A stretch of DNA of 64,000 nt from Thermococcus peptonophilus (GCF_001592435.1 NZ_CP014750.1:1674001-1738000); one strand, 5' to 3'. Positions 1 to 64,000 are shown, counted from the first letter of the stretch. A program made the numbers and translations. The notes: generated from the sequence alone by a model not told the origin.

Positions 1-854
1 CTCGGAGAAGCTTCGACCTGGAGCGGGATGTCGTACTTCTTGGCGACCTCATCGGCGAAGCGCCTGACCTTGGGGTGGATGTTCGGGCCGACCTCGTCCA
101 TAACTGGTCCGCCGCCGAGCTTTGGAACGATCTTACCCTTGTCGCCAACCTGCTTGGCGAAGGTAACGTCCATCGCTATGCCGATCTCCGGGTCTATGGT
201 GTAGGAAGCGACGCGAGCCCCCCTCAGGCCGACTTCCTCCTGGACTGAGGCAACGAAGTAGATGTCCGCCTCGTGGTTCTCAAGTGCCCTGGCAGCTTCG
301 ATCATGGCGTAGAGACAGACGCGGTCGTCGAGATAGGGAGTAGCTATCCTGTTCTCGCTGAGCTTGGTGAAGGCTGGTGCGAACTCTCCGACGGTTCCAA
401 CGCGGAAGCCCATTTCCTCCGCCTCTTCCTTGCTGTCTGCACCGACATCGACCACTATGGTGTCCCAGTCGGCGGCCTTCTTCCTGTCCTCCGGCTTCTG
501 GATGTGTGGTGGGATGTGGCCGACGACGCCGTAGCGCTCGCCCATATCGGTGAAGAACCTTATCCTCTGGGCCACGAGCGTCCTCGGGTCAACTCCTCCT
601 ATCGGGACGACGTGGAGGTAGCCCTCCTTGTCGATGTGGTTTACCATGAGACCTATCTTGTCCATGTGAGCTGCGACCATGACCTTTGGCCCGTTCCCCT
701 TCTTGTGGGCTATGACGTTGCCGAGCTTGTCAACCTTTATCTCATCCACGTAGTCCTTCAAAGCTTCTATTACCACGTTCCTTATGCCGAGGAACTCAAA
801 TCCAGAAACGCCAGGGGCTTCAACTATCTTCTTGAGCAGCTCTATGTCGACCAT
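1..854 (-). CDS. M42 family aminopeptidase (TET-type), 3' end outside window
   Basis: Reading leftwards from an ATG at 854 the protein begins [18 protein letters not shown] and stays open to base 1, so the C-terminus is missing. It shows the M42 di-metal pattern: AAHMDKIGL (His and Asp ligands), TPYLDDRVC and [10 protein letters not shown] (catalytic Glu pair). The family forms large tetrahedral cytosolic complexes that trim peptides from the N-terminus; the sequence resembles the Pyrococcus deblocking/TET aminopeptidases. An AGGAGG-like ribosome binding site lies just upstream of the ATG. The neighbouring secreted-protein gene is on the same strand with its stop at 940, leaving 85 bases for a promoter. 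Assignment to the family is firm; substrate preference cannot be read. Confidence 0.92.
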
Positions 855-939
855 CTCAACCGCCTCCTTTAGATGTCCGTCTAAATGTTTTTGAATTTCT
901 TAATAAGCTTTGCTGCCCAAAAATGTATGGGGAGAAACT

Positions 940-2517
940 TCAGCCCAAAATAGCCTGGAGATAGGCCTCCTCCCCTGGTTCGAGGTCGAGCTCCCAAACT
1001 ATGCCATCCTCATTCAGCGTGGCTTTGCCCTTCGTGGTCCTAACCTCCACCGCCTTTACCGGCCTCTCAAGTTTGTAGTCCTTTAGGGGCCTGAGACGCG
1101 GTGCGCGGACTTTTATGAAGTAGTACCTGTCAAGGGTTTCCTCATGGACTGTGGGCATTGCAAGAGCATAGTAAGAGGTTGCAGCTAGCAGAATACCAGA
1201 TATTACAAGGATTAAGGCCGTTTCTGCACTAATTCCAGACTTTTTAGCGGGTTCTGAACTGGGTGGGAGATATTGGGTGGTTGTAGTGGTTGGAATAGTT
1301 GTCGTCGTGTTTGATATTTTGGGCGTAGTGGACGTTTTTGTAGGGGTGGGCGGGCTGACAGTGGTAATGATAGTCTCGGCGGGGAGATACGATGCGCTTT
1401 CAGCCTTCACAATTAGTGTCCCATAGCCGACCTTTGAAAGGTTGAAGAGTGCAAAGCCAGTGGAGTTCGTTATTCCAAAATCCTTCCCTTTGGGACCCTC
1501 CACGGTTACAGTGACGTTGGGAATCGGGTTCTTCCCATCGGTGACCTGAACTATCAGCTTCTCCCCTTCCTGGATGCTGCCTATGTGGAGGGACTTTACG
1601 ACCAGCTCCTTTGAAACGATTTTTCCATCAAGGTTCAATGTGACCCGATATACTCCAGGCGTGCTCACGGAGTATGTTACTGCACCGTTGGGGTCAGTTT
1701 TTAGTTCTACTCCGTTTACAGTGACAGTGATATCTGGAACTCCCCTTCCGGAACGGTCGTAGACAAAAACCCTGATTGCACCGTGCTCGAAGCGGATTGA
1801 GTAGTTCAGCGCCCTCCTATAGACTTCAAAATTCTTTGAAACTTCCTTGTAGACCCCGCTCATGTTCGCCCAGAGCACCACAGTGTAGTTTCCGAGCGGC
1901 AGTATTTTGAACTCCAGCTTCTTTTCCCAGGGGGAGTCGGGCTTTACATAAGTTATTGTGGTCTGGTTAATTATTGTCCTGTTCCCAACTATGTAGTATC
2001 CTACCCTCCCCGATATCACCGTGTTTGACTTTGAAGTCAGGGTAAGGTAGACTTCCACTGGCCTACCGTAGATGTATCTGTCCTGGGCCGTTATAGCCAG
2101 GTCGTAGTCGATGAGCGCCTTGACGGTGACTATAACCGGGGCCTCAAAGTACTGGTTTCCAACCCGCGCTATAACGCGGAGAAGGTACTGTCCAGGTTCT
2201 GGATTCAGAACTTTCAGAATTAGGGTGTCGTTGTAGGTGTCGTTTGGAAGAAGGGGCATCCGAATGACCTTTCCGCTGTATTGAAATCCTGTTGTGGGGC
2301 CCGTTATGTAGACTGTTATGTTGGTTATTGTTGTGTTACCCGTGTTCTTTATTGAAAATGGAATCACAAGGGTGTCGCCTGGAAGGGCAGTGAAGTAATT
2401 GTTAAGAACGGTTATCGAGAGGGAGATTCCCCCTTCATTTTCTTCAGAGGAGACTGGTTTAACACCCGTCAGGATAACCAGCAGGATTAACAGCCCCAAA
2501 ATAGGCTTTTTCTCCAA
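940..2517 (-). CDS. secreted, membrane-anchored protein with CARDB/Ig-like repeats
   Basis: The 525-residue product starts with a signal peptide (about residues 1-24), followed by several beta-sandwich segments (a CARDB-like part around 'SIKNTGNTTITNITVYI', then Ig/carboxypeptidase-regulatory-like segments such as 'DRSGRGVPDITVTVNG'), a Thr/Pro-rich linker at about 390-425, a transmembrane helix at about 432-455 and a cytoplasmic tail of about 70 residues. The start is TTG, directly after the stop codon of hjc (TAG-TTG); AGGGGGTG at the end of hjc is well placed as its ribosome binding site. It is probably a cell-surface protein of the envelope; I do not recognise a specific function. Translation is likely coupled to hjc. 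Confidence 0.72.
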   Translation of the reverse strand: MEKKPILGLLILLVILTGVKPVSSEENEGGISLSITVLNNYFTALPGDTLVIPFSIKNTGNTTITNITVYITGPTTGFQYSGKVIRMPLLPNDTYNDTLILKVLNPEPGQYLLRVIARVGNQYFEAPVIVTVKALIDYDLAITAQDRYIYGRPVEVYLTLTSKSNTVISGRVGYYIVGNRTIINQTTITYVKPDSPWEKKLEFKILPLGNYTVVLWANMSGVYKEVSKNFEVYRRALNYSIRFEHGAIRVFVYDRSGRGVPDITVTVNGVELKTDPNGAVTYSVSTPGVYRVTLNLDGKIVSKELVVKSLHIGSIQEGEKLIVQVTDGKNPIPNVTVTVEGPKGKDFGITNSTGFALFNLSKVGYGTLIVKAESASYLPAETIITTVSPPTPTKTSTTPKISNTTTTIPTTTTTQYLPPSSEPAKKSGISAETALILVISGILLAATSYYALAMPTVHEETLDRYYFIKVRAPRLRPLKDYKLERPVKAVEVRTTKGKATLNEDGIVWELDLEPGEEAYLQAILG

Positions 2518-2904
2518 CTACAGCACCCCCTCAAGGGTTCTCTGTTTTCCCAAAAGCCCATCGAGTGTCATGAAGGGTATTTCGAGGTCGATTTTATAGC
2601 TCTTCTCCCCGTGCTCCAATTTATCCGGGTCATAAAAGCGCCATCCAACGTTCACGAATTTGACCGCGAGTACGGGCCTTCCGCCAAAACGCCCCGCAAA
2701 CTCAACAAGCTTTTCAACGTCCTCGATGGGAAGGTAAAGTTTTCTGCTTCTCGTGCTCTTGACCTCTATGCAGAGGTACTCCTTCCCATTTCCGGCCACC
2801 AGGTCTATTTTGTGACTCCCCGCTGAGCGGAGGACTGCGAATCCCTTACTCTCGAGAAGCTTTGCAAGCTCCCTCTCCGCACTGGCGCCGCGTCTGTACC
2901 TCAT
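2518..2904 (-). CDS. hjc: Holliday junction resolvase Hjc
   Basis: 128 residues, the usual Hjc length. The archaeal resolvase nuclease core is visible: [15 protein letters not shown] at the N-terminus (Glu of the active site), [15 protein letters not shown] (Asp) and [11 protein letters not shown] (E-x-K), i.e. the PD-(D/E)XK fold, followed by the conserved [12 protein letters not shown] and the C-terminal [10 protein letters not shown] that resembles the PCNA-interacting tail of Pyrococcus Hjc. It cuts four-way junctions symmetrically during homologous recombination and fork repair. ATG at 2904 is preceded by GAGGGTG. It is the first gene of a two-gene unit with the TTG-started secreted protein. 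Confidence 0.93.
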
Positions 2905-2974
2905 TGCGCACCCTCACAGATATTCTCTGGTTACATTTATAAGCTCTCCCCGGGAGGATAACTCGGTGATACTC

Positions 2975-3496
2975 ATGCCGGTTTACGAGATAGAGGGTAA
3001 AAAGCCCAAGATACACCCGACCGCTTTTATTGATGAAACAGCCTCAATAATCGGGGACGTCGTTCTTGAGGAGAAAACGAGTGTCTGGCCCTCAGCAGTT
3101 CTCCGCGGTGACATAGAGCAGATTTACATCGGCTGCTGCTCCAACGTCCAGGACAACGTCAGCATTCACACCTCTCACGGCCTTCCGACGAAGATAGGGA
3201 AGTACGTTACCATCGGCCACAACGCCGTCGTTCACGGTGCCACCGTTGACGACTACACGATAATTGGCATGGGCGCGATAATCCTCGACGGTGCGAAGAT
3301 TGGAAAGCACGTCATAATCGGTGCAGGCGCTCTCGTCCCGCCGGGCAAGGAGATACCCGACTACAGCCTCGTCGTCGGCGTCCCTGGAAAGGTCGTCAGG
3401 CAGCTCAGCGAGGAGGAAATTGAGTGGACCAAGAAGAACGCCGAAATCTACATGGAGCTCGCTGAGAAGCACCTCAAGAGGGAGAAGATAGAGTGA
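2975..3496 (+). CDS. gamma carbonic anhydrase family protein
   Basis: Left-handed beta-helix protein with hexapeptide repeats, 173 residues from the ATG at 2975. The three zinc-site histidines sit in VSIHTSHG (H65) and TIGHNAVVHG (H82, H87), the standard gamma-class pattern seen in Methanosarcina Cam and Pyrococcus Cap. Expected role: reversible CO2 hydration as a cytosolic trimer, though many family members are untested. A GTG at 2966 in frame could also start it (GGGAGG lies 8 bases before it), but homologues start with M-x-x-YEI and GGTGAT precedes the ATG at 2975. Its stop overlaps the GTG codon that could start the next gene. Confidence 0.88.
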   Translation: MPVYEIEGKKPKIHPTAFIDETASIIGDVVLEEKTSVWPSAVLRGDIEQIYIGCCSNVQDNVSIHTSHGLPTKIGKYVTIGHNAVVHGATVDDYTIIGMGAIILDGAKIGKHVIIGAGALVPPGKEIPDYSLVVGVPGKVVRQLSEEEIEWTKKNAEIYMELAEKHLKREKIE

Positions 3497-3501
3497 GGAC
3501 A

Positions 3502-4296
3502 ATGCTCTACCGGATGGTTTCCCACATCCCTCACATTATTTTTAAGCCAGTCTATGACGTTTATGAAAGCTACCTCCTAGAGAAGGTTAAATCCGGGAAT
3601 ATCCCAAAGCACGTTGCCATAATAATGGACGGCAACAGGAGATGGGCCAGGAAACTCGAAAAGCCCCCCTGGTACGGCCATCTGTTTGGCTCAAAGAAGC
3701 TCGAGGAAATTCTCGAGTGGTGCAGGGAGCTTGGGATAAGGACGCTCACTGTCTATGCCTTCTCAACCGAGAACTTCAAGCGCCCGAAGGCGGAAGTGGA
3801 TGCCCTCATGAACCTCTTTGAGGAGAAGTTTAAGGAGCTCGTTCGGGACGAGAGGGTTCACCGCTACGGCATCAGGGTGAACGTCCTCGGCAGGAAGGAC
3901 ATGCTTCCCGAAAACGTGAGAAAGGCCGCCGAAGAGGCAGAGAAAGCAACGAGAAAGTACTCGAACTACACCCTAAACATAGCCCTCGCCTACGGTGGCA
4001 GAAGCGAGATAACGGATGCCGTTAGGGATATAGTTAAGGATGCCCTTGAGGGAAAGATTAAGCCGGAGGACATCGATGAGGAGACAATAAAACGCTACCT
4101 TTACTATCCCAACATGCCCGACCCCGACATCGTCATCAGGACTGGGGGAGAGGTGAGAATAAGCAACTTCCTCCTCTATCAGATTGCCTACAGCGAGCTC
4201 TTCTTCGTTGATGTGTACTTCCCCGAGTTCAGGAAGATAGACTTCCTCAGGATAATCCGCGAGTTCCAGAAGAGACAGCGGCGCTTTGGAAGGTAG
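3502..4296 (+). CDS. uppS: cis-prenyltransferase (undecaprenyl/polyprenyl diphosphate synthase)
   Basis: A 264-residue UppS/DHDDS-family enzyme. Signatures in order: AIIMDGNRRWAR (catalytic Asp, diphosphate binding), GHLFGSKKLEEILEWC, TVYAFSTENFKRP, and DPDIVIRTGGEVRISNFLLYQ followed by SELFFVDVYFPEF. It condenses IPP onto an allylic diphosphate in cis geometry, making the dolichol-type carrier used for glycosylation of surface proteins. An in-frame GTG at 3493 overlaps the upstream stop (GTGA) and would add three residues; I prefer ATG 3502 because relatives start MLYR. It is co-directional with the carbonic anhydrase gene and likely co-transcribed. A T-rich run just after the stop may terminate it. 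Confidence 0.93.
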   Translation: MLYRMVSHIPHIIFKPVYDVYESYLLEKVKSGNIPKHVAIIMDGNRRWARKLEKPPWYGHLFGSKKLEEILEWCRELGIRTLTVYAFSTENFKRPKAEVDALMNLFEEKFKELVRDERVHRYGIRVNVLGRKDMLPENVRKAAEEAEKATRKYSNYTLNIALAYGGRSEITDAVRDIVKDALEGKIKPEDIDEETIKRYLYYPNMPDPDIVIRTGGEVRISNFLLYQIAYSELFFVDVYFPEFRKIDFLRIIREFQKRQRRFGR

Positions 4297-4316
4297 TTTT
4301 TAAATTTTTCTGCTAA

Positions 4317-5033
<717 letters not shown>

Positions 5034-5035
5034 TG

Positions 5036-5800
5036 ATGGTTGAGGCAATACTTGATCTCTTCCATTCGAAAACGCTGTCGGGTTCAGTAATAGCAGTGAT
5101 ATACGACACCTATTCCTCGGCATGGCAGATTCCATTTCTTCTTTTGAGGGATTCCCTCGGGAAAGGGTACTTTCCCGTAATCTCGAACTACAGCGTCTCT
5201 TTCAACAGCCTTATCCACAGGGGGAGGAGTGTGGGTCTAGACTTGAAGACCGAGCTGGATGAGGGAAGAATGGCGGTTGTTGACGTTTTTGGTTCCAGGT
5301 ATTCGCCAGTCCATGCTAACATTCCTGGAGTTTTCTACTTGGATAAGGTTGAGCCCGAGACGATAAACCCGAAGATAGACATTATCTACTCCCAACTGCG
5401 GGAAGAGCTCGGAGAGGACACAAAACTCTTTAGACTGATATATACCCTGGATGGGGTCTCCATAATGTTTGGGGAGGAGAAAACAATAAAACTCCTAAAC
5501 CAGACGATAGCCGAGAAAAGTGTCAAATGTCCTGAATCAGTTCTCCTCATAGCCCTCAACTCCGACGTCGTCAGCAAGAGATCCGTTGCGTGGACGGTCA
5601 ACCTGAGCGACTACGCCCTTCTGGCCAGGTCCAGGGTTACAGAGGAGGGCGTGAAGGAGCTCCTATACCCGCTGAAGTCAACTTCCGTTGACTTTGAGCC
5701 CAAAGTTTACTCCCTTGAGGTCAGAAAAGGAGAAGAGAGGATACACCTCGAAAAGCTCTCAACCCCTGAACTTCGGCCTCCTGCTGAGGAGCAGCGGTAG
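5036..5800 (+). CDS. RecA/KaiC-like fold protein without P-loop, unknown function
   Basis: 254 residues. The layout resembles RAD55/KaiC-type ATPases: an N-terminal '[20 protein letters not shown]' where the Walker A strand-loop-helix would be, but with no GxxGxGK[ST]; then a segment on a named region of DNA-like 'FPVISNYSV', and a hydrophobic strand ending in Asp, 'RMAVVDVFG', in the Walker B place. So the fold is inferred, while nucleotide binding looks lost. GGAGGGG sits 5 bases before ATG 5036; ATG 5033 or GTG 5030 are possible. It directly overlaps the TIP26 gene end, and its last 42 bases overlap the convergent thrS gene. Function unknown; the operon suggests a link with transcription control. 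Confidence 0.7.
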
Positions 5801-7639
5801 GGGCCTCGGCTTGTACGGGAATCCCTCTGTCTGCCTCTTTATCTCCTTGATCAGGTCTTCGAGCTGCATCTCAATCTGCTTTCCATCGCTTCTCCTCCGG
5901 ACGGTAACGGTGTTCTGTTCCTTCTCGTTCCTTCCAACGACGACGATGTACGGAATCCACTCCTTCTCCGCCTTCCTGATCTTCTTGTTGAGCCTGTCGC
6001 CTGTGTCATCAACGTCAACCCTTATCTTAGCGCCCTCAAGCTTTCCAGCAACGTAGAGCGCATAATCCATTACCTCGTCGCTGACAGGGATGACCCTGAC
6101 CTGTATCGGGCTGAGCCAGAGCGGGTACATCGGCTTTATTCCCTTCGCCTGGAGCTTGGCCTGCTTCTCGAGGATAGCATACATGACCCTCTCGATTGCA
6201 CCGCTCGGAGAGCAGTGCAGTATGAGCGGGGTTCTCTCCTTGCCCTCCTCATCGTAGTAGGTTATTCCAAAGCGCTCCGCATTTTCCACGTCGATCTGGA
6301 CTGTGCTGAGAGCGGCCGCCTTGTCGAGGTTGTCAACGAAGTTGAACTCGAACTTGAGGATGAAGTAGAAGAACCTCTGGTCCCACATCTCAATGAGGAC
6401 GGGCTTTCCGATGATCTTCGCCAGCTCGACGATGAAGTCCCTGTTCTGCTCCCAGAAGTCGCGCGTGAACCTTATGGCAACCTCATAGTCATCTGGAGTA
6501 AGTCCAACTCCCTTGAGGACTTCCATGCTGAGCTTGTACTGCTTCTTGAACTCGTCCATCGCCTGCTGGAGATCCCTCGCTACCGTGTGCATATCCGGCA
6601 TCGTGAAAGCCCTGAGCCTTCTAAGGCCAGAAAGCTCACCGCTCTTCTCGCGCCTGAAGGAGTACCTTGTAAGCTCGTACATCCTCAGCGGGAGGTTGCG
6701 GTAGCTTATGGTGGCGTCCTTCTTTATGAGGAACTGGCCGAAGCATGCCGCGAACCTGAGGAAGAACTTCTTATCGCCGCTCTTGACTACGTACTGCCTG
6801 GCAGGGAAGCGGTTCAGGTACTTCTCAAGCGCTGGGTGCTCGAAGTCGTACATGATGGGTGTCTCGACTTCCATAGCTCCATACTCGATGACCTTCTCGG
6901 TGACGTACTGTTCCAGGAGAGACTTGATGAGCCTGCCCTTTGGATAGTAGCGGAGGTTTCCGGCGTCGCTTCCCGGCTCGTAGTCAACGAGCTCCTGCTC
7001 AAGCATGAGCCTGACGTGGGGCGGCTCCCTATCCGCGACCCTGTTCTTGGCTATCTCGTAGTTCACGAACTTCTTCAGGTTCTCGTGACTGGTAAAATCG
7101 AACTTGTCAACGTCAATCAGCTCGCCTTCGGGCGTGAGGATGTACCAGTAGCTCTTGAGCTCTTTCTCCTCCTTTTCGAGGGCGATGTTGCGCTCCTCCT
7201 TGGAGACGGCTTCTTCCGGGACTATCGTCCTGCTGAGCTCAGCCAGCGGGTGGCCCTTACAGCTTAACTTGAAGGCCTTGTAGTATCCGAAGGGGGCGCG
7301 CTTTACCTCAAAGCCTCTCTCCTTCAGCTTCTCCTCAATCTTGCGGAGAACTTCGAGGGCAACGTCGGGCTTGGCAAGCTCACTGCTGAGGTGGGCGAAG
7401 GGGTAAACGAATATCCTTTCAGCCTTAACCTGGGAAGCGACGTCCTCTATCTCCTTAACGGCCTTCTCGACAACTTCGTCGGGGTTTGTCTCATCAACCT
7501 TCTCAACGCTGATAAAGACCGCCAGAACCTCGTCGAGCCTTCCCTTCTTCTGCTCGTCGCTTATAGGTTCGGGGTTCTTCAGGGCCTTGTCTTTGACCTC
7601 GTACTCGAGGTAGTCCGAGTGTATCAGAAGCATTCTCAT
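5759..7639 (-). CDS. thrS: threonyl-tRNA synthetase, archaeal type
   Basis: 626 residues from ATG 7639 ([15 protein letters not shown]), the start seen in Pyrococcus; GGTGGT lies just upstream. The N-terminal ~140 residues are the archaeal D-aminoacyl-tRNA-deacylase-like editing domain, which removes mischarged serine. The class II catalytic core follows: RFAACFGQF (zinc Cys), [25 protein letters not shown] (motif 2 and zinc His), [18 protein letters not shown] (zinc His and motif 3), then an anticodon-binding domain ([24 protein letters not shown]). An upstream in-frame ATG at 7660 would add a tryptophan-rich heptapeptide and has no ribosome binding site. The 3' end overlaps the convergent RecA-like gene by 42 bases. 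Confidence 0.97.
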
Positions 7640-7737
7640 TCTTAACCACCACCAAGACATCGTCGGCAGATTACTAAAAGTTTTCCCAAAGGGAAGGCTT
7701 AAAAAATCCTCGCTGGAAACTTTTCGGAGGTGAGAGG

Positions 7738-8334
7738 ATGGATGAGAAAAAGACCGTGAAGAACGGTGACCTCGTACTGCCTGGGGATTACCTTGGTGTC
7801 ATAGAGGAGTTCCTTCCGGGAGAGGGTGTCAGAGAGGAGAACGGTGAGCTTTACGCTACCAGAGCCGGTAAAGTAAGGATAGACCCCGAAAAAATGGAGA
7901 TAAGCGTTGAACCCGTAACCGACGTCCCGCCGCTTCCCAGGGTTGGAGACGTGGTTATAGGTAGGGTCGTTGAGGTGAAGCCTCAGGCCGTAATAGTTCA
8001 GATCATCGGCATTGAAGGCAGGGAGAACGACAGGGAGATAGCAACTTCAAAGCTGGCCGGGATACACATCTCCGAGGTGAAGGGAGGCTTCGTTGAGGAT
8101 ATTACAAAGGAATTCAAGATTGGGGACGTGATAAGAGCGAGGGTAATAGCCAACGAGAAGAGTCCGATACAGCTAAGCACGAATGGATCCGACCTCGGTG
8201 TCGTCTACGCCCTCTGTTCCCGCTGCAGGACGCCGCTGATAAGGCGCGGTGATAAGCTTATCTGCCCGCGCTGTGGGAACGTCGAGACTAGAAAGCTGTC
8301 ATCACTGTATAGAAAGCTGAAGGTGTCTTTATGA
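7738..8334 (+). CDS. csl4: exosome complex RNA-binding subunit Csl4
   Basis: 198 residues: an N-terminal beta domain ([16 protein letters not shown]), an S1 RNA-binding domain ([22 protein letters not shown]) and a C-terminal zinc ribbon ([21 protein letters not shown]). Csl4 caps the archaeal exosome ring and helps recruit RNA and DnaG for 3'-5' degradation and polyadenylation. GGAGGTGAG precedes the ATG and a TATA-like cttaaaaaat is about 35 bases upstream. It is the first gene of a four-gene operon (csl4, DUF2067, rpoL, RNase III-like), each overlapping the next. Confidence 0.95.
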
Positions 8335-8960
8335 GGGCCAAGAGAGTTATAACAATCCACGTTAGGGACGACAGGGAGAAGGAGGAGTTCATGAGGGAGC
8401 TCCAGAGGCTCCGTCTTCCAGCGTTCATCTACGTTCACGGTAAGCTGGACTCGCTCAAGATAAACGTCCAGGGCACTAAGGACGAGATTAGAGATGCCAT
8501 TCAGAAGATACGGGAAATCCACACGAGAGTTAGGGCAAAGCTCTATCCCGACAGAAGGGGTCTCTACCGCTACAAGGTGGACGACCTGCTCCGGGAAGCT
8601 GGAACCAGCGTTTCGACTCCGATAATCGTTAAAACCCTTGAACTCGTGGGAGAGAAGGTTGAGCTAAGAGACGACGAGATTGTTACATCAATGCCCTGGG
8701 AGGAAGCTGTGGAAGTAACTTCCCGCCTCGGGGAGGCTTTGGCGGAAATAGCCCTTCAGACGACCAGGCAGATAAGGGAGGTTGCCCTGCCCGTTGCAAT
8801 AGCCTACGACCTTGACCCGGAGGAAGTCCTTGAGAGGCTCGTTGAGCTGGGTCTGGCCGAGTGGAAGGAAGATAAGTTTAAATACGAACTCGTGAAGAAC
8901 AAGGAGCAGGCGCTGGAAGAGTTGTTGAAAGCCCTTGAAGGTGATGCGGATGAGGATTGA
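8331..8960 (+). CDS. DUF2067 family protein
   Basis: 209 residues, starting with ATG in an ATGA overlap with csl4. It begins with a KH-like or ferredoxin-like alpha/beta stretch ([18 protein letters not shown]) and continues with a helix-turn-helix-like portion ([25 protein letters not shown]). I identify it with the archaeal DUF2067 family, whose role is not established. The consistent place between an exosome subunit and an RNA polymerase subunit suggests RNA metabolism or transcription. Its last 11 bases overlap rpoL. Confidence 0.75.
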
Positions 8961-9234
8961 GATCATAAGGCGTGAAGGGAACCTCCTTGAGTTCTATCTT
9001 GAGGGAGAGGACCACACCTTTGCCAACCTGCTCACTGAAACCCTCCACGAGAACGAGCACGTGACGTTTGCTGGATATGCCATCGAGCATCCGATAACGA
9101 TGGCCAGGAAGCCGCGCTTTAAGGTCGTTACCGACGGAAAAATAACCCCCGAGAAGGCCCTCGAAGAGGCGGCGCAGAAGATATTCGACAGGGCCAGAGA
9201 AGTCCTTGAGGCCTGGAAAGCAGCCATAGAGTGA
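8950..9234 (+). CDS. rpoL: DNA-directed RNA polymerase subunit L (Rpo11)
   Basis: 94 residues with the Rpb11/RpoL signature [31 protein letters not shown], the alpha-like dimerisation domain that pairs with subunit D to start polymerase assembly. The ATG at 8950 ([15 protein letters not shown]) has GGTGAT four bases before it and matches other Thermococcales; two upstream Met codons in frame (8935, 8944) fall inside the preceding gene and are less likely. It sits third in the csl4 operon. Confidence 0.96.
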
Positions 9235-9635
9235 TGGAGTTGATCTCCTACACGAGGGACTTCACCGATAAGGGGCTCGCCAAGCTCGGCGACTCCCTCA
9301 TCAACCTCGTCTTTTCTCTTGCCTTAAGTGAGTACCTTGGCAGACCCACGGGGGAGAGGGTTCCAAACGCATCTCTCGCCATCGCACTTGAGATGGCTGG
9401 GCTTAGGCACATCATACCCCCCAGAACGGACAAACACGGCAAGGGGGACATAGCCGAGGCCCTCTTTGCCTACGCCTGGCTGGAGAAGAAGATAACAATC
9501 GAGGAGGCAGTTGAGATACTCAGTCAGAACCTCAATGATGACGTCACACACTTCACGAGAAAGAAGGAGACAATAGGAAAGGCCTTTGCCGTTCTGTACG
9601 AGGAGATAGGAAAGAGGCTTGGACTCAAAGACTGA
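9234..9635 (+). CDS. RNase III-like domain protein
   Basis: 133 residues. Two stretches recall the RNase III fold: [21 protein letters not shown] (like the F-LGD signature) and [18 protein letters not shown] (like the D-x-x-EA-x-x-A second acidic motif). There is no double-stranded RNA-binding domain. It may be a mini-RNase III-like nuclease acting in RNA maturation; that is an inference from fold and from the exosome/RNA polymerase operon it ends. The ATG overlaps the rpoL stop (ATGA); GTG 9231 is an alternative. Its last 11 bases overlap the convergent isomerase-like gene. Confidence 0.72.
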
Positions 9636-10431
9636 GGAGCAGGTCTATAAGGCCCTGCTTCGTCGGTATTTTCTGGAACTTCTCGGGGTCTTTGACCTTG
9701 AGGAGTATCGGCACGTCGCCGAAGAGCTTCAGAACCTTTCCGAAGGGTATCTTGCCCTCTCCCGGGAGGAGGTGGAGGTCGCCAACTCCGTATGCTAGGG
9801 CATCCTCTGGCTCGACCTGCGGGAAGAGCTTTCCGAAGTTGTCGTGCACCATGAGGATTACCGTCTTGTCCGTTCCGAGCTTTACGTCGTCGAGGAGCTT
9901 CTCCTCGTTGCCCTGGGCGCTCAGGAAGGCGTGGGCAACATCAAGGGCGAAGCCGACGTTGTCCCTGTCCACGTTGTCCACGACGTAGAGCGTGTCCTTG
10001 ACGCTGAAGGTGTTCTCAAGGGCTATCTTGATGTCGAAGGGCTTCAGCATGTCGGCGAGGCTCTGGATGGCTTCTATTTCGAGGTCCAGCCTTCCTGTCT
10101 TTCCGCTCTGCATGACTATGACCTTTGCACCGAGCTTTATGGCAACGTCGGCGACGGCCCTCGCCACCCTGAAGTGCCTGCTGTGGTAGACGTGGTCCCT
10201 CAGGTTCATTGAGGTCGGCATTCTGAGGATATAGTTTATCCCCACACCCTTGAGAGTGGTTTCAAGGCTGCGGAGGTTCTTCTCAACCACAACACCGTTC
10301 TTTATCAGGCCCAGAGTGTGGGGGAACAGTGAAACGAAGTCGTAGTCCTTGATTTTGATTTCCGCTAGAATTGATGCGAGGCTCTTGTCCTTTGTGATGA
10401 AATGTGGATAGATCGTTACTCCTATCTCCAC
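9625..10431 (-). CDS. sugar phosphate isomerase/epimerase-like TIM-barrel protein
   Basis: 268 residues of the xylose isomerase/endonuclease IV superfamily. Metal-site candidates are KIALENTFS (Glu), [13 protein letters not shown] (Asp, His), LMVHDNFG (His, Asp) and the late [11 protein letters not shown] loop (Glu). The substrate cannot be told. GGTGAT lies four bases before a GTG at 10431, which I take as the start; GTG 10440 is part of that same GGTGAT and is unlikely. It stands alone on its strand, tail to tail with the RNase III-like gene and divergent from sppA. Confidence 0.78.
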
Positions 10432-10530
10432 GGATATCACCTACCTTTGAAGTCACCTGAGGAATATAAAAGTTTGTCCGTCCTGGGACAGGTTTAAAAG
10501 TTCACGCGCGCACAACTGGAGGGTGAGAAA

Positions 10531-11532
10531 ATGGACGACAGGATATGGAAATACATCTCAGCAGTTCTGATCCTCCTGCTGGCCCTTTCTGTTGTAAGCA
10601 TCGCCGTGCTATACTATCAGGTCAATCCGCCCGCAGTTTCTGGTAATCAAACTGGACCCGTTGTTGAAACCCCAGCAAACTTCACGCTCGTGTGTGGTGG
10701 CTTCAACGCCACTGAAACTGAAGTTGCCGAACTCAGAGATCAGATTGCATTCCTTCAGGGGCTTGTTTCACCAAAGCAGAGTGGCTCAACTATAGCCGTG
10801 GTTCCGATATTTGGAATCATAGACGAGTACACTGCCCTTCAGGTCATCCCGCTTTTGAGGAACCTGGCCATGAACGAATCCATCGGGGGCGTTCTTCTCT
10901 GGATTGAAAGTCCCGGTGGTGTAGTCGGACCCGTTATGAGCATCTACTCTGAGGTTAAAAAGCTGGCCCTCCTCAAGCCCGTTGTTGCATATACCGGAGG
11001 CCTCATGGCCTCTGGCGGCTATTACATAGCCGTCGGTGCCCAGAAGATAGTGGCCAGTCCGCTTGCTGAGGTTGGGAGCATCGGCGTTATCTACGTCCAC
11101 TACGACCTAGAGAAGAACTACGAGATGAACGGGATAAAGGTGAACGTCTTCAAGACCGGCGAGCACAAGGACATGGGGGCTGAGTGGAGGGATTTGACGC
11201 CCGAGGAGCGGAAGAAGATAGCGGAGATGATAAACACGTACTTCCAAGCGTTTCTAAATGCTGTAAGCGAGGGGCGCAACATGACCGTTGATGAAGTCAA
11301 AAACTTCTCAACTGGAGAAACGTGGTTCGCCAAGAACGTTACTGGGACCCTGGTTGATGAGCTTGGGGGTATGGACACTGCCATAAACGTCCTCGAAAAG
11401 TTAATGAACGTTAGCGGCGCAAAGGTTGTGGTGTACAAAAATCTGGAGACTCCTGAGGAGTTTGGGGTCTATGGAAGCACCTCCCTATACCTTGACCCGC
11501 GCTATCTCACTCCCCTAGTTGGGGGTGGTTGA
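10531..11532 (+). CDS. sppA: signal peptide peptidase SppA
   Basis: 333 residues with one N-terminal membrane helix (about 9-29) and an extracytoplasmic serine protease domain of the S49 family. The Ser-Lys dyad is visible: S161 in TGGLMASGGYYIA and K213 in GEHKDMGAEW, in line with S162/K214 reported for T. kodakarensis SppA. It degrades cleaved signal peptides in the membrane. GGAGGGTGAG precedes the ATG. It abuts the next gene with no gap, so it heads a three-gene operon with a PH1570-like protein and an AI-2E family transporter. Confidence 0.95.
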   Translation: MDDRIWKYISAVLILLLALSVVSIAVLYYQVNPPAVSGNQTGPVVETPANFTLVCGGFNATETEVAELRDQIAFLQGLVSPKQSGSTIAVVPIFGIIDEYTALQVIPLLRNLAMNESIGGVLLWIESPGGVVGPVMSIYSEVKKLALLKPVVAYTGGLMASGGYYIAVGAQKIVASPLAEVGSIGVIYVHYDLEKNYEMNGIKVNVFKTGEHKDMGAEWRDLTPEERKKIAEMINTYFQAFLNAVSEGRNMTVDEVKNFSTGETWFAKNVTGTLVDELGGMDTAINVLEKLMNVSGAKVVVYKNLETPEEFGVYGSTSLYLDPRYLTPLVGGG

Positions 11533-12012
11533 ATGCTGTGCGAGGAGAAGCTCGAAGTGTTTGAAAACGGCTTTGAGGACGGAAAGTTCAACATCAGGAT
11601 AGAGTACTATGGAAAGGACGCTAGGAGGCTTCTCCTCGCAGTTATACGTGAGCTCTATCTCCAGGACTATGGAGGGGACTATGTCTACCCCTTTGAATGC
11701 GCCAAGGAGTTCTGGGGGATCTATATGGATGCCTCAGAGATCCGCGGTGAGGAACCCAGACTGGCTTCCGTGAAGTTCCTTAATCAGAGCATTGTCAACC
11801 GGCTCGAAAAAGCTCTCTCTGAAATAGATTCTCCCGAGGAAGTTAAAGAGTCCATAGACTTTGAAAAGGCTGAGGTGGTAAAGCTCGGAAAGGGTCTTCT
11901 TGCCCTTGGAAAGAACTTCGTACTCGATGAGCGGGGCTACCTGTTCATCTTCAACAAGCCCTCGGCCAGAGAACTGATACTGAAATACATGGGGATGCTG
12001 GATGAAAGTTGA
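11533..12012 (+). CDS. PH1570-like conserved protein
   Basis: 159 residues beginning MLCEEKLEVFENGFEDG and containing LYPFECAKEFWGIY-like and LLALGKNFVLDERGYLFIFNKPSARELI stretches. I recognise it as a relative of Pyrococcus PH1570, a structural-genomics protein with no known role; this is from memory of the sequence. No membrane helix or catalytic motif is apparent. The start ATG follows GGGGGTGGTTGA, which spans the sppA stop. Its end overlaps the next gene by 11 bases. Confidence 0.8.
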   Translation: MLCEEKLEVFENGFEDGKFNIRIEYYGKDARRLLLAVIRELYLQDYGGDYVYPFECAKEFWGIYMDASEIRGEEPRLASVKFLNQSIVNRLEKALSEIDSPEEVKESIDFEKAEVVKLGKGLLALGKNFVLDERGYLFIFNKPSARELILKYMGMLDES

Positions 12013-12997
12013 AACCGCAGTGTGGGTTGCCGTCTCCCTTGGGGTTCTGTATCTGACGTGGGAAACTATCAGCCCAATTCTCTCACCAATTATAATAGCT
12101 GCAACTACCGCCTATATCCTCTACCCCGTCCATGAGCGCCTTGAGGGAAAAATCGGGGGGCGATGGTCGGCATTTACCCTAACGGGGATTTTGACGGTGA
12201 TTTCCCTTCTGTTTGTCTTTGGTTTTGCCCTCCTCATAAACGATGTCAAATACTCCCTGGCAAACTATGTTGACACCTTTGTGGACTGGCTTCTCGGCTT
12301 AAACCTTCTCACATCTGCCTACGAAATACTCCAGAAAATTTCACTCGGTATTTCCCAGAGGTTCAACAGCTACGTCCTTGGGTATACTTACTCCCTTCCT
12401 ACACTGTTGTTGCAAGTCGTGGTCATGGTGTTCTCCTTTTACGGCATCCTTGTGAACGCCAACACCATAAAACGGGAGGTTTACTCTTTAATCCCTCCTA
12501 CCAACAGGGACCTTGCCAGAAAACTGATAGACAGTGGGGCAGAAACGCTCCACATAGTTCTCAGGGGCTGGCTGCTCGTCGGTGTTGGGAAGGGTATATT
12601 AATGGCCCTACTTTTCAGAGTCTTCGGAATCTCTGACGTGGGTGGTGCGGTAGCCGCGGGAATTCTAACGGTGATAATCGAGCTTCTCCCCGTCGTTGGC
12701 GGCTGGGTCGTTTGGGTTGGTGGTGTTGCTTATCTGATCAATCAGGGCCACATCCTTTCAGGTGTCCTTCTGGCGGTTCTTGGGTTCTCCCTTGTTTCAC
12801 CTCTTCCAGATATCCTGCTGAGGGATAAGATAAGCCGTCTGAAATGGGGAGTAAATGCCATCATAAGCCTCCTGGGTTTCATCGGCGGATACATAGCCTT
12901 TGGGTTCGTTGGAATAATAATCGGCCCCGTCTCACTCGGCCTTCTGAAGACACTCATAGAAGAGTGGAAAGAGGTCAAGGAGAGAACTTCCCCATGA
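12002..12997 (+). CDS. AI-2E/PerM family membrane transporter
   Basis: 331 residues with about eight hydrophobic helices. The conserved family pattern of the C-terminal half is present: GWLLVGVGKGILMALLFRVFG, then GILTVIIELLPVVGGWVVWV and the last helices IISLLGFIGGYIAFGFVGIIIGP. The family (formerly UPF0118) includes autoinducer-2 exporters and Na+/H+ antiporters; the cargo here cannot be inferred. It is last in the sppA operon and its 3' end overlaps the convergent dihydropteroate-synthase-like gene by 23 bases. Confidence 0.88.
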   Translation: MKVETAVWVAVSLGVLYLTWETISPILSPIIIAATTAYILYPVHERLEGKIGGRWSAFTLTGILTVISLLFVFGFALLINDVKYSLANYVDTFVDWLLGLNLLTSAYEILQKISLGISQRFNSYVLGYTYSLPTLLLQVVVMVFSFYGILVNANTIKREVYSLIPPTNRDLARKLIDSGAETLHIVLRGWLLVGVGKGILMALLFRVFGISDVGGAVAAGILTVIIELLPVVGGWVVWVGGVAYLINQGHILSGVLLAVLGFSLVSPLPDILLRDKISRLKWGVNAIISLLGFIGGYIAFGFVGIIIGPVSLGLLKTLIEEWKEVKERTSP

Positions 12998-13793
12998 AGC
13001 TGGCGACCTTAATGGTGTCTAGCGTCTCCTTGACATCATGGGTACGTACTATGTCCGCCCCCTTCAGCACCGCTATGGCCGTTGCAGATAGGCTGCCTGC
13101 GAGCCTTTCTGAGGGGCTCTGCCTTCCGGTTATTGCACCGATGAATGACTTCCTTGAGACACCTACCAGGATTGGTCTCCCAAGGGACTTGAGAAGGTTG
13201 AGGTTGGCTATGACGTTTGAGTCCCAGACGTACCATGGCGGCCATTCGGGGCGTAGAAAGCCGATGGCGGGATCAACTGCAACGTCTTCAATCCCGTGCT
13301 TTTCGGCTATCTCGAGGCTCTCCTGGAGAAAGTCCATAACGGTGCGAACCGGATCGCTGAAGTTCCTTACCTCGCCGTGGGCGCAGAGGACAACGGGGGT
13401 ACCGTAGTCAGCGGCGACTTTGGGCATCTCAGGATCCCCTTTCAGGCCAGTTACGTCATTGATTATGTCAGCGCCAGCTTTTATGGCCTCTTCCGCGACT
13501 TTCGCGTTTGTCGTGTCAATGCTTATAGGAACATCAACGTGGTCGCGGATCGTTTTCACTGCCCAGACCGCCCGTCTAATCTCTTCCTCAAGCGGTATCT
13601 GAGTTTCCAGGTAGGGGGCCGTGGACTTCGCCCCTATGTCTATGAAGCTTGCACCTTCCTCTACCATTCTCAGGGTAGTTTCTATCAGCTTTTCTTCATC
13701 GTTCCTGACGCTTCCCTTGTAGAAGCTCTCCGGCGAGACGTTTATTACGCCCATTATTCTTGGCTCGTTGAGGTTGATTCCCGCGAACTTCAT
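12975..13793 (-). CDS. dihydropteroate synthase-like protein
   Basis: 272-residue TIM barrel with the DHPS signatures: IMGVINVSPESFYKGS, GASFIDIGAKSTAPY, ISIDTTNAKVAEEAIKAGADIINDVTG, VDPAIGF and VGVSRKSFIGAI. Bacterial DHPS joins a pterin and p-aminobenzoate; in archaea related proteins are candidates for the modified-folate or methanopterin route. GGTGATG lies about eight bases before the ATG. It is tail to tail with the AI-2E gene and divergent from a 49-aa gene across a 240-base AT-rich spacer. Confidence 0.85.
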   Translation of the reverse strand: MKFAGINLNEPRIMGVINVSPESFYKGSVRNDEEKLIETTLRMVEEGASFIDIGAKSTAPYLETQIPLEEEIRRAVWAVKTIRDHVDVPISIDTTNAKVAEEAIKAGADIINDVTGLKGDPEMPKVAADYGTPVVLCAHGEVRNFSDPVRTVMDFLQESLEIAEKHGIEDVAVDPAIGFLRPEWPPWYVWDSNVIANLNLLKSLGRPILVGVSRKSFIGAITGRQSPSERLAGSLSATAIAVLKGADIVRTHDVKETLDTIKVASFMGKFSP

Positions 13794-14035
13794 GGTTTGC
13801 CATCACCTTCAAAATATACTTGTGGCTGTGTACAATAAAAACACTAAGGTCATTCGGGCCGCTGCGGAATAATTTAAGCCCCTTAATGAACACTTTATGT
13901 TGTCCTTTCATTAGTGTACATTCAATCCGTTAAAATCGGCAAAATTTTCGTTCATTAATGTTTTTTATTGTTCAGTAAGGCTTTTAAATTGAAACCGATG
14001 CTTTTCACTCGGAGTGATTAACTGGGGGTGATACC
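13794..14035. promoter_or_regulatory. AT-rich divergent intergenic region with inverted repeat
   Basis: 242 bases without an ORF, between the DHPS-like gene (leftwards) and a 49-aa gene (rightwards). It contains an inverted repeat with arms at about 13832-13847 (ACAATAAAAACACTAA) and 13955-13971 (TTAATG..TTTTATTGT, one base longer), and a third related word TTAGTGTACA at 13911-13920. TATA-like stretches occur at about 13870-13880 and 13980-13990 (cttttaaatt). Likely promoters for both genes; whether the repeats are operator sites is untested. Confidence 0.4.
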
Positions 14036-14185
14036 ATGCTCGCGAGGATCGTTTACTACAGACCCGATTCCCTTCCCGAGGAGGTCATAGTCGTGACCAA
14101 CGACCCGGGGAAGGCAGAGGAAATAGCGAGAAAGAGAATGAGGGACTTCAGGGCAGTTGAGTATGAGGTCGAGTGGGTCGCCTGA
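14036..14185 (+). CDS. 49-aa conserved-looking microprotein, unknown
   Basis: A short ORF, MLARIVYYRPDSLPEEVIVV to DYEVEWVA-like end, with a strong GGGGGTGAT ribosome binding site five bases before the ATG and its own upstream AT-rich promoter. It reads as a small alpha/beta protein: strand, helix (PGKAEEIARKRMRDF), strand. Composition is that of real coding sequence (Glu/Arg/Lys rich, third-position G/C). I do not recognise a family. Confidence 0.65.
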   Translation: MLARIVYYRPDSLPEEVIVVTNDPGKAEEIARKRMRDFRAVEYEVEWVA

Positions 14186-14243
14186 CGCTCCTCCCCTCCT
14201 CCGATTGCTCAAATCACGAAGAGAATAAATAAACGGAGAGCAA

Positions 14244-14995
14244 CTACTCGCTCTCCCTGTTTTCTATCCTGTTGAGCCAATGCTCGTTGAGGTCAACGGT
14301 AGCCTCTTTAATGGCCTCTTCACGCTGTTTTTTCTCGGCCTTGATGTCCGGCATTAGGAGGTATAAGACAGCGATAAAAGCCAGCAGTTCGAGCAGTATA
14401 ACCGCAGTGGACTTATAGAAGGAGCGTGTAGATATGTAATGATCGAGGAGTGCATGACTTAGGTAAGTATAGATCGCAGCCAGGCTACCTTCAATTGGTC
14501 TCTTCTTTTGAATCAGAACGAGACCGCCCACCAGGGTTATGGTGAAAACCGGGTGGAGCATTCTGGTAAGGAAGAGCAGGAGTGCATTAACCAGGGAGTA
14601 GCTCTCCCTTGCAAGGTAGAAAAGCGCCTCAAGCACCCCAAGGTGAAACCCGAGAGGAACGCCAGCGAAAGCTTTGAGTTCACCGACCTGGCATCTTCCC
14701 TTGATATCAGGAGTGCAAGCACGACCGCTGTCAGCTTCACGGTTTCTTCTATGAGTGATATCTTGAGACCGTAGGTAATGCTTATCGTGATCTGCTCGGA
14801 ACTACTGCGTATTGGCGCTATCGCGAACTCCAGTATCGTCAGGACTCCGAAAGTCAGTATGACGCTGAGGAAGATGACAAAGCCAGTCGCAATCCCTGAA
14901 GGCAACTTTGGGTGAACCCTCACCAGAAACCAGAGGACTGCAAGGGTCGTGAGGAACGCATAGCTGATGATGTAGAGGAAAACATCCGGCTGCAT
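14244..14995 (-). pseudogene. PrsW-like intramembrane protease, frameshifted
   Basis: Two overlapping frames on the minus strand make one protein of about 250 residues. The 5' frame (ATG 14995) gives membrane helices and SLIEETVKL, the EExxK motif of PrsW glutamic proteases; the 3' frame supplies LEALFY (the FxxxE motif once joined: GFTLG-V-LEALFY), RMLHPVFT and SHALLDHY (third and fourth motifs). The frames join exactly at a run of four C on the plus strand (14636-14639; GGGG in the gene), where one extra base would restore reading. All four motifs survive, so the break is recent or a sequencing error. PrsW-type proteases cleave membrane-bound signalling proteins; the archaeal target is unknown. 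Confidence 0.75.
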
Positions 14996-15099
14996 GATAC
15001 CACCGGATGGTAAAAACGGCCGGAGTATTAAAAATATTTTTGGATTGCAACAAAGAATTCGAAATCCAAAGACGAGAAGAGATTAAGAAGTTAGGATGT

Positions 15100-15345
15100 T
15101 CAGCTTTCACCCTCTATCTCAATTACTTTGACGTTTATAGGCAGTTCCTTAAGTTCGTTTGCTACCCTCTCCGCGGCCCTGTTCGATCTGGCGAGCATAA
15201 CGAAGGCGACATCGCCCTTGTATCTGGCTTCCGTGAAGCTTATTATGTCGCCCCTCGCTATCCCTTGCCCGATGATTTTTCTGACCTCTTCCTCATATTT
15301 GCTCACGAATTTCTCCGGGATACTCAGCAGAACACCGTAGATCAT
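15100..15345 (-). CDS. 81-aa conserved hypothetical protein
   Basis: Begins MIYGVLLSIPEKFVSKYEEEVRKIIG and shows an alternating strand-helix pattern (FVMLARSNRAAERVANELKEL, then INVKVIEIEGE) typical of a compact ferredoxin-like alpha/beta fold. AGGAGGTG lies seven bases before the ATG at 15345, a strong ribosome binding site. It sits just downstream of cdc48 on the same strand, in the 98-base gap between that stop and the PrsW-like gene's promoter region. No family recognised. Confidence 0.68.
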   Translation of the reverse strand: MIYGVLLSIPEKFVSKYEEEVRKIIGQGIARGDIISFTEARYKGDVAFVMLARSNRAAERVANELKELPINVKVIEIEGES

Positions 15346-15393
15346 TCTTTACACCTCCTGTTGAGCTTCACCGAAAGAAAAGAAAGAGTGGAA

Positions 15394-17784
15394 TCAGCCG
15401 CGGGCCTGTTTGAACTGCTCCTGGATCTTCCTGTAGTACTCCATGGTCTCCTTGCTCACTGAGGGCCCGATCTTCTTGAGGGCCTCCTCGAAGTCCTTCA
15501 TGGTGACCTTGACCTTCTGCCTTATCTCGTCTGCCTTCATGCCGGGTCTTATGATGCCCTCCTGCAGGGCCCGCCTCATGGCTAGCATTGCGGCCTCTCT
15601 GACAACTGCCGCTATGTCTGCGCCGGTGTAGCCTTCGGTCTTCTTGGCGAGCTCTCTGAGATTAACGTCACCTGCAAGCGGTACTCTCCTCGTGTGGACT
15701 TTGAATATCTCGAGCCTGGCCTTCTCGTCCGGCGCTGGAACGAGTATCAGCCTGTCGAACCTTCCTGGTCTGAGGAGTGCTGGATCGATAATGTCCGGCC
15801 TGTTAGTGGCACCAATAACAACCACACCACTGTTCTCCTGGATTCCGTCCATCTCGGTGAGCAGCTGGTTGATCAGCCTGTCAGTAACCCTGTTCACGTC
15901 GGTTCCTCTCTTCGGTGCGATGGCATCGATCTCGTCGATGAAGACCACCGTCGGGGCGGCCTGGCGAGCCTTTCTGAAGATCTCGCGGATGTTCTTCTCG
16001 CTCTCGCCGACCCACTTGCTGAGCACTTCTGGACCCTTGATGGCTATGAAGTTTGCCTCGCTCTCGTTGGCTACTGCCTTAGCCAGGAGCGTCTTACCTG
16101 TTCCCGGCGGGCCGTAGAGGAGTATTCCCTTCGGTGGAGTTATGCCGAGACCTATGAAGGCCTCCGGATACTTGAGCGGCCATTCTACCGCCTCTCTGAG
16201 CTCCTGCTTCACATCTTCAAGGCCGCCGATGTCGTCCCAGCGGACGTTTGGAACCTCTAGGAGCACCTCTCTAAGAGCTGACGGCTCGACCATCTTGAGG
16301 GCCTCGTAGAAGTCCCTCCTTGTAACTTTCAGCTCGTCGAGGACTTCCTTCGGTATGTATTCTGCCTCGAAGTCGATCTTGCCCTCGTTGATGAGCCTCC
16401 TGAGAGCGGCCATAGCTGCCTCTCTGGCAAGTGCTGCCAGATCGGCACCTACGAAGCCGTGAGTGACTTCAGCCAGCTCGTCTAGGAGTGCATCGATGAG
16501 CTTTGCCCTGACCTCCTCGTAGAGCTTCTCATCAATCTCCATGAGAACCTTCTTGATCTCCTCCTCGTCCTTGGCCTTCTTGACCTTCATGATCGCCCTC
16601 TCGGCGGCCTCGCGATAGGTGTCGTTCTTCTCAAGCTCCTCGAGTATCTCGATGACCTTGTCCCTCCTGAACTCGGGCTCGATCGGCATTCCTCTGGTGT
16701 GGATCTGGAGTATCTCCTTTCTGCCCTGCTTGTCCGGGACGCCGACCTCAATCTCTCTGTCAAACCTTCCTGGCCTCCTCAGGGCCGGATCAATCGCGTC
16801 TGGCCTGTTAGTGGCACCGATGACTATGACCTTTCCACGGCTCTTGAGACCATCCATCAGGGTGAGCAGCTGGCTGACAACGCGCTTCTCAACCTCACCG
16901 TGGGTCTCCTCCCTCTTCGGCGCGATGCTGTCGATCTCGTCGATGAAGATTATCGCCGGTGCGTTCTCTTCAGCTTCCTTGAAGACCTCTCTAAGCCTCT
17001 CCTCGCTCTCACCGTAGTACTTGCTCATTATCTCCGGGCCGTTGATGGCTATGAAGTGGGCGTTCGCCTCGTTGGCGACGGCCTTCGCCAGGAGAGTCTT
17101 ACCCGTTCCTGGCGGACCGTAGAGGAGCACTCCCTTCGGCGGCTCAATGCCGAGCTTCTCGAAGAGCTCCGGGTGCTTGAGCGGGAGCTCTATCATCTCC
17201 CTAACCTTCTGGATGACGTCCTTGAGGCCACCTATGTCCTCGTAGGTCACCCCGAGGGCGGTTGCCTTGCTGACCTCCTTAACGGGCTTCTCGCTCACCT
17301 GGAAGTCGGTGAACTCGGTTATCTGGACGATCCCCGCTGGAGTGGTCGCGGTGACGACGAAGGTCAGCTCCTGGCCGAGTATTCCAATCTTAATGTAGTC
17401 TCCCCTGACCACGGGCCTTCCGACGAGCCTGCTGTGGAGCCACTCGACGAAGTCAGCACCGAAGCGTATCGGCTCGGTCGGAGCGACTATGACTTTCTTC
17501 GCCTCCTTGACGTCGGCCTTTCTCACGGTGACCTCGTCGCCGAGACCAACGCCGGCGTTCTTCCTGATGGTACCGTCCATCCTTATGATGCCGAGTCCCT
17601 CGTCCTCTGGGTAAGCCGGCCAGACAACCGCTGCCGTGTTCTTGGTACCGATGATCTCGACTATGTCTCCACTCTGGACGCCGAGTTCACGCATAGCTTT
17701 CCTATCAATTCTCACGATTCCCCTGCCAACGTCCCTCTGGTAGGCAGAGGCAACCTTGAGCTTGACTTCTCTCCTCTCACTCAT
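15394..17784 (-). CDS. Cdc48/VAT-type AAA+ ATPase
   Basis: 796 residues: an N-terminal double-psi barrel substrate domain ([21 protein letters not shown]) and two AAA modules D1 and D2, each with Walker A GPPGTGKT, Walker B ([16 protein letters not shown]) and arginine-finger region ([25 protein letters not shown]). It is the archaeal p97-like hexameric unfoldase feeding the proteasome. Start chosen at ATG 17784 (MSERREVK), with GGTGAT four bases upstream; GTG 17793 and ATG 17790 are within or before that site. Its promoter carries a Phr-type operator, so heat-shock induction is expected, matching the known Phr target in Pyrococcus. Confidence 0.96.
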
Positions 17785-17799
17785 GAGCATCACCTCTTA

Positions 17800-17848
17800 G
17801 TTTTTGGTTACCATAAGTTACTAAAGATTGAACCCTTTATAAACTTTT
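17800..17848 (-). promoter_or_regulatory. cdc48 promoter with Phr heat-shock operator
   Basis: Read on the minus strand: a TATA box (aaaagTTTATAAAg, 17835-17848), then TTTA (17825-17822), TGGTAA (17813-17808) and AAAA (17804-17801). These three blocks at these spacings are the published Phr operator of Pyrococcus (TTTA near -10, TGGTAA at the start site, AAAA near +10). The same arrangement precedes hsp20. Repression is expected at normal temperature, relieved by heat. Confidence 0.82.
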
Positions 17849-17963
17849 CGATTTTTCTTAAGTGAGGTTACCAAAATATGTCCTTTGGGTGGTTATTTTC
17901 ATAGAAGATGAGGATAGAACAGCACTTAGAGATATTACTCAAAAGACAACAGAAAATTCGAAA

Positions 17964-18449
17964 TCACTCGATCTTAACCTCAAAGCCCTCCTTCTCGGGC
18001 TTGATTGGGTTCTTCTTTGGAATCTCGATCTCAAGGACGCCGTTGTTGTAGCGGGCCTTGGCCTTCTCCGGGATGACCTCCTCTGGAAGCCTGATGACCC
18101 TCCTGTAGCCGCTGTAGTAGCGCTCGATCCTTATGGCGCCCTCTCTCTCAAGCTCCTTCTCGCGCCTCATCTGGGCCTCAATGTAAACGGTGTCCTCTGT
18201 GACCCTGAGCTTGATGTCCTCCTTCCTAACACCTGGGAGCTCGACGGTGATCACGAACCTGTCGCCCCTGTCGAAGATGTCTGCGAAGGGCTCCCTCCAG
18301 GTCTCGCTGACCTCGAATCTCTCACCTGGCTCGCGGTAGCTCCAGAGCCTCGGGCCGCGCATGAAGTCGCGGAATATGGCGTCAATCTCCTCCTGGATTT
18401 CCCTCATGATGTCGAACGGGTCCCAGTAGCGGTCCCTCCTCCAGACCAT
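17964..18449 (-). CDS. hsp20: small heat shock protein Hsp20
   Basis: 161 residues from ATG 18449 (MVWRRDRYWDPFD), nearly the length of T. kodakarensis and Pyrococcus Hsp20. It has the alpha-crystallin domain with the VITVELPGVRKEDIKLRVTEDTVYIEAQ core, the conserved YNNGVLEIEIPKK, and a C-terminal I-x-I-like tail. It is an ATP-independent holdase. GGAGGTGAG precedes the start; a GTG nine bases upstream is within that site. It lies upstream of cdc48 on the same strand with a separate, matching Phr-type promoter. Confidence 0.95.
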   Translation of the reverse strand: MVWRRDRYWDPFDIMREIQEEIDAIFRDFMRGPRLWSYREPGERFEVSETWREPFADIFDRGDRFVITVELPGVRKEDIKLRVTEDTVYIEAQMRREKELEREGAIRIERYYSGYRRVIRLPEEVIPEKAKARYNNGVLEIEIPKKNPIKPEKEGFEVKIE

Positions 18450-18467
18450 ATCCCTCACCTCCCTATC

Positions 18468-18513
18468 TTTTTCACACCAATTGTTATTAAAGAAGAGTCC
18501 TTTAAAAATTTTT
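18468..18513 (-). promoter_or_regulatory. hsp20 promoter with Phr heat-shock operator
   Basis: On the minus strand: TATA-like aaaaatttttaaagg (18499-18513), then TTTA (18491-18488), TGGTGT (18479-18474) and AAAA (18472-18469). Aligned with the cdc48 site the blocks have identical spacing (TTTA, 8 bases, TGGT, then AAAA), with TGGTGT in place of TGGTAA. This fits the known Phr control of hsp20. Confidence 0.78.
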
Positions 18514-18568
18514 CTCCCCGAAAGTTATCAAAATAGTGGAAAGTTTGGAGTTTAGGAACTCTGGGAAC

Positions 18569-18850
18569 TCAAACTCTGCTCAGAAAACCCATTAGGGAGT
18601 AGTACACCCCCTCGAGGCTCTCCCCGTTCTTGATCGGGTATATGAACCTCAGCTCGTTGCCCTCGACTTCAACTATCGGCTTTTTAACCCGCCCGCTGGA
18701 GAACTTAAGCCGGGTAACTTTAACCATGTCCCCGTTTATGGTCGCAAACCCTATTAGAAGTCCCTCACTTGGAGTCCTCCCTCCAAATAGCTCTTCAATC
18801 TTTGGCCTGAGTCCGGTCACCCACTTGGGTTTCTTCCTCAGTCTCTGCAT
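18569..18850 (-). CDS. 93-aa hypothetical protein
   Basis: Starts MQRLRKKPKWVTGLRPKIEELFGG and has a beta-rich middle (LLIGFATINGDMVKVTRLKFSSG, PIVEVEGNELRFIYPI). GGGGGTGATGGA precedes ATG 18850; a longer frame back to 18886 has no ribosome binding site. No family recognised. It stands alone, between hsp20 and the metallo-hydrolase gene. Confidence 0.6.
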   Translation of the reverse strand: MQRLRKKPKWVTGLRPKIEELFGGRTPSEGLLIGFATINGDMVKVTRLKFSSGRVKKPIVEVEGNELRFIYPIKNGESLEGVYYSLMGFLSRV

Positions 18851-18967
18851 TCCATCACCCCCTGCCCAAAGATGACTTGACCACATGTTGTATCAGCGAA
18901 GTTTTTTCAAAGTTTGACTATAACTCTAGAAGTTTATTAGGTTTTCGGGATTTTATTTGGCGGTTAT

Positions 18968-19834
18968 TCAAAGAAGTAGGCCATCTATGTCGGAGTCCTT
19001 GTCAATTGGATGGGCTTCGTATCCAAGCCCGGTCAAAATCCTAGCGAATTCCCTGGAGAAGCCGTATACAGTGAAGACCCTTTCGGGCTTTACCTTCTCT
19101 ATGATTTTCATCAGCTCCCAGAAATCTGCGTGGTTGCTCAGCTTGAGCCCTCCAAAGCCGGAAACGGTAAGCTCCCAGAGGGAGGGGGAGTTTTCGACCT
19201 TGGGCGAGCGGTGCGACCTTAAAACTACGTCCCCTTCATGAGTGATGTTCCCAAATTTGACGCCAAATTTTGAATAAACCCTTGCAACCTTCAGCATCTC
19301 TCTGCTTGGCCTCACCGTGATCCCGTGAACGTCCAGGATTTTCATAACTTCCTGCGCCTTCCCCATCTGGTTCACATAGAGGGTTGGCCGCTTTCCCCTG
19401 TCAAGAGCTTCCTCTACGAATGCGACTAGTTTTTTCTCGGCCTCTCTCGGTGAGGGAAACGTGAAGCTCGGAACGCCGAAGGTGGCCTCGATTATGAGAA
19501 CGTCCGCCCTTGGGAAGCGGCTTTTTTCTGCCGTTCTCAGCTTGAACCACTTGGTGTCTCCAGTGTAGAACAGCGTCCCGTTTTCGAGCCAGAGCTTTAT
19601 CCCAGCCGAACCCAGCATGTGGCCGGCTGGATAGAGCTTCGCTTTGAAATCGCCGATGTAGAAGGTCTTTCCAAACTTTACTACCCGATAGAAGCCACCC
19701 TTCCTAAGGTGACTGAGATATTTGGTCGCCTTTGTTGCGAAGATAACTTCACCACTGACAAAGTGATCCGTGTGGGCATGGCTCTGAAAGGCAAACCGTG
19801 TCGAGCTGTCCAGGCCGATGTTTCTTAGTATCAT
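18968..19834 (-). CDS. metallo-beta-lactamase fold hydrolase (RNA-processing exonuclease-like)
   Basis: 288 residues. The zinc signature FQSHAHTDHFVSGE (H-x-H-x-D-H) is near the N-terminus, followed by YPAGHMLGSAG, LFYTGDTKWF and a late LKLSNHADFWEL, the order seen in the beta-CASP-like exonucleases of COG1236 (YSH1/artemis relatives). The C-terminal 'KPERVFTVYGFSREFA' is also typical. Probably an RNA or DNA exonuclease/ligase-associated enzyme; no substrate can be proven. There is no clear ribosome binding site before ATG 19834, so its mRNA may be leaderless. It is divergent from the ABC transporter operon. Confidence 0.78.
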   Translation of the reverse strand: MILRNIGLDSSTRFAFQSHAHTDHFVSGEVIFATKATKYLSHLRKGGFYRVVKFGKTFYIGDFKAKLYPAGHMLGSAGIKLWLENGTLFYTGDTKWFKLRTAEKSRFPRADVLIIEATFGVPSFTFPSPREAEKKLVAFVEEALDRGKRPTLYVNQMGKAQEVMKILDVHGITVRPSREMLKVARVYSKFGVKFGNITHEGDVVLRSHRSPKVENSPSLWELTVSGFGGLKLSNHADFWELMKIIEKVKPERVFTVYGFSREFARILTGLGYEAHPIDKDSDIDGLLL

Positions 19835-19897
19835 CAGTTAGGAAGTAATGGCGAAACCTTTAACTAATTTCGTTTCGACGCTTCTCTGGGTGTTGAG

Positions 19898-20836
19898 ATG
19901 GGGACTTACGCCATAGAAACCAACAGGCTCACCAAGTTCTTCGGCAAGAGGAACGTAGTGTACCACCTCAACCTCAAAGTGCCTAAAGGGGTCGTTTACG
20001 GCTTCCTCGGGCCAAACGGTGCGGGAAAAACGACCACTATAAAGATGTTGACCGGGGCACTGAGGCCCACCTACGGAGAGATACGGATTTTTGGCCTGAG
20101 GATGCCCAACGACAGGGTTGAAATTATGAAGCGGGTCGGATACATGCCCGAGGCGCCGATAGCTTATGAAGATATGACGATTTTCGAGTTTCTGGTCTAC
20201 ATGGGCCGCCTGACCGGGATGAGGAAGGAAGACGCCGTGGAGCAGGCGAAGGAGCTTATGGAGTACGCTGGAATTGGTAAGCTGGCCATGAACAGGATTG
20301 GGGAGCTTTCCTCCGGTCAGAAGCAGAGAGCGAGCTTCGCAGCGGCGCTGATGGGAAACCCCGAGCTCCTCATACTGGATGAACCAACAGCAAACCTCGA
20401 CCCCCTCGGGAGAATGGAGTTCATTGGGAAGGTCATCCAGCTCGCCAAGGCCGGCAAGACGATCTTCATAAGCTCCCACATAGTCAGCGAGGTCGAGAAG
20501 ATGTGCAACTACGTCGGGCTGATAAACCGCGGTACGATGCTCGCCCAGGGCAGGATCAGGGAGCTTGCGGGCATTGAGGAGGACGACTATGATGTCCTGA
20601 CCAGCGACAATGGAAAGGCGATGGCGTTTCTGCGGGAGAAGCCCTACATCCGTGAGGCCTGGGAAGAGGAGGGAATCCTCAGGGTCAAAGTTGACTCGCG
20701 CTTTCTTGACGAGTTCTTCCTGGCCTTTCCGAAGTACCTCGTGGAAAATGGCATCAGGCTGAAGCTCTTCAGGCCGCACACGAGCCCGCTTGAGAGAATC
20801 CTGATGGAGAAGTTTGGAGTAAGCGAGGAGGTGTGA
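19898..20836 (+). CDS. ABC transporter ATP-binding protein
   Basis: 312 residues. Walker A GPNGAGKTTT, Q-loop region, signature LSSGQKQRASFA, Walker B LLILDEPTANLDP and switch His in ISSHIVSE are all present; the last ~90 residues form an accessory domain. It belongs to the drug/NosF/CcmA-type exporter ATPases. It heads an operon with an ABC-2 permease (3 bases later) and a large extracellular protein, an arrangement like NosF-NosY-NosD. Confidence 0.93.
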   Translation: MGTYAIETNRLTKFFGKRNVVYHLNLKVPKGVVYGFLGPNGAGKTTTIKMLTGALRPTYGEIRIFGLRMPNDRVEIMKRVGYMPEAPIAYEDMTIFEFLVYMGRLTGMRKEDAVEQAKELMEYAGIGKLAMNRIGELSSGQKQRASFAAALMGNPELLILDEPTANLDPLGRMEFIGKVIQLAKAGKTIFISSHIVSEVEKMCNYVGLINRGTMLAQGRIRELAGIEEDDYDVLTSDNGKAMAFLREKPYIREAWEEEGILRVKVDSRFLDEFFLAFPKYLVENGIRLKLFRPHTSPLERILMEKFGVSEEV

Positions 20837-20839
20837 AGT

Positions 20840-21658
20840 TTGAGAAGTTCCCGCTTTTCCTTTGAATCACGGCTCGGGATAATATACGGGATGGAAGTGA
20901 AAAGGTTACTGCGCTCCCGCCGCCTCAAGCTTATGACCCTCCTGATGTTCCTCCCAGTTATCGTCTACTTCTTCACCCACGAGGAGATCACCGAGTACAG
21001 CACGCGCGCGCTCAGGATATCCTTCCAGGTTAACTTCTCCACTTACCTCGTCAACTTCTGGGCGAGTGTCATAGGCCAGCTCGTGGTCATAATCCTGATG
21101 AGCGAACTCCTTGGAAGCGAGATAGACAAGGGTACGATAAGGGTTCTCCTGACGAAACCCGTTAGAAAGAGCGAACTCGTCATCGGAAAGTTCCTCGGCG
21201 GGCTTACGGGAATGTTAGTGGTCTTCGGACTGCCCTACCTGGTCATGCAGATTTATATGGTTCTGCTCTACAAGCAGGGTTTCACTGGCCTTAGGGCGAC
21301 GTTCGGTGACCTGCTCTACTCCCTTGAGGTGACCCTCCTCCTGCTCGGCTCTCTAGGAGCGTTCGCAATGGCCCTCTCAGTGGTTCTTTCAAGGCCCCTC
21401 TACGCCTCTCTGGCGAGCTTTGGAGTGATATTCGTCGCCCAGTTCATCCTCCCGCAGTTGCCTTTCTTCGACGACCCCGAGAGGTTCACGCTCAACTACC
21501 AGCTCGGAGTTCTCTTGAGGGACAGGTTCACGCTCCACATGGGGCTTGACGTCTACAAGGGCGACCCGTCAACGACGCTGGTGTTCTTCGCATCGGTCAT
21601 GCTCCTGAGCCTGATTCTCGCGATCCTCGGGCTTTACAGAAGGGAATATAGGGGATGA
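20840..21658 (+). CDS. ABC-2 type transporter permease
   Basis: 272 residues with about six membrane helices (for example LMTLLMFLPVIVYFF, LTGMLVVFGLPYLVMQIY, LVFFASVMLLSLILAIL). The family stretch LLGSEIDKGTIRVLLTKPVRKSELVIGKFLGG is the hallmark of NosY-like permeases. The start is TTG, with AGGAGGTG nine bases upstream. It overlaps the following gene by 4 bases. Exporter or membrane-associated role; cargo unknown. Confidence 0.88.
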   Translation: MRSSRFSFESRLGIIYGMEVKRLLRSRRLKLMTLLMFLPVIVYFFTHEEITEYSTRALRISFQVNFSTYLVNFWASVIGQLVVIILMSELLGSEIDKGTIRVLLTKPVRKSELVIGKFLGGLTGMLVVFGLPYLVMQIYMVLLYKQGFTGLRATFGDLLYSLEVTLLLLGSLGAFAMALSVVLSRPLYASLASFGVIFVAQFILPQLPFFDDPERFTLNYQLGVLLRDRFTLHMGLDVYKGDPSTTLVFFASVMLLSLILAILGLYRREYRG

Positions 21659-23868
21659 GAACGATGGCGCGCTTGAGAACCCTCACTTTCGCGGTCTTCC
21701 TCCTCATCCTGCTGGCCGGGCAGGCTACAGCTCTTTCCGTTGAGCTGGGAACTGACGAAGTGCTCATAGTGGGCGGTCAGGTTTTTACATTTGACCCCAG
21801 CCAGAGCGGGGACAAGTTCCTCGTGAGCGTGTCGAGTCATGGAAACGAAGCGTCTTCCGTTCTCGCCTTCGGTGAGAACATTACAGTGGGCAACGTTACC
21901 TATTTCATCGGTTCATACGACCGCCAGAACCGGAGGCTTACCGTTCACCTCCTCGGCAACTATACAAGCGTGAGAGTTATGAAGAAGTACGACTTCAGCG
22001 TTGAGGTCATAGAAGCCTTCGACACCTACGCCAAGGTTAGGATTAAAAACACGGGCTTTTATCCACTCAACGACACTCTGTCTGTTTCTTCGTCTTCGCA
22101 GGGCGCTTTTCCCATTCCCACAAGCACGATCCTTAAGGAAGTGGAGCTGAACCTTGAACCTGGCGGAGAGATAGTTTTCAAAGTTCCAAACCCGGGCCAG
22201 ACGCTGATCTTTAGTCTAAATGAGAGGGGCATCTCAAAGGATGTTTCCTTTGGAACCTTAGAGCCGCAGGTTGAAATAGAAGACATTACGAGCGGTGAGG
22301 GTGTCCGGGTGAAGGTTCTTAACAAAGGCGAGCCAGTTAACGCCACCTTCAGCCTCCTCTACGGCGGCAACCTGATTTTGGAGTCAAGGAAAGTCCTGCT
22401 TCCGCACGGAATCAAGTGGGTCGGGTTCTCAAACTTCATAAACCAGGGAGCGGTCGTGGTTGATTACGGAAAAGTAATCCAGCAGACCTTTTACTTTAGA
22501 CCGGCGCTCCTGGTTCTCGAAAACATCTCCAGGGATGGAGAACTTCTCAGAGTTATCCTCAAAAACACAGGGGAGTCCCCTTTCAGGGGTTTCGTCAGCG
22601 TAACCCAAAACGGCGTTGTGGTGGGAAGTCCAACATATTCGGAGGTCTCCATAGGACCCGGGGAGAGCGTATCACTAACCTTCAAGATTCCCGAAGAGGT
22701 TAGGTATCCAACAATCCTCGCCTCCTCCGACTCGGGAACTTTCTCCTTCACGGCCGAGGCTGGAGCTTCCGGTATCTCGGTCGAGGCGCTCTCAACGAGT
22801 ATAAAAGTCCCTCTCGGTGGAAAGGGCAGCTATGCACTCGTCCTCTCCGGTTCGGGCAGGGTAAAGCTCAGCGTTGAAGGTCTTCCAGAGTCGGTTGGCT
22901 GGAAGTTCTACGTCGGAGAGAGCGAGGTCGAGGAGCTTAACGTGGACGGCTCGGCCCAGGTGGTTCTGGTTATTGACGTGCCCTCTCTGCCCAGGGGATT
23001 CTCCGTTGGTGAGCCGGTCAGGTTCAATGTAACAATCAGGGACGAGAAGGGAAACCCCCACGTAATTCCGCTGGAGTTTGAGGCCTACGGCCTGGCGTTC
23101 CTGCCCGTTTACGGAAAAAACTGGCTGGCGAAGATGAACTTCACTGCAGAGACGCACTTTGTGGGAATTCCATACCGGGTCGTCGCAAAGTCTCTGACTC
23201 CGCCGATCCAGTTCGAACATTATCCTGGAGAGAAGATAGCCTTCTCGTACGGCAATTACATCCGCTCCGGGCTCGACGTCACCCTTCACATTCTCTCTCC
23301 GAGTGGAGAAATCCTGCATTCGTCAAGCCAGGAGAAGGGAAGGCCAGATTTTGTGGTGTTCAACGAGTCCGACTTTATGCTGATGCTCGAGGGCGACAGG
23401 TTCGACGCCGTCCTGCTGGTTGCAGATTACCTCAGGAAGCCCGAGAACATCAGCTTTGAGCTCCTTCCAAAGCAGTTTGGAGAGGGAATTAAGACGTTCA
23501 TCCTAAACGCTACATCGCTCCGCGGGAAGAAGCTTGCCCTTGACGTTACCGCTGATCGACCGGTTGAGGTTAGGGTCTATTACTTCACCCTCAACAGGGA
23601 GAGGGAAGACTTTGACCCGCTCTCCGCTGGTTTCAAGGGGGCTTTCAGAGGTAAAGGGGAGCATGTGTCAGGAGAAGTTCCTCTAAGGCCATACGAGGAT
23701 TTCATAGCCATATCAATAATCGGCACCGGGAACGTTTCTCTAACTATGACAGCGAAGGAAGTGCCCGTTTCAGTTAGCGGCCTTGGGAAGTACTCCGGCG
23801 AGCTAACAGTGGCTCTCCTGGCTCTCCTGTTGGTGGTGGTCATTGCTCTCGAACGGCGCCTCGGCTGA
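21655..23868 (+). CDS. large extracellular protein with CARDB-like repeats, ABC-transporter associated
   Basis: 737 residues: signal peptide (about 5-28, LTFAVFLLILLAGQATA), many beta-sandwich repeats with CARDB/NEW-type phrases ('VRIKNTGFYPLNDTLSV', 'LRVILKNTGESPFRGFVSV'), N-glycosylation-like N-x-S/T sites, and a C-terminal membrane helix (VALLALLLVVVIALERR) that anchors it. ATG 21655 overlaps the permease stop; ATG 21664 has a better spaced GGGATGAGA and may be the true start. Co-expression with the ABC-2 pair suggests it is the exporter's extracellular partner or part of an envelope complex. Confidence 0.75.
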   Translation: MRTMARLRTLTFAVFLLILLAGQATALSVELGTDEVLIVGGQVFTFDPSQSGDKFLVSVSSHGNEASSVLAFGENITVGNVTYFIGSYDRQNRRLTVHLLGNYTSVRVMKKYDFSVEVIEAFDTYAKVRIKNTGFYPLNDTLSVSSSSQGAFPIPTSTILKEVELNLEPGGEIVFKVPNPGQTLIFSLNERGISKDVSFGTLEPQVEIEDITSGEGVRVKVLNKGEPVNATFSLLYGGNLILESRKVLLPHGIKWVGFSNFINQGAVVVDYGKVIQQTFYFRPALLVLENISRDGELLRVILKNTGESPFRGFVSVTQNGVVVGSPTYSEVSIGPGESVSLTFKIPEEVRYPTILASSDSGTFSFTAEAGASGISVEALSTSIKVPLGGKGSYALVLSGSGRVKLSVEGLPESVGWKFYVGESEVEELNVDGSAQVVLVIDVPSLPRGFSVGEPVRFNVTIRDEKGNPHVIPLEFEAYGLAFLPVYGKNWLAKMNFTAETHFVGIPYRVVAKSLTPPIQFEHYPGEKIAFSYGNYIRSGLDVTLHILSPSGEILHSSSQEKGRPDFVVFNESDFMLMLEGDRFDAVLLVADYLRKPENISFELLPKQFGEGIKTFILNATSLRGKKLALDVTADRPVEVRVYYFTLNREREDFDPLSAGFKGAFRGKGEHVSGEVPLRPYEDFIAISIIGTGNVSLTMTAKEVPVSVSGLGKYSGELTVALLALLLVVVIALERRLG

Positions 23869-23956
23869 TGGACAATTTATCCAATAGCAAGGTGAAACTT
23901 GAGCTATGTAAAAGGTTTTTATACTCCAGTGCCCAATTAAGGGCAGGTGATTAGGA

Positions 23957-25645
23957 ATGACGTTCGATAAGGAGAAGCTCAAGAAGATCCGCGAGGAGGA
24001 GAAGCGCTGGGACGAGACCACCGTTAAAAGCTTCATCGAGAAGAGGCCCGAGAGAAAGGAGAAGTTCATGACGGACGACGGCTTCGAGATAAAGCGCCTC
24101 TACACTCCCGCTGACCTCGGCGAGGACTGGGACTACCTTGAGAAGCTCGGCTTCCCTGGGGAGTATCCATTCACCCGCGGCGTTTACGCCACCATGTACC
24201 GCGGCCGCTTCTGGACGATGAGGCAGTACGCCGGTTTTGGAACGGCCGAGGAGAGCAACAAGCGCTACAAGTACCTCCTCAGCCAGGGACAGACCGGTCT
24301 GAGCGTTGCCTTTGACCTGCCGACCCAGATGGGTTACGACAGCGACCACCCGATGGCTGAGGGAGAGGTCGGAAAGGTTGGTGTCGCCATAGACTCCCTC
24401 TGGGACATGGAGATACTCTTCGATGGAATCCCGCTCGACAAGGTCTCAACGAGCATGACAATTAACGCCACCGCGGCCAACCTTCTGGCTATGTACATCC
24501 TCGTGGCTGAGAAGCAGGGCGTTCCACAGAACGTTCTCAGGGGAACAGTCCAGAACGACATCCTGAAGGAGTACATAGCGAGGGGCACCTACATCTTCCC
24601 GCCCCAGCCGAGCATGAGGCTTACCACCGACATCATCATGTACTGTGCCGAAAACATCCCCAAGTGGAACTCGATAAGCATAAGCGGCTACCACATCAGG
24701 GAAGCTGGAGCAAACGCCGTCCAGGAGGTCGCCTTTACCCTCGCCGACGGTATCGAGTACGTTAGGGCTGTCATTGATAGGGGAATGGACGTTGACAAGT
24801 TCGCGCCAAGGCTGAGCTTCTTCTTCAACGCCCACAACAACTTCCTCGAGGAGATCGCAAAGTTTAGAGCCGCCAGAAGGCTCTGGGCCTACATCATGAA
24901 GGAGTGGTTCCACGCGAAGAACCCGCGCTCAATGATGCTCCGCTTCCACACCCAGACGGCCGGCTCAACCCTAACGGCCCAGCAGCCCGAGAACAACATA
25001 GTCCGTGTTGCGATTCAGGCCCTCGCGGCCGTTCTCGGCGGAACACAGAGCCTTCACACGAACTCATACGACGAGGCTCTCTCACTCCCGACCGAGAAGA
25101 GCGTGAGGATAGCCCTGAGGACACAGCAGATCATAGCCTACGAGAGCGGCGTCGTTGACACCGTTGACCCGCTCGGAGGTGCCTACTACATCGAGTGGCT
25201 CACGGACCACATCTACGAAGAGGCCCTCAAGTACATCGAGAAGATCCAGAAGATGGGCGGCATGATGAGGGCAATCGAGCGCGGCTACATCCAGAAGGAG
25301 ATAGCCGATTCGGCCTACAAGTACCAGAAGGAGGTCGAGGAGAAGAAGCGCATCATAGTTGGTGTGAACGAGTTCGTCGTTGACGAGCCACTGGATGTTG
25401 AGATACTCAAGGTCGACCCGAGCATCAGGGACAAGCAGATCGAGAGGCTCAAGAAGCTCCGCTCAACGAGGGACAGCAAGAAGGTTGAGGAGTCCCTCGA
25501 CAAGCTCAGGAAGGCAGCTGAAACCGAAGACGAGAACCTCATGCCCTACATCATCGAGGCCCACAGGCACCTTGCCACGCTCGGTGAGGTCACCGACGTT
25601 CTCCGTGAGGTCTGGGGTGAGTACAGGGCGCCGCTGATATTCTGA
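23957..25645 (+). CDS. methylmalonyl-CoA mutase large subunit, N-terminal (catalytic) chain
   Basis: 562 residues, the catalytic TIM-barrel chain of the split archaeal mutase; the B12-binding small chain is encoded elsewhere. Motifs: [55 protein letters not shown] and [28 protein letters not shown]. It interconverts (R)-methylmalonyl-CoA and succinyl-CoA with adenosylcobalamin. Single-gene unit with its own promoter (ggtttttatactcc around 23917) and a T-rich tail after the stop. Very high codon bias suggests strong expression. Confidence 0.96.
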
Positions 25646-25757
25646 AGGTCTTTCTTTCCCCATTTATACAACTTTTACGGGCCACCACATTTGTGAAAAT
25701 TTTTCACTCTCATCACACAGAAGGTTTTTAAACCGACGCTTCAAGCCGCTCTTGGTG

Positions 25758-26375
25758 ATGAGGGTGAAGTTCAAGGGTAAAGCCTTTGGAAACGTCGTGA
25801 GGATTGAGTTTGATATACTCACCCTCGGCGAGCTTAAGATAGACGACCTGCGAGACTTTGACGTTGATTCCCTCAAGATTGAGCTTAAGCCGACTTCTTC
25901 GGGTATCAAGATCATCGGGATATGGGAGGGCCCTGTTGAGAAAGCTGGTGAAGGTATAAAGAAGGCCCTTGAGGAGAGCTACAAGCTCCGCGAGAGGGTT
26001 CTGAACAGAATAAAGAGCAAGACCGAAGCCATACGGAGCACGATGCTCCAGCTTGGGTTTAAGGAGGACGTTGAGGGCTACGGAAACGCTTTTCGCTTCA
26101 CCAAGAAGGTTGGCCCCTACGAGATAGTGGTTGTGGCCTCAACGACTGACGATATAGTCCGCGTTGAGGTTTACGGCAACGACAAGAAGGTACTTAGCCC
26201 TGAACTGGAGAGCATCTTCGAGGACGTTGAGGTCGAGGAGCTTGAAATCTACGACTTCGAGGACAGCAAGGAAGAGAGGCTCGTCATAAACCTGGAGATA
26301 CCAAAGAACGAGGAGAAGCCTGAGAGGAAGATAGTTGAGGCAATAAAGATGATAGAGAATATGCTGATGACCTAG
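25758..26375 (+). CDS. 205-aa hypothetical protein
   Basis: Soluble alpha/beta protein with a long central helix (ALEESYKLRERVLNRIKSKTEAIRSTML) and acidic strands (VEVEELEIYDFEDSKEERLVINLE). No known domain recognised. The start is uncertain: ATG 25758, or GTG 25764 with GGTGATG before it; a TATA-like ggtttttaaacc at 25723-25734 puts transcription start close to these codons, so the mRNA would be nearly leaderless. Its stop is directly adjacent to the stop of the convergent 710-aa gene. Confidence 0.65.
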   Translation: MRVKFKGKAFGNVVRIEFDILTLGELKIDDLRDFDVDSLKIELKPTSSGIKIIGIWEGPVEKAGEGIKKALEESYKLRERVLNRIKSKTEAIRSTMLQLGFKEDVEGYGNAFRFTKKVGPYEIVVVASTTDDIVRVEVYGNDKKVLSPELESIFEDVEVEELEIYDFEDSKEERLVINLEIPKNEEKPERKIVEAIKMIENMLMT

Positions 26376-28508
26376 TCACTTGTACTTGCTCTCCAGCTGG
26401 AACTGCTTCAACTTTGCCGTTATTCCCTTTATTGGCGCTCTATCCTCGCTCAGTATTTTTCCGGTTTTCGTGTCTATTCTCGCGTAGTACAGGCCGTTCT
26501 TCCCGGCGACCTTTATGTGGATGTACCCTTCCTCCTTGTAGTGCGTGAGCCTCTCCGTCTTCAACCCGGTCTCTCCGTAGAGCTTCCTCAGGTGTTCGTG
26601 GAACGCCTCTTCAAGCGCCAGCTCCGTAAACCTGATGTCTTCTCCCTTTACCTCACCTGTTTTTCTGTCGAGTACGAACTTTCCGACCTTGCTGCTCCCC
26701 TGGAACTCAACGATCCAATCTCCGTCCAGTCTTATCCCCTTTATTTCAGCGGTTTCATCTATACTCCTGGCTTTCTCAGCCGCTATTTTTCCAGCGACCT
26801 CTTTTTTCAGAACCCTATCGGCTTCTTCTACGATCTTTCCGTCCTTGGTTACTCTCACAGTAACTTTATGCTGGTCGTTCTCTATTTCTACCGTGTAAAC
26901 ATCGTCCGATTCTGATACGCTGAGAGTTCTGTAGCCTGGGTACTTGGCGAGTACAAGCTCTTCTGCCTTCTGGGGTGTAATCTCGACGAAGTAGTCAAGG
27001 ACGTCCTTTGTATCCCCGTCTATTTTTGCGGTCGCCTTTCCACCCTCCCCTTCCATGGTTATCTCGAGGAACTTGTGTTCAAGGACTCTGCTGGAGGCCA
27101 GCTTCAGGTTATTCACTGGGAAGTTGTTTTCTATTATCGGCTTTGCCTTTTTGAAGGCCTCCTCAGGTGAAGGAAGCGTGGTAATCTCTTTAAACTCTCC
27201 GTTCTCAAGATTGACTTCGAGGATTACTATCCCCTCTTTGAGGCCGACCTCAACAATCGCAACTTTCTTACCCTTCTCGATATTTAGGATTGTCCCCTCA
27301 GGGTACGTACTGCTTATAAACTCTCTGAGGGCTTCATCGGTGATAATGGACTCTCCATAGACCACGGCACCGGTATACCCGTTGAACTTGAACTCGAAGT
27401 TAAATCGCTTGGTTTTACCAAAAACCTTCACCTTTCCATTGTTCCTTTCAATCTTTGACTCTAGGGGTTCCTCGCCGATTTTTTCCATGAGGATTTCTGT
27501 CACTGTCCGCAGGAAGTACTCGTCGGGCAGCTCGGACACTTCGAGCCAGACTTCATTGATATTTAGATCAACCACAGCCCTCGCCCTGTTGGCACCCACT
27601 TTCAGCTCGGCCTCCGCCTTCGTGGGCATGTACACCTTTTTCCTCTCGTGGATCGTTATGTTGCTCTCTGGAAGGCCGAGCTTTCCCGAAAGGGTGTTCT
27701 TAAGCAACAGAACGGCCTCGCTGGGGCTCAGGGGTGATTCAATTTCTCTTTCAGTTGCGTTTATCTCGGATCTGTCGTTTAGAAGGGCTTTTTTAACGGG
27801 CGTCGCCAGTTTGGGGTCTGAGTTGGCGTGGGGGACTATCTTTTCTTCCGAGAACACTACTGCTTTTCCCTTTTCTTCGCTCTCGCCCTTTCTTGCCGAC
27901 CAGGAGATTATATACGCCGTTGAGAGGTATACTTTGAGGAAGGAGAGCTTTATGTCCTCGGGCTTTATGGGATATTTTCTGCTGGCTTCTCCGGCTATGG
28001 CTCTGAGTACCCTTTCTGGCGAAAACTCAAACAGGAGTGGCGCATCCAGCTCAAACTTTGTGAGGGAGGTTTCTTCCGCTTTTTCTTGGGGTTTTTGAGG
28101 TTTGATTTCGGGTACTTCGATACCGTAGTTAGAAAACGTCTTTGCAAGCTTTTCAGCGTCCCAGAGTATAATCCTTGCCCTATACTCCTTGGCCACAACT
28201 GTTCTTGCGTCCTTTGTAAAGCCTAAAGGGGATATAAGAATTCCCCTGTCGGCTTTATACCTGTCAATAAGGTCACCAAAAACGCTAACCTCTTTAGCAG
28301 ATGCCAGTGACCCGGTATGAACCTTTATCAGGAGCTTTTCGGTACCCGCCAGCGGGTCGTCCCTTACCGCTACTATGTCAACGCCCCACCTGTCCCTGTC
28401 TGCGACCCTCTCATGGTTCCGGAACCCCATCTTGTCCAGAACTTCTGTAAGATACTCGATAATGTCCTCGCGGGGCAGCATCCTCACGATGTCCTGGTTC
28501 CAAGGCAT
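26376..28508 (-). CDS. 710-aa protein: Mrr-like nuclease fold plus PepSY-like repeats
   Basis: The first ~125 residues look like a restriction endonuclease-type (Mrr) fold: EYLTEVLDKMGF, DRWGVDIVAVRDDP (metal Asp), LLIKVHTG where E/Q-x-K is usual (here I-K-V), and GILISPLGFTKDAR. After a Pro/Lys linker come about 550 residues of repeated alpha/beta units, each a helix (ALEEAFHEHLRKLYGE, KAEELVLAKYPGYRTL) followed by strands with D-x-K/R-T-G-x-I/V (RIDTKTGKILSED, VLDRKTGEVKGED), much like PepSY repeats. No signal peptide. I know of no function. ATG 28508 has weak Shine-Dalgarno context (GGTGAGAG). Its stop abuts that of the convergent 205-aa gene. Confidence 0.72.
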   Translation of the reverse strand: MPWNQDIVRMLPREDIIEYLTEVLDKMGFRNHERVADRDRWGVDIVAVRDDPLAGTEKLLIKVHTGSLASAKEVSVFGDLIDRYKADRGILISPLGFTKDARTVVAKEYRARIILWDAEKLAKTFSNYGIEVPEIKPQKPQEKAEETSLTKFELDAPLLFEFSPERVLRAIAGEASRKYPIKPEDIKLSFLKVYLSTAYIISWSARKGESEEKGKAVVFSEEKIVPHANSDPKLATPVKKALLNDRSEINATEREIESPLSPSEAVLLLKNTLSGKLGLPESNITIHERKKVYMPTKAEAELKVGANRARAVVDLNINEVWLEVSELPDEYFLRTVTEILMEKIGEEPLESKIERNNGKVKVFGKTKRFNFEFKFNGYTGAVVYGESIITDEALREFISSTYPEGTILNIEKGKKVAIVEVGLKEGIVILEVNLENGEFKEITTLPSPEEAFKKAKPIIENNFPVNNLKLASSRVLEHKFLEITMEGEGGKATAKIDGDTKDVLDYFVEITPQKAEELVLAKYPGYRTLSVSESDDVYTVEIENDQHKVTVRVTKDGKIVEEADRVLKKEVAGKIAAEKARSIDETAEIKGIRLDGDWIVEFQGSSKVGKFVLDRKTGEVKGEDIRFTELALEEAFHEHLRKLYGETGLKTERLTHYKEEGYIHIKVAGKNGLYYARIDTKTGKILSEDRAPIKGITAKLKQFQLESKYK

Positions 28509-28609
28509 TCTCTCACCGTCCTGGTCTCACGTAATCGAGATTGTAACCACTCTGAGTGTTCAAATAAACTTTTATTAAAACCTCTATTTAACACTTTCTC
28601 GGTGATGTG

Positions 28610-29836
28610 ATGTTCAGGCTCACCGATTTTACGTACGATGGAAAAACCGTTTTTCTGAGGGCTGATCTCAACTCTCCCGTTGAGAGCGGAAAGATAACGA
28701 GCGACGCCCGCTTCCGAGCGGTTCTGCCGACGATTCGACACCTCCTCGATGACGGTGCAAAGCTTGTCATAGCGACCCACCAGAGCAGACCATATAAAGG
28801 AGACTACATAACCACCGAGGAGCACGCTCAAATCCTGAGCAGACTTCTCGGCCAAGAAGTTGAATACGTCGAGGACATCTTTGGGAGATACGCCAGAGAG
28901 AGGATAAGCTCCTTGAAGCCCGGAGAAGCAGTAATTCTCGAAAACCTCCGCTTCTCGGCCGAAGAAGTTTTCTACAAGCCACTAGAGGAGTGCGAGAGAA
29001 CGTTCTTCGTGAGGAAGCTTGCCCCGCTGATAGACTACGTTGTGAACGATGCCTTTGCAGCCGCTCACAGGAGCCAGCCTTCCCTTGTCGGCTTTGCCCG
29101 CCTTAAGCCGATGATAATGGGGAAGCTGATGGAGACTGAGGTTGAGGCACTGAGCAAAGCCTACGAGAGCGACGAGAGGCCGAGGGTATATGTCTTGGGC
29201 GGTGCAAAGGTCGATGATTCACTCCGCGTTGCCGAGAACGTTCTGAGGATGAAAAAGGCGGACTTAATCCTCACAGGCGGCCTTGTCGGGCAGATATTCA
29301 CGCTCGCTAAGGGCTTTGACCTCGGAGATGCCAACATAGAGTTCCTTCACAGGAAAGGTCTCCTTGAGCTTGTGGACTGGGCAGAGAAGATACTCGACGA
29401 GTTTTATCCCTATGTCAGAACGCCTGTGGACTTTGCCATTGACTACAAAGGCGAACGCCTTGAAGTTGACCTCCTGAGTGGGGCCAAGAAGCTGTTCGAC
29501 CAATACCCTATCCTTGACATAGGCTCGAGGACTGTGGAGAAGTACCGCGAGATATTAATGGATGCAAAAATAATAGTCGCGAACGGGCCGATGGGAGTCT
29601 TTGAGAGGGAAGAGTTCGCAGTCGGCACCATTGGAGTTTTCAGGGCCATTGGAAAAAGCCCGGCCTTCTCCGTTGTCGGTGGTGGGCACTCTATTGCCAG
29701 CATCTACAAGTACAACATCACCGGAATAAGCCACATCTCAACGGGCGGCGGTGCTATGCTGAGCTTCTTCGCCGGAGAGGAACTTCCCGTCCTGAAGGCG
29801 CTGAAGATAAGCTATGAAAAGTTCAAAGATACGTAG
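28610..29836 (+). CDS. pgk: phosphoglycerate kinase
   Basis: 408 residues: FLRADLNSPVESGKITSDARFRAVLPTIRHLLDDGAKLVIATHQSRP (substrate site), the YVNDAFAAAHRSQPS-like stretch, and the ADP-binding GGGAMLSFFAGEELPVL end. It is the reversible glycolytic/gluconeogenic kinase; in Thermococcales it serves mainly gluconeogenesis because GAPOR bypasses it. GGTGATGTG immediately precedes the ATG at 28610, with AT-rich promoter (tttattaaaacc) about 40 bases upstream. Divergent from the 710-aa gene. Confidence 0.96.
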   Translation: MFRLTDFTYDGKTVFLRADLNSPVESGKITSDARFRAVLPTIRHLLDDGAKLVIATHQSRPYKGDYITTEEHAQILSRLLGQEVEYVEDIFGRYARERISSLKPGEAVILENLRFSAEEVFYKPLEECERTFFVRKLAPLIDYVVNDAFAAAHRSQPSLVGFARLKPMIMGKLMETEVEALSKAYESDERPRVYVLGGAKVDDSLRVAENVLRMKKADLILTGGLVGQIFTLAKGFDLGDANIEFLHRKGLLELVDWAEKILDEFYPYVRTPVDFAIDYKGERLEVDLLSGAKKLFDQYPILDIGSRTVEKYREILMDAKIIVANGPMGVFEREEFAVGTIGVFRAIGKSPAFSVVGGGHSIASIYKYNITGISHISTGGGAMLSFFAGEELPVLKALKISYEKFKDT

Positions 29837-29869
29837 AGGATTTTCCACTACCGTTGCCACATTTGAACC

Positions 29870-30292
29870 TCAAATTACTCCGTATCTCTCGGGCCAGTTG
29901 TTTCGCTTGAACTTCTCTCTATGCTCCTTTCTGAAGACGAACTTAGTACCGTACCTCTTCTTGAAGGGCAACCTGAGGGCATTGTACAACAGAACAAAGG
30001 ACGGATGTTTGATCTCTTCCTCAGCGGGCCTCAGCGCCCCCGTTGGGCACGCTTGGACGCAGAGGTAGCATTTCTTACACGCTTCGGGATTTGCTATGAA
30101 GGGCCTCAGGCGAACTTTCTCTCTAAAGCCAAAAAGGTCCACCTTTATTGGGACGACTTCCCATATTGAATCCGAGTAAGGACAGACGAAGATGCATTCC
30201 TCACCTCCACCGCAGAGGGGGTAGTAAATTTTCAGTGGAGCGTTTTTCTCCATCCTCTCGTAGTAGGCAGTCCAGTGAAGGGCCTGGCTCAT
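29870..30292 (-). CDS. 4Fe-4S ferredoxin-like protein
   Basis: 140 residues with two cysteine sets: CGGGEECIFVCPYSDS near residue 27, an unusual spacing (C-x5-C-x3-CP), and the classical CKKCYLCVQACPTGAL (C-x2-C-x2-C-x3-CP) near 73. The basic C-terminal region (RLPFKKRYGTKFVFRKEHREKFKRNNWPERYG) is distinctive. Probably an electron carrier or an iron-sulfur subunit. ATG overlaps the padR stop (ATGA), so the two are translated together. Confidence 0.8.
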   Translation of the reverse strand: MSQALHWTAYYERMEKNAPLKIYYPLCGGGEECIFVCPYSDSIWEVVPIKVDLFGFREKVRLRPFIANPEACKKCYLCVQACPTGALRPAEEEIKHPSFVLLYNALRLPFKKRYGTKFVFRKEHREKFKRNNWPERYGVI

Positions 30293-30759
30293 TCTCTCCC
30301 CTCCGGCATCTCCCCGAGGAGAATCAGTCTCACCCTCTTGGTGAACTCAGCAAACTCTCTAGCGAGGGCCTTTTTCTGCTCCTCACTCAGCTTGTTGATC
30401 GAGTTGAATGCCTCCCTAAGAACTTCCGCCAGCTCCCTGCCGCCGAGCCTCGCGAACTCTCTAAACTTCTCAGCGAGTTCAAGGACTTCTTTCACTTCGT
30501 ACTCATGCTCTCTTAGGTATTCTTTTCCCTTCTCGGTTATGCGGTAAAGCTTCTTGTCTCTCCTTCCTTCACCGGCAACCTCAATGAGACCAGTCCTCCT
30601 GAGGGAAGAGAGAATTGGGTAAATCGTGCCCGGGCTGGGATGGGGTATGCCGTACCTCTTTTCAAGCTCTGCCATTATGCCATAGCCGTGCATCGGGCCT
30701 TCCTCTAGGAGCTTTAGAACGAGGAGTTTGAGATGTCCTCTGAACTTCGGCTTCTCCAT
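30289..30759 (-). CDS. PadR family transcriptional regulator
   Basis: 156 residues with a PadR winged helix (HLKLLVLKLLEEGPMHGYGIMAELEKRYGIPHPSPGTIYPILSSLRRTGLIEVAGEG, RITEKGKEYL) and a C-terminal helical dimerisation part. ATG 30759 (MEKPKFRGHL) follows GGTGGGG; GTG 30768 is inside that site. It is co-transcribed with the ferredoxin-like gene. A palindrome (CGATATATCG) lies at its expected transcription start, which suggests auto-repression. Confidence 0.9.
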   Translation of the reverse strand: MEKPKFRGHLKLLVLKLLEEGPMHGYGIMAELEKRYGIPHPSPGTIYPILSSLRRTGLIEVAGEGRRDKKLYRITEKGKEYLREHEYEVKEVLELAEKFREFARLGGRELAEVLREAFNSINKLSEEQKKALAREFAEFTKRVRLILLGEMPEGRE

Positions 30760-30765
30760 TTCCCC

Positions 30766-30803
30766 CACCGATATATCGATTGATATGTTGGCTTATAAGA
30801 CTT
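30766..30803 (-). promoter_or_regulatory. padR promoter with palindromic operator candidate
   Basis: A palindromic TATA-like cttataag (30792-30799) is followed on the minus strand, about 20-25 bases later, by ATCAATCGATATATCG (30769-30784), containing the perfect 10-base palindrome CGATATATCG (30769-30778) at the likely start site and just before the ribosome binding site. The location fits an operator for the encoded PadR repressor; this is inference. Confidence 0.5.
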
Positions 30804-30853
30804 TTCTCGGAACCCTTATTACCTTAGGTTCTTACTTCAGGGGGGTGATACAC

Positions 30854-31282
30854 ATGAGGATTATGCTAAGACCCCCCTTTGACGCTGAGCTCCCAGCTGG
30901 CTTTGAAGAAATTATTCGTTCAAAATTAATGGGTAAAGAAGTAACGACGGGTGAGACTGTCGAGATAGACCTCCTCGGGAAGCCTCTGCGCTTTGAAGTA
31001 ATTCTCGCGGATCCGAGCCCGATGAAAGTCTCGAAGAACACCAGAATAGAGATAACGAGAAACGAGGTTAAGGAGATAACCCTAGAATTCGATGAAAAAG
31101 TCAAAGAAGTACTTCCTTTCTCAAAGGGCCCTGTCGTTGTCCTCGAAAATGAAGTTCGAATCTATAACTGGAGTGGGCAAAAACTTTATAGCGGGAAGTT
31201 TGAGGAACTGAAAGAAGTTAGGGTGGCAGAAGGAAGGGTGGTGGTAGTCCATGGGAGCAAACTCACAATCATTGAGCCTTGA
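30854..31282 (+). CDS. 142-aa hypothetical protein
   Basis: Starts MRIMLRPPFDAELPAGFEEI at ATG 30854, with GGGGGGTGAT five bases upstream; the frame is open further back but without a start signal. The protein is mostly beta strands (RFEVILADPSPMKVSKNTRIEITRNEVKEITLEFD, GPVVVLENEVRIYNWSG), like a small beta-propeller blade or barrel. I do not recognise a family. Its last 32 bases overlap the nth gene, implying coupled translation. Confidence 0.65.
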   Translation: MRIMLRPPFDAELPAGFEEIIRSKLMGKEVTTGETVEIDLLGKPLRFEVILADPSPMKVSKNTRIEITRNEVKEITLEFDEKVKEVLPFSKGPVVVLENEVRIYNWSGQKLYSGKFEELKEVRVAEGRVVVVHGSKLTIIEP

Positions 31283-31991
31283 GGGCTTCACATTCAAGGA
31301 GGGCTGGGAAGAGAAGAGAAAACGGGCCGAGAGGATAGTTGAAATTCTCATGAAGACCCACCCGAGGGAGAAGCTACTAATCGGTGACCCTTACAGAACC
31401 CTTGTTCACTGCATTATCTCCCAGAGGATGAGAGATGAAGTTACTTACCGCGTGTGGGAGGAGCTTTTTAGGAAGTACAAGGATATTGAGACGATTGCAA
31501 ACACTCCCATCGAAGAAATGCAGGAGTTCCTGAGGAAGCAGGGTGTCGGTCTCTGGAAGACGAAGGGTGAGTGGATAGTAAAGGCCTCTCGGATAATCCT
31601 TGAGAAGTACGGCGGAAAAGTACCAGATGATATCCACGAACTTATGAAGCTCCCTGGAATAGGGAGGAAGTGCGCCAACATCGTTCTAGCCTACGGCTTC
31701 GGAAGGCAGGCTATCCCAGTGGATACTCACGTGAACAGAATAAGTAAGCGCCTTGGCCTGGCCCCGCCGAGGGTTACCCCTGAAAAGGTTGAAGAGTACT
31801 TGACGGTCTTAATCCCAAAGGACAAGTGGATTTACGTCAATCACGCTATGGTAGACCACGGGAGAAGTATTTGCAGGCCGATAAACCCGAAGTGTGATGA
31901 GTGCCCTCTCAGGGAGCTCTGTCCCTACGCGAAGGGGCTTGTAACGGACGGGGATATTAAGGGGAATGTTAAAAAGCGTAGCAGGAAATGA
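31251..31991 (+). CDS. nth: endonuclease III (DNA glycosylase/AP lyase)
   Basis: 246 residues. HhH-GPD features: LPGIGRKCANIVL hairpin with the catalytic Lys, PVDTHVNRISKRLGL with the catalytic Asp, and the [4Fe-4S] cysteines ICRPINPKCDECPLRELC (C-x6-C-x2-C-x5-C). It excises oxidised pyrimidines and nicks abasic sites in base-excision repair. ATG 31251 has GGTGGT six bases upstream, within the preceding gene. A strong T-run follows the stop. Confidence 0.95.
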   Translation: MGANSQSLSLEGFTFKEGWEEKRKRAERIVEILMKTHPREKLLIGDPYRTLVHCIISQRMRDEVTYRVWEELFRKYKDIETIANTPIEEMQEFLRKQGVGLWKTKGEWIVKASRIILEKYGGKVPDDIHELMKLPGIGRKCANIVLAYGFGRQAIPVDTHVNRISKRLGLAPPRVTPEKVEEYLTVLIPKDKWIYVNHAMVDHGRSICRPINPKCDECPLRELCPYAKGLVTDGDIKGNVKKRSRK

Positions 31992-31998
31992 TGCCGAG

Positions 31999-32052
31999 TT
32001 TTTTTCTTTTTGGTGTCTTTTTAATTTCACAGAAAAAAGATTGGAAAAAAAG
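31999..32052. terminator. back-to-back oligo-T terminators between nth and serS
   Basis: Plus strand: T-runs at 31999-32011 and 32018-32022, right after the nth stop. Minus strand: runs of A (32033-32038 and 32045-32051 on the plus strand) give T-runs after the serS stop. Archaeal RNA polymerase terminates at such oligo-T stretches without a hairpin. The two halves serve the two convergent genes. Confidence 0.65.
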
Positions 32053-32069
32053 ATTGGAAATGATGGTTC

Positions 32070-33437
32070 TCAGTCCTCACAGCACTTCTCCTTCATATGG
32101 GCGGGTAGTATCTCCTTGAAGCCTGTGTACTTCCAAAGGACCTTCGGGAGCTTCACAACGCCTTCTTCCGTCTGGTGGTTCTCGAGGATGGCAACGATAG
32201 CCCTTGAGGTTGCTATGGCAGTCGAGTTGAGCGTGTGGACGAACTTGGGCTTCTCGTGGGTCTTGTCGCGGAAGCGGATGTTAAGCCTTCTCGCCTGCCA
32301 GTCGGTACAGTTGCTGGCTGAGACGACCTCCCTGAACTTGCCCTGGCCAGCCATCCAGGCCTCTATGTCGTACTTCTTAGCTGCTACATAGCCGAGATCG
32401 CCGGTGCAGATGTTCACGACGCGGTAAGGTATTTCAAGGGCCTGGAAGAGCTCCTCTGCGTTTGCTATGAGCTTTTCATGCCAGTCCCAGCTCTCCTCCG
32501 GGCGAGAATAGACGAACTGCTCCACCTTGTGGAACTGGTGGACGCGGAAGATGCCCTTCGTGTCCTTGCCCGCTGTTCCGGCCTCCTTCCTGAAGCACGG
32601 GGAAACGCCGACGTAGAGGAGAGGGAGATCTTTCCCGTCGAGGATTTCGTTGGCGTGCATACCTGCGAGCGGGTGTTCAGCCGTCGGGATGAGGTAGAGA
32701 TCTTCACCCTCGACCTTGTAGATAACGTCCTCGAAGTCGTCGAAGGTTGTTGCCCCTTCCTCAACGAAACGCCTAACCATGTAGGGCGGGATTACTGGGG
32801 TGAAGCCCTTCTCGATGAGCCTGTCAAGGGCGAAGCGTATCAGAGCCAGATCGAGGATGACCAGCTCGTTGAGGAGGTAGTAGAACCTCGAACCGCTAAC
32901 CTTCGCGGCCCTCTCGAGGTCGGCTCCCCTCAAGAGTTCGAGCATGTCCACGTGGAGCCTCGGCCTCCAGCGGATGAGCTCGTAATCCATCTTCCCGAGG
33001 CTCTGCTCCTTGAAGCTCTCGAAGAAGCCTTCCCAGACCTTAGCCTTACCCCAAAACCTTATCGGGACGTTGTCCTCGTCGCTCTCACCAACGGGAACGC
33101 TCTCGTGGGTGATGTTTGGTAAGCGCCAGAGGTAGTAGTCTATCTTCTTCTTCAGCTCCTCGTTCTCCCTCTCAAGCTCCTCTATCTGCTTGACTATCTC
33201 GTTGCTCCTAGCGAGAAGGTCCTCTATCGGCTCCCCGGCCTTCTTCCTCTTACCTATCTGAACGGCCAGCTGATTGCGCTCCCTCCTCAGCTGGTTGATC
33301 TTCTTCAGGTTCTCGCGCCACTTCTTGTCGAGTTCGAGGATTTCATCGATCCACTTCAGCTTTTCGGTTTCACCGCGCTTTATCAAATCCTTTCTGACTA
33401 TCTCCGGGTTTTCGCGGATGAGCTTTATGTCAAGCAT
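32070..33437 (-). CDS. serS: seryl-tRNA synthetase
   Basis: 455 residues from ATG 33437 (MLDIKLIRENPEIVRKDLIKRG), preceded by GAGGTGG; an in-frame extension to 33497 lacks a start signal. N-terminal long coiled-coil arm (about 30-100) that grips the tRNA-Ser extra arm, then the class II core: SPCFRKEAGTAGKDTKGIFRVHQFHKVEQF (motif 2) and NSTAIATSRAIVAILENHQ (motif 3). This is the common, not the methanogen-type, SerRS. The tRNA-Ser(GCU) gene lies on the same strand 0.8 kb upstream. Confidence 0.97.
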   Translation of the reverse strand: MLDIKLIRENPEIVRKDLIKRGETEKLKWIDEILELDKKWRENLKKINQLRRERNQLAVQIGKRKKAGEPIEDLLARSNEIVKQIEELERENEELKKKIDYYLWRLPNITHESVPVGESDEDNVPIRFWGKAKVWEGFFESFKEQSLGKMDYELIRWRPRLHVDMLELLRGADLERAAKVSGSRFYYLLNELVILDLALIRFALDRLIEKGFTPVIPPYMVRRFVEEGATTFDDFEDVIYKVEGEDLYLIPTAEHPLAGMHANEILDGKDLPLLYVGVSPCFRKEAGTAGKDTKGIFRVHQFHKVEQFVYSRPEESWDWHEKLIANAEELFQALEIPYRVVNICTGDLGYVAAKKYDIEAWMAGQGKFREVVSASNCTDWQARRLNIRFRDKTHEKPKFVHTLNSTAIATSRAIVAILENHQTEEGVVKLPKVLWKYTGFKEILPAHMKEKCCED

Positions 33438-33555
33438 GTTCTCCACCTCAACAGAGAAAGACCTACCTATAAAAAAGGTTTTTGGGTGGAAACTCAAACG
33501 GCCAAACCCTCAGCCTACCGGATTGTTCGTCACCGCTCCGGGAGGGGAAGGATCA

Positions 33556-34017
33556 TCATCGGTCAAGCTCGTGCTCAACAATGAACTTCTCCTCCTCAGA
33601 GATTCTGCGTCTTTCCTGAACGTATATCCAGCCCAGGACAAAGATGAGGGCGGCCATTCCAATCAGTATGTCCCAGCCCAGGGTTTTATAATCTACGGTA
33701 ATAACAAGTTTCCTCACTATCGCGACGACGCCAAGTTCGGCAACGCGGCGCATACTTACATGGTGCTCCTTAATGTACAGGGTGAGGAGTTCAAACAGCT
33801 CGAGGAGTATAATCACGAGCAGGAACTGGTGCAGGGCCTCTTCAACGTCGAAGCCGTGGAGCATGATATTAGTGAGTTCGTAGATTGTGTAGAGGACGTA
33901 CACCATCGTCAGAAGAGCGAGGAGTATTACAACTAGATCGAAGGCAAAGTTCATCCATTTAAGCGCCGTGCTTTCAAGGGGTGTGAGCTCTTTTTGGGGC
34001 TTCGGCATTATTGACAT
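33556..34017 (-). CDS. PsiE-like membrane protein
   Basis: 153 residues with four hydrophobic helices (FAFDLVVILLALLTMVYVLYTI, FLLVIILLELFELLTLYI, VAELGVVAIVRKLVI, ILIGMAALIFVLGWIYV). The EHHVSMRRVAELGVVAIVRKLV stretch and 'YKTLGWDILIGMAAL' match the phosphate-starvation-inducible PsiE family. Function unknown. It sits between serS and the tRNA pair, on the same strand. Confidence 0.78.
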   Translation of the reverse strand: MSIMPKPQKELTPLESTALKWMNFAFDLVVILLALLTMVYVLYTIYELTNIMLHGFDVEEALHQFLLVIILLELFELLTLYIKEHHVSMRRVAELGVVAIVRKLVITVDYKTLGWDILIGMAALIFVLGWIYVQERRRISEEEKFIVEHELDR

Positions 34018-34100
34018 TAGACCACCCTAATTATCTGGTGGTTCACCCTTAAATCGTTTTCTTTCACTTCCTTGTATAAAACTGTGCAGGTAAAAAAGTT

Positions 34101-34175
34101 TGGAGCCGGGACCGGGATTTGAACCCGGGTGGAAGGGATCTGCAGTCCCTCGCCTCGCCTCTAGGCTATCCCGGC
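34101..34175 (-). tRNA. tRNA-Cys (GCA)
   Basis: 75 bases with the 3' CCA encoded. Acceptor GCCGGGA pairs with TCCCGGC, discriminator U73 as expected for Cys, anticodon GCA in the loop GGACTGCAGATCC, and T-arm CCGGGTTCAAATCCCGG. No intron seen. It lies 22 bases downstream of tRNA-Ser and is probably cut from the same transcript. Confidence 0.96.
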
Positions 34176-34197
34176 ATTTGGCCCGAAGAAATTAAGC

Positions 34198-34283
34198 TGG
34201 CGCCGCGGCGGGGATTTGAACCCCGGTGGGCACCGCCCACCGGCTTAGCAGGCCGGCGCCCTACCAGGCTAGGCTACCGCGGC
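34198..34283 (-). tRNA. tRNA-Ser (GCU)
   Basis: 86 bases including encoded CCA. Acceptor GCCGCGG pairs with CCGCGGC, discriminator G73, anticodon GCT in CCTGCTAAGCC, a long variable arm (GGTGGGCGGTGCCCACC) typical of serine tRNA, and T-loop TTCAAAT. First gene of the tRNA pair. Confidence 0.96.
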
Positions 34284-34291
34284 ATTTGATG

Positions 34292-34331
34292 CCCAGCTTA
34301 TATGAGCTGGGGAGGGTTTTTAAGTTTTTTG
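34292..34331 (-). promoter_or_regulatory. tRNA operon promoter and 7-bp hairpin palindrome
   Basis: Upstream of tRNA-Ser, the minus strand carries a TATA-like aaaaaacttaaaaacc (about 34316-34330), about 40 bases from the mature 5' end, as usual for archaeal tRNA genes. Between it and the gene is a palindrome, CCCAGCT (34292-34298) and AGCTGGG (34305-34311), loop of six. Its role is not known. Confidence 0.5.
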
Positions 34332-34473
34332 GCTGCCCTGATTATGCTCCATATTGCCTTCATTGGGCCATTCCGTAAGTTGACACCATTCCGAAGTTAC
34401 GACAACTACAAATTGTGACCTCAATGTATTCCCAAATATTAGCATAAGCTTGTTTGTAGAAGGTTGATCAGTC

Positions 34474-35247
34474 TTAGTCTAACAGTGCTTTCCTAACTTC
34501 CTCAAAATCAACTCTGGCAGTCATGTCTATGTTTATCGGCGTAACACTGACTTTCCGTTCAATTTTAAGGGCATAGGCGTCAGTTCCGGGCTCAAAGGTC
34601 TCGGTTTTCCTTCCCACTATCCAGTAATAGGAGTATCCCCGGGGGTCTACCCTCTCTTCCACTGTCGGACAGTACCTTCTTCTCGCGAGGCGGGTTATTG
34701 TGATCCCTGTCTCCGGAGTTGCGTCGCTTGGAACGTTGACGTTGAGCATATCAACGCCTGAGGGGAGCCCCTTCTTAGGGACGCTTGTGGCTATTCTTTT
34801 AAGGAAATGAGACGCAACCGAGAAGTCAATTCCCTCCCCTTCTCCAAGCGTCTTGCCCCATTCCACCTCAAGGCTTATGGCTATACTTGGAATCTCATGG
34901 GTTGCCGCTTCGATTGCAGCTGAGGCCGTCCCAGAAACCGTTATTTCTGTGCTGAGGTTCTCGCCAAGGTTTATCCCACTGACTGCCAGGTCAAAGTCCC
35001 CAAACCTGGCCAGGGCGAAGATGACACTGTCCGTTGGAGTGCCGTCTATCCCGTAGGCAACCTTTGCCCCCGGAACGTCCACGAGCCTTGCCCTTATAGG
35101 TCTGTGGAGGGTCATCGCTCTGCCGCTGGCGCTCCTCTGGAAGAGGGGGGCGACCACGTAGACTTCCCCAAGACTTGAGAGTGCTTTTACGGCCGCACGA
35201 ATGCCGTTTGAATAAATTCCGTCGTCGTTTGTTACAAGGATTCGCAT
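34474..35247 (-). CDS. surE: 5'-nucleotidase SurE
   Basis: 257 residues from ATG 35247 (MRILVTNDDGIYSNG, the SurE metal-binding start). Further motifs: VVAPLFQRSASGRAMTLH, LAVSGINLGENLSTEITVSGTASAAIEAA, and NVNVP. It dephosphorylates nucleoside monophosphates and is linked to stationary-phase survival in bacteria. No ribosome binding site is visible, and a TATA-like segment is close, so the message may be leaderless; a frame extending to 35355 has no support. Confidence 0.94.
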   Translation of the reverse strand: MRILVTNDDGIYSNGIRAAVKALSSLGEVYVVAPLFQRSASGRAMTLHRPIRARLVDVPGAKVAYGIDGTPTDSVIFALARFGDFDLAVSGINLGENLSTEITVSGTASAAIEAATHEIPSIAISLEVEWGKTLGEGEGIDFSVASHFLKRIATSVPKKGLPSGVDMLNVNVPSDATPETGITITRLARRRYCPTVEERVDPRGYSYYWIVGRKTETFEPGTDAYALKIERKVSVTPINIDMTARVDFEEVRKALLD

Positions 35248-35355
35248 GGTTGAATGTCTATCTCTTGTCCTTTTTAGTCTTGCCCAGAGGTCGAGGATGA
35301 ACTCGGCAACACTTTTATGCTCTCTCCACAGTAATATACACTGAAGGTGATACAC

Positions 35356-36395
35356 GTGGAGCTGTTGAAATCAAAACCTATTAAGTTATTTAAATTGGAC
35401 AAGTGGCTTCATTCTCGTCGTCTCTGAGGCCATAAAACTCATGCTGTTTTCAAACGGACATCCAGTATCGGCCGATGCCCAGCTGCCAGAGATAATTAAA
35501 AACGTCCCAATATACTCCCTGGACAAACTAGAGGCCCTTGACTTTCTACACGGCGACCTCAAATTGCCTGCCGGGTATCAGAGCGAAGCACAGCCTGGAA
35601 ACAGTTCTCCAGCTGTCCCGAATCATTCAGTTAAATATCAACCTTGAAGTTCCTCCGGAGTTTGCACTCTCAATTGAGAATGGTGTAATAGAAGCAGTTA
35701 AGCATCTTTTCCAGAAAAAAGCCGTTGCCCCAAGCAGTGTTCATGGAAAGGGGCGTGTAAGGCAGGGTTTTACCGGGACGAACCTGTTGGTTCTTAGAGT
35801 CGCAGTTGAGGGGTACTCCCTCGGCGAAATCGAGCTTGAGCTAATTGCAGACTCCCTCAAGGAGCACATTGAGAAGGAACTTGGATTCAAGACTACAGTT
35901 TCAATCTCCGAGCTGAGTATTCAGAGAGTGGGGAAGCTTCCGCTCGTAAGGTTCCAGCGCAGGAGGGTGAACTTCAGGGGTGGAAGGGTCTTAGAAGTTC
36001 CACTCTCTGCCACTGGAAGGTCAGTAAAGGTTGACATGGATAAACTGCAGAGAGAAGTAGAGAAGATCCTTCAGGAAGCAGGGATTTCAGAGGAGCTTTT
36101 AGAGCTGACAAAGAAAGAAGAAAAGAGCGAATCAACGGGTCTCCTGGAAAGGAGCTTGGTATCCAAGCTCTCCGGCATTAGGGGGATAACCCTGAACTAG
36201 GTTACGATAACCGGCAGTGGTGGCGACTACATTCTTGCTGTGGGAATCAACAGAACGTCGAAGTCACTCTCGGACGTCCAGATAGTTGAGGCCGTTAAGG
36301 AGGTCATAAAAGGCGCTGAGTCTGAAGCCCGCGCCGCGGGAGCTCCCGCAAGGTTTGTGAGCGCATACGTGGTCATCGAGAAGGACATTTATTAG
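35356..36395 (+). pseudogene. broken gene: two frameshifts and an in-frame stop
   Basis: A GTG at 35356 with a good ribosome binding site (GAAGGTGATACAC) starts VELLKSKPIKLFKLDKW, which stops at 35428. The next frame continues as ILVVSEAIKLMLFSNGHPVS... LDFLHGDLKLPAGYQ, then a third frame gives LETVLQLSRIIQLNINLEVPPEF through to a TAG at 36198. In the same frame after that TAG the sequence reads on as VTITGSGGDYILAVGINRTS... to a TAG at 36393. All parts have coding composition and join smoothly into a protein of about 345 residues. Both shifts are in the same sense (+1). I do not recognise the family. Three separate lesions make true decay more likely than sequencing error. Confidence 0.68.
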
Positions 36396-36442
36396 CCCTC
36401 ACATTTAAAAACCCTAGTTCCAAGCCCGCCTCAGGTGAGAGA

Positions 36443-37417
36443 ATGACCTATTGGACAAGCGAGGACAACGTGGCCGGAAAGCCGGGAACGGCACTCTTCA
36501 TAATTCTGCCTACGATCGGGTGCTACCGCTACCGCATAGGTCAGGCGTGCTACATGTGCTCTTATCCAGCGTCGGCCCCTAAGGTAAAGTGGAGCCAGGA
36601 AGCGATAGTAGACTACGTGAAGGAGGCCCTCAAGAAGATAGAAGGAAAGAAGGGGCCGTTCGCGGTTAGAATGTTCACCTCGGGCTCATTCCTCGACAAT
36701 GGCGAGCTTAAGCCTGAAACGAGGAAAAAAATCTTTGAAATTCTTGCGGAGATGGATAACGTCGAGGAGATCGTCATCGAGAGCAGGAGCGAGCTTGTCA
36801 GGTACGAAGCCGTTAAAGAGCTTGCCGAGATAGTCCCGGACAAGCATTTTGAAGTTGCCATCGGTCTTGAGACGGCCAACGATGATGTAGCTGATGTCTC
36901 CATAAACAAGGGGAACACCTTTGCCGACTTTGTGAAGGCGGCTGAGATAACACACAAGGCCGGTGCTAAGGTCAAGACATACCTTCTCCTTAAGCCGATT
37001 TTCCTCTCCGAGCATGACGGAATCGAAGACGCCAAAGAGAGCATAATCAAGGCCGAACCCTACACGGACACTTTCTCCATCAACATAACAGACATCCAGA
37101 AGGGGACGCTCTACGAGAGGCTCTGGGAGAAGAAGGAATACCGCCCGCCCTGGCTCTGGAGCGCGGTCGAGGTTCTCATCTGGGCGAAGAGGAAGTTTCC
37201 CAACAAGAGAATCCTGAGCGATCCCGTTGGTGCTGGCTCAAAGAGGGGCCCGCACAACTGCCTCACCGACTATGACAGGGTTATTGGCAAGGCCATAAAG
37301 AAGTTTTCAGCGACGCAGGATTTGAGCTATATAGAGAACCTGAAGCATGAATGCCGGGACAGGTGGGAGTACATAGTCGAGAACGGCCTCCTTGACTGGC
37401 AGCTGGTCACGTGGTGA
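36443..37417 (+). CDS. archaeosine synthase radical SAM subunit RaSEA
   Basis: 324 residues. N-terminal TIGCYRYRIGQACYMCSYPA gives a wide-spaced Cys set (C27, C36, C39) for the radical SAM [4Fe-4S] cluster, and the rest follows the family (FTSGSFLDNGELKPETR, VIESRSELVR, AIGLETANDDV, GPHNCLTDYDRVI). With ArcS, RaSEA converts lysine-modified preQ0 at tRNA position 15 to archaeosine, as shown in T. kodakarensis. GGTGAGAG precedes ATG. Transcribed alone, between the broken gene and the KGOR cluster. Confidence 0.88.
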   Translation: MTYWTSEDNVAGKPGTALFIILPTIGCYRYRIGQACYMCSYPASAPKVKWSQEAIVDYVKEALKKIEGKKGPFAVRMFTSGSFLDNGELKPETRKKIFEILAEMDNVEEIVIESRSELVRYEAVKELAEIVPDKHFEVAIGLETANDDVADVSINKGNTFADFVKAAEITHKAGAKVKTYLLLKPIFLSEHDGIEDAKESIIKAEPYTDTFSINITDIQKGTLYERLWEKKEYRPPWLWSAVEVLIWAKRKFPNKRILSDPVGAGSKRGPHNCLTDYDRVIGKAIKKFSATQDLSYIENLKHECRDRWEYIVENGLLDWQLVTW

Positions 37418-37565
37418 ATCTTCGCTTCTCAGGTTCTTTTCTTCCCGCTTTTTTAGTGGGTGTATAAACCCAGCCGCCACTTCTTTTGTGGACACTAATG
37501 TCCACTCACGAAAGCTTTAAATGTTGACAAACGTAAACGGATTTAGCAAATCGCGGGTGATGATT

Positions 37566-37838
37566 ATGGCAGACGTCGAAAGCAAGACAACCGTTGAGAA
37601 GGAAGGATACCTTGTTATAGGCAAGGCCGAGGGAATAGTCGAGATCGACATCGATACTTTTCTGTGCAAGGGATGTGGAATCTGCGTTGAAATGTGTCCG
37701 AGAAAGGTCTTTGAGTGGAGTAAGGAGTTGAGCGAAAAGGGCGTCCACTATCCCGTCCCGGTTCACGCGGAGAAGTGCGTTAAGTGCAAGCTCTGTGAGC
37801 TCCTCTGCCCGGACTTTGCCATAGCGGTAAGGTGGTGA
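37566..37838 (+). CDS. korD: 2-oxoacid:ferredoxin oxidoreductase delta (ferredoxin) subunit
   Basis: 90 residues from ATG 37566 (MADVESKTTVEKEG), with GGGTGATGATT upstream. Two 4Fe-4S motifs: CKGCGICVEMCPRKV and CVKCKLCELLCPDFA. It passes electrons from the TPP centre of the beta subunit to ferredoxin. It is the only delta-type gene in a cluster with two complete alpha-beta-gamma sets, so it may serve both enzymes; Pyrococcus has the same gene order. Confidence 0.9.
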   Translation: MADVESKTTVEKEGYLVIGKAEGIVEIDIDTFLCKGCGICVEMCPRKVFEWSKELSEKGVHYPVPVHAEKCVKCKLCELLCPDFAIAVRW

Positions 37839-37841
37839 CGC

Positions 37842-39032
37842 ATGATAATTCGCGGCGACGAGCCTGAGCAGATCAGGCTCATCAAGAAGCTCTATAAACC
37901 CGGCAACTACTTCATGCAGGGCAACGAGGCCGTTGCCTATGGAGCTATCTTCGCCGGCTGCCGTTTCTACGCCGGCTATCCGATAACACCCTCAAGCGAA
38001 ATAGCCGAGACGATGGCGAGGGAGCTCCCGAAGCTTGGTGGCTACTACCTCCAGATGGAGGACGAGATAGGGAGCATAGCGGCTATGGTCGGCGCCTCCT
38101 GGACCGGCCTCAAGGTCATGACGGCAACCGCAGGCCCGGGCTTCTCGCTCATGCAGGAGAACCTCGGTTATGCGGTTATGACCGAGACGCCACTCGTTCT
38201 TGTTGACGTCCAGAGGAGCGGACCGAGTACTGGACAGGCCACTAAAGGTGCCCAGGGGGACTTCTTCCAGGCCCGCTGGGGAACCCACGGCGACCACCCG
38301 ATTGTGGCGGTTTCACCAACGAGCGGGCAGGACGCTTTCTGGGAGACAATCAGGGCGTTCAACATAGCCGAGAGGCTCAGGACTCCGGTTGTCATGCTCT
38401 TCGACGGTGTTCTCGCTCACACAAGGGAGTTAGTCAAGATACCTGATGTGGAAGAAGTCGAGATAGCCTACCGCAAGCTTCCGCAGAACGAGGGGGAGGC
38501 TAAGCTCCCCTTCGGCGACCCACACGGCGACGGTATTCCGCCCATGCCACTCTTCGGTCACGGCTACTTCACCCACGTCACGGGTTCAACGCACAAGGAG
38601 AATGGCCTTCGCGATGTATACACCCCTGAAGTTCACGACAGGCTCGTGAGAAGACTTCACAGGAAAATCGAGCAGAACAGGCACGTCTATGAAAAGTACG
38701 AGGAACACTTCACGGACGACGCTGAGATTCTCGTAGTCAGCTGGGGTGTAACGGCAAGACCAGCTCTTGGGGCAGTTCTAAAGGCGAGGGAAGAGGGCAT
38801 CAAAGCCGGGCTATTCGTACCTAAGACAGTCCACCCGTTCCCGGGGGAGCGGATGAGGGCTCTCGGAAAGAAAGTCCGGGCCGTACTCGTCCCGGAGATG
38901 AACCTCGGCCAGATGATACTGGAGGTTCAGCGCTTTGTGAACGACGACGTTCTCCTCAAGGGCGTGAACAAGATCGGCGGCGTTCCGCTCACAGTTAAGG
39001 AAATTCTCCGCGAGATTAGGGGTGTTGCCTGA
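37842..39032 (+). CDS. korA: 2-oxoacid:ferredoxin oxidoreductase alpha subunit, set 1 (KGOR-type)
   Basis: 396 residues. FMQGNEAVAYGAIFAGCRFYAGYPITPSSEIAE is the pyrimidine-binding domain start; LQMEDEIGSIAAMVGASWTGLKVMTATAGPGFSLMQENLGYAVMTETP and the WGTHGDHPIVAVSP stretch are classical KorA. It carries the substrate-binding half with the beta subunit and oxidises 2-oxoglutarate or a similar 2-oxoacid to the acyl-CoA, reducing ferredoxin. It overlaps korB by one base. Confidence 0.93.
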   Translation: MIIRGDEPEQIRLIKKLYKPGNYFMQGNEAVAYGAIFAGCRFYAGYPITPSSEIAETMARELPKLGGYYLQMEDEIGSIAAMVGASWTGLKVMTATAGPGFSLMQENLGYAVMTETPLVLVDVQRSGPSTGQATKGAQGDFFQARWGTHGDHPIVAVSPTSGQDAFWETIRAFNIAERLRTPVVMLFDGVLAHTRELVKIPDVEEVEIAYRKLPQNEGEAKLPFGDPHGDGIPPMPLFGHGYFTHVTGSTHKENGLRDVYTPEVHDRLVRRLHRKIEQNRHVYEKYEEHFTDDAEILVVSWGVTARPALGAVLKAREEGIKAGLFVPKTVHPFPGERMRALGKKVRAVLVPEMNLGQMILEVQRFVNDDVLLKGVNKIGGVPLTVKEILREIRGVA

Positions 39033-39886
39033 TGGCAAAGGAAATCTACTCACGCTATCCGATGGTCAAATACCTTAGAAAGGAAGCCCTCCCCACCGCT
39101 CTCTGCCCCGGCTGTGGGGGTGGAACAGTCCTCAACGCCTTCGCAAATGCTATTGACCAGCTCAGGATAGACCCGAAAGACCTTGTCGTTGTCAGCGGTA
39201 TCGGCTGTTCCGCATGGATAGCATCTCCTTACTTCCTCGCTGATACTCTTCACACGACTCACGGTAGGGCAATAGCCTTCGCAACCGGCGTTAAGGTTGG
39301 ACTTCCGGACAAGAAGGTCGTCGTAATAAGCGGAGACGGTGACCTGGCCAGCATAGGAGGGAACCACCTTATCCACGCCGCGAGGAGGAACATCGACATA
39401 ACGGTTATCTTAGTTAACAATATGATATATGGAATGACCGGCGGCCAGGTTGCCCCGACGACGCCCTTCGGTGCGAAGACAACCACAACCCCCTACCGCA
39501 ACATAGAGCACCCCCTTCAGATTTCAGAGACGGTTGCTGCAGCTGGAGCGTCCTATGTGGCGAGGTGGACAACGGCTCACGTTTATCAGCTCATAGAGAG
39601 CATAAAGAAGGCTCTTCAGGTCAGGGGATTCTCGCTCGTGGAAGTGGTTTCCCAGTGTCCCGTCCAGTTTGGAAGGAGAAACCGGATGAAGGAACCCGCT
39701 GAGATGCTCCGCTGGTTCCTCAAGAATTCAGTTCCCATAAGCAAGGCGAAGAAGATGTCGCCGGAAGAACTTGAGGGCAAGTTCGTCATCGGGGAGTTCG
39801 TGAACAGAGAGAGGCCGGAGTTCGTTAGCGAGATTAACAAGCTGATAGAGGAAGTCCAGGAGCACTTTGGGCTTAAGGGGGAGTGA
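39032..39886 (+). CDS. korB: 2-oxoacid:ferredoxin oxidoreductase beta subunit, set 1
   Basis: 284 residues. CPGCGGGTVLNAF holds two Fe-S cysteines, GIGCSAWIA a third; the TPP/Mg site is ISGDGDLASIGGNHLIHAARRNIDITVILVNNMIYGMTGGQ. Start ATG overlaps the korA stop (TGATGG). Acts with korA and korC of this set. Confidence 0.93.
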   Translation: MAKEIYSRYPMVKYLRKEALPTALCPGCGGGTVLNAFANAIDQLRIDPKDLVVVSGIGCSAWIASPYFLADTLHTTHGRAIAFATGVKVGLPDKKVVVISGDGDLASIGGNHLIHAARRNIDITVILVNNMIYGMTGGQVAPTTPFGAKTTTTPYRNIEHPLQISETVAAAGASYVARWTTAHVYQLIESIKKALQVRGFSLVEVVSQCPVQFGRRNRMKEPAEMLRWFLKNSVPISKAKKMSPEELEGKFVIGEFVNRERPEFVSEINKLIEEVQEHFGLKGE

Positions 39887-39889
39887 GGT

Positions 39890-40402
39890 ATGCAGATTAG
39901 ACTCGCTGGTATAGGCGGTCAGGGTGTCGTCCTGGCCGGTGTCATCCTCGGAGAGGCCGCCGCAATCGAGGGCCTGAACGTCCTCCAGACCCAGGACTAC
40001 AGTTCGGCCAGCAGGGGAGGCCACTCGATAGCGGACGTGATAATCTCAAGGGAGCCAATCTATGATGTTATGGTAACCGAGGCAGACGTTCTTGTTGCTC
40101 TGGCACAGCTCGGCTACGACACCGTCAAGGACTCCCTCAAGGAGAACGGCCTTCTCATCATCGACACCGACCTCGTTAAGCCCGATAGGGACCACGTGGG
40201 CGCTCCCTTCACGAGGCTCGCGGAGGAAACGACCGGGTTGGCTTTGACCGTCAACATGGTGGCCTTAGGTTATCTCGTGGCGAAGACGGGCGTTGTGAAA
40301 AAGGAGAACGTTGAGGAGGCCATAAGGAGGCGCGTCCCGAAGGGAACTGAAGAGATAAACCTTCGCGCCTTCAGGGCCGGCTATGAGGAGGGATTGAAAT
40401 GA
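39890..40402 (+). CDS. korC: 2-oxoacid:ferredoxin oxidoreductase gamma subunit, set 1
   Basis: 170 residues with the gamma-domain start IRLAGIGGQGVVLAGVILGEAA and QTQDYSSASRGGHSIADVIIS, which form the third module of the oxidoreductase that binds CoA. GGGGGAGTGAGGT lies before the ATG. Overlaps the next alpha gene by 4 bases. Confidence 0.92.
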   Translation: MQIRLAGIGGQGVVLAGVILGEAAAIEGLNVLQTQDYSSASRGGHSIADVIISREPIYDVMVTEADVLVALAQLGYDTVKDSLKENGLLIIDTDLVKPDRDHVGAPFTRLAEETTGLALTVNMVALGYLVAKTGVVKKENVEEAIRRRVPKGTEEINLRAFRAGYEEGLK

Positions 40403-41547
40403 GGTATCCGTTTCCCGTTGGAAAAGCGGATTTTATTCAGGGTGATGAGGCCATAGCGAGGGCGGCTATCTTAGCTGGATGCCGCTTCTACGCTGGCTAC
40501 CCGATAACACCAGCCAGCGAAATATTCGAGGCGATGGCTCTTTACATGCCGCTCGTTGACGGCGTGAGCATACAGATGGAAGACGAGATAGCGAGCATAG
40601 CGGCCATCATCGGAGCTTCCTGGGCAGGAGCGAAGGCCATGACCGCTACTTCCGGTCCAGGCTTCTCCCTTATGCAGGAGAACCTTGGCTACGCTGTGAT
40701 GACCGAAACTCCCATTGTAGTCGTCAACATGATGCGCGGAGGCCCATCAACCGGCCAGCCGACTTTCCCTGCTCAGGGAGACATAATGCAGGCCATCTGG
40801 GGAACTCACGGCGACCACATGCTCATCGTGCTTTCCCCGTCAACCGTTCAGGAGGCCTTCGACTTCACGATAAGGGCCTTCAACTTAGCTGAAAAGTACA
40901 GGACTCCCGTGGTTCTGCTCGGCGATGCTGAGTTAGCCCACATGAGAGAGCGCGTCTACATCCCGAACCCGGACGAGATAGAGATCGTGAACAGAAAACT
41001 CCCGCAGAACGAGGAGGAGGCCAAGTTTCCCTTCGGAGACCCTCACGGCGATGGAGTCCCACCGATGCCAATCTTTGGAAAGGGCTATAGAACGTACGTG
41101 ACCGGCCTGACCCACGACGAACATGGCCGCCCGAGAACGGTTGAACCTGAAGTCCAGCAGAGGCTGATCGGCAGGATTTACAAGAAGATACTGGACAACA
41201 AGGACGACATAATCAGTTATGAAAAGTTTGAGCTCGACGATGCGGAGGTTGCGATAGTCTCGACCGGCATAGTCTCCCGCTCCGCCATAAGAGCCGTCAA
41301 ACTCCTCCGCGAGAAGGGCGTTAAGGCCGGATTGCTCAAGCTCAACACGATATGGCCTTTCGACTTCGACATGATAGAGGAGCTGGCCGAGCAGGTTAAG
41401 AAAATCTTCGTCCCGGAGATGAACATGGGACAGCTCTACCATCTCGTCAAGGAAGGAACTAACGGAAAGGCCGAGGTTGAGCTGATAAGCAAGATAGGCG
41501 GCGAGGTTCACACTCCGATGGAGATAGTCGAGAGGGTGGTGGGATGA
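40399..41547 (+). CDS. 2-oxoacid:ferredoxin oxidoreductase alpha subunit, set 2
   Basis: 382 residues, about half identical by eye to the first alpha subunit: FIQGDEAIARAAILAGCRFYAGYPITPASEIFEAM, IQMEDEIASIAAIIGASWAGAKAMTATSGPGFSLMQENLGYAV, WGTHGDHMLIVLSP. Differences in the substrate region (MMRGGPSTGQPTFPAQGD against VQRSGPSTGQATKGAQGD) suggest a different 2-oxoacid. Translation is coupled to both neighbours by 4-base overlaps. Confidence 0.92.
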   Translation: MRYPFPVGKADFIQGDEAIARAAILAGCRFYAGYPITPASEIFEAMALYMPLVDGVSIQMEDEIASIAAIIGASWAGAKAMTATSGPGFSLMQENLGYAVMTETPIVVVNMMRGGPSTGQPTFPAQGDIMQAIWGTHGDHMLIVLSPSTVQEAFDFTIRAFNLAEKYRTPVVLLGDAELAHMRERVYIPNPDEIEIVNRKLPQNEEEAKFPFGDPHGDGVPPMPIFGKGYRTYVTGLTHDEHGRPRTVEPEVQQRLIGRIYKKILDNKDDIISYEKFELDDAEVAIVSTGIVSRSAIRAVKLLREKGVKAGLLKLNTIWPFDFDMIEELAEQVKKIFVPEMNMGQLYHLVKEGTNGKAEVELISKIGGEVHTPMEIVERVVG

Positions 41548-42392
41548 TGTACCTGAAATCCGCTTACGAAATACGCGAGAAATATCTGAGAAAGGACATG
41601 CTCCCGACGATATTCTGTCCGGGCTGTGGTATAGGCTCAGTCCTCCAGTTCACGCTCAGGGCAATAGACGACCTCGGCCTGAACCAGGACGAGATAGTGT
41701 GGGTGAGCGGTATCGGCTGTTCATCCCGTGTACCTGGGTTTGTTAACTTCGACGGCCTTCACACGACACACGGAAGGGCTCTGGCGTTCGCGACGGGAAT
41801 AAAACTGACAAACCCGAACCTAAAGATAATAGCCTTCATGGGAGACGGAGATGCGGCAGCCATTGGAGGAAACCACCTCATTCACGCCATAAGGAGGAAC
41901 CTCGACGTTACCGTTATCCTCATCAACAACTTTACATATGGAATGACCGGCGGCCAGGTTGCTCCAACAGCACTCAAGGGCCTCAAGGGGACGACCGCTC
42001 CATACGGTCAGTTCGAGAACCCGTTTGACATAGCCCAGCTCGCGGTGTCCGCCGGGGCCAACTACGTGGCCAGGTGGACTGTCTTCAACTACCTCCAGGG
42101 CATAAACAGCATAAAGAAGGCGCTCCAGAAGGAGGGCTTCACGCTCGTGGAGTTCCTCTCGCCCTGTCCGATAAGCTTCGGAAGGAGGAACCGTATGAAG
42201 ACCGCTCCAGAGCTCATCCGCTGGTACCAGAAGATAACCGTTCCCCTCGCGAAGGCGAAGAAGATGTCCCCGGAGGAGTTAGAGGGCAAGATAGTCATAG
42301 GCGAGTTCGTCGACAGGGACAGGCCCGGCCTCGTTAGGGAGTACCGCGAGTACATAAAGAGGGCCAAGAAGATGATGGGGTGGGAAGAATGA
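41544..42392 (+). CDS. 2-oxoacid:ferredoxin oxidoreductase beta subunit, set 2
   Basis: 282 residues with CPGCGIGSVLQFTL, SGIGCSSRVPGF and the TPP site FMGDGDAAAIGGNHLIHAIRRNLDVTVILINNFTYGMTGGQ. Paralogue of the set 1 beta subunit, differing in the first residues. ATG 41544 overlaps the alpha stop. Confidence 0.92.
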   Translation: MMYLKSAYEIREKYLRKDMLPTIFCPGCGIGSVLQFTLRAIDDLGLNQDEIVWVSGIGCSSRVPGFVNFDGLHTTHGRALAFATGIKLTNPNLKIIAFMGDGDAAAIGGNHLIHAIRRNLDVTVILINNFTYGMTGGQVAPTALKGLKGTTAPYGQFENPFDIAQLAVSAGANYVARWTVFNYLQGINSIKKALQKEGFTLVEFLSPCPISFGRRNRMKTAPELIRWYQKITVPLAKAKKMSPEELEGKIVIGEFVDRDRPGLVREYREYIKRAKKMMGWEE

Positions 42393-42949
42393 GGAAGGAA
42401 GTTCTCTTCAGCGGTTTCGGCGGTCAGGGTGTCATCCTCGCGAGCGTCATCCTCGGAAGGGCCGCGGCCGTCTACGAGGGTCTCTACGCCGTCCAGACCC
42501 AGGCCTACGGGCCGGAGTCGAGGGGCGGTGCGAGCAAGGCCGAGGTTGTTATCAGCGACGAGCCGATAGACTACCCAAAAACTCTCAGCCCGGACTACGC
42601 GGTCTTCTTCTCCCAGGAAGCCTACACCAAGTACCTCCACACCGTCAAAAAAGGTGCAAAGATCATCGTCGAGAAAGACCTCGTTCCGCATAGGGACTTT
42701 GAGTTCGAGAAAACGCTCGATGTTTTGGCGCTCCCGCTCACCGAGATAGCTGAGGAGACTACCGGCCTAAGCCTGACGATGAACATCCTCACCCTTGGCG
42801 TCCTGACGGCGTGGACGGAGATCGTGGGTAGGGGAGCGATAGAAAAGGCCGTCCTCGATGCAGTTCCAAAGGGAACAGAGCAGATCAACCTTAAAGCCCT
42901 TCACAAAGGGTTTGAACTTGGGGAGAGGGCTAAGAGAGGGGAGCTTTGA
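42389..42949 (+). CDS. 2-oxoacid:ferredoxin oxidoreductase gamma subunit, set 2
   Basis: 186 residues from ATG 42389 (MRKEVLFSGFGGQGVILASVILGRAA), with GGGGTGGGAAGA before it; GTG 42380 in frame is less likely. QTQAYGPESRGGASKAEVVIS is the gamma motif. Ends the seven-gene cluster; a promoter-like tttattattcg for the next gene follows. Confidence 0.92.
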   Translation: MRKEVLFSGFGGQGVILASVILGRAAAVYEGLYAVQTQAYGPESRGGASKAEVVISDEPIDYPKTLSPDYAVFFSQEAYTKYLHTVKKGAKIIVEKDLVPHRDFEFEKTLDVLALPLTEIAEETTGLSLTMNILTLGVLTAWTEIVGRGAIEKAVLDAVPKGTEQINLKALHKGFELGERAKRGEL

Positions 42950-43000
42950 TCTCCCAAACCCTTTTATTATTCGTGCTCTTTTGTAACATGGGGAGAGTTT

Positions 43001-43474
43001 ATGATAATCAATGAGACCAAGGGAAGAGTCTGGCATGGCAGTGTGTATCTTGCGGATACCTTCTTCAGGCGGTTTAGGGGGCTCATGCTGGTTAGGAATG
43101 TGAACTACGCCCTTGTTTTCGTCCTCCCAGCGGAAACTAGGATAAACGCCTCAATCCACATGTTCTTTATGATGAGCGATATCGATGTCATCTGGCTTGA
43201 CTCATCAAGGCGTATTGTGGACTTCAAAACGGCAAGAAAATGGCGGATTTACGCCCCAAAGAAAGCCGCTAAGTATGTAATCGAAGGCCCAGTCGGATTG
43301 ATAAAGGCCCTAAGTGTTGAAGAGGGGGACCTAATAAACTGGATGCCTACCGAAGAAAGGGAGAAAGCAGTTCCAGTCAAATCGCTAATTCCCGGAAAAA
43401 TAAACTTAAACGGCTCCAAAAACAGCATAGCAATGGTTGAAAGTGTTAAAGAAGCAAAAGCCAAAGAGATTTAG
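43001..43474 (+). CDS. DUF192 family protein
   Basis: 157 residues: [28 protein letters not shown], then [22 protein letters not shown], the beta-barrel core of DUF192, and a C-terminal tail. No signal peptide here, unlike many bacterial members. Function unknown. Its 3' end overlaps the convergent PTPS-family gene by 4 bases. Confidence 0.82.
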
Positions 43475-43818
43475 AACTCAAACTCGACTCCGTTCTCGTC
43501 GCCCTCCCAGAGGACTATGCGCTTGAGCTTCACATCTTCGGGTAACTTCTTTTGGACTTTCTCTGCTATCCACAGGGTTATGTTTTCTGTTGTCGGGTTT
43601 TCAAAGAGGACGTTGAGGTTTCGGTGGTCGAGCTCCTTGATTATGCTCTCCACAATCGCACGGAGCTCCAGAAAGTCCATGATGTAGCCGCTCTTTATTG
43701 GACCTTCCACGACAACCTCGAGCCTGAAGGTGTGGCCGTGTATCTCCTCTGCCTGACCATTAATAATGACGGCATGAGCTGCCTCGAACTTGAAGCGCTC
43801 GACGACGCGGGATTTCAT
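43471..43818 (-). CDS. 6-pyruvoyl-tetrahydropterin synthase family enzyme (QueD/PTPS-III-like)
   Basis: 115 residues from ATG 43818 ([17 protein letters not shown]), with GGTGG upstream. Zinc histidines H15 and the HGH pair H27/H29 are present, and [18 protein letters not shown] and [15 protein letters not shown] fit the family. The Cys normally four residues before HGH is absent (A23); E24 and E25 stand there instead, an arrangement associated with the PTPS-III branch that replaces dihydroneopterin aldolase in folate/pterin synthesis. It could also be the QueD-type enzyme feeding preQ0 to archaeosine. Which one is undecided. Confidence 0.82.
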
Positions 43819-43874
43819 TATAGCCACCGAAAGTCAAATTAGTGCTGGCGTCTAAAACATTTTGGGTGAGCCCT

Positions 43875-44132
43875 ATGGGCTGTGGGATGGCCGTTGATGC
43901 AAACCGCGTCATAGCTGGTGGTGTTCTGGTCTTCGTCGAGCCAGAGACCTTCAGGAAGTTCCTCGAACTGAAGGAGAGGCCCCTTGTAATAGTTGGAGAG
44001 ACAGGCGGCTTCAGGAAGGTCGAACTGACCATGACGACCTACGATGGGACGCTGATAATAACCCGGGGCGAAGTTGAGCTTCCCGAGACTGCAATAGTCG
44101 TAAACGCTAAGGAGCTTTCCCTTGGAAAATAA
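43875..44132 (+). CDS. 85-aa hypothetical protein
   Basis: MGCGMAVDANRVIAGGVLVFVEPETFRKFLELKE, then strands with Thr/Val (VELTMTTYDGTLIITRGEVELPETAIVV). GGGTGAG lies four bases before ATG 43875; a longer frame to 43842 crosses the promoter. Small beta-rich protein with no recognised family; divergent from the PTPS-family gene. Confidence 0.6.
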   Translation: MGCGMAVDANRVIAGGVLVFVEPETFRKFLELKERPLVIVGETGGFRKVELTMTTYDGTLIITRGEVELPETAIVVNAKELSLGK

Positions 44133-44189
44133 CTCCATTGGGCAACGACGAGCACAAAATATTAAGAAAAAGCTGGTTAGAGCGGAATA

Positions 44190-45455
44190 TTAGTGCTTTC
44201 TTTTTAGGCTTATCACAGCTTCAACGTGCGGTGTGTGGGGGAACATGTCTATCAGTACTGCGTCCTCTATGGTGTATGCCTTCTTCAGGTGGTTCTCATA
44301 GTCAAGCTTGAAGGCCTTTGGGCTGCAGGAGACATAGACGATTTTCTCTACTTCACTCTTCGTTAGGGTTTCCGCTACCTCCTTTAGTCCCTTTCTCGGA
44401 GGATCAACTATTACCGTGTCGTACTTCTCTATCGGGGTCTCCTCTGCCCTTCCAACTTTGAACTTGGCATTAACCTTGTTAATCTCCACGTTCTTATTGG
44501 CCATTTCGACGGCGAACGGATTGATTTCAATACCTTCAACCCGGAATCCTCTCTTTGCCAGCCACACTCCAAACGTCCCAACCCCAGCGTACAGGTCTAA
44601 AATCCTCTCCCCAGAGATAAAATTCTCAACTGCCTTAAGGAGGAGCGGAAGGGCGTAGCTGTTGGTCTGGAAGAAGCTGTTGGGGTGAATAAGGTACGTT
44701 GCTTCTCCAATTCTCTCGCGGATGTAAGGCGATCCGCTGATTAGCTGAGGCTCCCCCCTTGGGTCGTCTCTCTTATCAGTCTTAACGCTCCAGTATAAAG
44801 AATCTGCAAATGAGAAGTAACCCAGGAATGCCTCCGTCGTGTCGGGGGAAGGGAGGGAGTGGGATATCAGGTTTACCATTGTTTCTCTACTGAACTTCCC
44901 TTCCCTCACCTGGAGATAGTGAACGTCTCCAGTTTTTCTCTTTGAATCCCAGGGCTTCAACTTGGTCTCGGCAAGAAAGCTTTTCAGGGCATGTAGATAA
45001 TCTCGCGTTTTTTCAGAGAAAACAGGGCACTCAAAGAGATCCTCCACGTCGAAGGGACTCCCGTACTTTTTGAGCCCAAGGCCAGCAGTTGAAACGATGA
45101 AGTTGCTAACGTTTCTGAAGCCCAAGACTTTTGGAGAACCCTTTATGTCGGCGCTTATCCCGGTGATTCTCTCAAAAAGCTCGGCTTTGAGCCGCAACTG
45201 CTCTTTGTACTTCAATCCCTGCCAGGGGCATCCCCCGCAGAATCCGAAGTGTCTGCATCTCGGGCGCTGGCGGAGGGGGGAAGGATCGAGAAGTTCAAAA
45301 TCCGTAACAATATTCCTTCCAAAGCGGCGTTTTACTCCTCTGACCTTTACAAAATCGTAAGGATATGCAAATGGGACGTAGAGAGGCTTCCCTTTCCATT
45401 TGAGAACTCCCAGACCATCTTCGCTTAGGCTTTCGATTTCCCCTTGGATTTTCAT
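44190..45455 (-). CDS. tRNA/rRNA (uracil-C5)-methyltransferase, RumA/TrmU54-type
   Basis: 421 residues from ATG 45455 (MKIQGEIESLSEDGLG), with GGTGGAAC before it. N-terminal TRAM-like barrel, an Fe-S Cys set (CRHFGFCGGCPWQG), then the SAM methyltransferase: HPNSFFQTN, ILDLYAGVGTFG, VIVDPPRKGL and the catalytic Cys in VYVSCSPK. Pyrococcus has two such paralogues, one making m5U54 in tRNA and the other acting on 23S rRNA; I cannot say which this is. Confidence 0.9.
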   Translation of the reverse strand: MKIQGEIESLSEDGLGVLKWKGKPLYVPFAYPYDFVKVRGVKRRFGRNIVTDFELLDPSPLRQRPRCRHFGFCGGCPWQGLKYKEQLRLKAELFERITGISADIKGSPKVLGFRNVSNFIVSTAGLGLKKYGSPFDVEDLFECPVFSEKTRDYLHALKSFLAETKLKPWDSKRKTGDVHYLQVREGKFSRETMVNLISHSLPSPDTTEAFLGYFSFADSLYWSVKTDKRDDPRGEPQLISGSPYIRERIGEATYLIHPNSFFQTNSYALPLLLKAVENFISGERILDLYAGVGTFGVWLAKRGFRVEGIEINPFAVEMANKNVEINKVNAKFKVGRAEETPIEKYDTVIVDPPRKGLKEVAETLTKSEVEKIVYVSCSPKAFKLDYENHLKKAYTIEDAVLIDMFPHTPHVEAVISLKRKH

Positions 45456-45502
45456 GTTCCACCGTACTCGATAGGCTTTAAGAGCTTTCCTAAATCCCGA
45501 CA

Positions 45503-45898
45503 TTACTCGGACGAGCCGAACAGTTCAAGACACACCCTGCACCTTTTTGGATCGAGCTCGGGGTCAATCTTTGAATGGAATGAACATACGTAGCCCTTCC
45601 CTAGCATGTAAACAGCTATTTCCATCAGCCTTTTCTGGATGGCGTACTCGCTTGGCCTTTCATTAAGAATCCAATCGGCGGTCCCCTTAATGAGAGAATC
45701 AACGTCCGGAAAAGATGAAACATCAATTAGAGCTCCCCTGTTCATCCTCAGGTAGCGGGAAACCGCCGACTGTGTGATGTGGAGTAAGCTAGCTATTTCG
45801 GTCTGCTTCAGGCCTTTCTCCCTGAGTATCCCCACGAGCCTTCTCCTCAGGGAGGGATAGACGTAGCGCGAGGCCACTTCGAGAGGGCTTATCTTCAT
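45503..45898 (-). CDS. HTH transcriptional regulator with C-terminal Cys/His set
   Basis: 131 residues. A helix-turn-helix (LRRRLVGILREKGLKQTEIASLLHITQSAVSRYLRMNRG, about 17-55) is followed by a helical part and a tail with C105, H108, C120 and C123 (C-x2-H, then C-x2-C). Those residues could hold zinc or an Fe-S cluster, or act as a thiol sensor. It has its own TATA-like promoter (cttaaataatt) inside the 34-base gap after the TusA-like gene. It resembles the archaeal COG2522-type regulators. Candidate regulator of the divergent FprA locus next door; that is inference from position. Confidence 0.8.
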   Translation of the reverse strand: MKISPLEVASRYVYPSLRRRLVGILREKGLKQTEIASLLHITQSAVSRYLRMNRGALIDVSSFPDVDSLIKGTADWILNERPSEYAIQKRLMEIAVYMLGKGYVCSFHSKIDPELDPKRCRVCLELFGSSE

Positions 45899-45932
45899 GG
45901 GTGATCATCTGGGACTGAATTATTTAAGGTTT

Positions 45933-46412
45933 TCAGCTCTTCTCCAGGGCCTTAAGCTCCTCCATCATCATCCTAAAGCGTTCGTCGCTCATTCCGATGA
46001 GCCTCTTCGCCCCCTTCAGGGTTATCGTCCTCGCGAGGGTCTTTCTCATAACTGGGTTCTCAAGGGGGGAGAAGCCGTACTTGACGAGTATCTTCAGCGA
46101 TTCCGGATAGGCCTTCAGGAGCTTTGCAACGTTGGTGTCTTCCGTTATCTCCACGAGCTTGTCGTCGCACTCTTCCTTGACCTCCATCTTAAGTTCCTTC
46201 GAGTCTTCCGTTTTGGTCACCTTAAGCACGAAGAAGCCCGAAACCTCTTTAACCTCGATTTCATAGCCCGCTTCCTCGAGCTTTGGGAGCAGGTCAACGA
46301 AGGGCTTGTCCCCTATCACTTCCAAGGTCTCCCCAGTTTTGAGCTTTCCGAGGGCTTCCATGATCATAACCGCCGGCTGTGGCGCCTTCAATCCTCTAAC
46401 GTCAAGCATCAT
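45933..46412 (-). CDS. TusA/SirA-like domain (Cys-less) fused to DUF1858
   Basis: 159 residues from ATG 46412 (next ATG at 46409), preceded by GGTGGTAAAG. The N-terminal ~75 residues match the TusA fold (LDVRGLKAPQPAVMIMEALGKLKTGE) but the sulfur-carrying Cys of C-P-x-P is Ala (KAPQP). The C-terminal part (VAKLLKAYPESLKILVKYGFSPLENPVMRKTLARTITLKGA) is DUF1858, common in redox/NO-responsive loci beside hemerythrin DUF438 proteins. Thus it is unlikely to be a sulfurtransferase. Divergent from fprA across a 110-base region with paired operator-like sites. Confidence 0.82.
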   Translation of the reverse strand: MMLDVRGLKAPQPAVMIMEALGKLKTGETLEVIGDKPFVDLLPKLEEAGYEIEVKEVSGFFVLKVTKTEDSKELKMEVKEECDDKLVEITEDTNVAKLLKAYPESLKILVKYGFSPLENPVMRKTLARTITLKGAKRLIGMSDERFRMMMEELKALEKS

Positions 46413-46428
46413 CTTTACCACCAATTCC

Positions 46429-46512
46429 AGATATGACACTTGACATATAAACGTTTCTGGGCAGACTTGACCAGCAATGCTTATAAACATTTGATATGAC
46501 ACCCGTCATGAA
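46429..46512. promoter_or_regulatory. divergent promoter region with two near-identical operator-like sites
   Basis: Site 1, ATATGACACTTGACATAT (46431-46448), overlaps the leftward TATA (minus strand CGTTTATATG, about 46444-46453). Site 2, ATATGACACCCGTCATG (46494-46510), lies between the rightward TATA (TTATAAA, 46481-46487) and the fprA ribosome binding site, at the expected transcription start. Both share ATATGACAC-x2-G-x-CAT and are imperfect palindromes; site 2 has perfect arms ATGAC/GTCAT. One copy per promoter suggests a single repressor controls both directions. The regulator is not known. Confidence 0.6.
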
Positions 46513-46521
46513 GGTGATATT

Positions 46522-47706
46522 ATGAAAACCGTTGAGATAACAAGTGGTGTCCACTGGGTGGGGGTCAAAGATTGGGACAGGAAAATTTTCGATGCCCTCA
46601 TTCCCCTGCCCCATGGGACTTCCTATAACGCATACCTGGTCATGGGGAGTGAGAAAACTGCCCTCATAGACACGGTGAACCCTGGTTTTGAGGGTGAGCT
46701 TGAGGACAAGATAAACGAGATTATGGACGTGGCGGATATTGATTATATAGTCATGAACCACGCCGAACCCGACCATTCGGGCGCGATTCCGTACCTGCTG
46801 GAGAGGAATGAAAAGGCCGTTCTGGTTGCGACGAAGAAGGGCGCGGACATAGCGAGAGCATATTATGATGTGCCGGAAGACAGGGTCATGGTTGTGAAGG
46901 ACGGTGATGAGGTCTCCCTCGGCGGGAGGACGTTGAGGTTCATAGAAGCTCCCTGGCTCCACTGGCCGGAGACCATGTTCACCTACCTCGTGGAGGATAG
47001 AATACTGTTCACGTGCGACTTTTTCGGAACCCACCTCGCAAGGGGCTTCTACGACGATGGTGTGCCAGACATCCTGACGCATGCCCAGAGGTACTTCGGC
47101 GAGATAATGATGCCTTTCTCCGCCATGGCGAGAAAAGCACTTCAGAAGATTGGGGAACTTGAGATAGAGATGATCGCCCCGAGCCACGGGCCCGTATACA
47201 GGAACCCGAGAAGGATAATCGAGGCGTATAAGGGGTGGAGCAACGGCAAAACGCGGGAGAAAGTGCTCATAGCATACGTGAGCATGTACGGCACCAACGA
47301 GGGAATGATTAAGGAACTCGCGACCCGCTTAACCGCCGAGGGGATAGAGGTCGTTGTTTACAACCTTGTGAACTTGGACATAGGGGAGATAGCCAAAGAC
47401 CTTGTGGATTCGAGAGCAATAGTGCTCGCCGCGCCCACCGTACTTGGAGGGGCCCATCCGCTGGCAGTCTATGCTGCATACCTCGTAAAAGCCCTCAGAC
47501 CACCGGCAGAGTATGCCGTTTTAATAGGCTCCCACGGGTGGCACGGGAGGAGCAATGATGCTCTCCTAGAAGTGCTGGGGGGAGTGAACCTCGAACTTCT
47601 GGGCACTCTTGACGTCCACGCGAGGCCCAGGAGGGGTGATTATAACGAACTCCTCAGGCTAACGAACCTGCTGATAAAAAAGGTTAGGGGGGATGAGAAT
47701 GACTGA
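46522..47706 (+). CDS. fprA: FprA family flavodiiron protein
   Basis: 394 residues: a metallo-beta-lactamase-type di-iron domain with all ligands (MNHAEPDHSGAIP: H, E, D, H; PWLHWPE: H; FTCDFFGTH: D; APSHGPVYR: H) and a C-terminal flavodoxin domain (IAYVSMYGTNEGMIKELA, LAAPTVLGGAHPLAVYA). It reduces O2 to water or NO to N2O with electrons from rubredoxin, protecting this strict anaerobe. GAAGGTGAT lies seven bases before the ATG. It is first in an operon with a DUF438 protein and an M24-like protein. Confidence 0.93.
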   Translation: MKTVEITSGVHWVGVKDWDRKIFDALIPLPHGTSYNAYLVMGSEKTALIDTVNPGFEGELEDKINEIMDVADIDYIVMNHAEPDHSGAIPYLLERNEKAVLVATKKGADIARAYYDVPEDRVMVVKDGDEVSLGGRTLRFIEAPWLHWPETMFTYLVEDRILFTCDFFGTHLARGFYDDGVPDILTHAQRYFGEIMMPFSAMARKALQKIGELEIEMIAPSHGPVYRNPRRIIEAYKGWSNGKTREKVLIAYVSMYGTNEGMIKELATRLTAEGIEVVVYNLVNLDIGEIAKDLVDSRAIVLAAPTVLGGAHPLAVYAAYLVKALRPPAEYAVLIGSHGWHGRSNDALLEVLGGVNLELLGTLDVHARPRRGDYNELLRLTNLLIKKVRGDEND

Positions 47707-49039
47707 GCTTTTAAACAACCGCGAGTACAAGAAGGAACAGCTCAAGAGGCTCCTCCTCAGGATACACGAGGGGGAGAGCGTTGAGAAGCTTAAGGATGAG
47801 TTCAGACAGGTTTTAAGTGGCATATCCCCGCTTGAGATACCCCTTATCGAGCAGGAACTCGTGAAGGAGGGAATATCTGCGAAGGACATAGCCAAGATGT
47901 GCGACCTCCACGTTGAACTCTTCAGGGAAGCGGTTAAGGGAACCGACGAGCTTGAGGAGAGAGATTTACCCGACGGCCACCCGCTCAAGACCCTCTACCT
48001 TGAGAACAAGGAGATAATGAAGGACGCCGAGATGCTCAACCTCTACGCGAGAACGCTCGCCACAACGAAGGACGAGCGCATGAGGAAAGAGATTCTGGGA
48101 GTGCTTGAGGAGATAGTGAGCAACCTTCGGAAGGTCGGATTCACCCACTACAACCGCGAGGAGATGCTGACCTTCCCCTACATCGAGCGGAGAGGTTTAA
48201 CCGCGATAGCCACCGTCCTCTGGACGAAGCACGACGAGATCAGGTTCATGATCAAGTATCTGGCTGAACTTCTCAGAAAGAGGGAAGAAATGCCCTGGGA
48301 CGAGTTCGTTGAGCGCTTTAAGAACAAGGCAGGTGAAGCGGCCTTCGCCCTCAGCGACATGGTCTTCAGGGAGAACAACATCTACTACCCAACTCTAAAG
48401 GCACTCCTCAGCGAGGGCGAGTGGAAAGCCATAAGAATGCAGGAAGATGAGTACGGCTACTACAAGGTGAACCCACCTGAATGGGATCCTGGAGAGGACG
48501 TTAAGCCTCTCCATCCATGGGAGATAAACCCCGAGCTGAGCGTTGAGCAGCTTCTCGGTTTGCCGAAGGAAGTCCAGGAAGCCCTAAAAGGCCAGCCCCT
48601 TGAGTTTGACAAGAGCGAGCTTAAGAGGGAGGGGGACATAGACCTCGGGACAGGCTACCTCAACATCGAAGAGCTTAGGGCCATCTTCGAGGCCCTACCA
48701 GTTGACGTTACTTTCATAGATAAAGATGATCGCGTTCGCTTCTTCTCCCCAGGTGAGAGGATATTCGGCCGCTCTCTCAGCGTCCTCGGAAGGCCGGTTC
48801 AGCTCTGCCATCCGCCGAAGAGCGTCCACATCGTCAACAAAATCCTCAGGGCCTTCAAGGAGGGCAGGAAAAAGGAAGCAACCTTCTGGATAAGGCTCGG
48901 GCCAAAATACGTTTACATCAGGTACGTTCCCCTCTTCAACGAGAAGGGCGAATACATAGGGACGCTTGAGATGACCATGGACATAGCACCTTACAAAGAG
49001 ATAAAAGGAGAAAAGCGCCTACTTGACTGGAGGGATTGA
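47699..49039 (+). CDS. DUF438 protein: hemerythrin-like domain plus PAS domain
   Basis: 446 residues. DUF438 N-terminus (about 1-85), then an HHE hemerythrin-like four-helix bundle (DGHPLKTLYLENKEIM, VGFTHYNREEMLTFPYIERRGL, LWTKHDEIRFMIKYLAE, with likely iron His/Glu ligands), then a PAS-like domain (FEALPVDVTFIDKDDRVRFFSP to YIGTLEMTMDIAPYK). It probably senses or binds O2/NO at a di-iron site and a PAS cofactor. The start at ATG 47699 has AGGGGGGAT correctly spaced; ATG 47693 lies too close to it. It overlaps fprA by 8 bases. Confidence 0.85.
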   Translation: MTELLNNREYKKEQLKRLLLRIHEGESVEKLKDEFRQVLSGISPLEIPLIEQELVKEGISAKDIAKMCDLHVELFREAVKGTDELEERDLPDGHPLKTLYLENKEIMKDAEMLNLYARTLATTKDERMRKEILGVLEEIVSNLRKVGFTHYNREEMLTFPYIERRGLTAIATVLWTKHDEIRFMIKYLAELLRKREEMPWDEFVERFKNKAGEAAFALSDMVFRENNIYYPTLKALLSEGEWKAIRMQEDEYGYYKVNPPEWDPGEDVKPLHPWEINPELSVEQLLGLPKEVQEALKGQPLEFDKSELKREGDIDLGTGYLNIEELRAIFEALPVDVTFIDKDDRVRFFSPGERIFGRSLSVLGRPVQLCHPPKSVHIVNKILRAFKEGRKKEATFWIRLGPKYVYIRYVPLFNEKGEYIGTLEMTMDIAPYKEIKGEKRLLDWRD

Positions 49040-49041
49040 AA

Positions 49042-50118
49042 GTGAGGGGCGACGAGAAGATCTTCAGAAGAAGGGTCGAGCGCTTTCAGGAACTTATGAG
49101 GGAGAACGACATCGATGGGGCCGTCATAAGGACGCTCTCCACCTTCATATACTTCACCGGAACCAAGTGGCTACGTCCGAGCCTTCTCATCCCCGCTGAA
49201 GGAGAGCCAACTGTGTTCGTCATCAAAGGGGAAGCTGAAGAGTTCAGAAGGAGGAGCTGGATAGAGGACGTGCGCGAGTTCCAGCGCGTTGAAGACTTAA
49301 TGGCAGGTGTTGTGACTTGGGTGAACGGCAACGGCTTTTCAAGGGTTGGACACGAGTTCAGCGTCGAGAGGGACGCTTACCTTCTCTTTCTCAAGCTCTT
49401 CCAGAGGCTCAACCCGATGGTTGAGGTGGTTGACATTCTCGAACTCACAATGAGCCTCAGGATGATAAAGGACCCCTGGGAGATAGAGAACATCAGGAAA
49501 GCGGGAAAGATAGCGCAGAAGGGCATGAAGGTTGCCGAAGAGGTCATAAGACCGGGAGTGAGCGAGACAGAGATTGCCGCCGAGGTTTACCGCGAGCTGA
49601 TGATCAACGGGAGCGAAGAACCCAAGGTCTACGTTTCCACAACCCCTAGGGCGCACGCCGAGCCTTTTAGGGACTTAAAGGTGAAGGAGAACGGGGTTGT
49701 CACGGTGGTCATCGGAACCGACTGGAACCACTACTACGCCAACACCGCGAGAACCTTCGTAGTTGGAGAACCCGGAGAGAGGGTCAGGAGGGCAATAGAA
49801 GTTAAGGAAAAGGCCCTTCAGATAGCCCTCGAGGAGACCCGCGTTGGGGCAACGTTAAATTCAGTTGAAAAGAAACTCTCGGACTTTTTCAAGGAGAACG
49901 GCTTTGGGGACGCCTACCTTGCCGGCTACACCCACGGCGTCGGCCTTCTCATCGAGGAACTCCCGATGCCTACAATAGTGGTTCCGACGAGGGCAACCAA
50001 GGTTGCCGAGAACATGGTGCTCAGCATAATTCACACACCGCTGATGATCCCGGAGGGAGCAATAAAGCACGAGGACACCTACCTCGTGAGGAAGGACGGC
50101 CTCGAGAGGCTCACGTGA
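49042..50118 (+). CDS. M24 (Xaa-Pro peptidase-like) protein with altered metal site
   Basis: 358 residues: creatinase-type N-domain (MRENDIDGAVIRTLSTFIYFTGTKWLRP) and pitta-bread C-domain. Usual metal ligands D, D, H, E, E appear changed: GTDWNHYYANTARTF has Asp then Asn where the second Asp is expected; THGVGLLIEEL keeps His; SIIHTPLMIPEG has His where Glu of EPG is expected; KHEDTYLV keeps the last Glu. It may be a non-peptidase homologue or bind metal differently. GTG 49042 has GGAGGG seven bases upstream; TTG 49036 is too close to it. Third gene of the fprA operon. Confidence 0.72.
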   Translation: MRGDEKIFRRRVERFQELMRENDIDGAVIRTLSTFIYFTGTKWLRPSLLIPAEGEPTVFVIKGEAEEFRRRSWIEDVREFQRVEDLMAGVVTWVNGNGFSRVGHEFSVERDAYLLFLKLFQRLNPMVEVVDILELTMSLRMIKDPWEIENIRKAGKIAQKGMKVAEEVIRPGVSETEIAAEVYRELMINGSEEPKVYVSTTPRAHAEPFRDLKVKENGVVTVVIGTDWNHYYANTARTFVVGEPGERVRRAIEVKEKALQIALEETRVGATLNSVEKKLSDFFKENGFGDAYLAGYTHGVGLLIEELPMPTIVVPTRATKVAENMVLSIIHTPLMIPEGAIKHEDTYLVRKDGLERLT

Positions 50119-50161
50119 GCTTTTTTAATTCCTTTTTTCAAAAATCCCTCAAGGGATCGTC

Positions 50162-50954
50162 ATGAGGGTAATCCTAACCGGCGGAACTGGCTTCATCGGC
50201 GGCTTTCTGAGGGCTGAACTCATCCAAAGGGGACATGAGGTAGTGATCCCAACAAGGAAGGACATAGCCATCCCTGGTGTAAAAACCGTTCGAGTCAGGG
50301 GAGAACCCGAGGAATACGGGAGGCTCGTTGAAGAACTCCATCCTGATGCAGTGACAAACCTCATCGGCGTCCTCAGAGGGGATTACCATAAGGCTCACGT
50401 GGCCATCCCGAGGGAGATAGCCAGGGCTTGCAACTCATGCAGGTTAATCCAGATGAGCGCCCTCGGTGCCGATGAGGACTCAGAAATCCCCTATTTTCGA
50501 ACCAAAGCCCTCGGAGAGAAGGAAGTGAGAAAGGTTAAGAGCTACGCGATAGCTAGACCTTCCCTCGTTCTTGGGCCGAACCAGAGGCTCTTCCACGATG
50601 CCCTTAAGTGGAGGATCTTCCCAAATCTAAAAACCCCGTCCAGCCGATAGACGTGAGGGATCTAGCGAAGATCATCGGGAAATCCTTGAGGGAGATGAGA
50701 ACCTCGAAGTGAACCTCTGCGGTGAAAAGGTGATAGCGCTGGGTGAACTCGTGGGTAGGGTCTTATCGTCAGCTGGAAAGCGAGTGCTCCTCGTTCCGGT
50801 TCCAGAGGGCCTTCTCCGCCTCGCCGGAAAGTTCAGACCTACTGTTTCGATGGGCCTTAAGCCGAACACCTGCGAGAGTAACGACGCCCTTTCTTTCCTT
50901 AAGCCTATCCCGCTTGAGGAGTCAATACACTGGACGGCGGAGGGGTTGCGGTGA
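50162..50954 (+). pseudogene. NAD(P)-dependent epimerase (NDUFA9-like), two frameshifts
   Basis: Starts MRVILTGGTGFIGGFLRAELIQRGH (Rossmann G-x-x-G-x-x-G) and stays in frame to about 50630, then continues one base off as NPVQPIDVRDLAKIIGKSLRE to about 50690, then again one base off as DENLEVNLCGEKVIALGELVGRVL to the stop at 50954. Each break fits one missing base, the first next to a run of A5C4. The joined protein (about 264 residues) is complete and well conserved in form. It ends in a 4-base overlap with the next, also frameshifted, gene. Confidence 0.75.
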
Positions 50955-51566
50955 GGTACGACCTAGCGAGCTACATCTACGAACCGATAAACACGCTCCT
51001 TGAAGTCCCTACTGGAATACGAGATGCAAGAAAAGAGATAATTAAAAAAGCTCGGGGAAAAGTCATTGAGCTTGGTGTTGGGACGGGCTTAAACCTTCCG
51101 CTCTATCCAGAGGGCGTTGAGATTGTCGGAATTGACATCAGCGAAAAAATGCTTGAGAAGGCCAGGAAGAAGAGCTCGAAGGCGAAGGTTTCGCTGAGGA
51201 AGGCCGATGCGCGAGAGTTGCCTTTTTCTGATGGCTCCTTCGATACTGCAGTTTCTACGTTCTTCCTCTGCGTTGTCCCTGAGAAGGAGAAGGTTATCAA
51301 AGAAATTTACAGGGTTCTCAAACCCAGTGGGGTTTTTCCTTGTGATGGAGTGTTCACCCCCGGATAACCTTCTCTTCAGGGGGTTCCTAAAAGGTCTCAG
51401 CGCAATAACGAGCAGATTGACAGGAACGGACTTCCGGACGAACGTTAGTAGACTGTTAGAGGAGAACAGCTTTTCGGTCGTTGAGGAGCGGAAGCTCGTG
51501 AACGGGGCTGTAATAGTTTTAACGGCCCTTTCTGAGAAGGAGGAGAAAGGCTATCCTGGGGAATAA
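50951..51566 (+). pseudogene. SAM-dependent methyltransferase, one frameshift
   Basis: First frame from ATG 50951: VIELGVGTGLNLPLYPEGVEIVGIDIS, LRKADARELPFSDGSFDTAVSTFFLCVVP, ending LKPSGVF. At a run of five T (51333-51337) it shifts; with one T fewer it continues as LVMECSPPDNLLFRGFLKGLSAITSRLTG to the stop at 51566. The result is a normal class I methyltransferase of about 205 residues, of the UbiE/COQ5-like group. Substrate unknown. The 3' end overlaps the convergent methyltransferase by 48 bases. Confidence 0.75.
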
Positions 51567-52211
51567 CCAGCGGAGCTTTAACGTTGAGAACCCAGCGCTT
51601 TCGAATTCTTTCGCCAGCTCCTCCGGGTAAGGGAACTTCCCGATGGACTCCGCGAGGTACGAGTAGGCCTTTTTATTGCCCGTTATCAAACCCCCAACTA
51701 ACGGGACTACCCTCTCTGTGTAGAACCACGCGAGCTTTCCGAGAATTGAGGGATTCCGCGAAAACTCCAGAACGGCCAGCACCCCGTCGGGTTTTAGCAC
51801 CCTGTAAAGCTCTCCTATTGCTTTCCTTCTATCGAAAAAGTTCCTGACGCCGAAGGCAACTGTGATAAAATCAAAGCTCTCATCATCGAAGGGCATCTCC
51901 TCTGCGAAGCCGGGAACGAGCCTTGCGAAAGGGACTTTTTTCTTTGCAACTTCGAGCATGTTCTCACTGCAGTCAAGACCGTAGAACTCTGCACAGATGC
52001 CTTTCTCATCGAGCTTCTTCTTGAGACAGCGGAGCATGTCCCCGGTTCCGCAGGCGACGTCCAGAACGCTGATTCTGCCCCCTGCGGGAGAAAGAGCTTC
52101 CAAGGCCTCCTCACAGGTTCTTCTCCTCCAGCAGCAGTCGAGGTTGAGACTTATCAGTCTGTTGGCTAGGTCATAGCGCTCTGCTATGCTGTTAAACAGC
52201 TCCCTTACCAA
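51519..52211 (-). CDS. UbiE/MenG-like methyltransferase
   Basis: 230 residues starting at TTG 52211 (LVRELFNSIAERYDLANRLISLNLD), where GGGAGG lies seven bases upstream; longer forms would run into the ABC remnant. Motifs: ISVLDVACGTGDMLRC, YGLDCSENMLEVA, AFGVRNFFDRRKAIGELYRVLKPDG and FPRIAFLLLLR. In bacteria UbiE methylates quinones; here the product is unknown, but a prenyl-diphosphate synthase remnant is close, which hints at a former prenyl-lipid pathway. It overlaps the ABC remnant by 20 bases. Confidence 0.82.
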   Translation of the reverse strand: MVRELFNSIAERYDLANRLISLNLDCCWRRRTCEEALEALSPAGGRISVLDVACGTGDMLRCLKKKLDEKGICAEFYGLDCSENMLEVAKKKVPFARLVPGFAEEMPFDDESFDFITVAFGVRNFFDRRKAIGELYRVLKPDGVLAVLEFSRNPSILGKLAWFYTERVVPLVGGLITGNKKAYSYLAESIGKFPYPEELAKEFESAGFSTLKLRWLFPRIAFLLLLRKGR

Positions 52212-52530
52212 TCTCTTCCCTCCCGATGACTTTCTTAACAATGGCCGGCCTTCCTGATAGGACATAAACCCTGTCGGCGATCCTGAAAAGTTCATCGAGC
52301 TGATGAGACACTATCATGAATGCCTTTCCTTTATCCTTCAGCTCCGAGATGAGTGCTAAAAGGGCTTCGATTGAGTCAGAATCAAGACCGGTGAAAGGCT
52401 CGTTAAGAACAGTAACGTCTGCATCCATTAGAATCGCCCCCAGGATTGCCACCTTCCTCCTGTTGCCACCGCTCACCTCCTTCGGGTAGAGGCCGAGATA
52501 CTCCAGGGGGCGGTCAGGGGGACTGTTCAC
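52192..52530 (-). pseudogene. ABC transporter ATPase, 5'-truncated remnant
   Basis: 112 residues covering only the C-terminal half of an ABC ATPase: signature EVSGGNRRKVAI, Walker B DVTVLNEPFTGLD, H-loop MIVSHQLDE. The N-terminal half with the Walker A P-loop is missing. Upstream (to the right) the sequence becomes, on the other strand, a prenyl synthase also without its N-terminus; so one deletion around 52530 seems to have removed both 5' halves. Not expected to work. Confidence 0.78.
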
Positions 52531-53022
52531 CTTGATATTGAGACCTACTACAAGATCATCGACGGAAAGACTGGCAGGCTCTTTGGAGCTTCTTTTGCCC
52601 TTCCAGCTTACTACCTTGGAAAACCCTTCTGGGTGAAGCTTGACAGTGCCGGAACGCTAGTTGGAAGGGCCTTCCAGATAGTTGATGATGTTTTGGATTA
52701 TTTCCCAGGAACTGGAAAGGACCGCTTCAAGGACCTCCTGAATGGAAAAACAACACTTCCGCTCATCCTTTACACGGAGAGGTACGGCTCTTCATTTGTT
52801 GAAAAAACTCTCAAAGATCCTACTGAGGATAACCTTCTCGAACTGTTTGGGAGAATGAAAAATGCGGGAGTCTTCAGGGAAGCAGTTACTATCGCCAAGG
52901 GCTTCATCGAGAAGGCCATTAAGACCATTTTATCCCTCCCCTTCGACTCAAAACCCGTTGTCGAGCTCGTTTCGGAGTACTTCGATGAGGTTTTCTTAAA
53001 GTTTGAAAACCCCTCGTCTTAG
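52531..53022 (+). pseudogene. polyprenyl diphosphate synthase, 5'-truncated remnant
   Basis: The frame ending at 53022 reads back to about 52531 as DIETYYKIIDGKTGRLFGASFALPAYYLGK, then FQIVDDVLDYFPGTGKDRFKDLLNGKTTLPLIL, the second Asp-rich motif of trans-prenyl synthases. The first DDxxD motif and about 165 residues are missing. An internal GTG at 52633 is not a believable start. Both this fragment and the ABC remnant end at the same point, pointing to a deletion. Confidence 0.78.
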
Positions 53023-53142
53023 CCTATCATCTTTCACCCATTGTGCACAATCGCCCAAGATGGTTCCGCATATAGACGAAAAAGCTTAAAAAGGTTCGTT
53101 AGACAAACCTAATGGATTTTTGGCTCACGCGGGGGGAAGGCA

Positions 53143-54609
53143 ATGATAGGTCTTCTGGCATCACTGGCTTACCTCATTCCGCTCACTGGTGGATTGATCC
53201 TTTTTAAGTTAGATGAAAGGAAAGCAGATGCCGTCATGCTCGCATCGTTTATTTCGGCTTTAGTTGCCCAGCTCGGTGTTGCCTACCTCTTCCTGACGGA
53301 GCATCATGAGGTGATCCACATCCCCTACATCACCACAGAAAGGCTCGGCGAGGCCTACGGCATAATAATAGACCCCATGAGCGTTTTAATCGGCACAGTG
53401 GTTTCTTTAGCTGGATTCATATTCATGTTCTACGGCGTTGAATACATGAGCGAGAGAAACGTCGGTCATCCCGGTGGGAAGGGGAGGGGTCTCTTCTACG
53501 CCTGGATGACGCTCTTCGAGGGTGCAACGCTTGGATTCATCTACTCCTCCACCTTCCTCGGCCTGCTCATTTTCTTCGAGCTTATGGGGCTCGCCTGTTG
53601 GGGAGTTGTGAGCTACTACAACACTCCTGAGGCAAGGCGGGCTGGCTTCAAGGCCTTCATAATTCCAAACGTTGGGGCGATGATCGGGTTCTACACGGCC
53701 ATCGGAATAGGCATAACCCAGCTTCACGACCTCAGTCTGTTCTCGCTTGCTCACGTTGCCCCCTCAATAAAGCCCTGGCTGTTCATTGCTCTACTCTTCG
53801 CGGGATACACAAAGAGCGCCCAGTTCCCGACCTACTCGTGGATCCCGGACGCTATGGAGGCTCCAACTCCTGCTTCGGCCTTTCTTCACGGCGCGGCGAT
53901 GGTTGAGATGGGGGTTTACCTCGTCGCTAGGGTTCTCCAGTTCATCGGCGATCTTCCAATCTGGATTTTCTACTTCATGGCAATTATGGTCTCCCTAACC
54001 CTCCTCATCCCGATACTCAACTATCCCGTACAGAAGGACGCAAAGAGGCTTTTGGCATATTCAACAGTGGCTGAAGCTGGCGTAATGTTCGTTGGGCTGA
54101 CCTTCGCCGCTTTAGGTCTTGACGTAGGATTAAAGGCGGCGATGTTCCAGCTCACAACCCACGCGTTCATAAAGGGCCTCGCCTTCCTCACCGCTGGAAC
54201 GTTCACATACTCACTCGGAACTCTCGACCTCAGGAGAATAAGCGGGCTTAAGGATATACTTCCTGTTAACGGCTTTTCCTGGGCCCTCGCCCTCCTTGGC
54301 CTCGCCGGCCTTCCGCCAATGGGGATAGCCTTTAGCAAGGCCGAGCTTCTAACAGATCTTGTTGCGCTCAAAATTACCGGTCTGGCCTGGCTCCCCATAA
54401 TCATGGTCCTCACAGACTCGGTGGTATTTCTCTGGGTCGGGATGAAGTGGATAGGAAGGAACGTCTTCGGAAAGCCGAGCGTGAAAAAGGCTCCAACTCA
54501 CTGGATAATCAACGCCTCTCTGATAGCACTCATAATCCTGACCCTGATTTCAGCGATACTCGCCTACCCGCTCGTTGAGGAGATAACCTTCTATGGGGTG
54601 GGAGCATGA
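53143..54609 (+). CDS. Mrp-type antiporter/NuoL-M-N-like subunit (MnhD-like), copy 1
   Basis: 488 residues, about 14 helices. Ion-path residues are present: Glu in LLIFFELMGLACWG, Lys in FAGYTKSAQFPTYSWIPDAMEAPTPASAFLHGA and Lys in PVQKDAKRLLAYSTVAEAG. First gene of a nine-gene unit; a TATA-like agcttaaaaagg is about 55 bases upstream of ATG and GGGGGGAAGG before it. It overlaps the next gene by 4 bases. In Thermococcales such subunits occur in membrane hydrogenases (Mbh, Mbs) and Mrp antiporters. Confidence 0.88.
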   Translation: MIGLLASLAYLIPLTGGLILFKLDERKADAVMLASFISALVAQLGVAYLFLTEHHEVIHIPYITTERLGEAYGIIIDPMSVLIGTVVSLAGFIFMFYGVEYMSERNVGHPGGKGRGLFYAWMTLFEGATLGFIYSSTFLGLLIFFELMGLACWGVVSYYNTPEARRAGFKAFIIPNVGAMIGFYTAIGIGITQLHDLSLFSLAHVAPSIKPWLFIALLFAGYTKSAQFPTYSWIPDAMEAPTPASAFLHGAAMVEMGVYLVARVLQFIGDLPIWIFYFMAIMVSLTLLIPILNYPVQKDAKRLLAYSTVAEAGVMFVGLTFAALGLDVGLKAAMFQLTTHAFIKGLAFLTAGTFTYSLGTLDLRRISGLKDILPVNGFSWALALLGLAGLPPMGIAFSKAELLTDLVALKITGLAWLPIIMVLTDSVVFLWVGMKWIGRNVFGKPSVKKAPTHWIINASLIALIILTLISAILAYPLVEEITFYGVGA

Positions 54610-56513
54610 TAGCGCTCACCGATGCCTCAATAATCTCGCTGGCGCTGGCATTCTTCGCTCTCGGTGCGGTTGCACCCTTATTTAAGCGAAACTTCAGGGT
54701 GAGCCTGCCCCCGGCCATGATTGGCTCTCTCTTGACTCTTCTCGCCGGTGCCTACGGGATCTCCCGCGAGATTGAGGGGGAGATACTGTTTGGTCTCCTT
54801 AAGACTGAGGTCAAAATAGAGTCCCTGAACGGCTTTTTCATGGCGTTTCTGGGTTTAGTGGGCCTTTTCGTGTCCCTCTACTTCCTTCACTACGACATGA
54901 AGCCGAGGCATTTGACCTTTGCCGTAGCCTACAACGGCACTCTGGCTTCCGCGTTTCTCTTCCTCGCCGCAGACAACCTTGAAAAGCTCACGCTCTCCTA
55001 CGAGCTTATAGCTGTGTTCACCCTTGCACTATTCCTATCCACTGTTCCTAAAAAAGGAAGAATAACGGCGAGAAACTACATTGTCCTGACTCAGGTCTTC
55101 GGCATAATTCCCCTCCTGATAGCGACCAGCCTTGCCTATTCTGCTGTTGGCAGCGTCCACGGGCTTACCTTCGAAGCCCTTCGGAAGAACCTTGGGGGGC
55201 TTCCCGTCGGAGTCTGGTTGCTCTATGTCCTCTACCTCTTCCCTGCCCTCGTTCGTTCAGGCGTCTTCCCATTCCACACATGGGTTCCGAGAGTTTATCA
55301 GAGGCTCCCCTCACCTCTCGTTCCGGTCTTCATAGCACTCGAAGGAACCGGCGTTTACCTCTCGCTGAGGATATTTTTCGAGACGCTTCCTCGCTCACAG
55401 GTGGTTGGGTATGTTATAGCTTTTCTGGGAACAGTTTCAGTATTTGCCACCCTCTACTCCTTCAAGGAGATCCGCCTGAAGACAAAGTTCGCCTACCACA
55501 GTGTGATGGACGTTGGTGTCTCTTACTTTGCCCTCGGTTCTGCCCTCGTTCTGAGTGGAGAGCTGGGAACTATCGCATTAGTCGGTGCCATCCTGCACAC
55601 CCTCTATCAGGCATTATACAAGAGCGCCATCTTCTTCGGGCTTGGTGCGATAGATCACTACGGAGAGGAGCCAAACATCTGCTCCCTCAGGAAGCTCCTC
55701 AAGGGCCACGTCATAACCCTCCTGATCTCGCTTTCTGCCTTTTCAATGGCTGGGGTTCCGCCACTGGCGGCATTCGTGAGCAAGTGGCTGATCTACGAGG
55801 CCTCCTTTGGAACTGCCAACGTCTATCTCTGGGCAATGGGCCTTACAATATCTTTCCTTGGCCTCTTCCCTCTCGCCTCAATACTCCAGGTCAGACGCAT
55901 CAACAGGCTTCTCTGCAAAAGGGAAGTAGAGAGGGGTGAGATACCCCTTTATATAAGGTCTGTCACTGGTATCGTTGCCCTGCTGGGTTTTCTGGTGGCG
56001 GTGTTCCCGCTCATAGTATTTCCATGGATACAGCATATGGTCAGGGAGCTTACCGGCTTTGAGATTGAAAGCCTGTCAAAAACATTCTTTGCAAGCCCGG
56101 GTATGGCCATAGCAGTTGGCCTGCTCATATTTTCAACGTATGTCGGCTGGAGAGTTGGCAAGATACCCACCGACAGGGTCAGCGAGCTTCTCCTGATATT
56201 CTATAACATGGGGGACATACTCCGCTTCACAGCCGACTTCTTCCTGAGCGAGGGCAAGAAAGCTTACCTGAGGTACGTTCTTCCCGTTATCAAGGTCGTT
56301 CCAAAGCACGAACTTCCGCTGATTAGGGACTACGACGATGCGCTTGACTATCCTGTTAGACACCTCGATGAGGCAATGTTCATGCCTTTGATAAGGCTCT
56401 TTGAGAAACTCGCCCGGTGGGGTGAAGAAAGAAGCCCCGATATGAACGCGCTTATAAGCGGGTTTGCCGTGGCTTTAGCCCTGTTGATAATCCTTCTGGG
56501 GGTGGTATCTTGA
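54606..56513 (+). CDS. NuoL/HyfB-like proton-pumping subunit with Lys-to-Arg change
   Basis: 635 residues with a NuoL-like core (about 450 residues) and a long C-terminal tail with an extra helix. The conserved Glu is in KLTLSYELIAVF; where copies 1 and 3 have Lys in (Y/L)xKSAxFPxxxW, this one has Arg (PALVRSGVFPFHTWVPRVYQRLPSP). A second Lys (RLKTKFAYHSVMDVGV) remains. The pattern resembles the H' subunits of Mbs/Mbh-type complexes. Overlaps neighbours by 4 bases. Confidence 0.85.
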   Translation: MIALTDASIISLALAFFALGAVAPLFKRNFRVSLPPAMIGSLLTLLAGAYGISREIEGEILFGLLKTEVKIESLNGFFMAFLGLVGLFVSLYFLHYDMKPRHLTFAVAYNGTLASAFLFLAADNLEKLTLSYELIAVFTLALFLSTVPKKGRITARNYIVLTQVFGIIPLLIATSLAYSAVGSVHGLTFEALRKNLGGLPVGVWLLYVLYLFPALVRSGVFPFHTWVPRVYQRLPSPLVPVFIALEGTGVYLSLRIFFETLPRSQVVGYVIAFLGTVSVFATLYSFKEIRLKTKFAYHSVMDVGVSYFALGSALVLSGELGTIALVGAILHTLYQALYKSAIFFGLGAIDHYGEEPNICSLRKLLKGHVITLLISLSAFSMAGVPPLAAFVSKWLIYEASFGTANVYLWAMGLTISFLGLFPLASILQVRRINRLLCKREVERGEIPLYIRSVTGIVALLGFLVAVFPLIVFPWIQHMVRELTGFEIESLSKTFFASPGMAIAVGLLIFSTYVGWRVGKIPTDRVSELLLIFYNMGDILRFTADFFLSEGKKAYLRYVLPVIKVVPKHELPLIRDYDDALDYPVRHLDEAMFMPLIRLFEKLARWGEERSPDMNALISGFAVALALLIILLGVVS

Positions 56514-56794
56514 ACATCGTTGACGTTTTTCGAGAAGTGCTGTACTTTTCAGCGGTCATCTATACCCTCGCCTTCGTCCTCTACGGAATAAGGGCGATAA
56601 AGGGGCCGACCACCGCCGACATAATCCTCGCGGTTGACTGTCTCTCCTTCGACATGGCGGCGTTCATGGTGATATTGGGAATATACTTCAAGTCCATCAT
56701 GCTCGCGAGCGGCGCGATAATTCTAGCACTATGGGCTTTCATGCTGGACATCTACTATACCAAGTACGTCCTCTACGGGGAGGTGGAGGTATGA
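56510..56794 (+). CDS. mnhF: Mrp antiporter subunit F (MnhF)
   Basis: 94 residues, three membrane helices, with the family stretch YGIRAIKGPTTADIILAVDCLSFDMAAFMVILG. TTG start, with GGGGGTGGT seven bases upstream, overlapping the previous stop. Small structural subunit of the cation/proton antiporter. Confidence 0.86.
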   Translation: MNIVDVFREVLYFSAVIYTLAFVLYGIRAIKGPTTADIILAVDCLSFDMAAFMVILGIYFKSIMLASGAIILALWAFMLDIYYTKYVLYGEVEV

Positions 56795-57240
56795 TAGACC
56801 AGATCATCTTCATCATCGGCTCAATCGCGATACTCCTTGGAGCTATCTACGACCTGATAGCGGCTATAGGACTTCTCCGCTTTGGAGACTTTTATATGAG
56901 AACACACGCAGCGACAGTCGGCACCATAGGCGGCGCCGCCCTGCCAGTCTTTGGAGCGGGATTGGTTGCCCTCGTCTACCATCCCCTCGGCGAGCAGAGA
57001 TTCTTCATGGCAGGGATAGCCTTCACCGTCGGAATCCTTATCCTGATCATAGCCCCCACTGGTTCACACTCACTCGTCTCAGCGGTCTATTTTGGTAAGA
57101 TAGGCAAGAAGCCGAAGCTCGTGGTGGACCACCTTGAGGAGGACCTGCCGGAGAGGAGCGACGTTGCCGAGCTGGTGAGGGAACACGAAGAAGTCCCCGG
57201 TGAGGAGGAAGAGCCGAAGTTCACCTTCAGGAGGGTCTGA
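56791..57240 (+). CDS. mnhG: Mrp antiporter subunit G (MnhG)
   Basis: 149 residues from ATG 56791 (MIDQIIFIIGSIAILLGA), overlapping the mnhF stop; GGAGGT precedes it. Three helices with AIGLLRFGDFYMRTHAATVGTIGGAALPVFG (MnhG core) and an acidic C-terminal tail longer than in bacteria. Confidence 0.87.
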   Translation: MIDQIIFIIGSIAILLGAIYDLIAAIGLLRFGDFYMRTHAATVGTIGGAALPVFGAGLVALVYHPLGEQRFFMAGIAFTVGILILIIAPTGSHSLVSAVYFGKIGKKPKLVVDHLEEDLPERSDVAELVREHEEVPGEEEEPKFTFRRV

Positions 57241-57241
57241 C

Positions 57242-57499
57242 ATGCAGGAGTTCCACCTCGTAATCCTGGCAATAGTGGTTTCATTCGGCTTCGTGTTCAG
57301 CTATCTGGCCATGAAGGAGCACGACCTGCTTAAGGCCCTCGCTCTCAGCTCCGTCCAGTCAACGTTCTTCGCCCTCGGCTTCTACATCCTGGCCGCTCCG
57401 GACATAGTCCTTGCTTACCTTGCTATAGCGGTTGGAGCTTATACTGCCCTCATCATCCTCGCGATAAGCAAGACCGAGAGGTACGAGGTGGGAGAATGA
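57242..57499 (+). CDS. DUF4040/MbhD-like antiporter subunit
   Basis: 85 residues, three helices (FHLVILAIVVSFGFVFSYLA, LSSVQSTFFALGFYILAAPDIVLAYLAIAVGAYTALIILAI). It corresponds to the C-terminal part of MrpA and to MbhD of the Pyrococcus hydrogenase. ATG 57242 is one base after the mnhG stop; a longer frame to 57200 is not supported. Overlaps the next gene by 4 bases. Confidence 0.84.
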   Translation: MQEFHLVILAIVVSFGFVFSYLAMKEHDLLKALALSSVQSTFFALGFYILAAPDIVLAYLAIAVGAYTALIILAISKTERYEVGE

Positions 57500-58260
57500 A
57501 GCGAGATGTTTACGTTGCGGTTTCCTTCCTGCTGGCGTTCCTTGTAATCTCCTACGCGGTAACGGTAAAGGACGTCCTCGGGATAGCCCAGAACCCGCTC
57601 CGCCCTCTCGGGGAATTCTACCTGAGCCACGCCTTCGCCCATGAAGGGCCCACAAGCCACAGCCCTGAGGTAGTAACTGCCATAGTCTGGAACTACCGTG
57701 GGTTCGATACGCTATTTGAGACCTTCGTCTTTTTCCTGGCCATTATGGGCGCCCTGAGCGTCCTTAGGCTCACCAAGGAGCAGGAGAAGGAGGTTCGCGA
57801 GCTTGAGGCAAGGGAACCCCACAGGCAGATGGACTTGATCGTTAGGGCAACGGTGAAGCTCGTCGTTATAATGATAGTCTCAATCTCGGCCTCAATAGCC
57901 CTTCACGGTCACTTAACTCCCGGAGGTGGCTTCCAGGGTGGTTCGGCCATGGCGGTTGCTTCACTGCTCCTCTTCGCGGCCTTCAGCAAGTTCACGCTGG
58001 AGAGAAAGGGCTTAACGTTGAGGCATACTGTCTCAGCCTACGCCCTTGGCCTGGCGCTCATTCTAACGACGGTCATTGTCCCGGTTTTCCTCTACGGCGG
58101 AAAGGTTCTCGAAATAAATCTCCTTCCGGAAGAGATCGGCCTCTTCAACCTCGACGTTGGAGAATACACGGCAGTTACCTTCGGGTTCCTGACGGTGTTC
58201 TTAGTCCTTGGGGTCTCTGAGTGGATATTCAAGAACGTCCTCAGGAGGGAGGTCCAGTGA
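57496..58260 (+). CDS. mnhB: Mrp antiporter subunit B, fused MbhE-MnhB type
   Basis: 254 residues. The N-terminal ~90 residues (YAVTVKDVLGIAQNPLRPLGEFYL, ETFVFFLAIMGALSVL) resemble MbhE; the rest is MnhB (SIALHGHLTPGGGFQGGSAMAVASLLLFAAFSK). So two units that are separate in many genomes are joined here. About six helices. 4-base overlaps at both ends. Confidence 0.86.
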   Translation: MKRDVYVAVSFLLAFLVISYAVTVKDVLGIAQNPLRPLGEFYLSHAFAHEGPTSHSPEVVTAIVWNYRGFDTLFETFVFFLAIMGALSVLRLTKEQEKEVRELEAREPHRQMDLIVRATVKLVVIMIVSISASIALHGHLTPGGGFQGGSAMAVASLLLFAAFSKFTLERKGLTLRHTVSAYALGLALILTTVIVPVFLYGGKVLEINLLPEEIGLFNLDVGEYTAVTFGFLTVFLVLGVSEWIFKNVLRREVQ

Positions 58261-58646
58261 TAGCGAGCTTCCTCATTTTCTACATCACGATAACGCTCTT
58301 CGCAATGACCCTCCTTGGGGTCTACGGCGTTGCTACCAGATCTAACCTCATCAAGAAGATCATTATGCTCAACGTGATGGGCGATGCGATAAACATGCTC
58401 TTTATCCTCATCGGCTATCGCCTCGTCTACCCAGTCTTTCCGCCGATATACGAGAAGCACCTGACGGTTGAAGAGTTCCTGAGCAGGGCGGTTGATCCCG
58501 TTCCGCAGGCGTTGGTGCTAACTGCCGTCGTCATTGGAATGGCCATGAACATACTCCTGGCGACCTATGCAATCCAGTTCTACCGCCTCCATGGAACCAT
58601 AGATGCCCGTGACATGGCCGAAATCATGAGGGGGGAGCGAGAATGA
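58257..58646 (+). CDS. mnhC: Mrp antiporter subunit C (MnhC)
   Basis: 129 residues from GTG 58257, overlapping the previous stop (GTGA), with AGGAGGGAGG upstream. NuoK-like: three helices, LLGVYGVATRSNLIKKIIMLNVMGDAINMLFILIGYR and DPVPQALVLTAVVIGMAMNILLATYAIQFYR. Overlaps mnhE by 4 bases. Confidence 0.88.
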   Translation: MIASFLIFYITITLFAMTLLGVYGVATRSNLIKKIIMLNVMGDAINMLFILIGYRLVYPVFPPIYEKHLTVEEFLSRAVDPVPQALVLTAVVIGMAMNILLATYAIQFYRLHGTIDARDMAEIMRGERE

Positions 58647-59140
58647 AGGTAAGGTTCTCCCCGGCGACGTTCCTGATAGCGATCGCAGTTTATCTGTTCT
58701 ACACGGGTTCGGTCAGCGAGTACGATTTAATAACAGGGAGCATCGTCGCCCTCATAATCTCCCTCACCGTTGGCCACTGGCTCATAGAGAACGATGCCAA
58801 GTTCTTCTCACCAAGAAGGTGGTTTTATGCGGTAATCTACGCCCTAAGGTACTTTTTCATAGAGGAGACAAAGACACACATAGACGTTGCCAAGAGGGTC
58901 TTCACACTCAAGGCCAACCCCGGGATAGTTAGAATCCCCCTTGAGGTTGAAAACGACTACGGGAAGGTTCTCGTGGCCAACTCGATAACCAACACTCCCG
59001 GGACGGTTGTTGTTGATATAAGCGACGACGGGAAGTGGCTCTACGTCCACTGGATCGACGTGAGCACGCTCGATGAGAAGGAGATCAAGGAGAGCGTAGT
59101 TGCTTACTTCGAGGACTATGCGAAGAAAATATTCGACTGA
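58643..59140 (+). CDS. mnhE: Mrp antiporter subunit E (MnhE)
   Basis: 165 residues: two or three N-terminal helices and a soluble domain with the MnhE signature NPGIVRIPLEVENDYGKVLVANSITNTPGTVVVDISDDGKWLYVHWID. GGGGGGAGCGAG precedes the ATG. Confidence 0.88.
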   Translation: MKVRFSPATFLIAIAVYLFYTGSVSEYDLITGSIVALIISLTVGHWLIENDAKFFSPRRWFYAVIYALRYFFIEETKTHIDVAKRVFTLKANPGIVRIPLEVENDYGKVLVANSITNTPGTVVVDISDDGKWLYVHWIDVSTLDEKEIKESVVAYFEDYAKKIFD

Positions 59141-59149
59141 GGTGAGAGC

Positions 59150-60745
59150 ATGGAGGTTGGGATAGTCCCAGTCATACCGCTTGGCTTTGCATTCTTCCTC
59201 CCGTTCATAGCCTTTGCAACTGGAAAGAACAGAAAAGTCGTGATAGCCTACGCCCTAACCGCCCAAACTGTGGCTTTCCTCGCTGGAATCAAGCTCTTCA
59301 AGATGGCCTACTCATCGAATGAGCCCTTAGTTTACGCTTTCGGGAACTGGATAGCACCGATAGGCATAGTTTTTGAGGTTGACAGGCTCTCTGCGACGCT
59401 GGTTCTGACCGCTACGTTTGGCTTCTTGATGGCGGGAATATACTCGGCCAGGTTCATCAGGGAGCATGGTTTAGAGTTCTTCTACACCTTCCTTTTAGGC
59501 CTTGAGGCTGGAACTCTGGGAGCCTTCATGACGGGGGATGCCTTCAACCTCTTCGTCATGCTCGAGGTCCTCGGCGCTTCCGCCTACGCCATAGTTGGCT
59601 TCTACCGGAACAGGAGCGAGAGCATCGAGGGAGCCTTCAAGTACGGGATAAGCGGTGCCGTGGCTACGAGCCTCTACTTCTTGGCTCTCGGCTTCCTCTA
59701 CGCATCCCTTGGAACCGTTAACATGGCCGATCTGAGCGCCAAATTCCATGGGATAGACTTTCCGATAACGGTGAAGGTCTTCGGCGACCCAACTCTAGCC
59801 CTTGGAATTTTCTTTGCACTGACGATATCGATGGTTCTCGTAAAGAGCGCCATCTTTCCGGGCCACTACTGGCTTCCGGATGCCTACCAGGGCGCACCAA
59901 TACCCGTAGGTGCAGTACTCAGCGGCTTCGTTGAGGTCGTTGGAATATACGCCCTCATGAGGTTCCTTTACACAGTCTTCCAGGGTGTTTCCTTCTCGGG
60001 CTGGCTCTCGCTGGTCTTCTTCACGCTCGGAACCGCGACGGCCTTCCTCGGCTCGCTGATGATGCTGGTTCAGAGGGACGTCAAGAGGGTCATAGCCTAC
60101 TCGACGATACTCCACATGGGCTACCTTTTCATGACGCTCGGTGTTGGGACAGAGCTTGCTGTTTTAGCCATAAACTTCCACATAGTGAACCACGCCATAG
60201 CAAAGATGCTCCTCTTCTTTACCGTTGGGGCCTTCATTTACAGGACTGGAAAGACGAAGATAGACGAGCTATCCGGCGTTGGGAAGAAGATGCCCGTAAC
60301 GACCTTTCTCTTCGGAATAGCCACGCTCAGCCTCGTTGGGGTTCCTCCGCTGAACGTCTTCTTCAGCAAGATGCTGATCTTCGACGCGCTGATGCAGAAG
60401 AGTGTCTGGCTTGCTTCAGTAGTCATTATCACGAGCGCCATAGCGGCCTGGGCCTACTTTAAGCTCTTCATAACTCTGTGGCGTGGAAAGCCCGTCGAGG
60501 GGCACGGTCATCACGGAGAGAATGAGCATGAGGAAGAAAAACACAATTTGGGAATCGAAGGCGGCGAGGTCTGGACTCTTACTTCTGTAAACCTCATACT
60601 CGGCCTGCTTGTGGTGCTCTTCGGCATCCTCGCACCTGTGTTGATAGACAGCTACTTCCACGGGGCAGCGGTTCAGGCGATGGATTACAAGAGCTACATC
60701 GAGGCCGTGAGGAAGCTGGCGGAGACTGTTCTTCTAAATGCGTAA
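59150..60745 (+). CDS. mnhD: Mrp antiporter subunit D (MnhD), NuoN/M-like
   Basis: 531 residues, about 14 helices. LFVMLEVLGASAYAIVGF carries the Glu; LVKSAIFPGHYWLPDAYQGAPIPVGAVLSGFVEV the Lys; MLVQRDVKRVIAYSTILHMGYLF a second Lys. A His-rich cytoplasmic loop (GHGHHGENEHEEEKHN) near residue 450 could bind metal. Last gene of the antiporter unit; GGTGAG precedes the ATG. No hydrogenase large or small subunit gene is in the window. Confidence 0.9.
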   Translation: MEVGIVPVIPLGFAFFLPFIAFATGKNRKVVIAYALTAQTVAFLAGIKLFKMAYSSNEPLVYAFGNWIAPIGIVFEVDRLSATLVLTATFGFLMAGIYSARFIREHGLEFFYTFLLGLEAGTLGAFMTGDAFNLFVMLEVLGASAYAIVGFYRNRSESIEGAFKYGISGAVATSLYFLALGFLYASLGTVNMADLSAKFHGIDFPITVKVFGDPTLALGIFFALTISMVLVKSAIFPGHYWLPDAYQGAPIPVGAVLSGFVEVVGIYALMRFLYTVFQGVSFSGWLSLVFFTLGTATAFLGSLMMLVQRDVKRVIAYSTILHMGYLFMTLGVGTELAVLAINFHIVNHAIAKMLLFFTVGAFIYRTGKTKIDELSGVGKKMPVTTFLFGIATLSLVGVPPLNVFFSKMLIFDALMQKSVWLASVVIITSAIAAWAYFKLFITLWRGKPVEGHGHHGENEHEEEKHNLGIEGGEVWTLTSVNLILGLLVVLFGILAPVLIDSYFHGAAVQAMDYKSYIEAVRKLAETVLLNA

Positions 60746-60808
60746 GCTTTTCTCTCATCTTTTCCAGATTTATCAGTGGTCTTGAACTACTGAAAACTGG
60801 AAAGAGCA

Positions 60809-60994
60809 TCAGGTGAAGTACAGAACGGCCAACGTTAGAACATAGAGAAGCATTACGCTCCTGAAGACGCTCCAGCCGAGTCTTTTGATATCTTCTATTT
60901 TCGAAACGTAGTTATTCTCCTTAAGGTTCTTCACCAGCCTGACCGTCGGCTCGATGAGGGCTATAATCAAACTAAGGATTATATGTAAGAACAC
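60809..60994 (-). CDS. 61-aa putative membrane protein
   Basis: From GTG 60994 (or TTG 60997): VFLHIILSLIIALIEPTVRLVKNLKENNYVSKIEDIKRLGWSVFRSVMLLYVLTLAVLYFT, two hydrophobic helices flanking a polar loop. There is no good ribosome binding site and its start overlaps the end of the YwiC-like gene by 23 bases, so it is a tentative call. Confidence 0.42.
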   Translation of the reverse strand: MFLHIILSLIIALIEPTVRLVKNLKENNYVSKIEDIKRLGWSVFRSVMLLYVLTLAVLYFT

Positions 60995-61564
60995 CAAAAA
61001 TTGGTAGCCAGGCTATTAAGGGATACTCCTTCGGGAACTTCCTGAAGGCCAGCCTCGTCTCGACATAGGCGGCCCCAATAGCTTCGTAATATGCCAGAAC
61101 CAGCCAGAAGACGAAGACCTTATCGGTGAAGGGTCTCCCCGAAACGGCCGGGGCAAAAAGAGCTGGAACCGCCGGCAGAAGGTTCCCGAGGGCGTAGGTG
61201 ACCGGATGCTTCCAGCCTTTAGCTCGGGAGAAAGCGAGGTGGAGGGTGAAGAGAACAATAACTACCGTCAGGGGAGTGATGAGAGGGTTATCGAGGGCTG
61301 GCCTGAAAACATCGGTGCCGAACCAGTATACCGCGGGAAGAATGTAGGCCAAGACGTTTAGACCGAGGCTCAGAGCAATTCCACTCATTTTCCAGGCGCG
61401 GTAGGAGTCAAAGGCGAAATCAAAGGTAAAGAACGTTACCAGTGCGACGGCAAGCCCGATAATCCAGCCACGCCAGTCCGCGTGTGAGAGGATTAGCCCG
61501 CCTATCATTGAAAGGATTATAGTCCCCCCGCCCCGGGTTCTCTTGGAACCTTGAAGATCTTCAT
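60972..61564 (-). pseudogene. YwiC-like membrane protein, frameshifted near its 5' end
   Basis: ATG 61564 (after AGGGGGC) begins MKIFKVPREPGAGG, which then runs into a stop; one base later the frame continues as TIILSMIGGLILSHADWRGWIIGLAVALVTFFTFDFAFDSYRAWKM with about six helices to 60972. One more G in a run of six (C6 on the plus strand, 61524-61529) would rejoin them. The N-terminal KxPREHG-like phrase and the helix pattern recall the YwiC family; an internal ATG at 61508 has no ribosome binding site. Function unknown. Confidence 0.6.
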
Positions 61565-61711
61565 CACAATGCCCCCTTTTGTGTTTTAACTATGTGGGTT
61601 ATAGAAACGAACCTAAAAACCTTTGCTGGGCAAATCTGAGAACAAGTTGGTACTATCATTAGAGCAAAGAACTTATAAATCGTGCTACTGTTCCTCAAAC
61701 TGGTGATACAC

Positions 61712-62461
61712 ATGAAGATCCTTGTGTCCGGAAAAGGTGGCTGTGGGAAGAGCACAATCAGCGCCATGCTCGGTAAATACCTCGCTGAGAAGGGCTACCG
61801 CGTCCTCATCATAGACGCTGACGAGTCTAACCCAGGTCTCTACAGAATGCTTGGCCTTCCAAAGGTCAAGACTTTAGCAGAACACCTCGGTGGGAAGAAG
61901 CGGGCCAAGATACTCATGGCGGCTGAAGGTAAAGGAGAACTCGACGAGGAGCTGTTCAACTGGACGCTCGATGATATCCCGGATGAAATCCTGGCCAAAA
62001 AGGGCAACCTGGCAGTTTTAACCATCGGTAAAATCGAGGAGGCCGAGGAGGGCTGTGCCTGCCCATACGGCTTTCTTGCTAGAAAGCTCCTCGAGGGGAT
62101 AAAGCTACAGGAGAACGAGGTAATTATTGTTGATACAGAGGCAGGAATAGAGCACTTCGGTAGGGGAGTTGACAAGCACGTTGATGTCGTCGTTGATGTG
62201 GCCGAGCCATCACTTGAGTCCATTGAACTGTCGAAGAAAATAGCCGGCCTAAGCGAGAGCCTCGGCCTTAAACACATCCTCGTCCTCAACAAGGCCCTTC
62301 CAGGAGTCGAGGAAAAACTGCCGGTTAAGCCCGACGTCATCATACCCTTCGACCAGAGCTTCATCGTTGACAGCCTCAACGGTAAAGAGGTTGAGCCTAT
62401 AGACCAGATTGAGACACTCTGGAAGTCAATAGCCGGACGAATTCATTTGTTTTCGCCTTGA
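61712..62461 (+). CDS. CooC-like P-loop ATPase (nickel-enzyme maturation type)
   Basis: 249 residues from ATG 61712 ([28 protein letters not shown]) with GGTGATACAC upstream. Deviant Walker [10 protein letters not shown], the CooC C-x-C motif in [30 protein letters not shown] (Walker B/switch II). CooC inserts nickel in CO dehydrogenase; related ATPases serve other metalloenzymes. No CODH gene is visible here. Confidence 0.85.
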
Positions 62462-62569
62462 CGCTCTGACATTTTCTTCCAAAATTTTTACATGTAGTTG
62501 CCTATTTTGATGCAAACTTCTTCGGATTTTTGGCCTTTCAGGTGCAATAATGGTTCCATCCACTCCTTG

Positions 62570-62625
62570 TTTCGACAAGTGGCTATTTAGCTTTCGCTTT
62601 TTGGCTAATTAGCCACTCCTAACTC
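62570..62625. promoter_or_regulatory. palindromic operator-like site upstream of the acyl-CoA synthetase gene
   Basis: The 251-base gap between the CooC-like and acyl-CoA synthetase genes has no ORF. It holds a perfect 14-base palindrome TGGCTAATTAGCCA (62602-62615) and, 12 bases to its left, a near copy GTGGCTATTTAGC (62579-62591); together they can also pair as a 13-bp stem with one mismatch. The pair sits about 100 bases before the gene's start. It could be a regulator binding site. Confidence 0.45.
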
Positions 62626-62712
62626 TTTTTCGTTTTTTGCCGATTATCACTTTGACGAACGCCGAAAGAACTTTAAGGAATACAACCCTCAAGCGGGAGA
62701 GGTGACACACCA

Positions 62713-64000
62713 GTGCAGGTCGGGGAGGGATTCCTTGAGGAAAAGTACATCCCACTGCAGTCTTTTAGAGAGGAACACCGGAAATCAATCGAGAACCTTG
62801 AAGAGTTCTGGGCGGAGCAGGCCAAGGTAATTGACTGGTTCAAGACATGGGATAGGGTCCTAGACGACTCAAACGCCCCCTTCTTCCGCTGGTTCGTCGG
62901 GGGCCAGCTCAACGCCAGCTACAACGCCCTCGACAGGCACATCAAAGCCGGAAAGAGGAACAGGGCGGCAATAATCTGGGAGAGCGAGAAGGGAGAAACG
63001 AGGACGCTCACATACTACGAGCTCTACCGCGAGGTGAACCGCTTCGCATCGGTTCTCAAGAACCTCGGCGTTGGGAAGGGCGACAGGGTAGTCATCTACA
63101 TGCCTCTCGTCCCAGAGGTTGTAATAGCGATGTTAGCGAGTGCGAGGATCGGGGCAATCCACAGCGTTGTATTCTCCGGATTCTCCGCTGAGGCATTAGC
63201 CACGAGGATAAACGACGCCAAGGCGAAAGTTGTCATAACCGCCGACTACCTCTACAGGCGTGGAAAGGCCCTGAACCTCAAGGAGATAGTCGACAGGGCT
63301 TTACTGGAAACTCCGAGCGTCGAGAGCGTTGTGGTTCTTAAGCGCTCTGAGAACGATGTCAACATGGTCGAGGGGAGGGACTACTACTGGCAGAACCTCC
63401 TTGAAGGTGCCGAGAGTACGTTGAGCCAGTCCCGGTCGAGAGCAACCACCCGCTCTTTATCCTCTACACGAGCGGAACGACCGGAAAACCGAAGGGTATC
63501 ATTCACTCAACGGGAGGATACCTCGTTTATGTCGCCAAGACGATGCAGTGGGCTTGGGGAATAACGGAGAGCGACCTCTTCTGGAACACGGCCGACGTCG
63601 GCTGGATCACCGGGCATAGCTACCTCGTCTACGGCCCGTTAACTCTTGGCCTGACCGTTATGATGTACGAGGGAGCTTTGAACTACCCCAAGCCCGACAA
63701 GCCCTGGGAGCTGATAGAGAAGCACGGGGTTACGATATTCTACACGGCTCCAACGGCGATAAGGATGCTCATGCGCTACGGAGACGAGTGGGTGAAGAAG
63801 CACGACCTATCATCCCTCCGCCTGCTCGGTTCCGTTGGCGAGCCGATCAACCCTGGGGCCTGGAAGTGGTACTACGAGGTCGTCGGTGGGAGGCGCTGCC
63901 CGATAATAGACACCTGGTGGCAGACCGAAACCGGCGGCTACATGATCTACCCCTCCGCCGGAATACAGCTCCCACCGCTCAAGCCCGGTTCAGCCGCCTT
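62713..64000 (+). pseudogene. AMP-forming acyl-CoA (acetyl/propionyl-CoA) synthetase, frameshift, runs off window
   Basis: GTG 62713 with GGTGACACACCA upstream. First frame: N-terminal acetyl-CoA-synthetase region ([47 protein letters not shown]) to GAES at about 63414. One base is missing there (63412-63417); the next frame reads [28 protein letters not shown] (AMP-binding motif), [23 protein letters not shown] and [10 protein letters not shown] to the window edge. Family is certain. The break may be real or a sequencing error; only raw reads can say. With methylmalonyl-CoA mutase at 24 kb it could feed propionyl-CoA, but that is speculation. Confidence 0.85.

Follow-up and report, generated by a model that had tools for sequence, protein, structure and literature searches.

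SurR and other redox regulators of the Thermococcales are small archaeal DNA-binding proteins whose Cys residues sense redox. The nitric oxide (NO) regulons described in bacteria are governed by HcpR, NsrR, NorR or DNR and pair a dedicated regulator with palindromic sites, which stand before hcp, before genes for flavodiiron or flavorubredoxin NO reductases or before hemerythrin-like genes, and which persist while the gene order varies (PMC1274295). Their regulators are CRP/FNR-type proteins (HcpR, DNR, NnrR), NsrR or NorR. DUF1858 and DUF2249 proteins have been found in nitrate-respiration and NnrR contexts (PMC6282519, PMC6710368). Two archaeal proteins are also close to those considered here: the class III hybrid cluster protein of P. 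furiosus, a class for which there is an M. marburgensis structure, and P. furiosus PF0695, a solved protein (PDB 3cax) that is named 'uncharacterized', with no function attached in its records. A search of the literature for Thermococcales, Hcp and a regulator found nothing, as did one for DUF438 and hemerythrin, and among the papers searched none described a nitrosative-stress regulator for Thermococcales or Thermoproteota.

Here we describe a locus of Thermococcus peptonophilus that probably belongs to a repressor-controlled regulon for NO or reactive nitrogen, with a small HTH protein as the regulator. It lies within a stretch of 64,000 nucleotides (GCF_001592435.1 NZ_CP014750.1:1674001-1738000), referred to below as the window, from which all positions are counted unless a contig or locus is named.

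Layout of the locus and its operators

The features of the locus are as follows.

45503..45898, minus strand: HTH protein, 131 aa, with the HTH at residues ~16-52, a helical middle and a C-terminal C105-x2-H108-x11-C120-x2-C123
45922..45930, minus strand: putative TATA element of the HTH gene (CTTAAATAA)
45933..46409, minus strand: TusA/DUF2249-like plus DUF1858 protein, 158 aa
46431..46448: operator 1 (ATATGACACTTGACATAT), which runs into the TusA TATA element from its downstream side
46445..46453, minus strand: TATA element of the TusA promoter (GTTTATATG-type), conserved in relatives
46458..46475: central element CTGGGCAgactTGACCAG, between the two divergent promoters
46480..46488, plus strand: TATA element of the FprA/DUF438/M24 promoter (CTTATAAAC), conserved in relatives
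46494..46511: operator 2 (ATATGACACCCGTCATGA), located where transcription is expected to begin, with the TATA element on one side and the start codon on the other
46522..47706, plus strand: FprA flavodiiron protein with a full set of diiron ligands
47693..49039, plus strand: DUF438 plus hemerythrin plus PAS_10 protein
49036..50118, plus strand: M24 (prolidase-like) protein whose metal site is altered in a conserved manner

The five genes and their named domains lie where a sequence-only reading of the window had placed them. The same reading had proposed a single operon of FprA, DUF438 and M24, and since FprA overlaps DUF438 and DUF438 overlaps M24 end to start, co-transcription of the three is very likely. 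The TusA-DUF1858 gene is divergent from this operon and the HTH gene follows it on the same strand, 34 bases downstream. The stop codon of the HTH gene shares bases with the start codon of a tRNA (uracil-5-) methyltransferase-like gene (TAATG, window 45501-45505), a pairing that was not seen in any of the relatives' loci retrieved. The genes do adjoin one another in relatives, and the operators are common to them even where the genes are scattered.

The intergenic region of about 50 relatives gives the palindrome ATGACAnnTGTCAT as the operator consensus, with both copies kept and each adjoining the TATA box of one of the divergent promoters. In the window the copies read ATATGACACTTGACAT at 46431-46446 and ATATGACACCCGTCAT at 46494-46509. 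The paired copies had been noticed from the sequence alone, and they are indeed two ATGACAnnTGTCAT-type sites at divergent promoters; in the 1.9-Mb genome, exact matches to the pattern ATATGACACNNGNCAT are confined to these two, and allowing one mismatch adds one further site. The third operator of the genome stands before hcp. Operators placed in this way at both promoters would suit repression, a mode of action that we infer from their position. The central element is a palindrome, TGGGCAn4TGCCCA, in many relatives, the palindromy being absent in the most divergent ones, which tells against a second operator; it is perhaps an activator site. In many genomes a perfect or degenerate operator also lies behind the TATA box of the HTH gene itself, unlike in the window, where the HTH promoter has no recognisable operator-like sequence after its TATA.

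Proteins encoded at the locus

The iron ligands of FprA (H80-x-E82-x-D84, H147, D166 and H222) are complete, as had been claimed, and are invariant in 15 homologues. By sequence its best PDB relative is 1ycf, annotated as a nitric oxide reductase, which it matches over nearly the full length, though 2ohh and 6frm score nearly as well. The protein has the metallo-lactamase core and flavodoxin part of its class, with Pfam Flavodoxin_1 falling just below the cut-off. FprA was found in about 15 genomes only and its nucleotide identities are discordant with those of DUF438: 90% against 81% to G016, 76.5 against 67.5 to G075, and 70 against 81 to G077. This discordance indicates that FprA has passed between lineages without the genes beside it, and we take FprA to be an optional insert, horizontally acquired into the slot behind the operator. 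It was accordingly rejected as a core member of the system. At least two FprA lineages share this slot (window 46522-47706).

The next protein of the operon has the DUF438, Hemerythrin and PAS_10 domains that had been assigned to it and is an orthologue of PF0695, the hemerythrin-PAS part aligning gap-free. In the TusA-like protein the catalytic position of the C-P-x-P motif is occupied by Pro in 34, Ala in 16 and Leu in 1 of 51 sequences. A role as a sulfurtransferase was rejected, as the catalytic Cys is missing from all 51. The description of this protein as 'Cys-less' therefore holds for the sulfurtransferase Cys but not for the whole chain, which has a single Cys, Cys81 in the linker, conserved in 48/51. 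In several relatives the TusA-DUF1858 gene is frameshifted or split (L080, L083, L088 and L079, from G030, G012, G026 and G028), with DUF438 and M24 intact.

Of the five metal ligands that define a prolidase (D, D, H, E, E), His300 and Glu346 are all that the M24 protein keeps. Val225 and Asn236 stand where the two Asp would be, and the place of the first Glu is in the 'IIHTP' stretch, with His333 beside or at it. The protein had been called degenerate, and the three ligands are indeed lost throughout, for which reason a peptidase role was rejected; as the altered residues are themselves invariant in 55-57 homologues, the pattern argues for a conserved non-peptidase role. Many relatives carry, between DUF438 and M24, a gene of about 105 aa (L054:9263-9580, L062, L066) that we label cupin-like from a reading of its translation; it is absent from the window.

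Operator targets and the likely signal

We scanned 160 bases upstream of each gene in the relatives, taking the best site per genome with at most two mismatches. An operator was found upstream of TusA in 53/53, FprA in 14/14 and HTH in 50/67, counts that may include a site belonging to the facing promoter, which is within range of the scan. It was present upstream of Hcp in 41/46 and of DUF438 in 52/68, or 52/53 where DUF438 is the first gene; of the 16 misses at DUF438, 15 have FprA in front of it and the remaining one is G017. Four of the five misses at Hcp look like misplaced N-termini and the fifth, G072, has a damaged site in a locus whose DUF438 and TusA genes are themselves broken. No operator was found upstream of M24 (0/60) or of a control gene, the neighbouring thioredoxin-like gene (0/38), the shuffled expectation being about 0.1-0.7 genomes per gene. 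Among 94 Thermococcales genomes a strict form, TATGACAnnTGTCATA, is present in 39, with 44 sites in all, every site being at HTH, Hcp, TusA or DUF438; its reversed control gave none in the same 94. The existence of a small, dedicated and narrow regulon is thus well supported.

The gene for the hybrid cluster protein, hcp, lies outside the window at C1:189076-190440 on the minus strand, about 1.5 Mb from the locus along the contig, a distance that shrinks to about 0.3 Mb should the contig be circular. Besides the operator in front of it there is a second, ATGACTTATGTCAT, about 80 bases from the first. The protein matches the TIGR01703 equivalog with 654.6 bits against a cut-off of 360.8 and has eight conserved Cys columns in the alignment; its best PDB matches are 7e0l and 7wsx, annotated as hydroxylamine reductase. 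In most relatives hcp is divergent from the HTH gene across the operator pair and often adjoins TusA. Here the intact HTH gene stands behind TusA, and beside hcp there is a decayed HTH copy (L046:6666-6904, at G000:C1 ~190.7 kb) in two fragments, 57-77% identical to the HTH proteins of relatives. The sequence-only reading had named five genes as the set. These stand, but the set lacked hcp and the cupin-like gene that is often present; FprA is optional within it and the HTH protein is likely its regulator.

In this genome hcp and a flavodiiron gene are under one operator, and together with the hemerythrin-like genes they match the pattern of bacterial NO regulons, in which hcp and hemerythrin-like genes occur (PMC1274295); this likeness points to NO. 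NO reduction is seen as the most likely function of HCP (PMC10210160; PMC13056359), and we take hcp as a marker of defence against NO. No operator, even allowing two mismatches, was seen near a second, canonical flavodiiron gene (C1:200881). As the main further target of the operator is hcp while that gene is operator-free, we consider, with moderate confidence, that NO would be a more likely signal than O2. Two-mismatch operator-like sites were seen at the canonical flavodiiron gene of Pyrococcus-like genomes (L204:1477, L211:3153).

Flavodiiron proteins of the FprA type can use either O2 or NO as substrate, and the scores of 2ohh and 6frm nearly equal that of 1ycf. It might be that the regulon and its regulator are the same but the signal is O2 or peroxide, the system scavenging O2 at the vent with Hcp as a peroxidase. 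HCPs show several low-rate activities, peroxidase included (PMC13056359), but another archaeal HCP had no enzyme-dependent peroxidase activity (PMC10210160). The main O2-defence set (SOR, rubrerythrin, NROR and FdpA) forms a separate cluster (PMC4463584), the second flavodiiron gene here is without an operator, and it is hcp that is the most constant further target. Three Pyrococcus-like genomes do have a weak two-mismatch site at the canonical flavodiiron gene or a nearby HTH gene, which leaves some room for an O2 role; overall we think O2 or peroxide an unlikely signal, though one to be taken seriously. Of the O2/NO defence locus first proposed, what stands is a conserved, co-regulated regulon of defence type, and for its O2 half the evidence leans instead to NO or reactive nitrogen.

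The HTH protein and its relation to known regulators

The Cys/His set noticed in the HTH protein is real: C-x2-H-x11-C-x2-C is invariant in both alignments of 18 sequences, and C-x2-H-x(10-11)-C-x2-C is found in 30/30 Thermoproteota relatives. This invariant Cys3-His site suggests a metal or Fe-S sensor. At 131 aa the protein lacks CRP/FNR, Rrf2 and sigma54-activator domains and so is not of the HcpR, NsrR or NorR type. Its structure was predicted with a mean pLDDT of 86.5 and had no PDB fold match better than E 0.9, and no described family was found for it. The copy in the window is more diverged than its neighbours, being 67% identical to that of G029, against 94-96% for TusA and DUF438.

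The HTH gene and an effector (Hcp or DUF438) occur together in 69/94 genomes, HTH alone in 0, an effector without HTH in 6 and neither in 19 (P=5e-15, with shared ancestry not corrected for). Of the six effector-only genomes, four are known from fragmentary assemblies only and in G065 a contig ends at the locus, leaving G017 as a real exception; this genome, near-complete and with no contig break there, has DUF438 but no HTH, and the surroundings of its DUF438 promoter are kept while the palindrome is lost. The linkage extends to a second phylum. An HTH relative at E<=1e-15 was found in 115/398 Thermoproteota genomes, and among the best 30 of these 115 the gene in most cases immediately follows DUF438, in many of them with an overlap, whereas four are divergent from hcp. 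In many Thermoproteota loci HTH is paired with DUF438 with no hcp alongside. The core palindrome of the operator recurs there: TGACAnnTGTCA, one mismatch being allowed, was found where DUF438 begins in 21/23 (0.15 expected); its second half overlaps the coding start, so that its conservation may be partly coding, while the first half is upstream.

That the HTH protein binds the operators is a strong inference from this presence/absence linkage, from the operator loss in G017 and from the recurrence in Thermoproteota, and it is likely that the protein is the regulator of the regulon. The operators could instead be bound by another, unlinked regulator, with HTH merely a neighbour or a co-regulated gene. 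The HTH gene in the window has no recognisable operator of its own, and in G005, G007 and G009 it is far from its presumed targets, with operators remaining at hcp and/or DUF438. An unlinked regulator would have to account for the co-occurrence of HTH with effectors, the eroded operator of HTH-less G017, the HTH remnant beside hcp and the recurrence in the second phylum with a different gene order, and we consider it improbable. That there is no single function, only a conserved redox neighbourhood with a general promoter element, is scarcely credible: divergent promoters do share sequence by geometry and the central TGGGCA element adjoining both is also conserved, but the palindrome is absent at M24 and the control, and across the 94 genomes its strict form is confined to these genes, staying with them where they have been relocated.

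With the HTH protein as the repressor of an NO regulon, the following mechanism would seem reasonable. In the resting state HTH, presumably as a dimer, would occupy the ATGACAnnTGTCAT palindromes, which coincide with the TATA boxes or closely follow them, and would thereby block transcription of hcp, TusA-DUF1858 and FprA/DUF438, along with that of its own gene in most relatives. A metal or Fe-S centre in the Cys3-His site would react with NO or a related species, upon which the protein would release the DNA and the effectors would be made. Hcp and FprA may then reduce NO, and the DUF438-hemerythrin-PAS protein may use a diiron centre to bind NO or O2, or may repair clusters. For TusA-DUF1858 and the peptidase-dead M24 we would suppose an accessory or binding role; we hold the type of centre and these effector roles only weakly.

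The Thermococcales, which include the genetically tractable T. kodakarensis and P. furiosus, are not known to be denitrifiers, and the proposal raises the question of where strictly anaerobic hyperthermophiles meet NO. It offers a concrete candidate for a nitrosative-stress regulator, for which a DNA site, a small number of targets and a likely place of sensing can be named, and a context for three orphan families: DUF438-hemerythrin-PAS, TusA-DUF1858 free of the catalytic Cys, and the peptidase-dead M24. More tentatively, HTH may found an archaeal NO-sensor family that has a Cys3-His metal or Fe-S centre, spans two phyla, is partnered by DUF438-hemerythrin-PAS and controls hcp. If this is true, HTH would be the archaeal counterpart of NsrR and HcpR, and PF0695-type proteins would gain a function.

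In its dedicated regulator and palindromic sites, in the kinds of genes before which these stand and in the persistence of the sites as gene order varies, the system resembles the bacterial NO regulons (PMC1274295). Unlike those, which use CRP/FNR-type, NsrR or NorR proteins and other sites, it has a small archaeal HTH protein that carries a Cys3-His motif at its C-terminal end and whose presumed site is ATGACAnnTGTCAT. The Hcp here is an equivalog match to the class III protein, but its gene is tied to the locus only by the operators and the HTH remnant. From SurR-like regulators the HTH protein differs in its site, its Cys arrangement and its targets.
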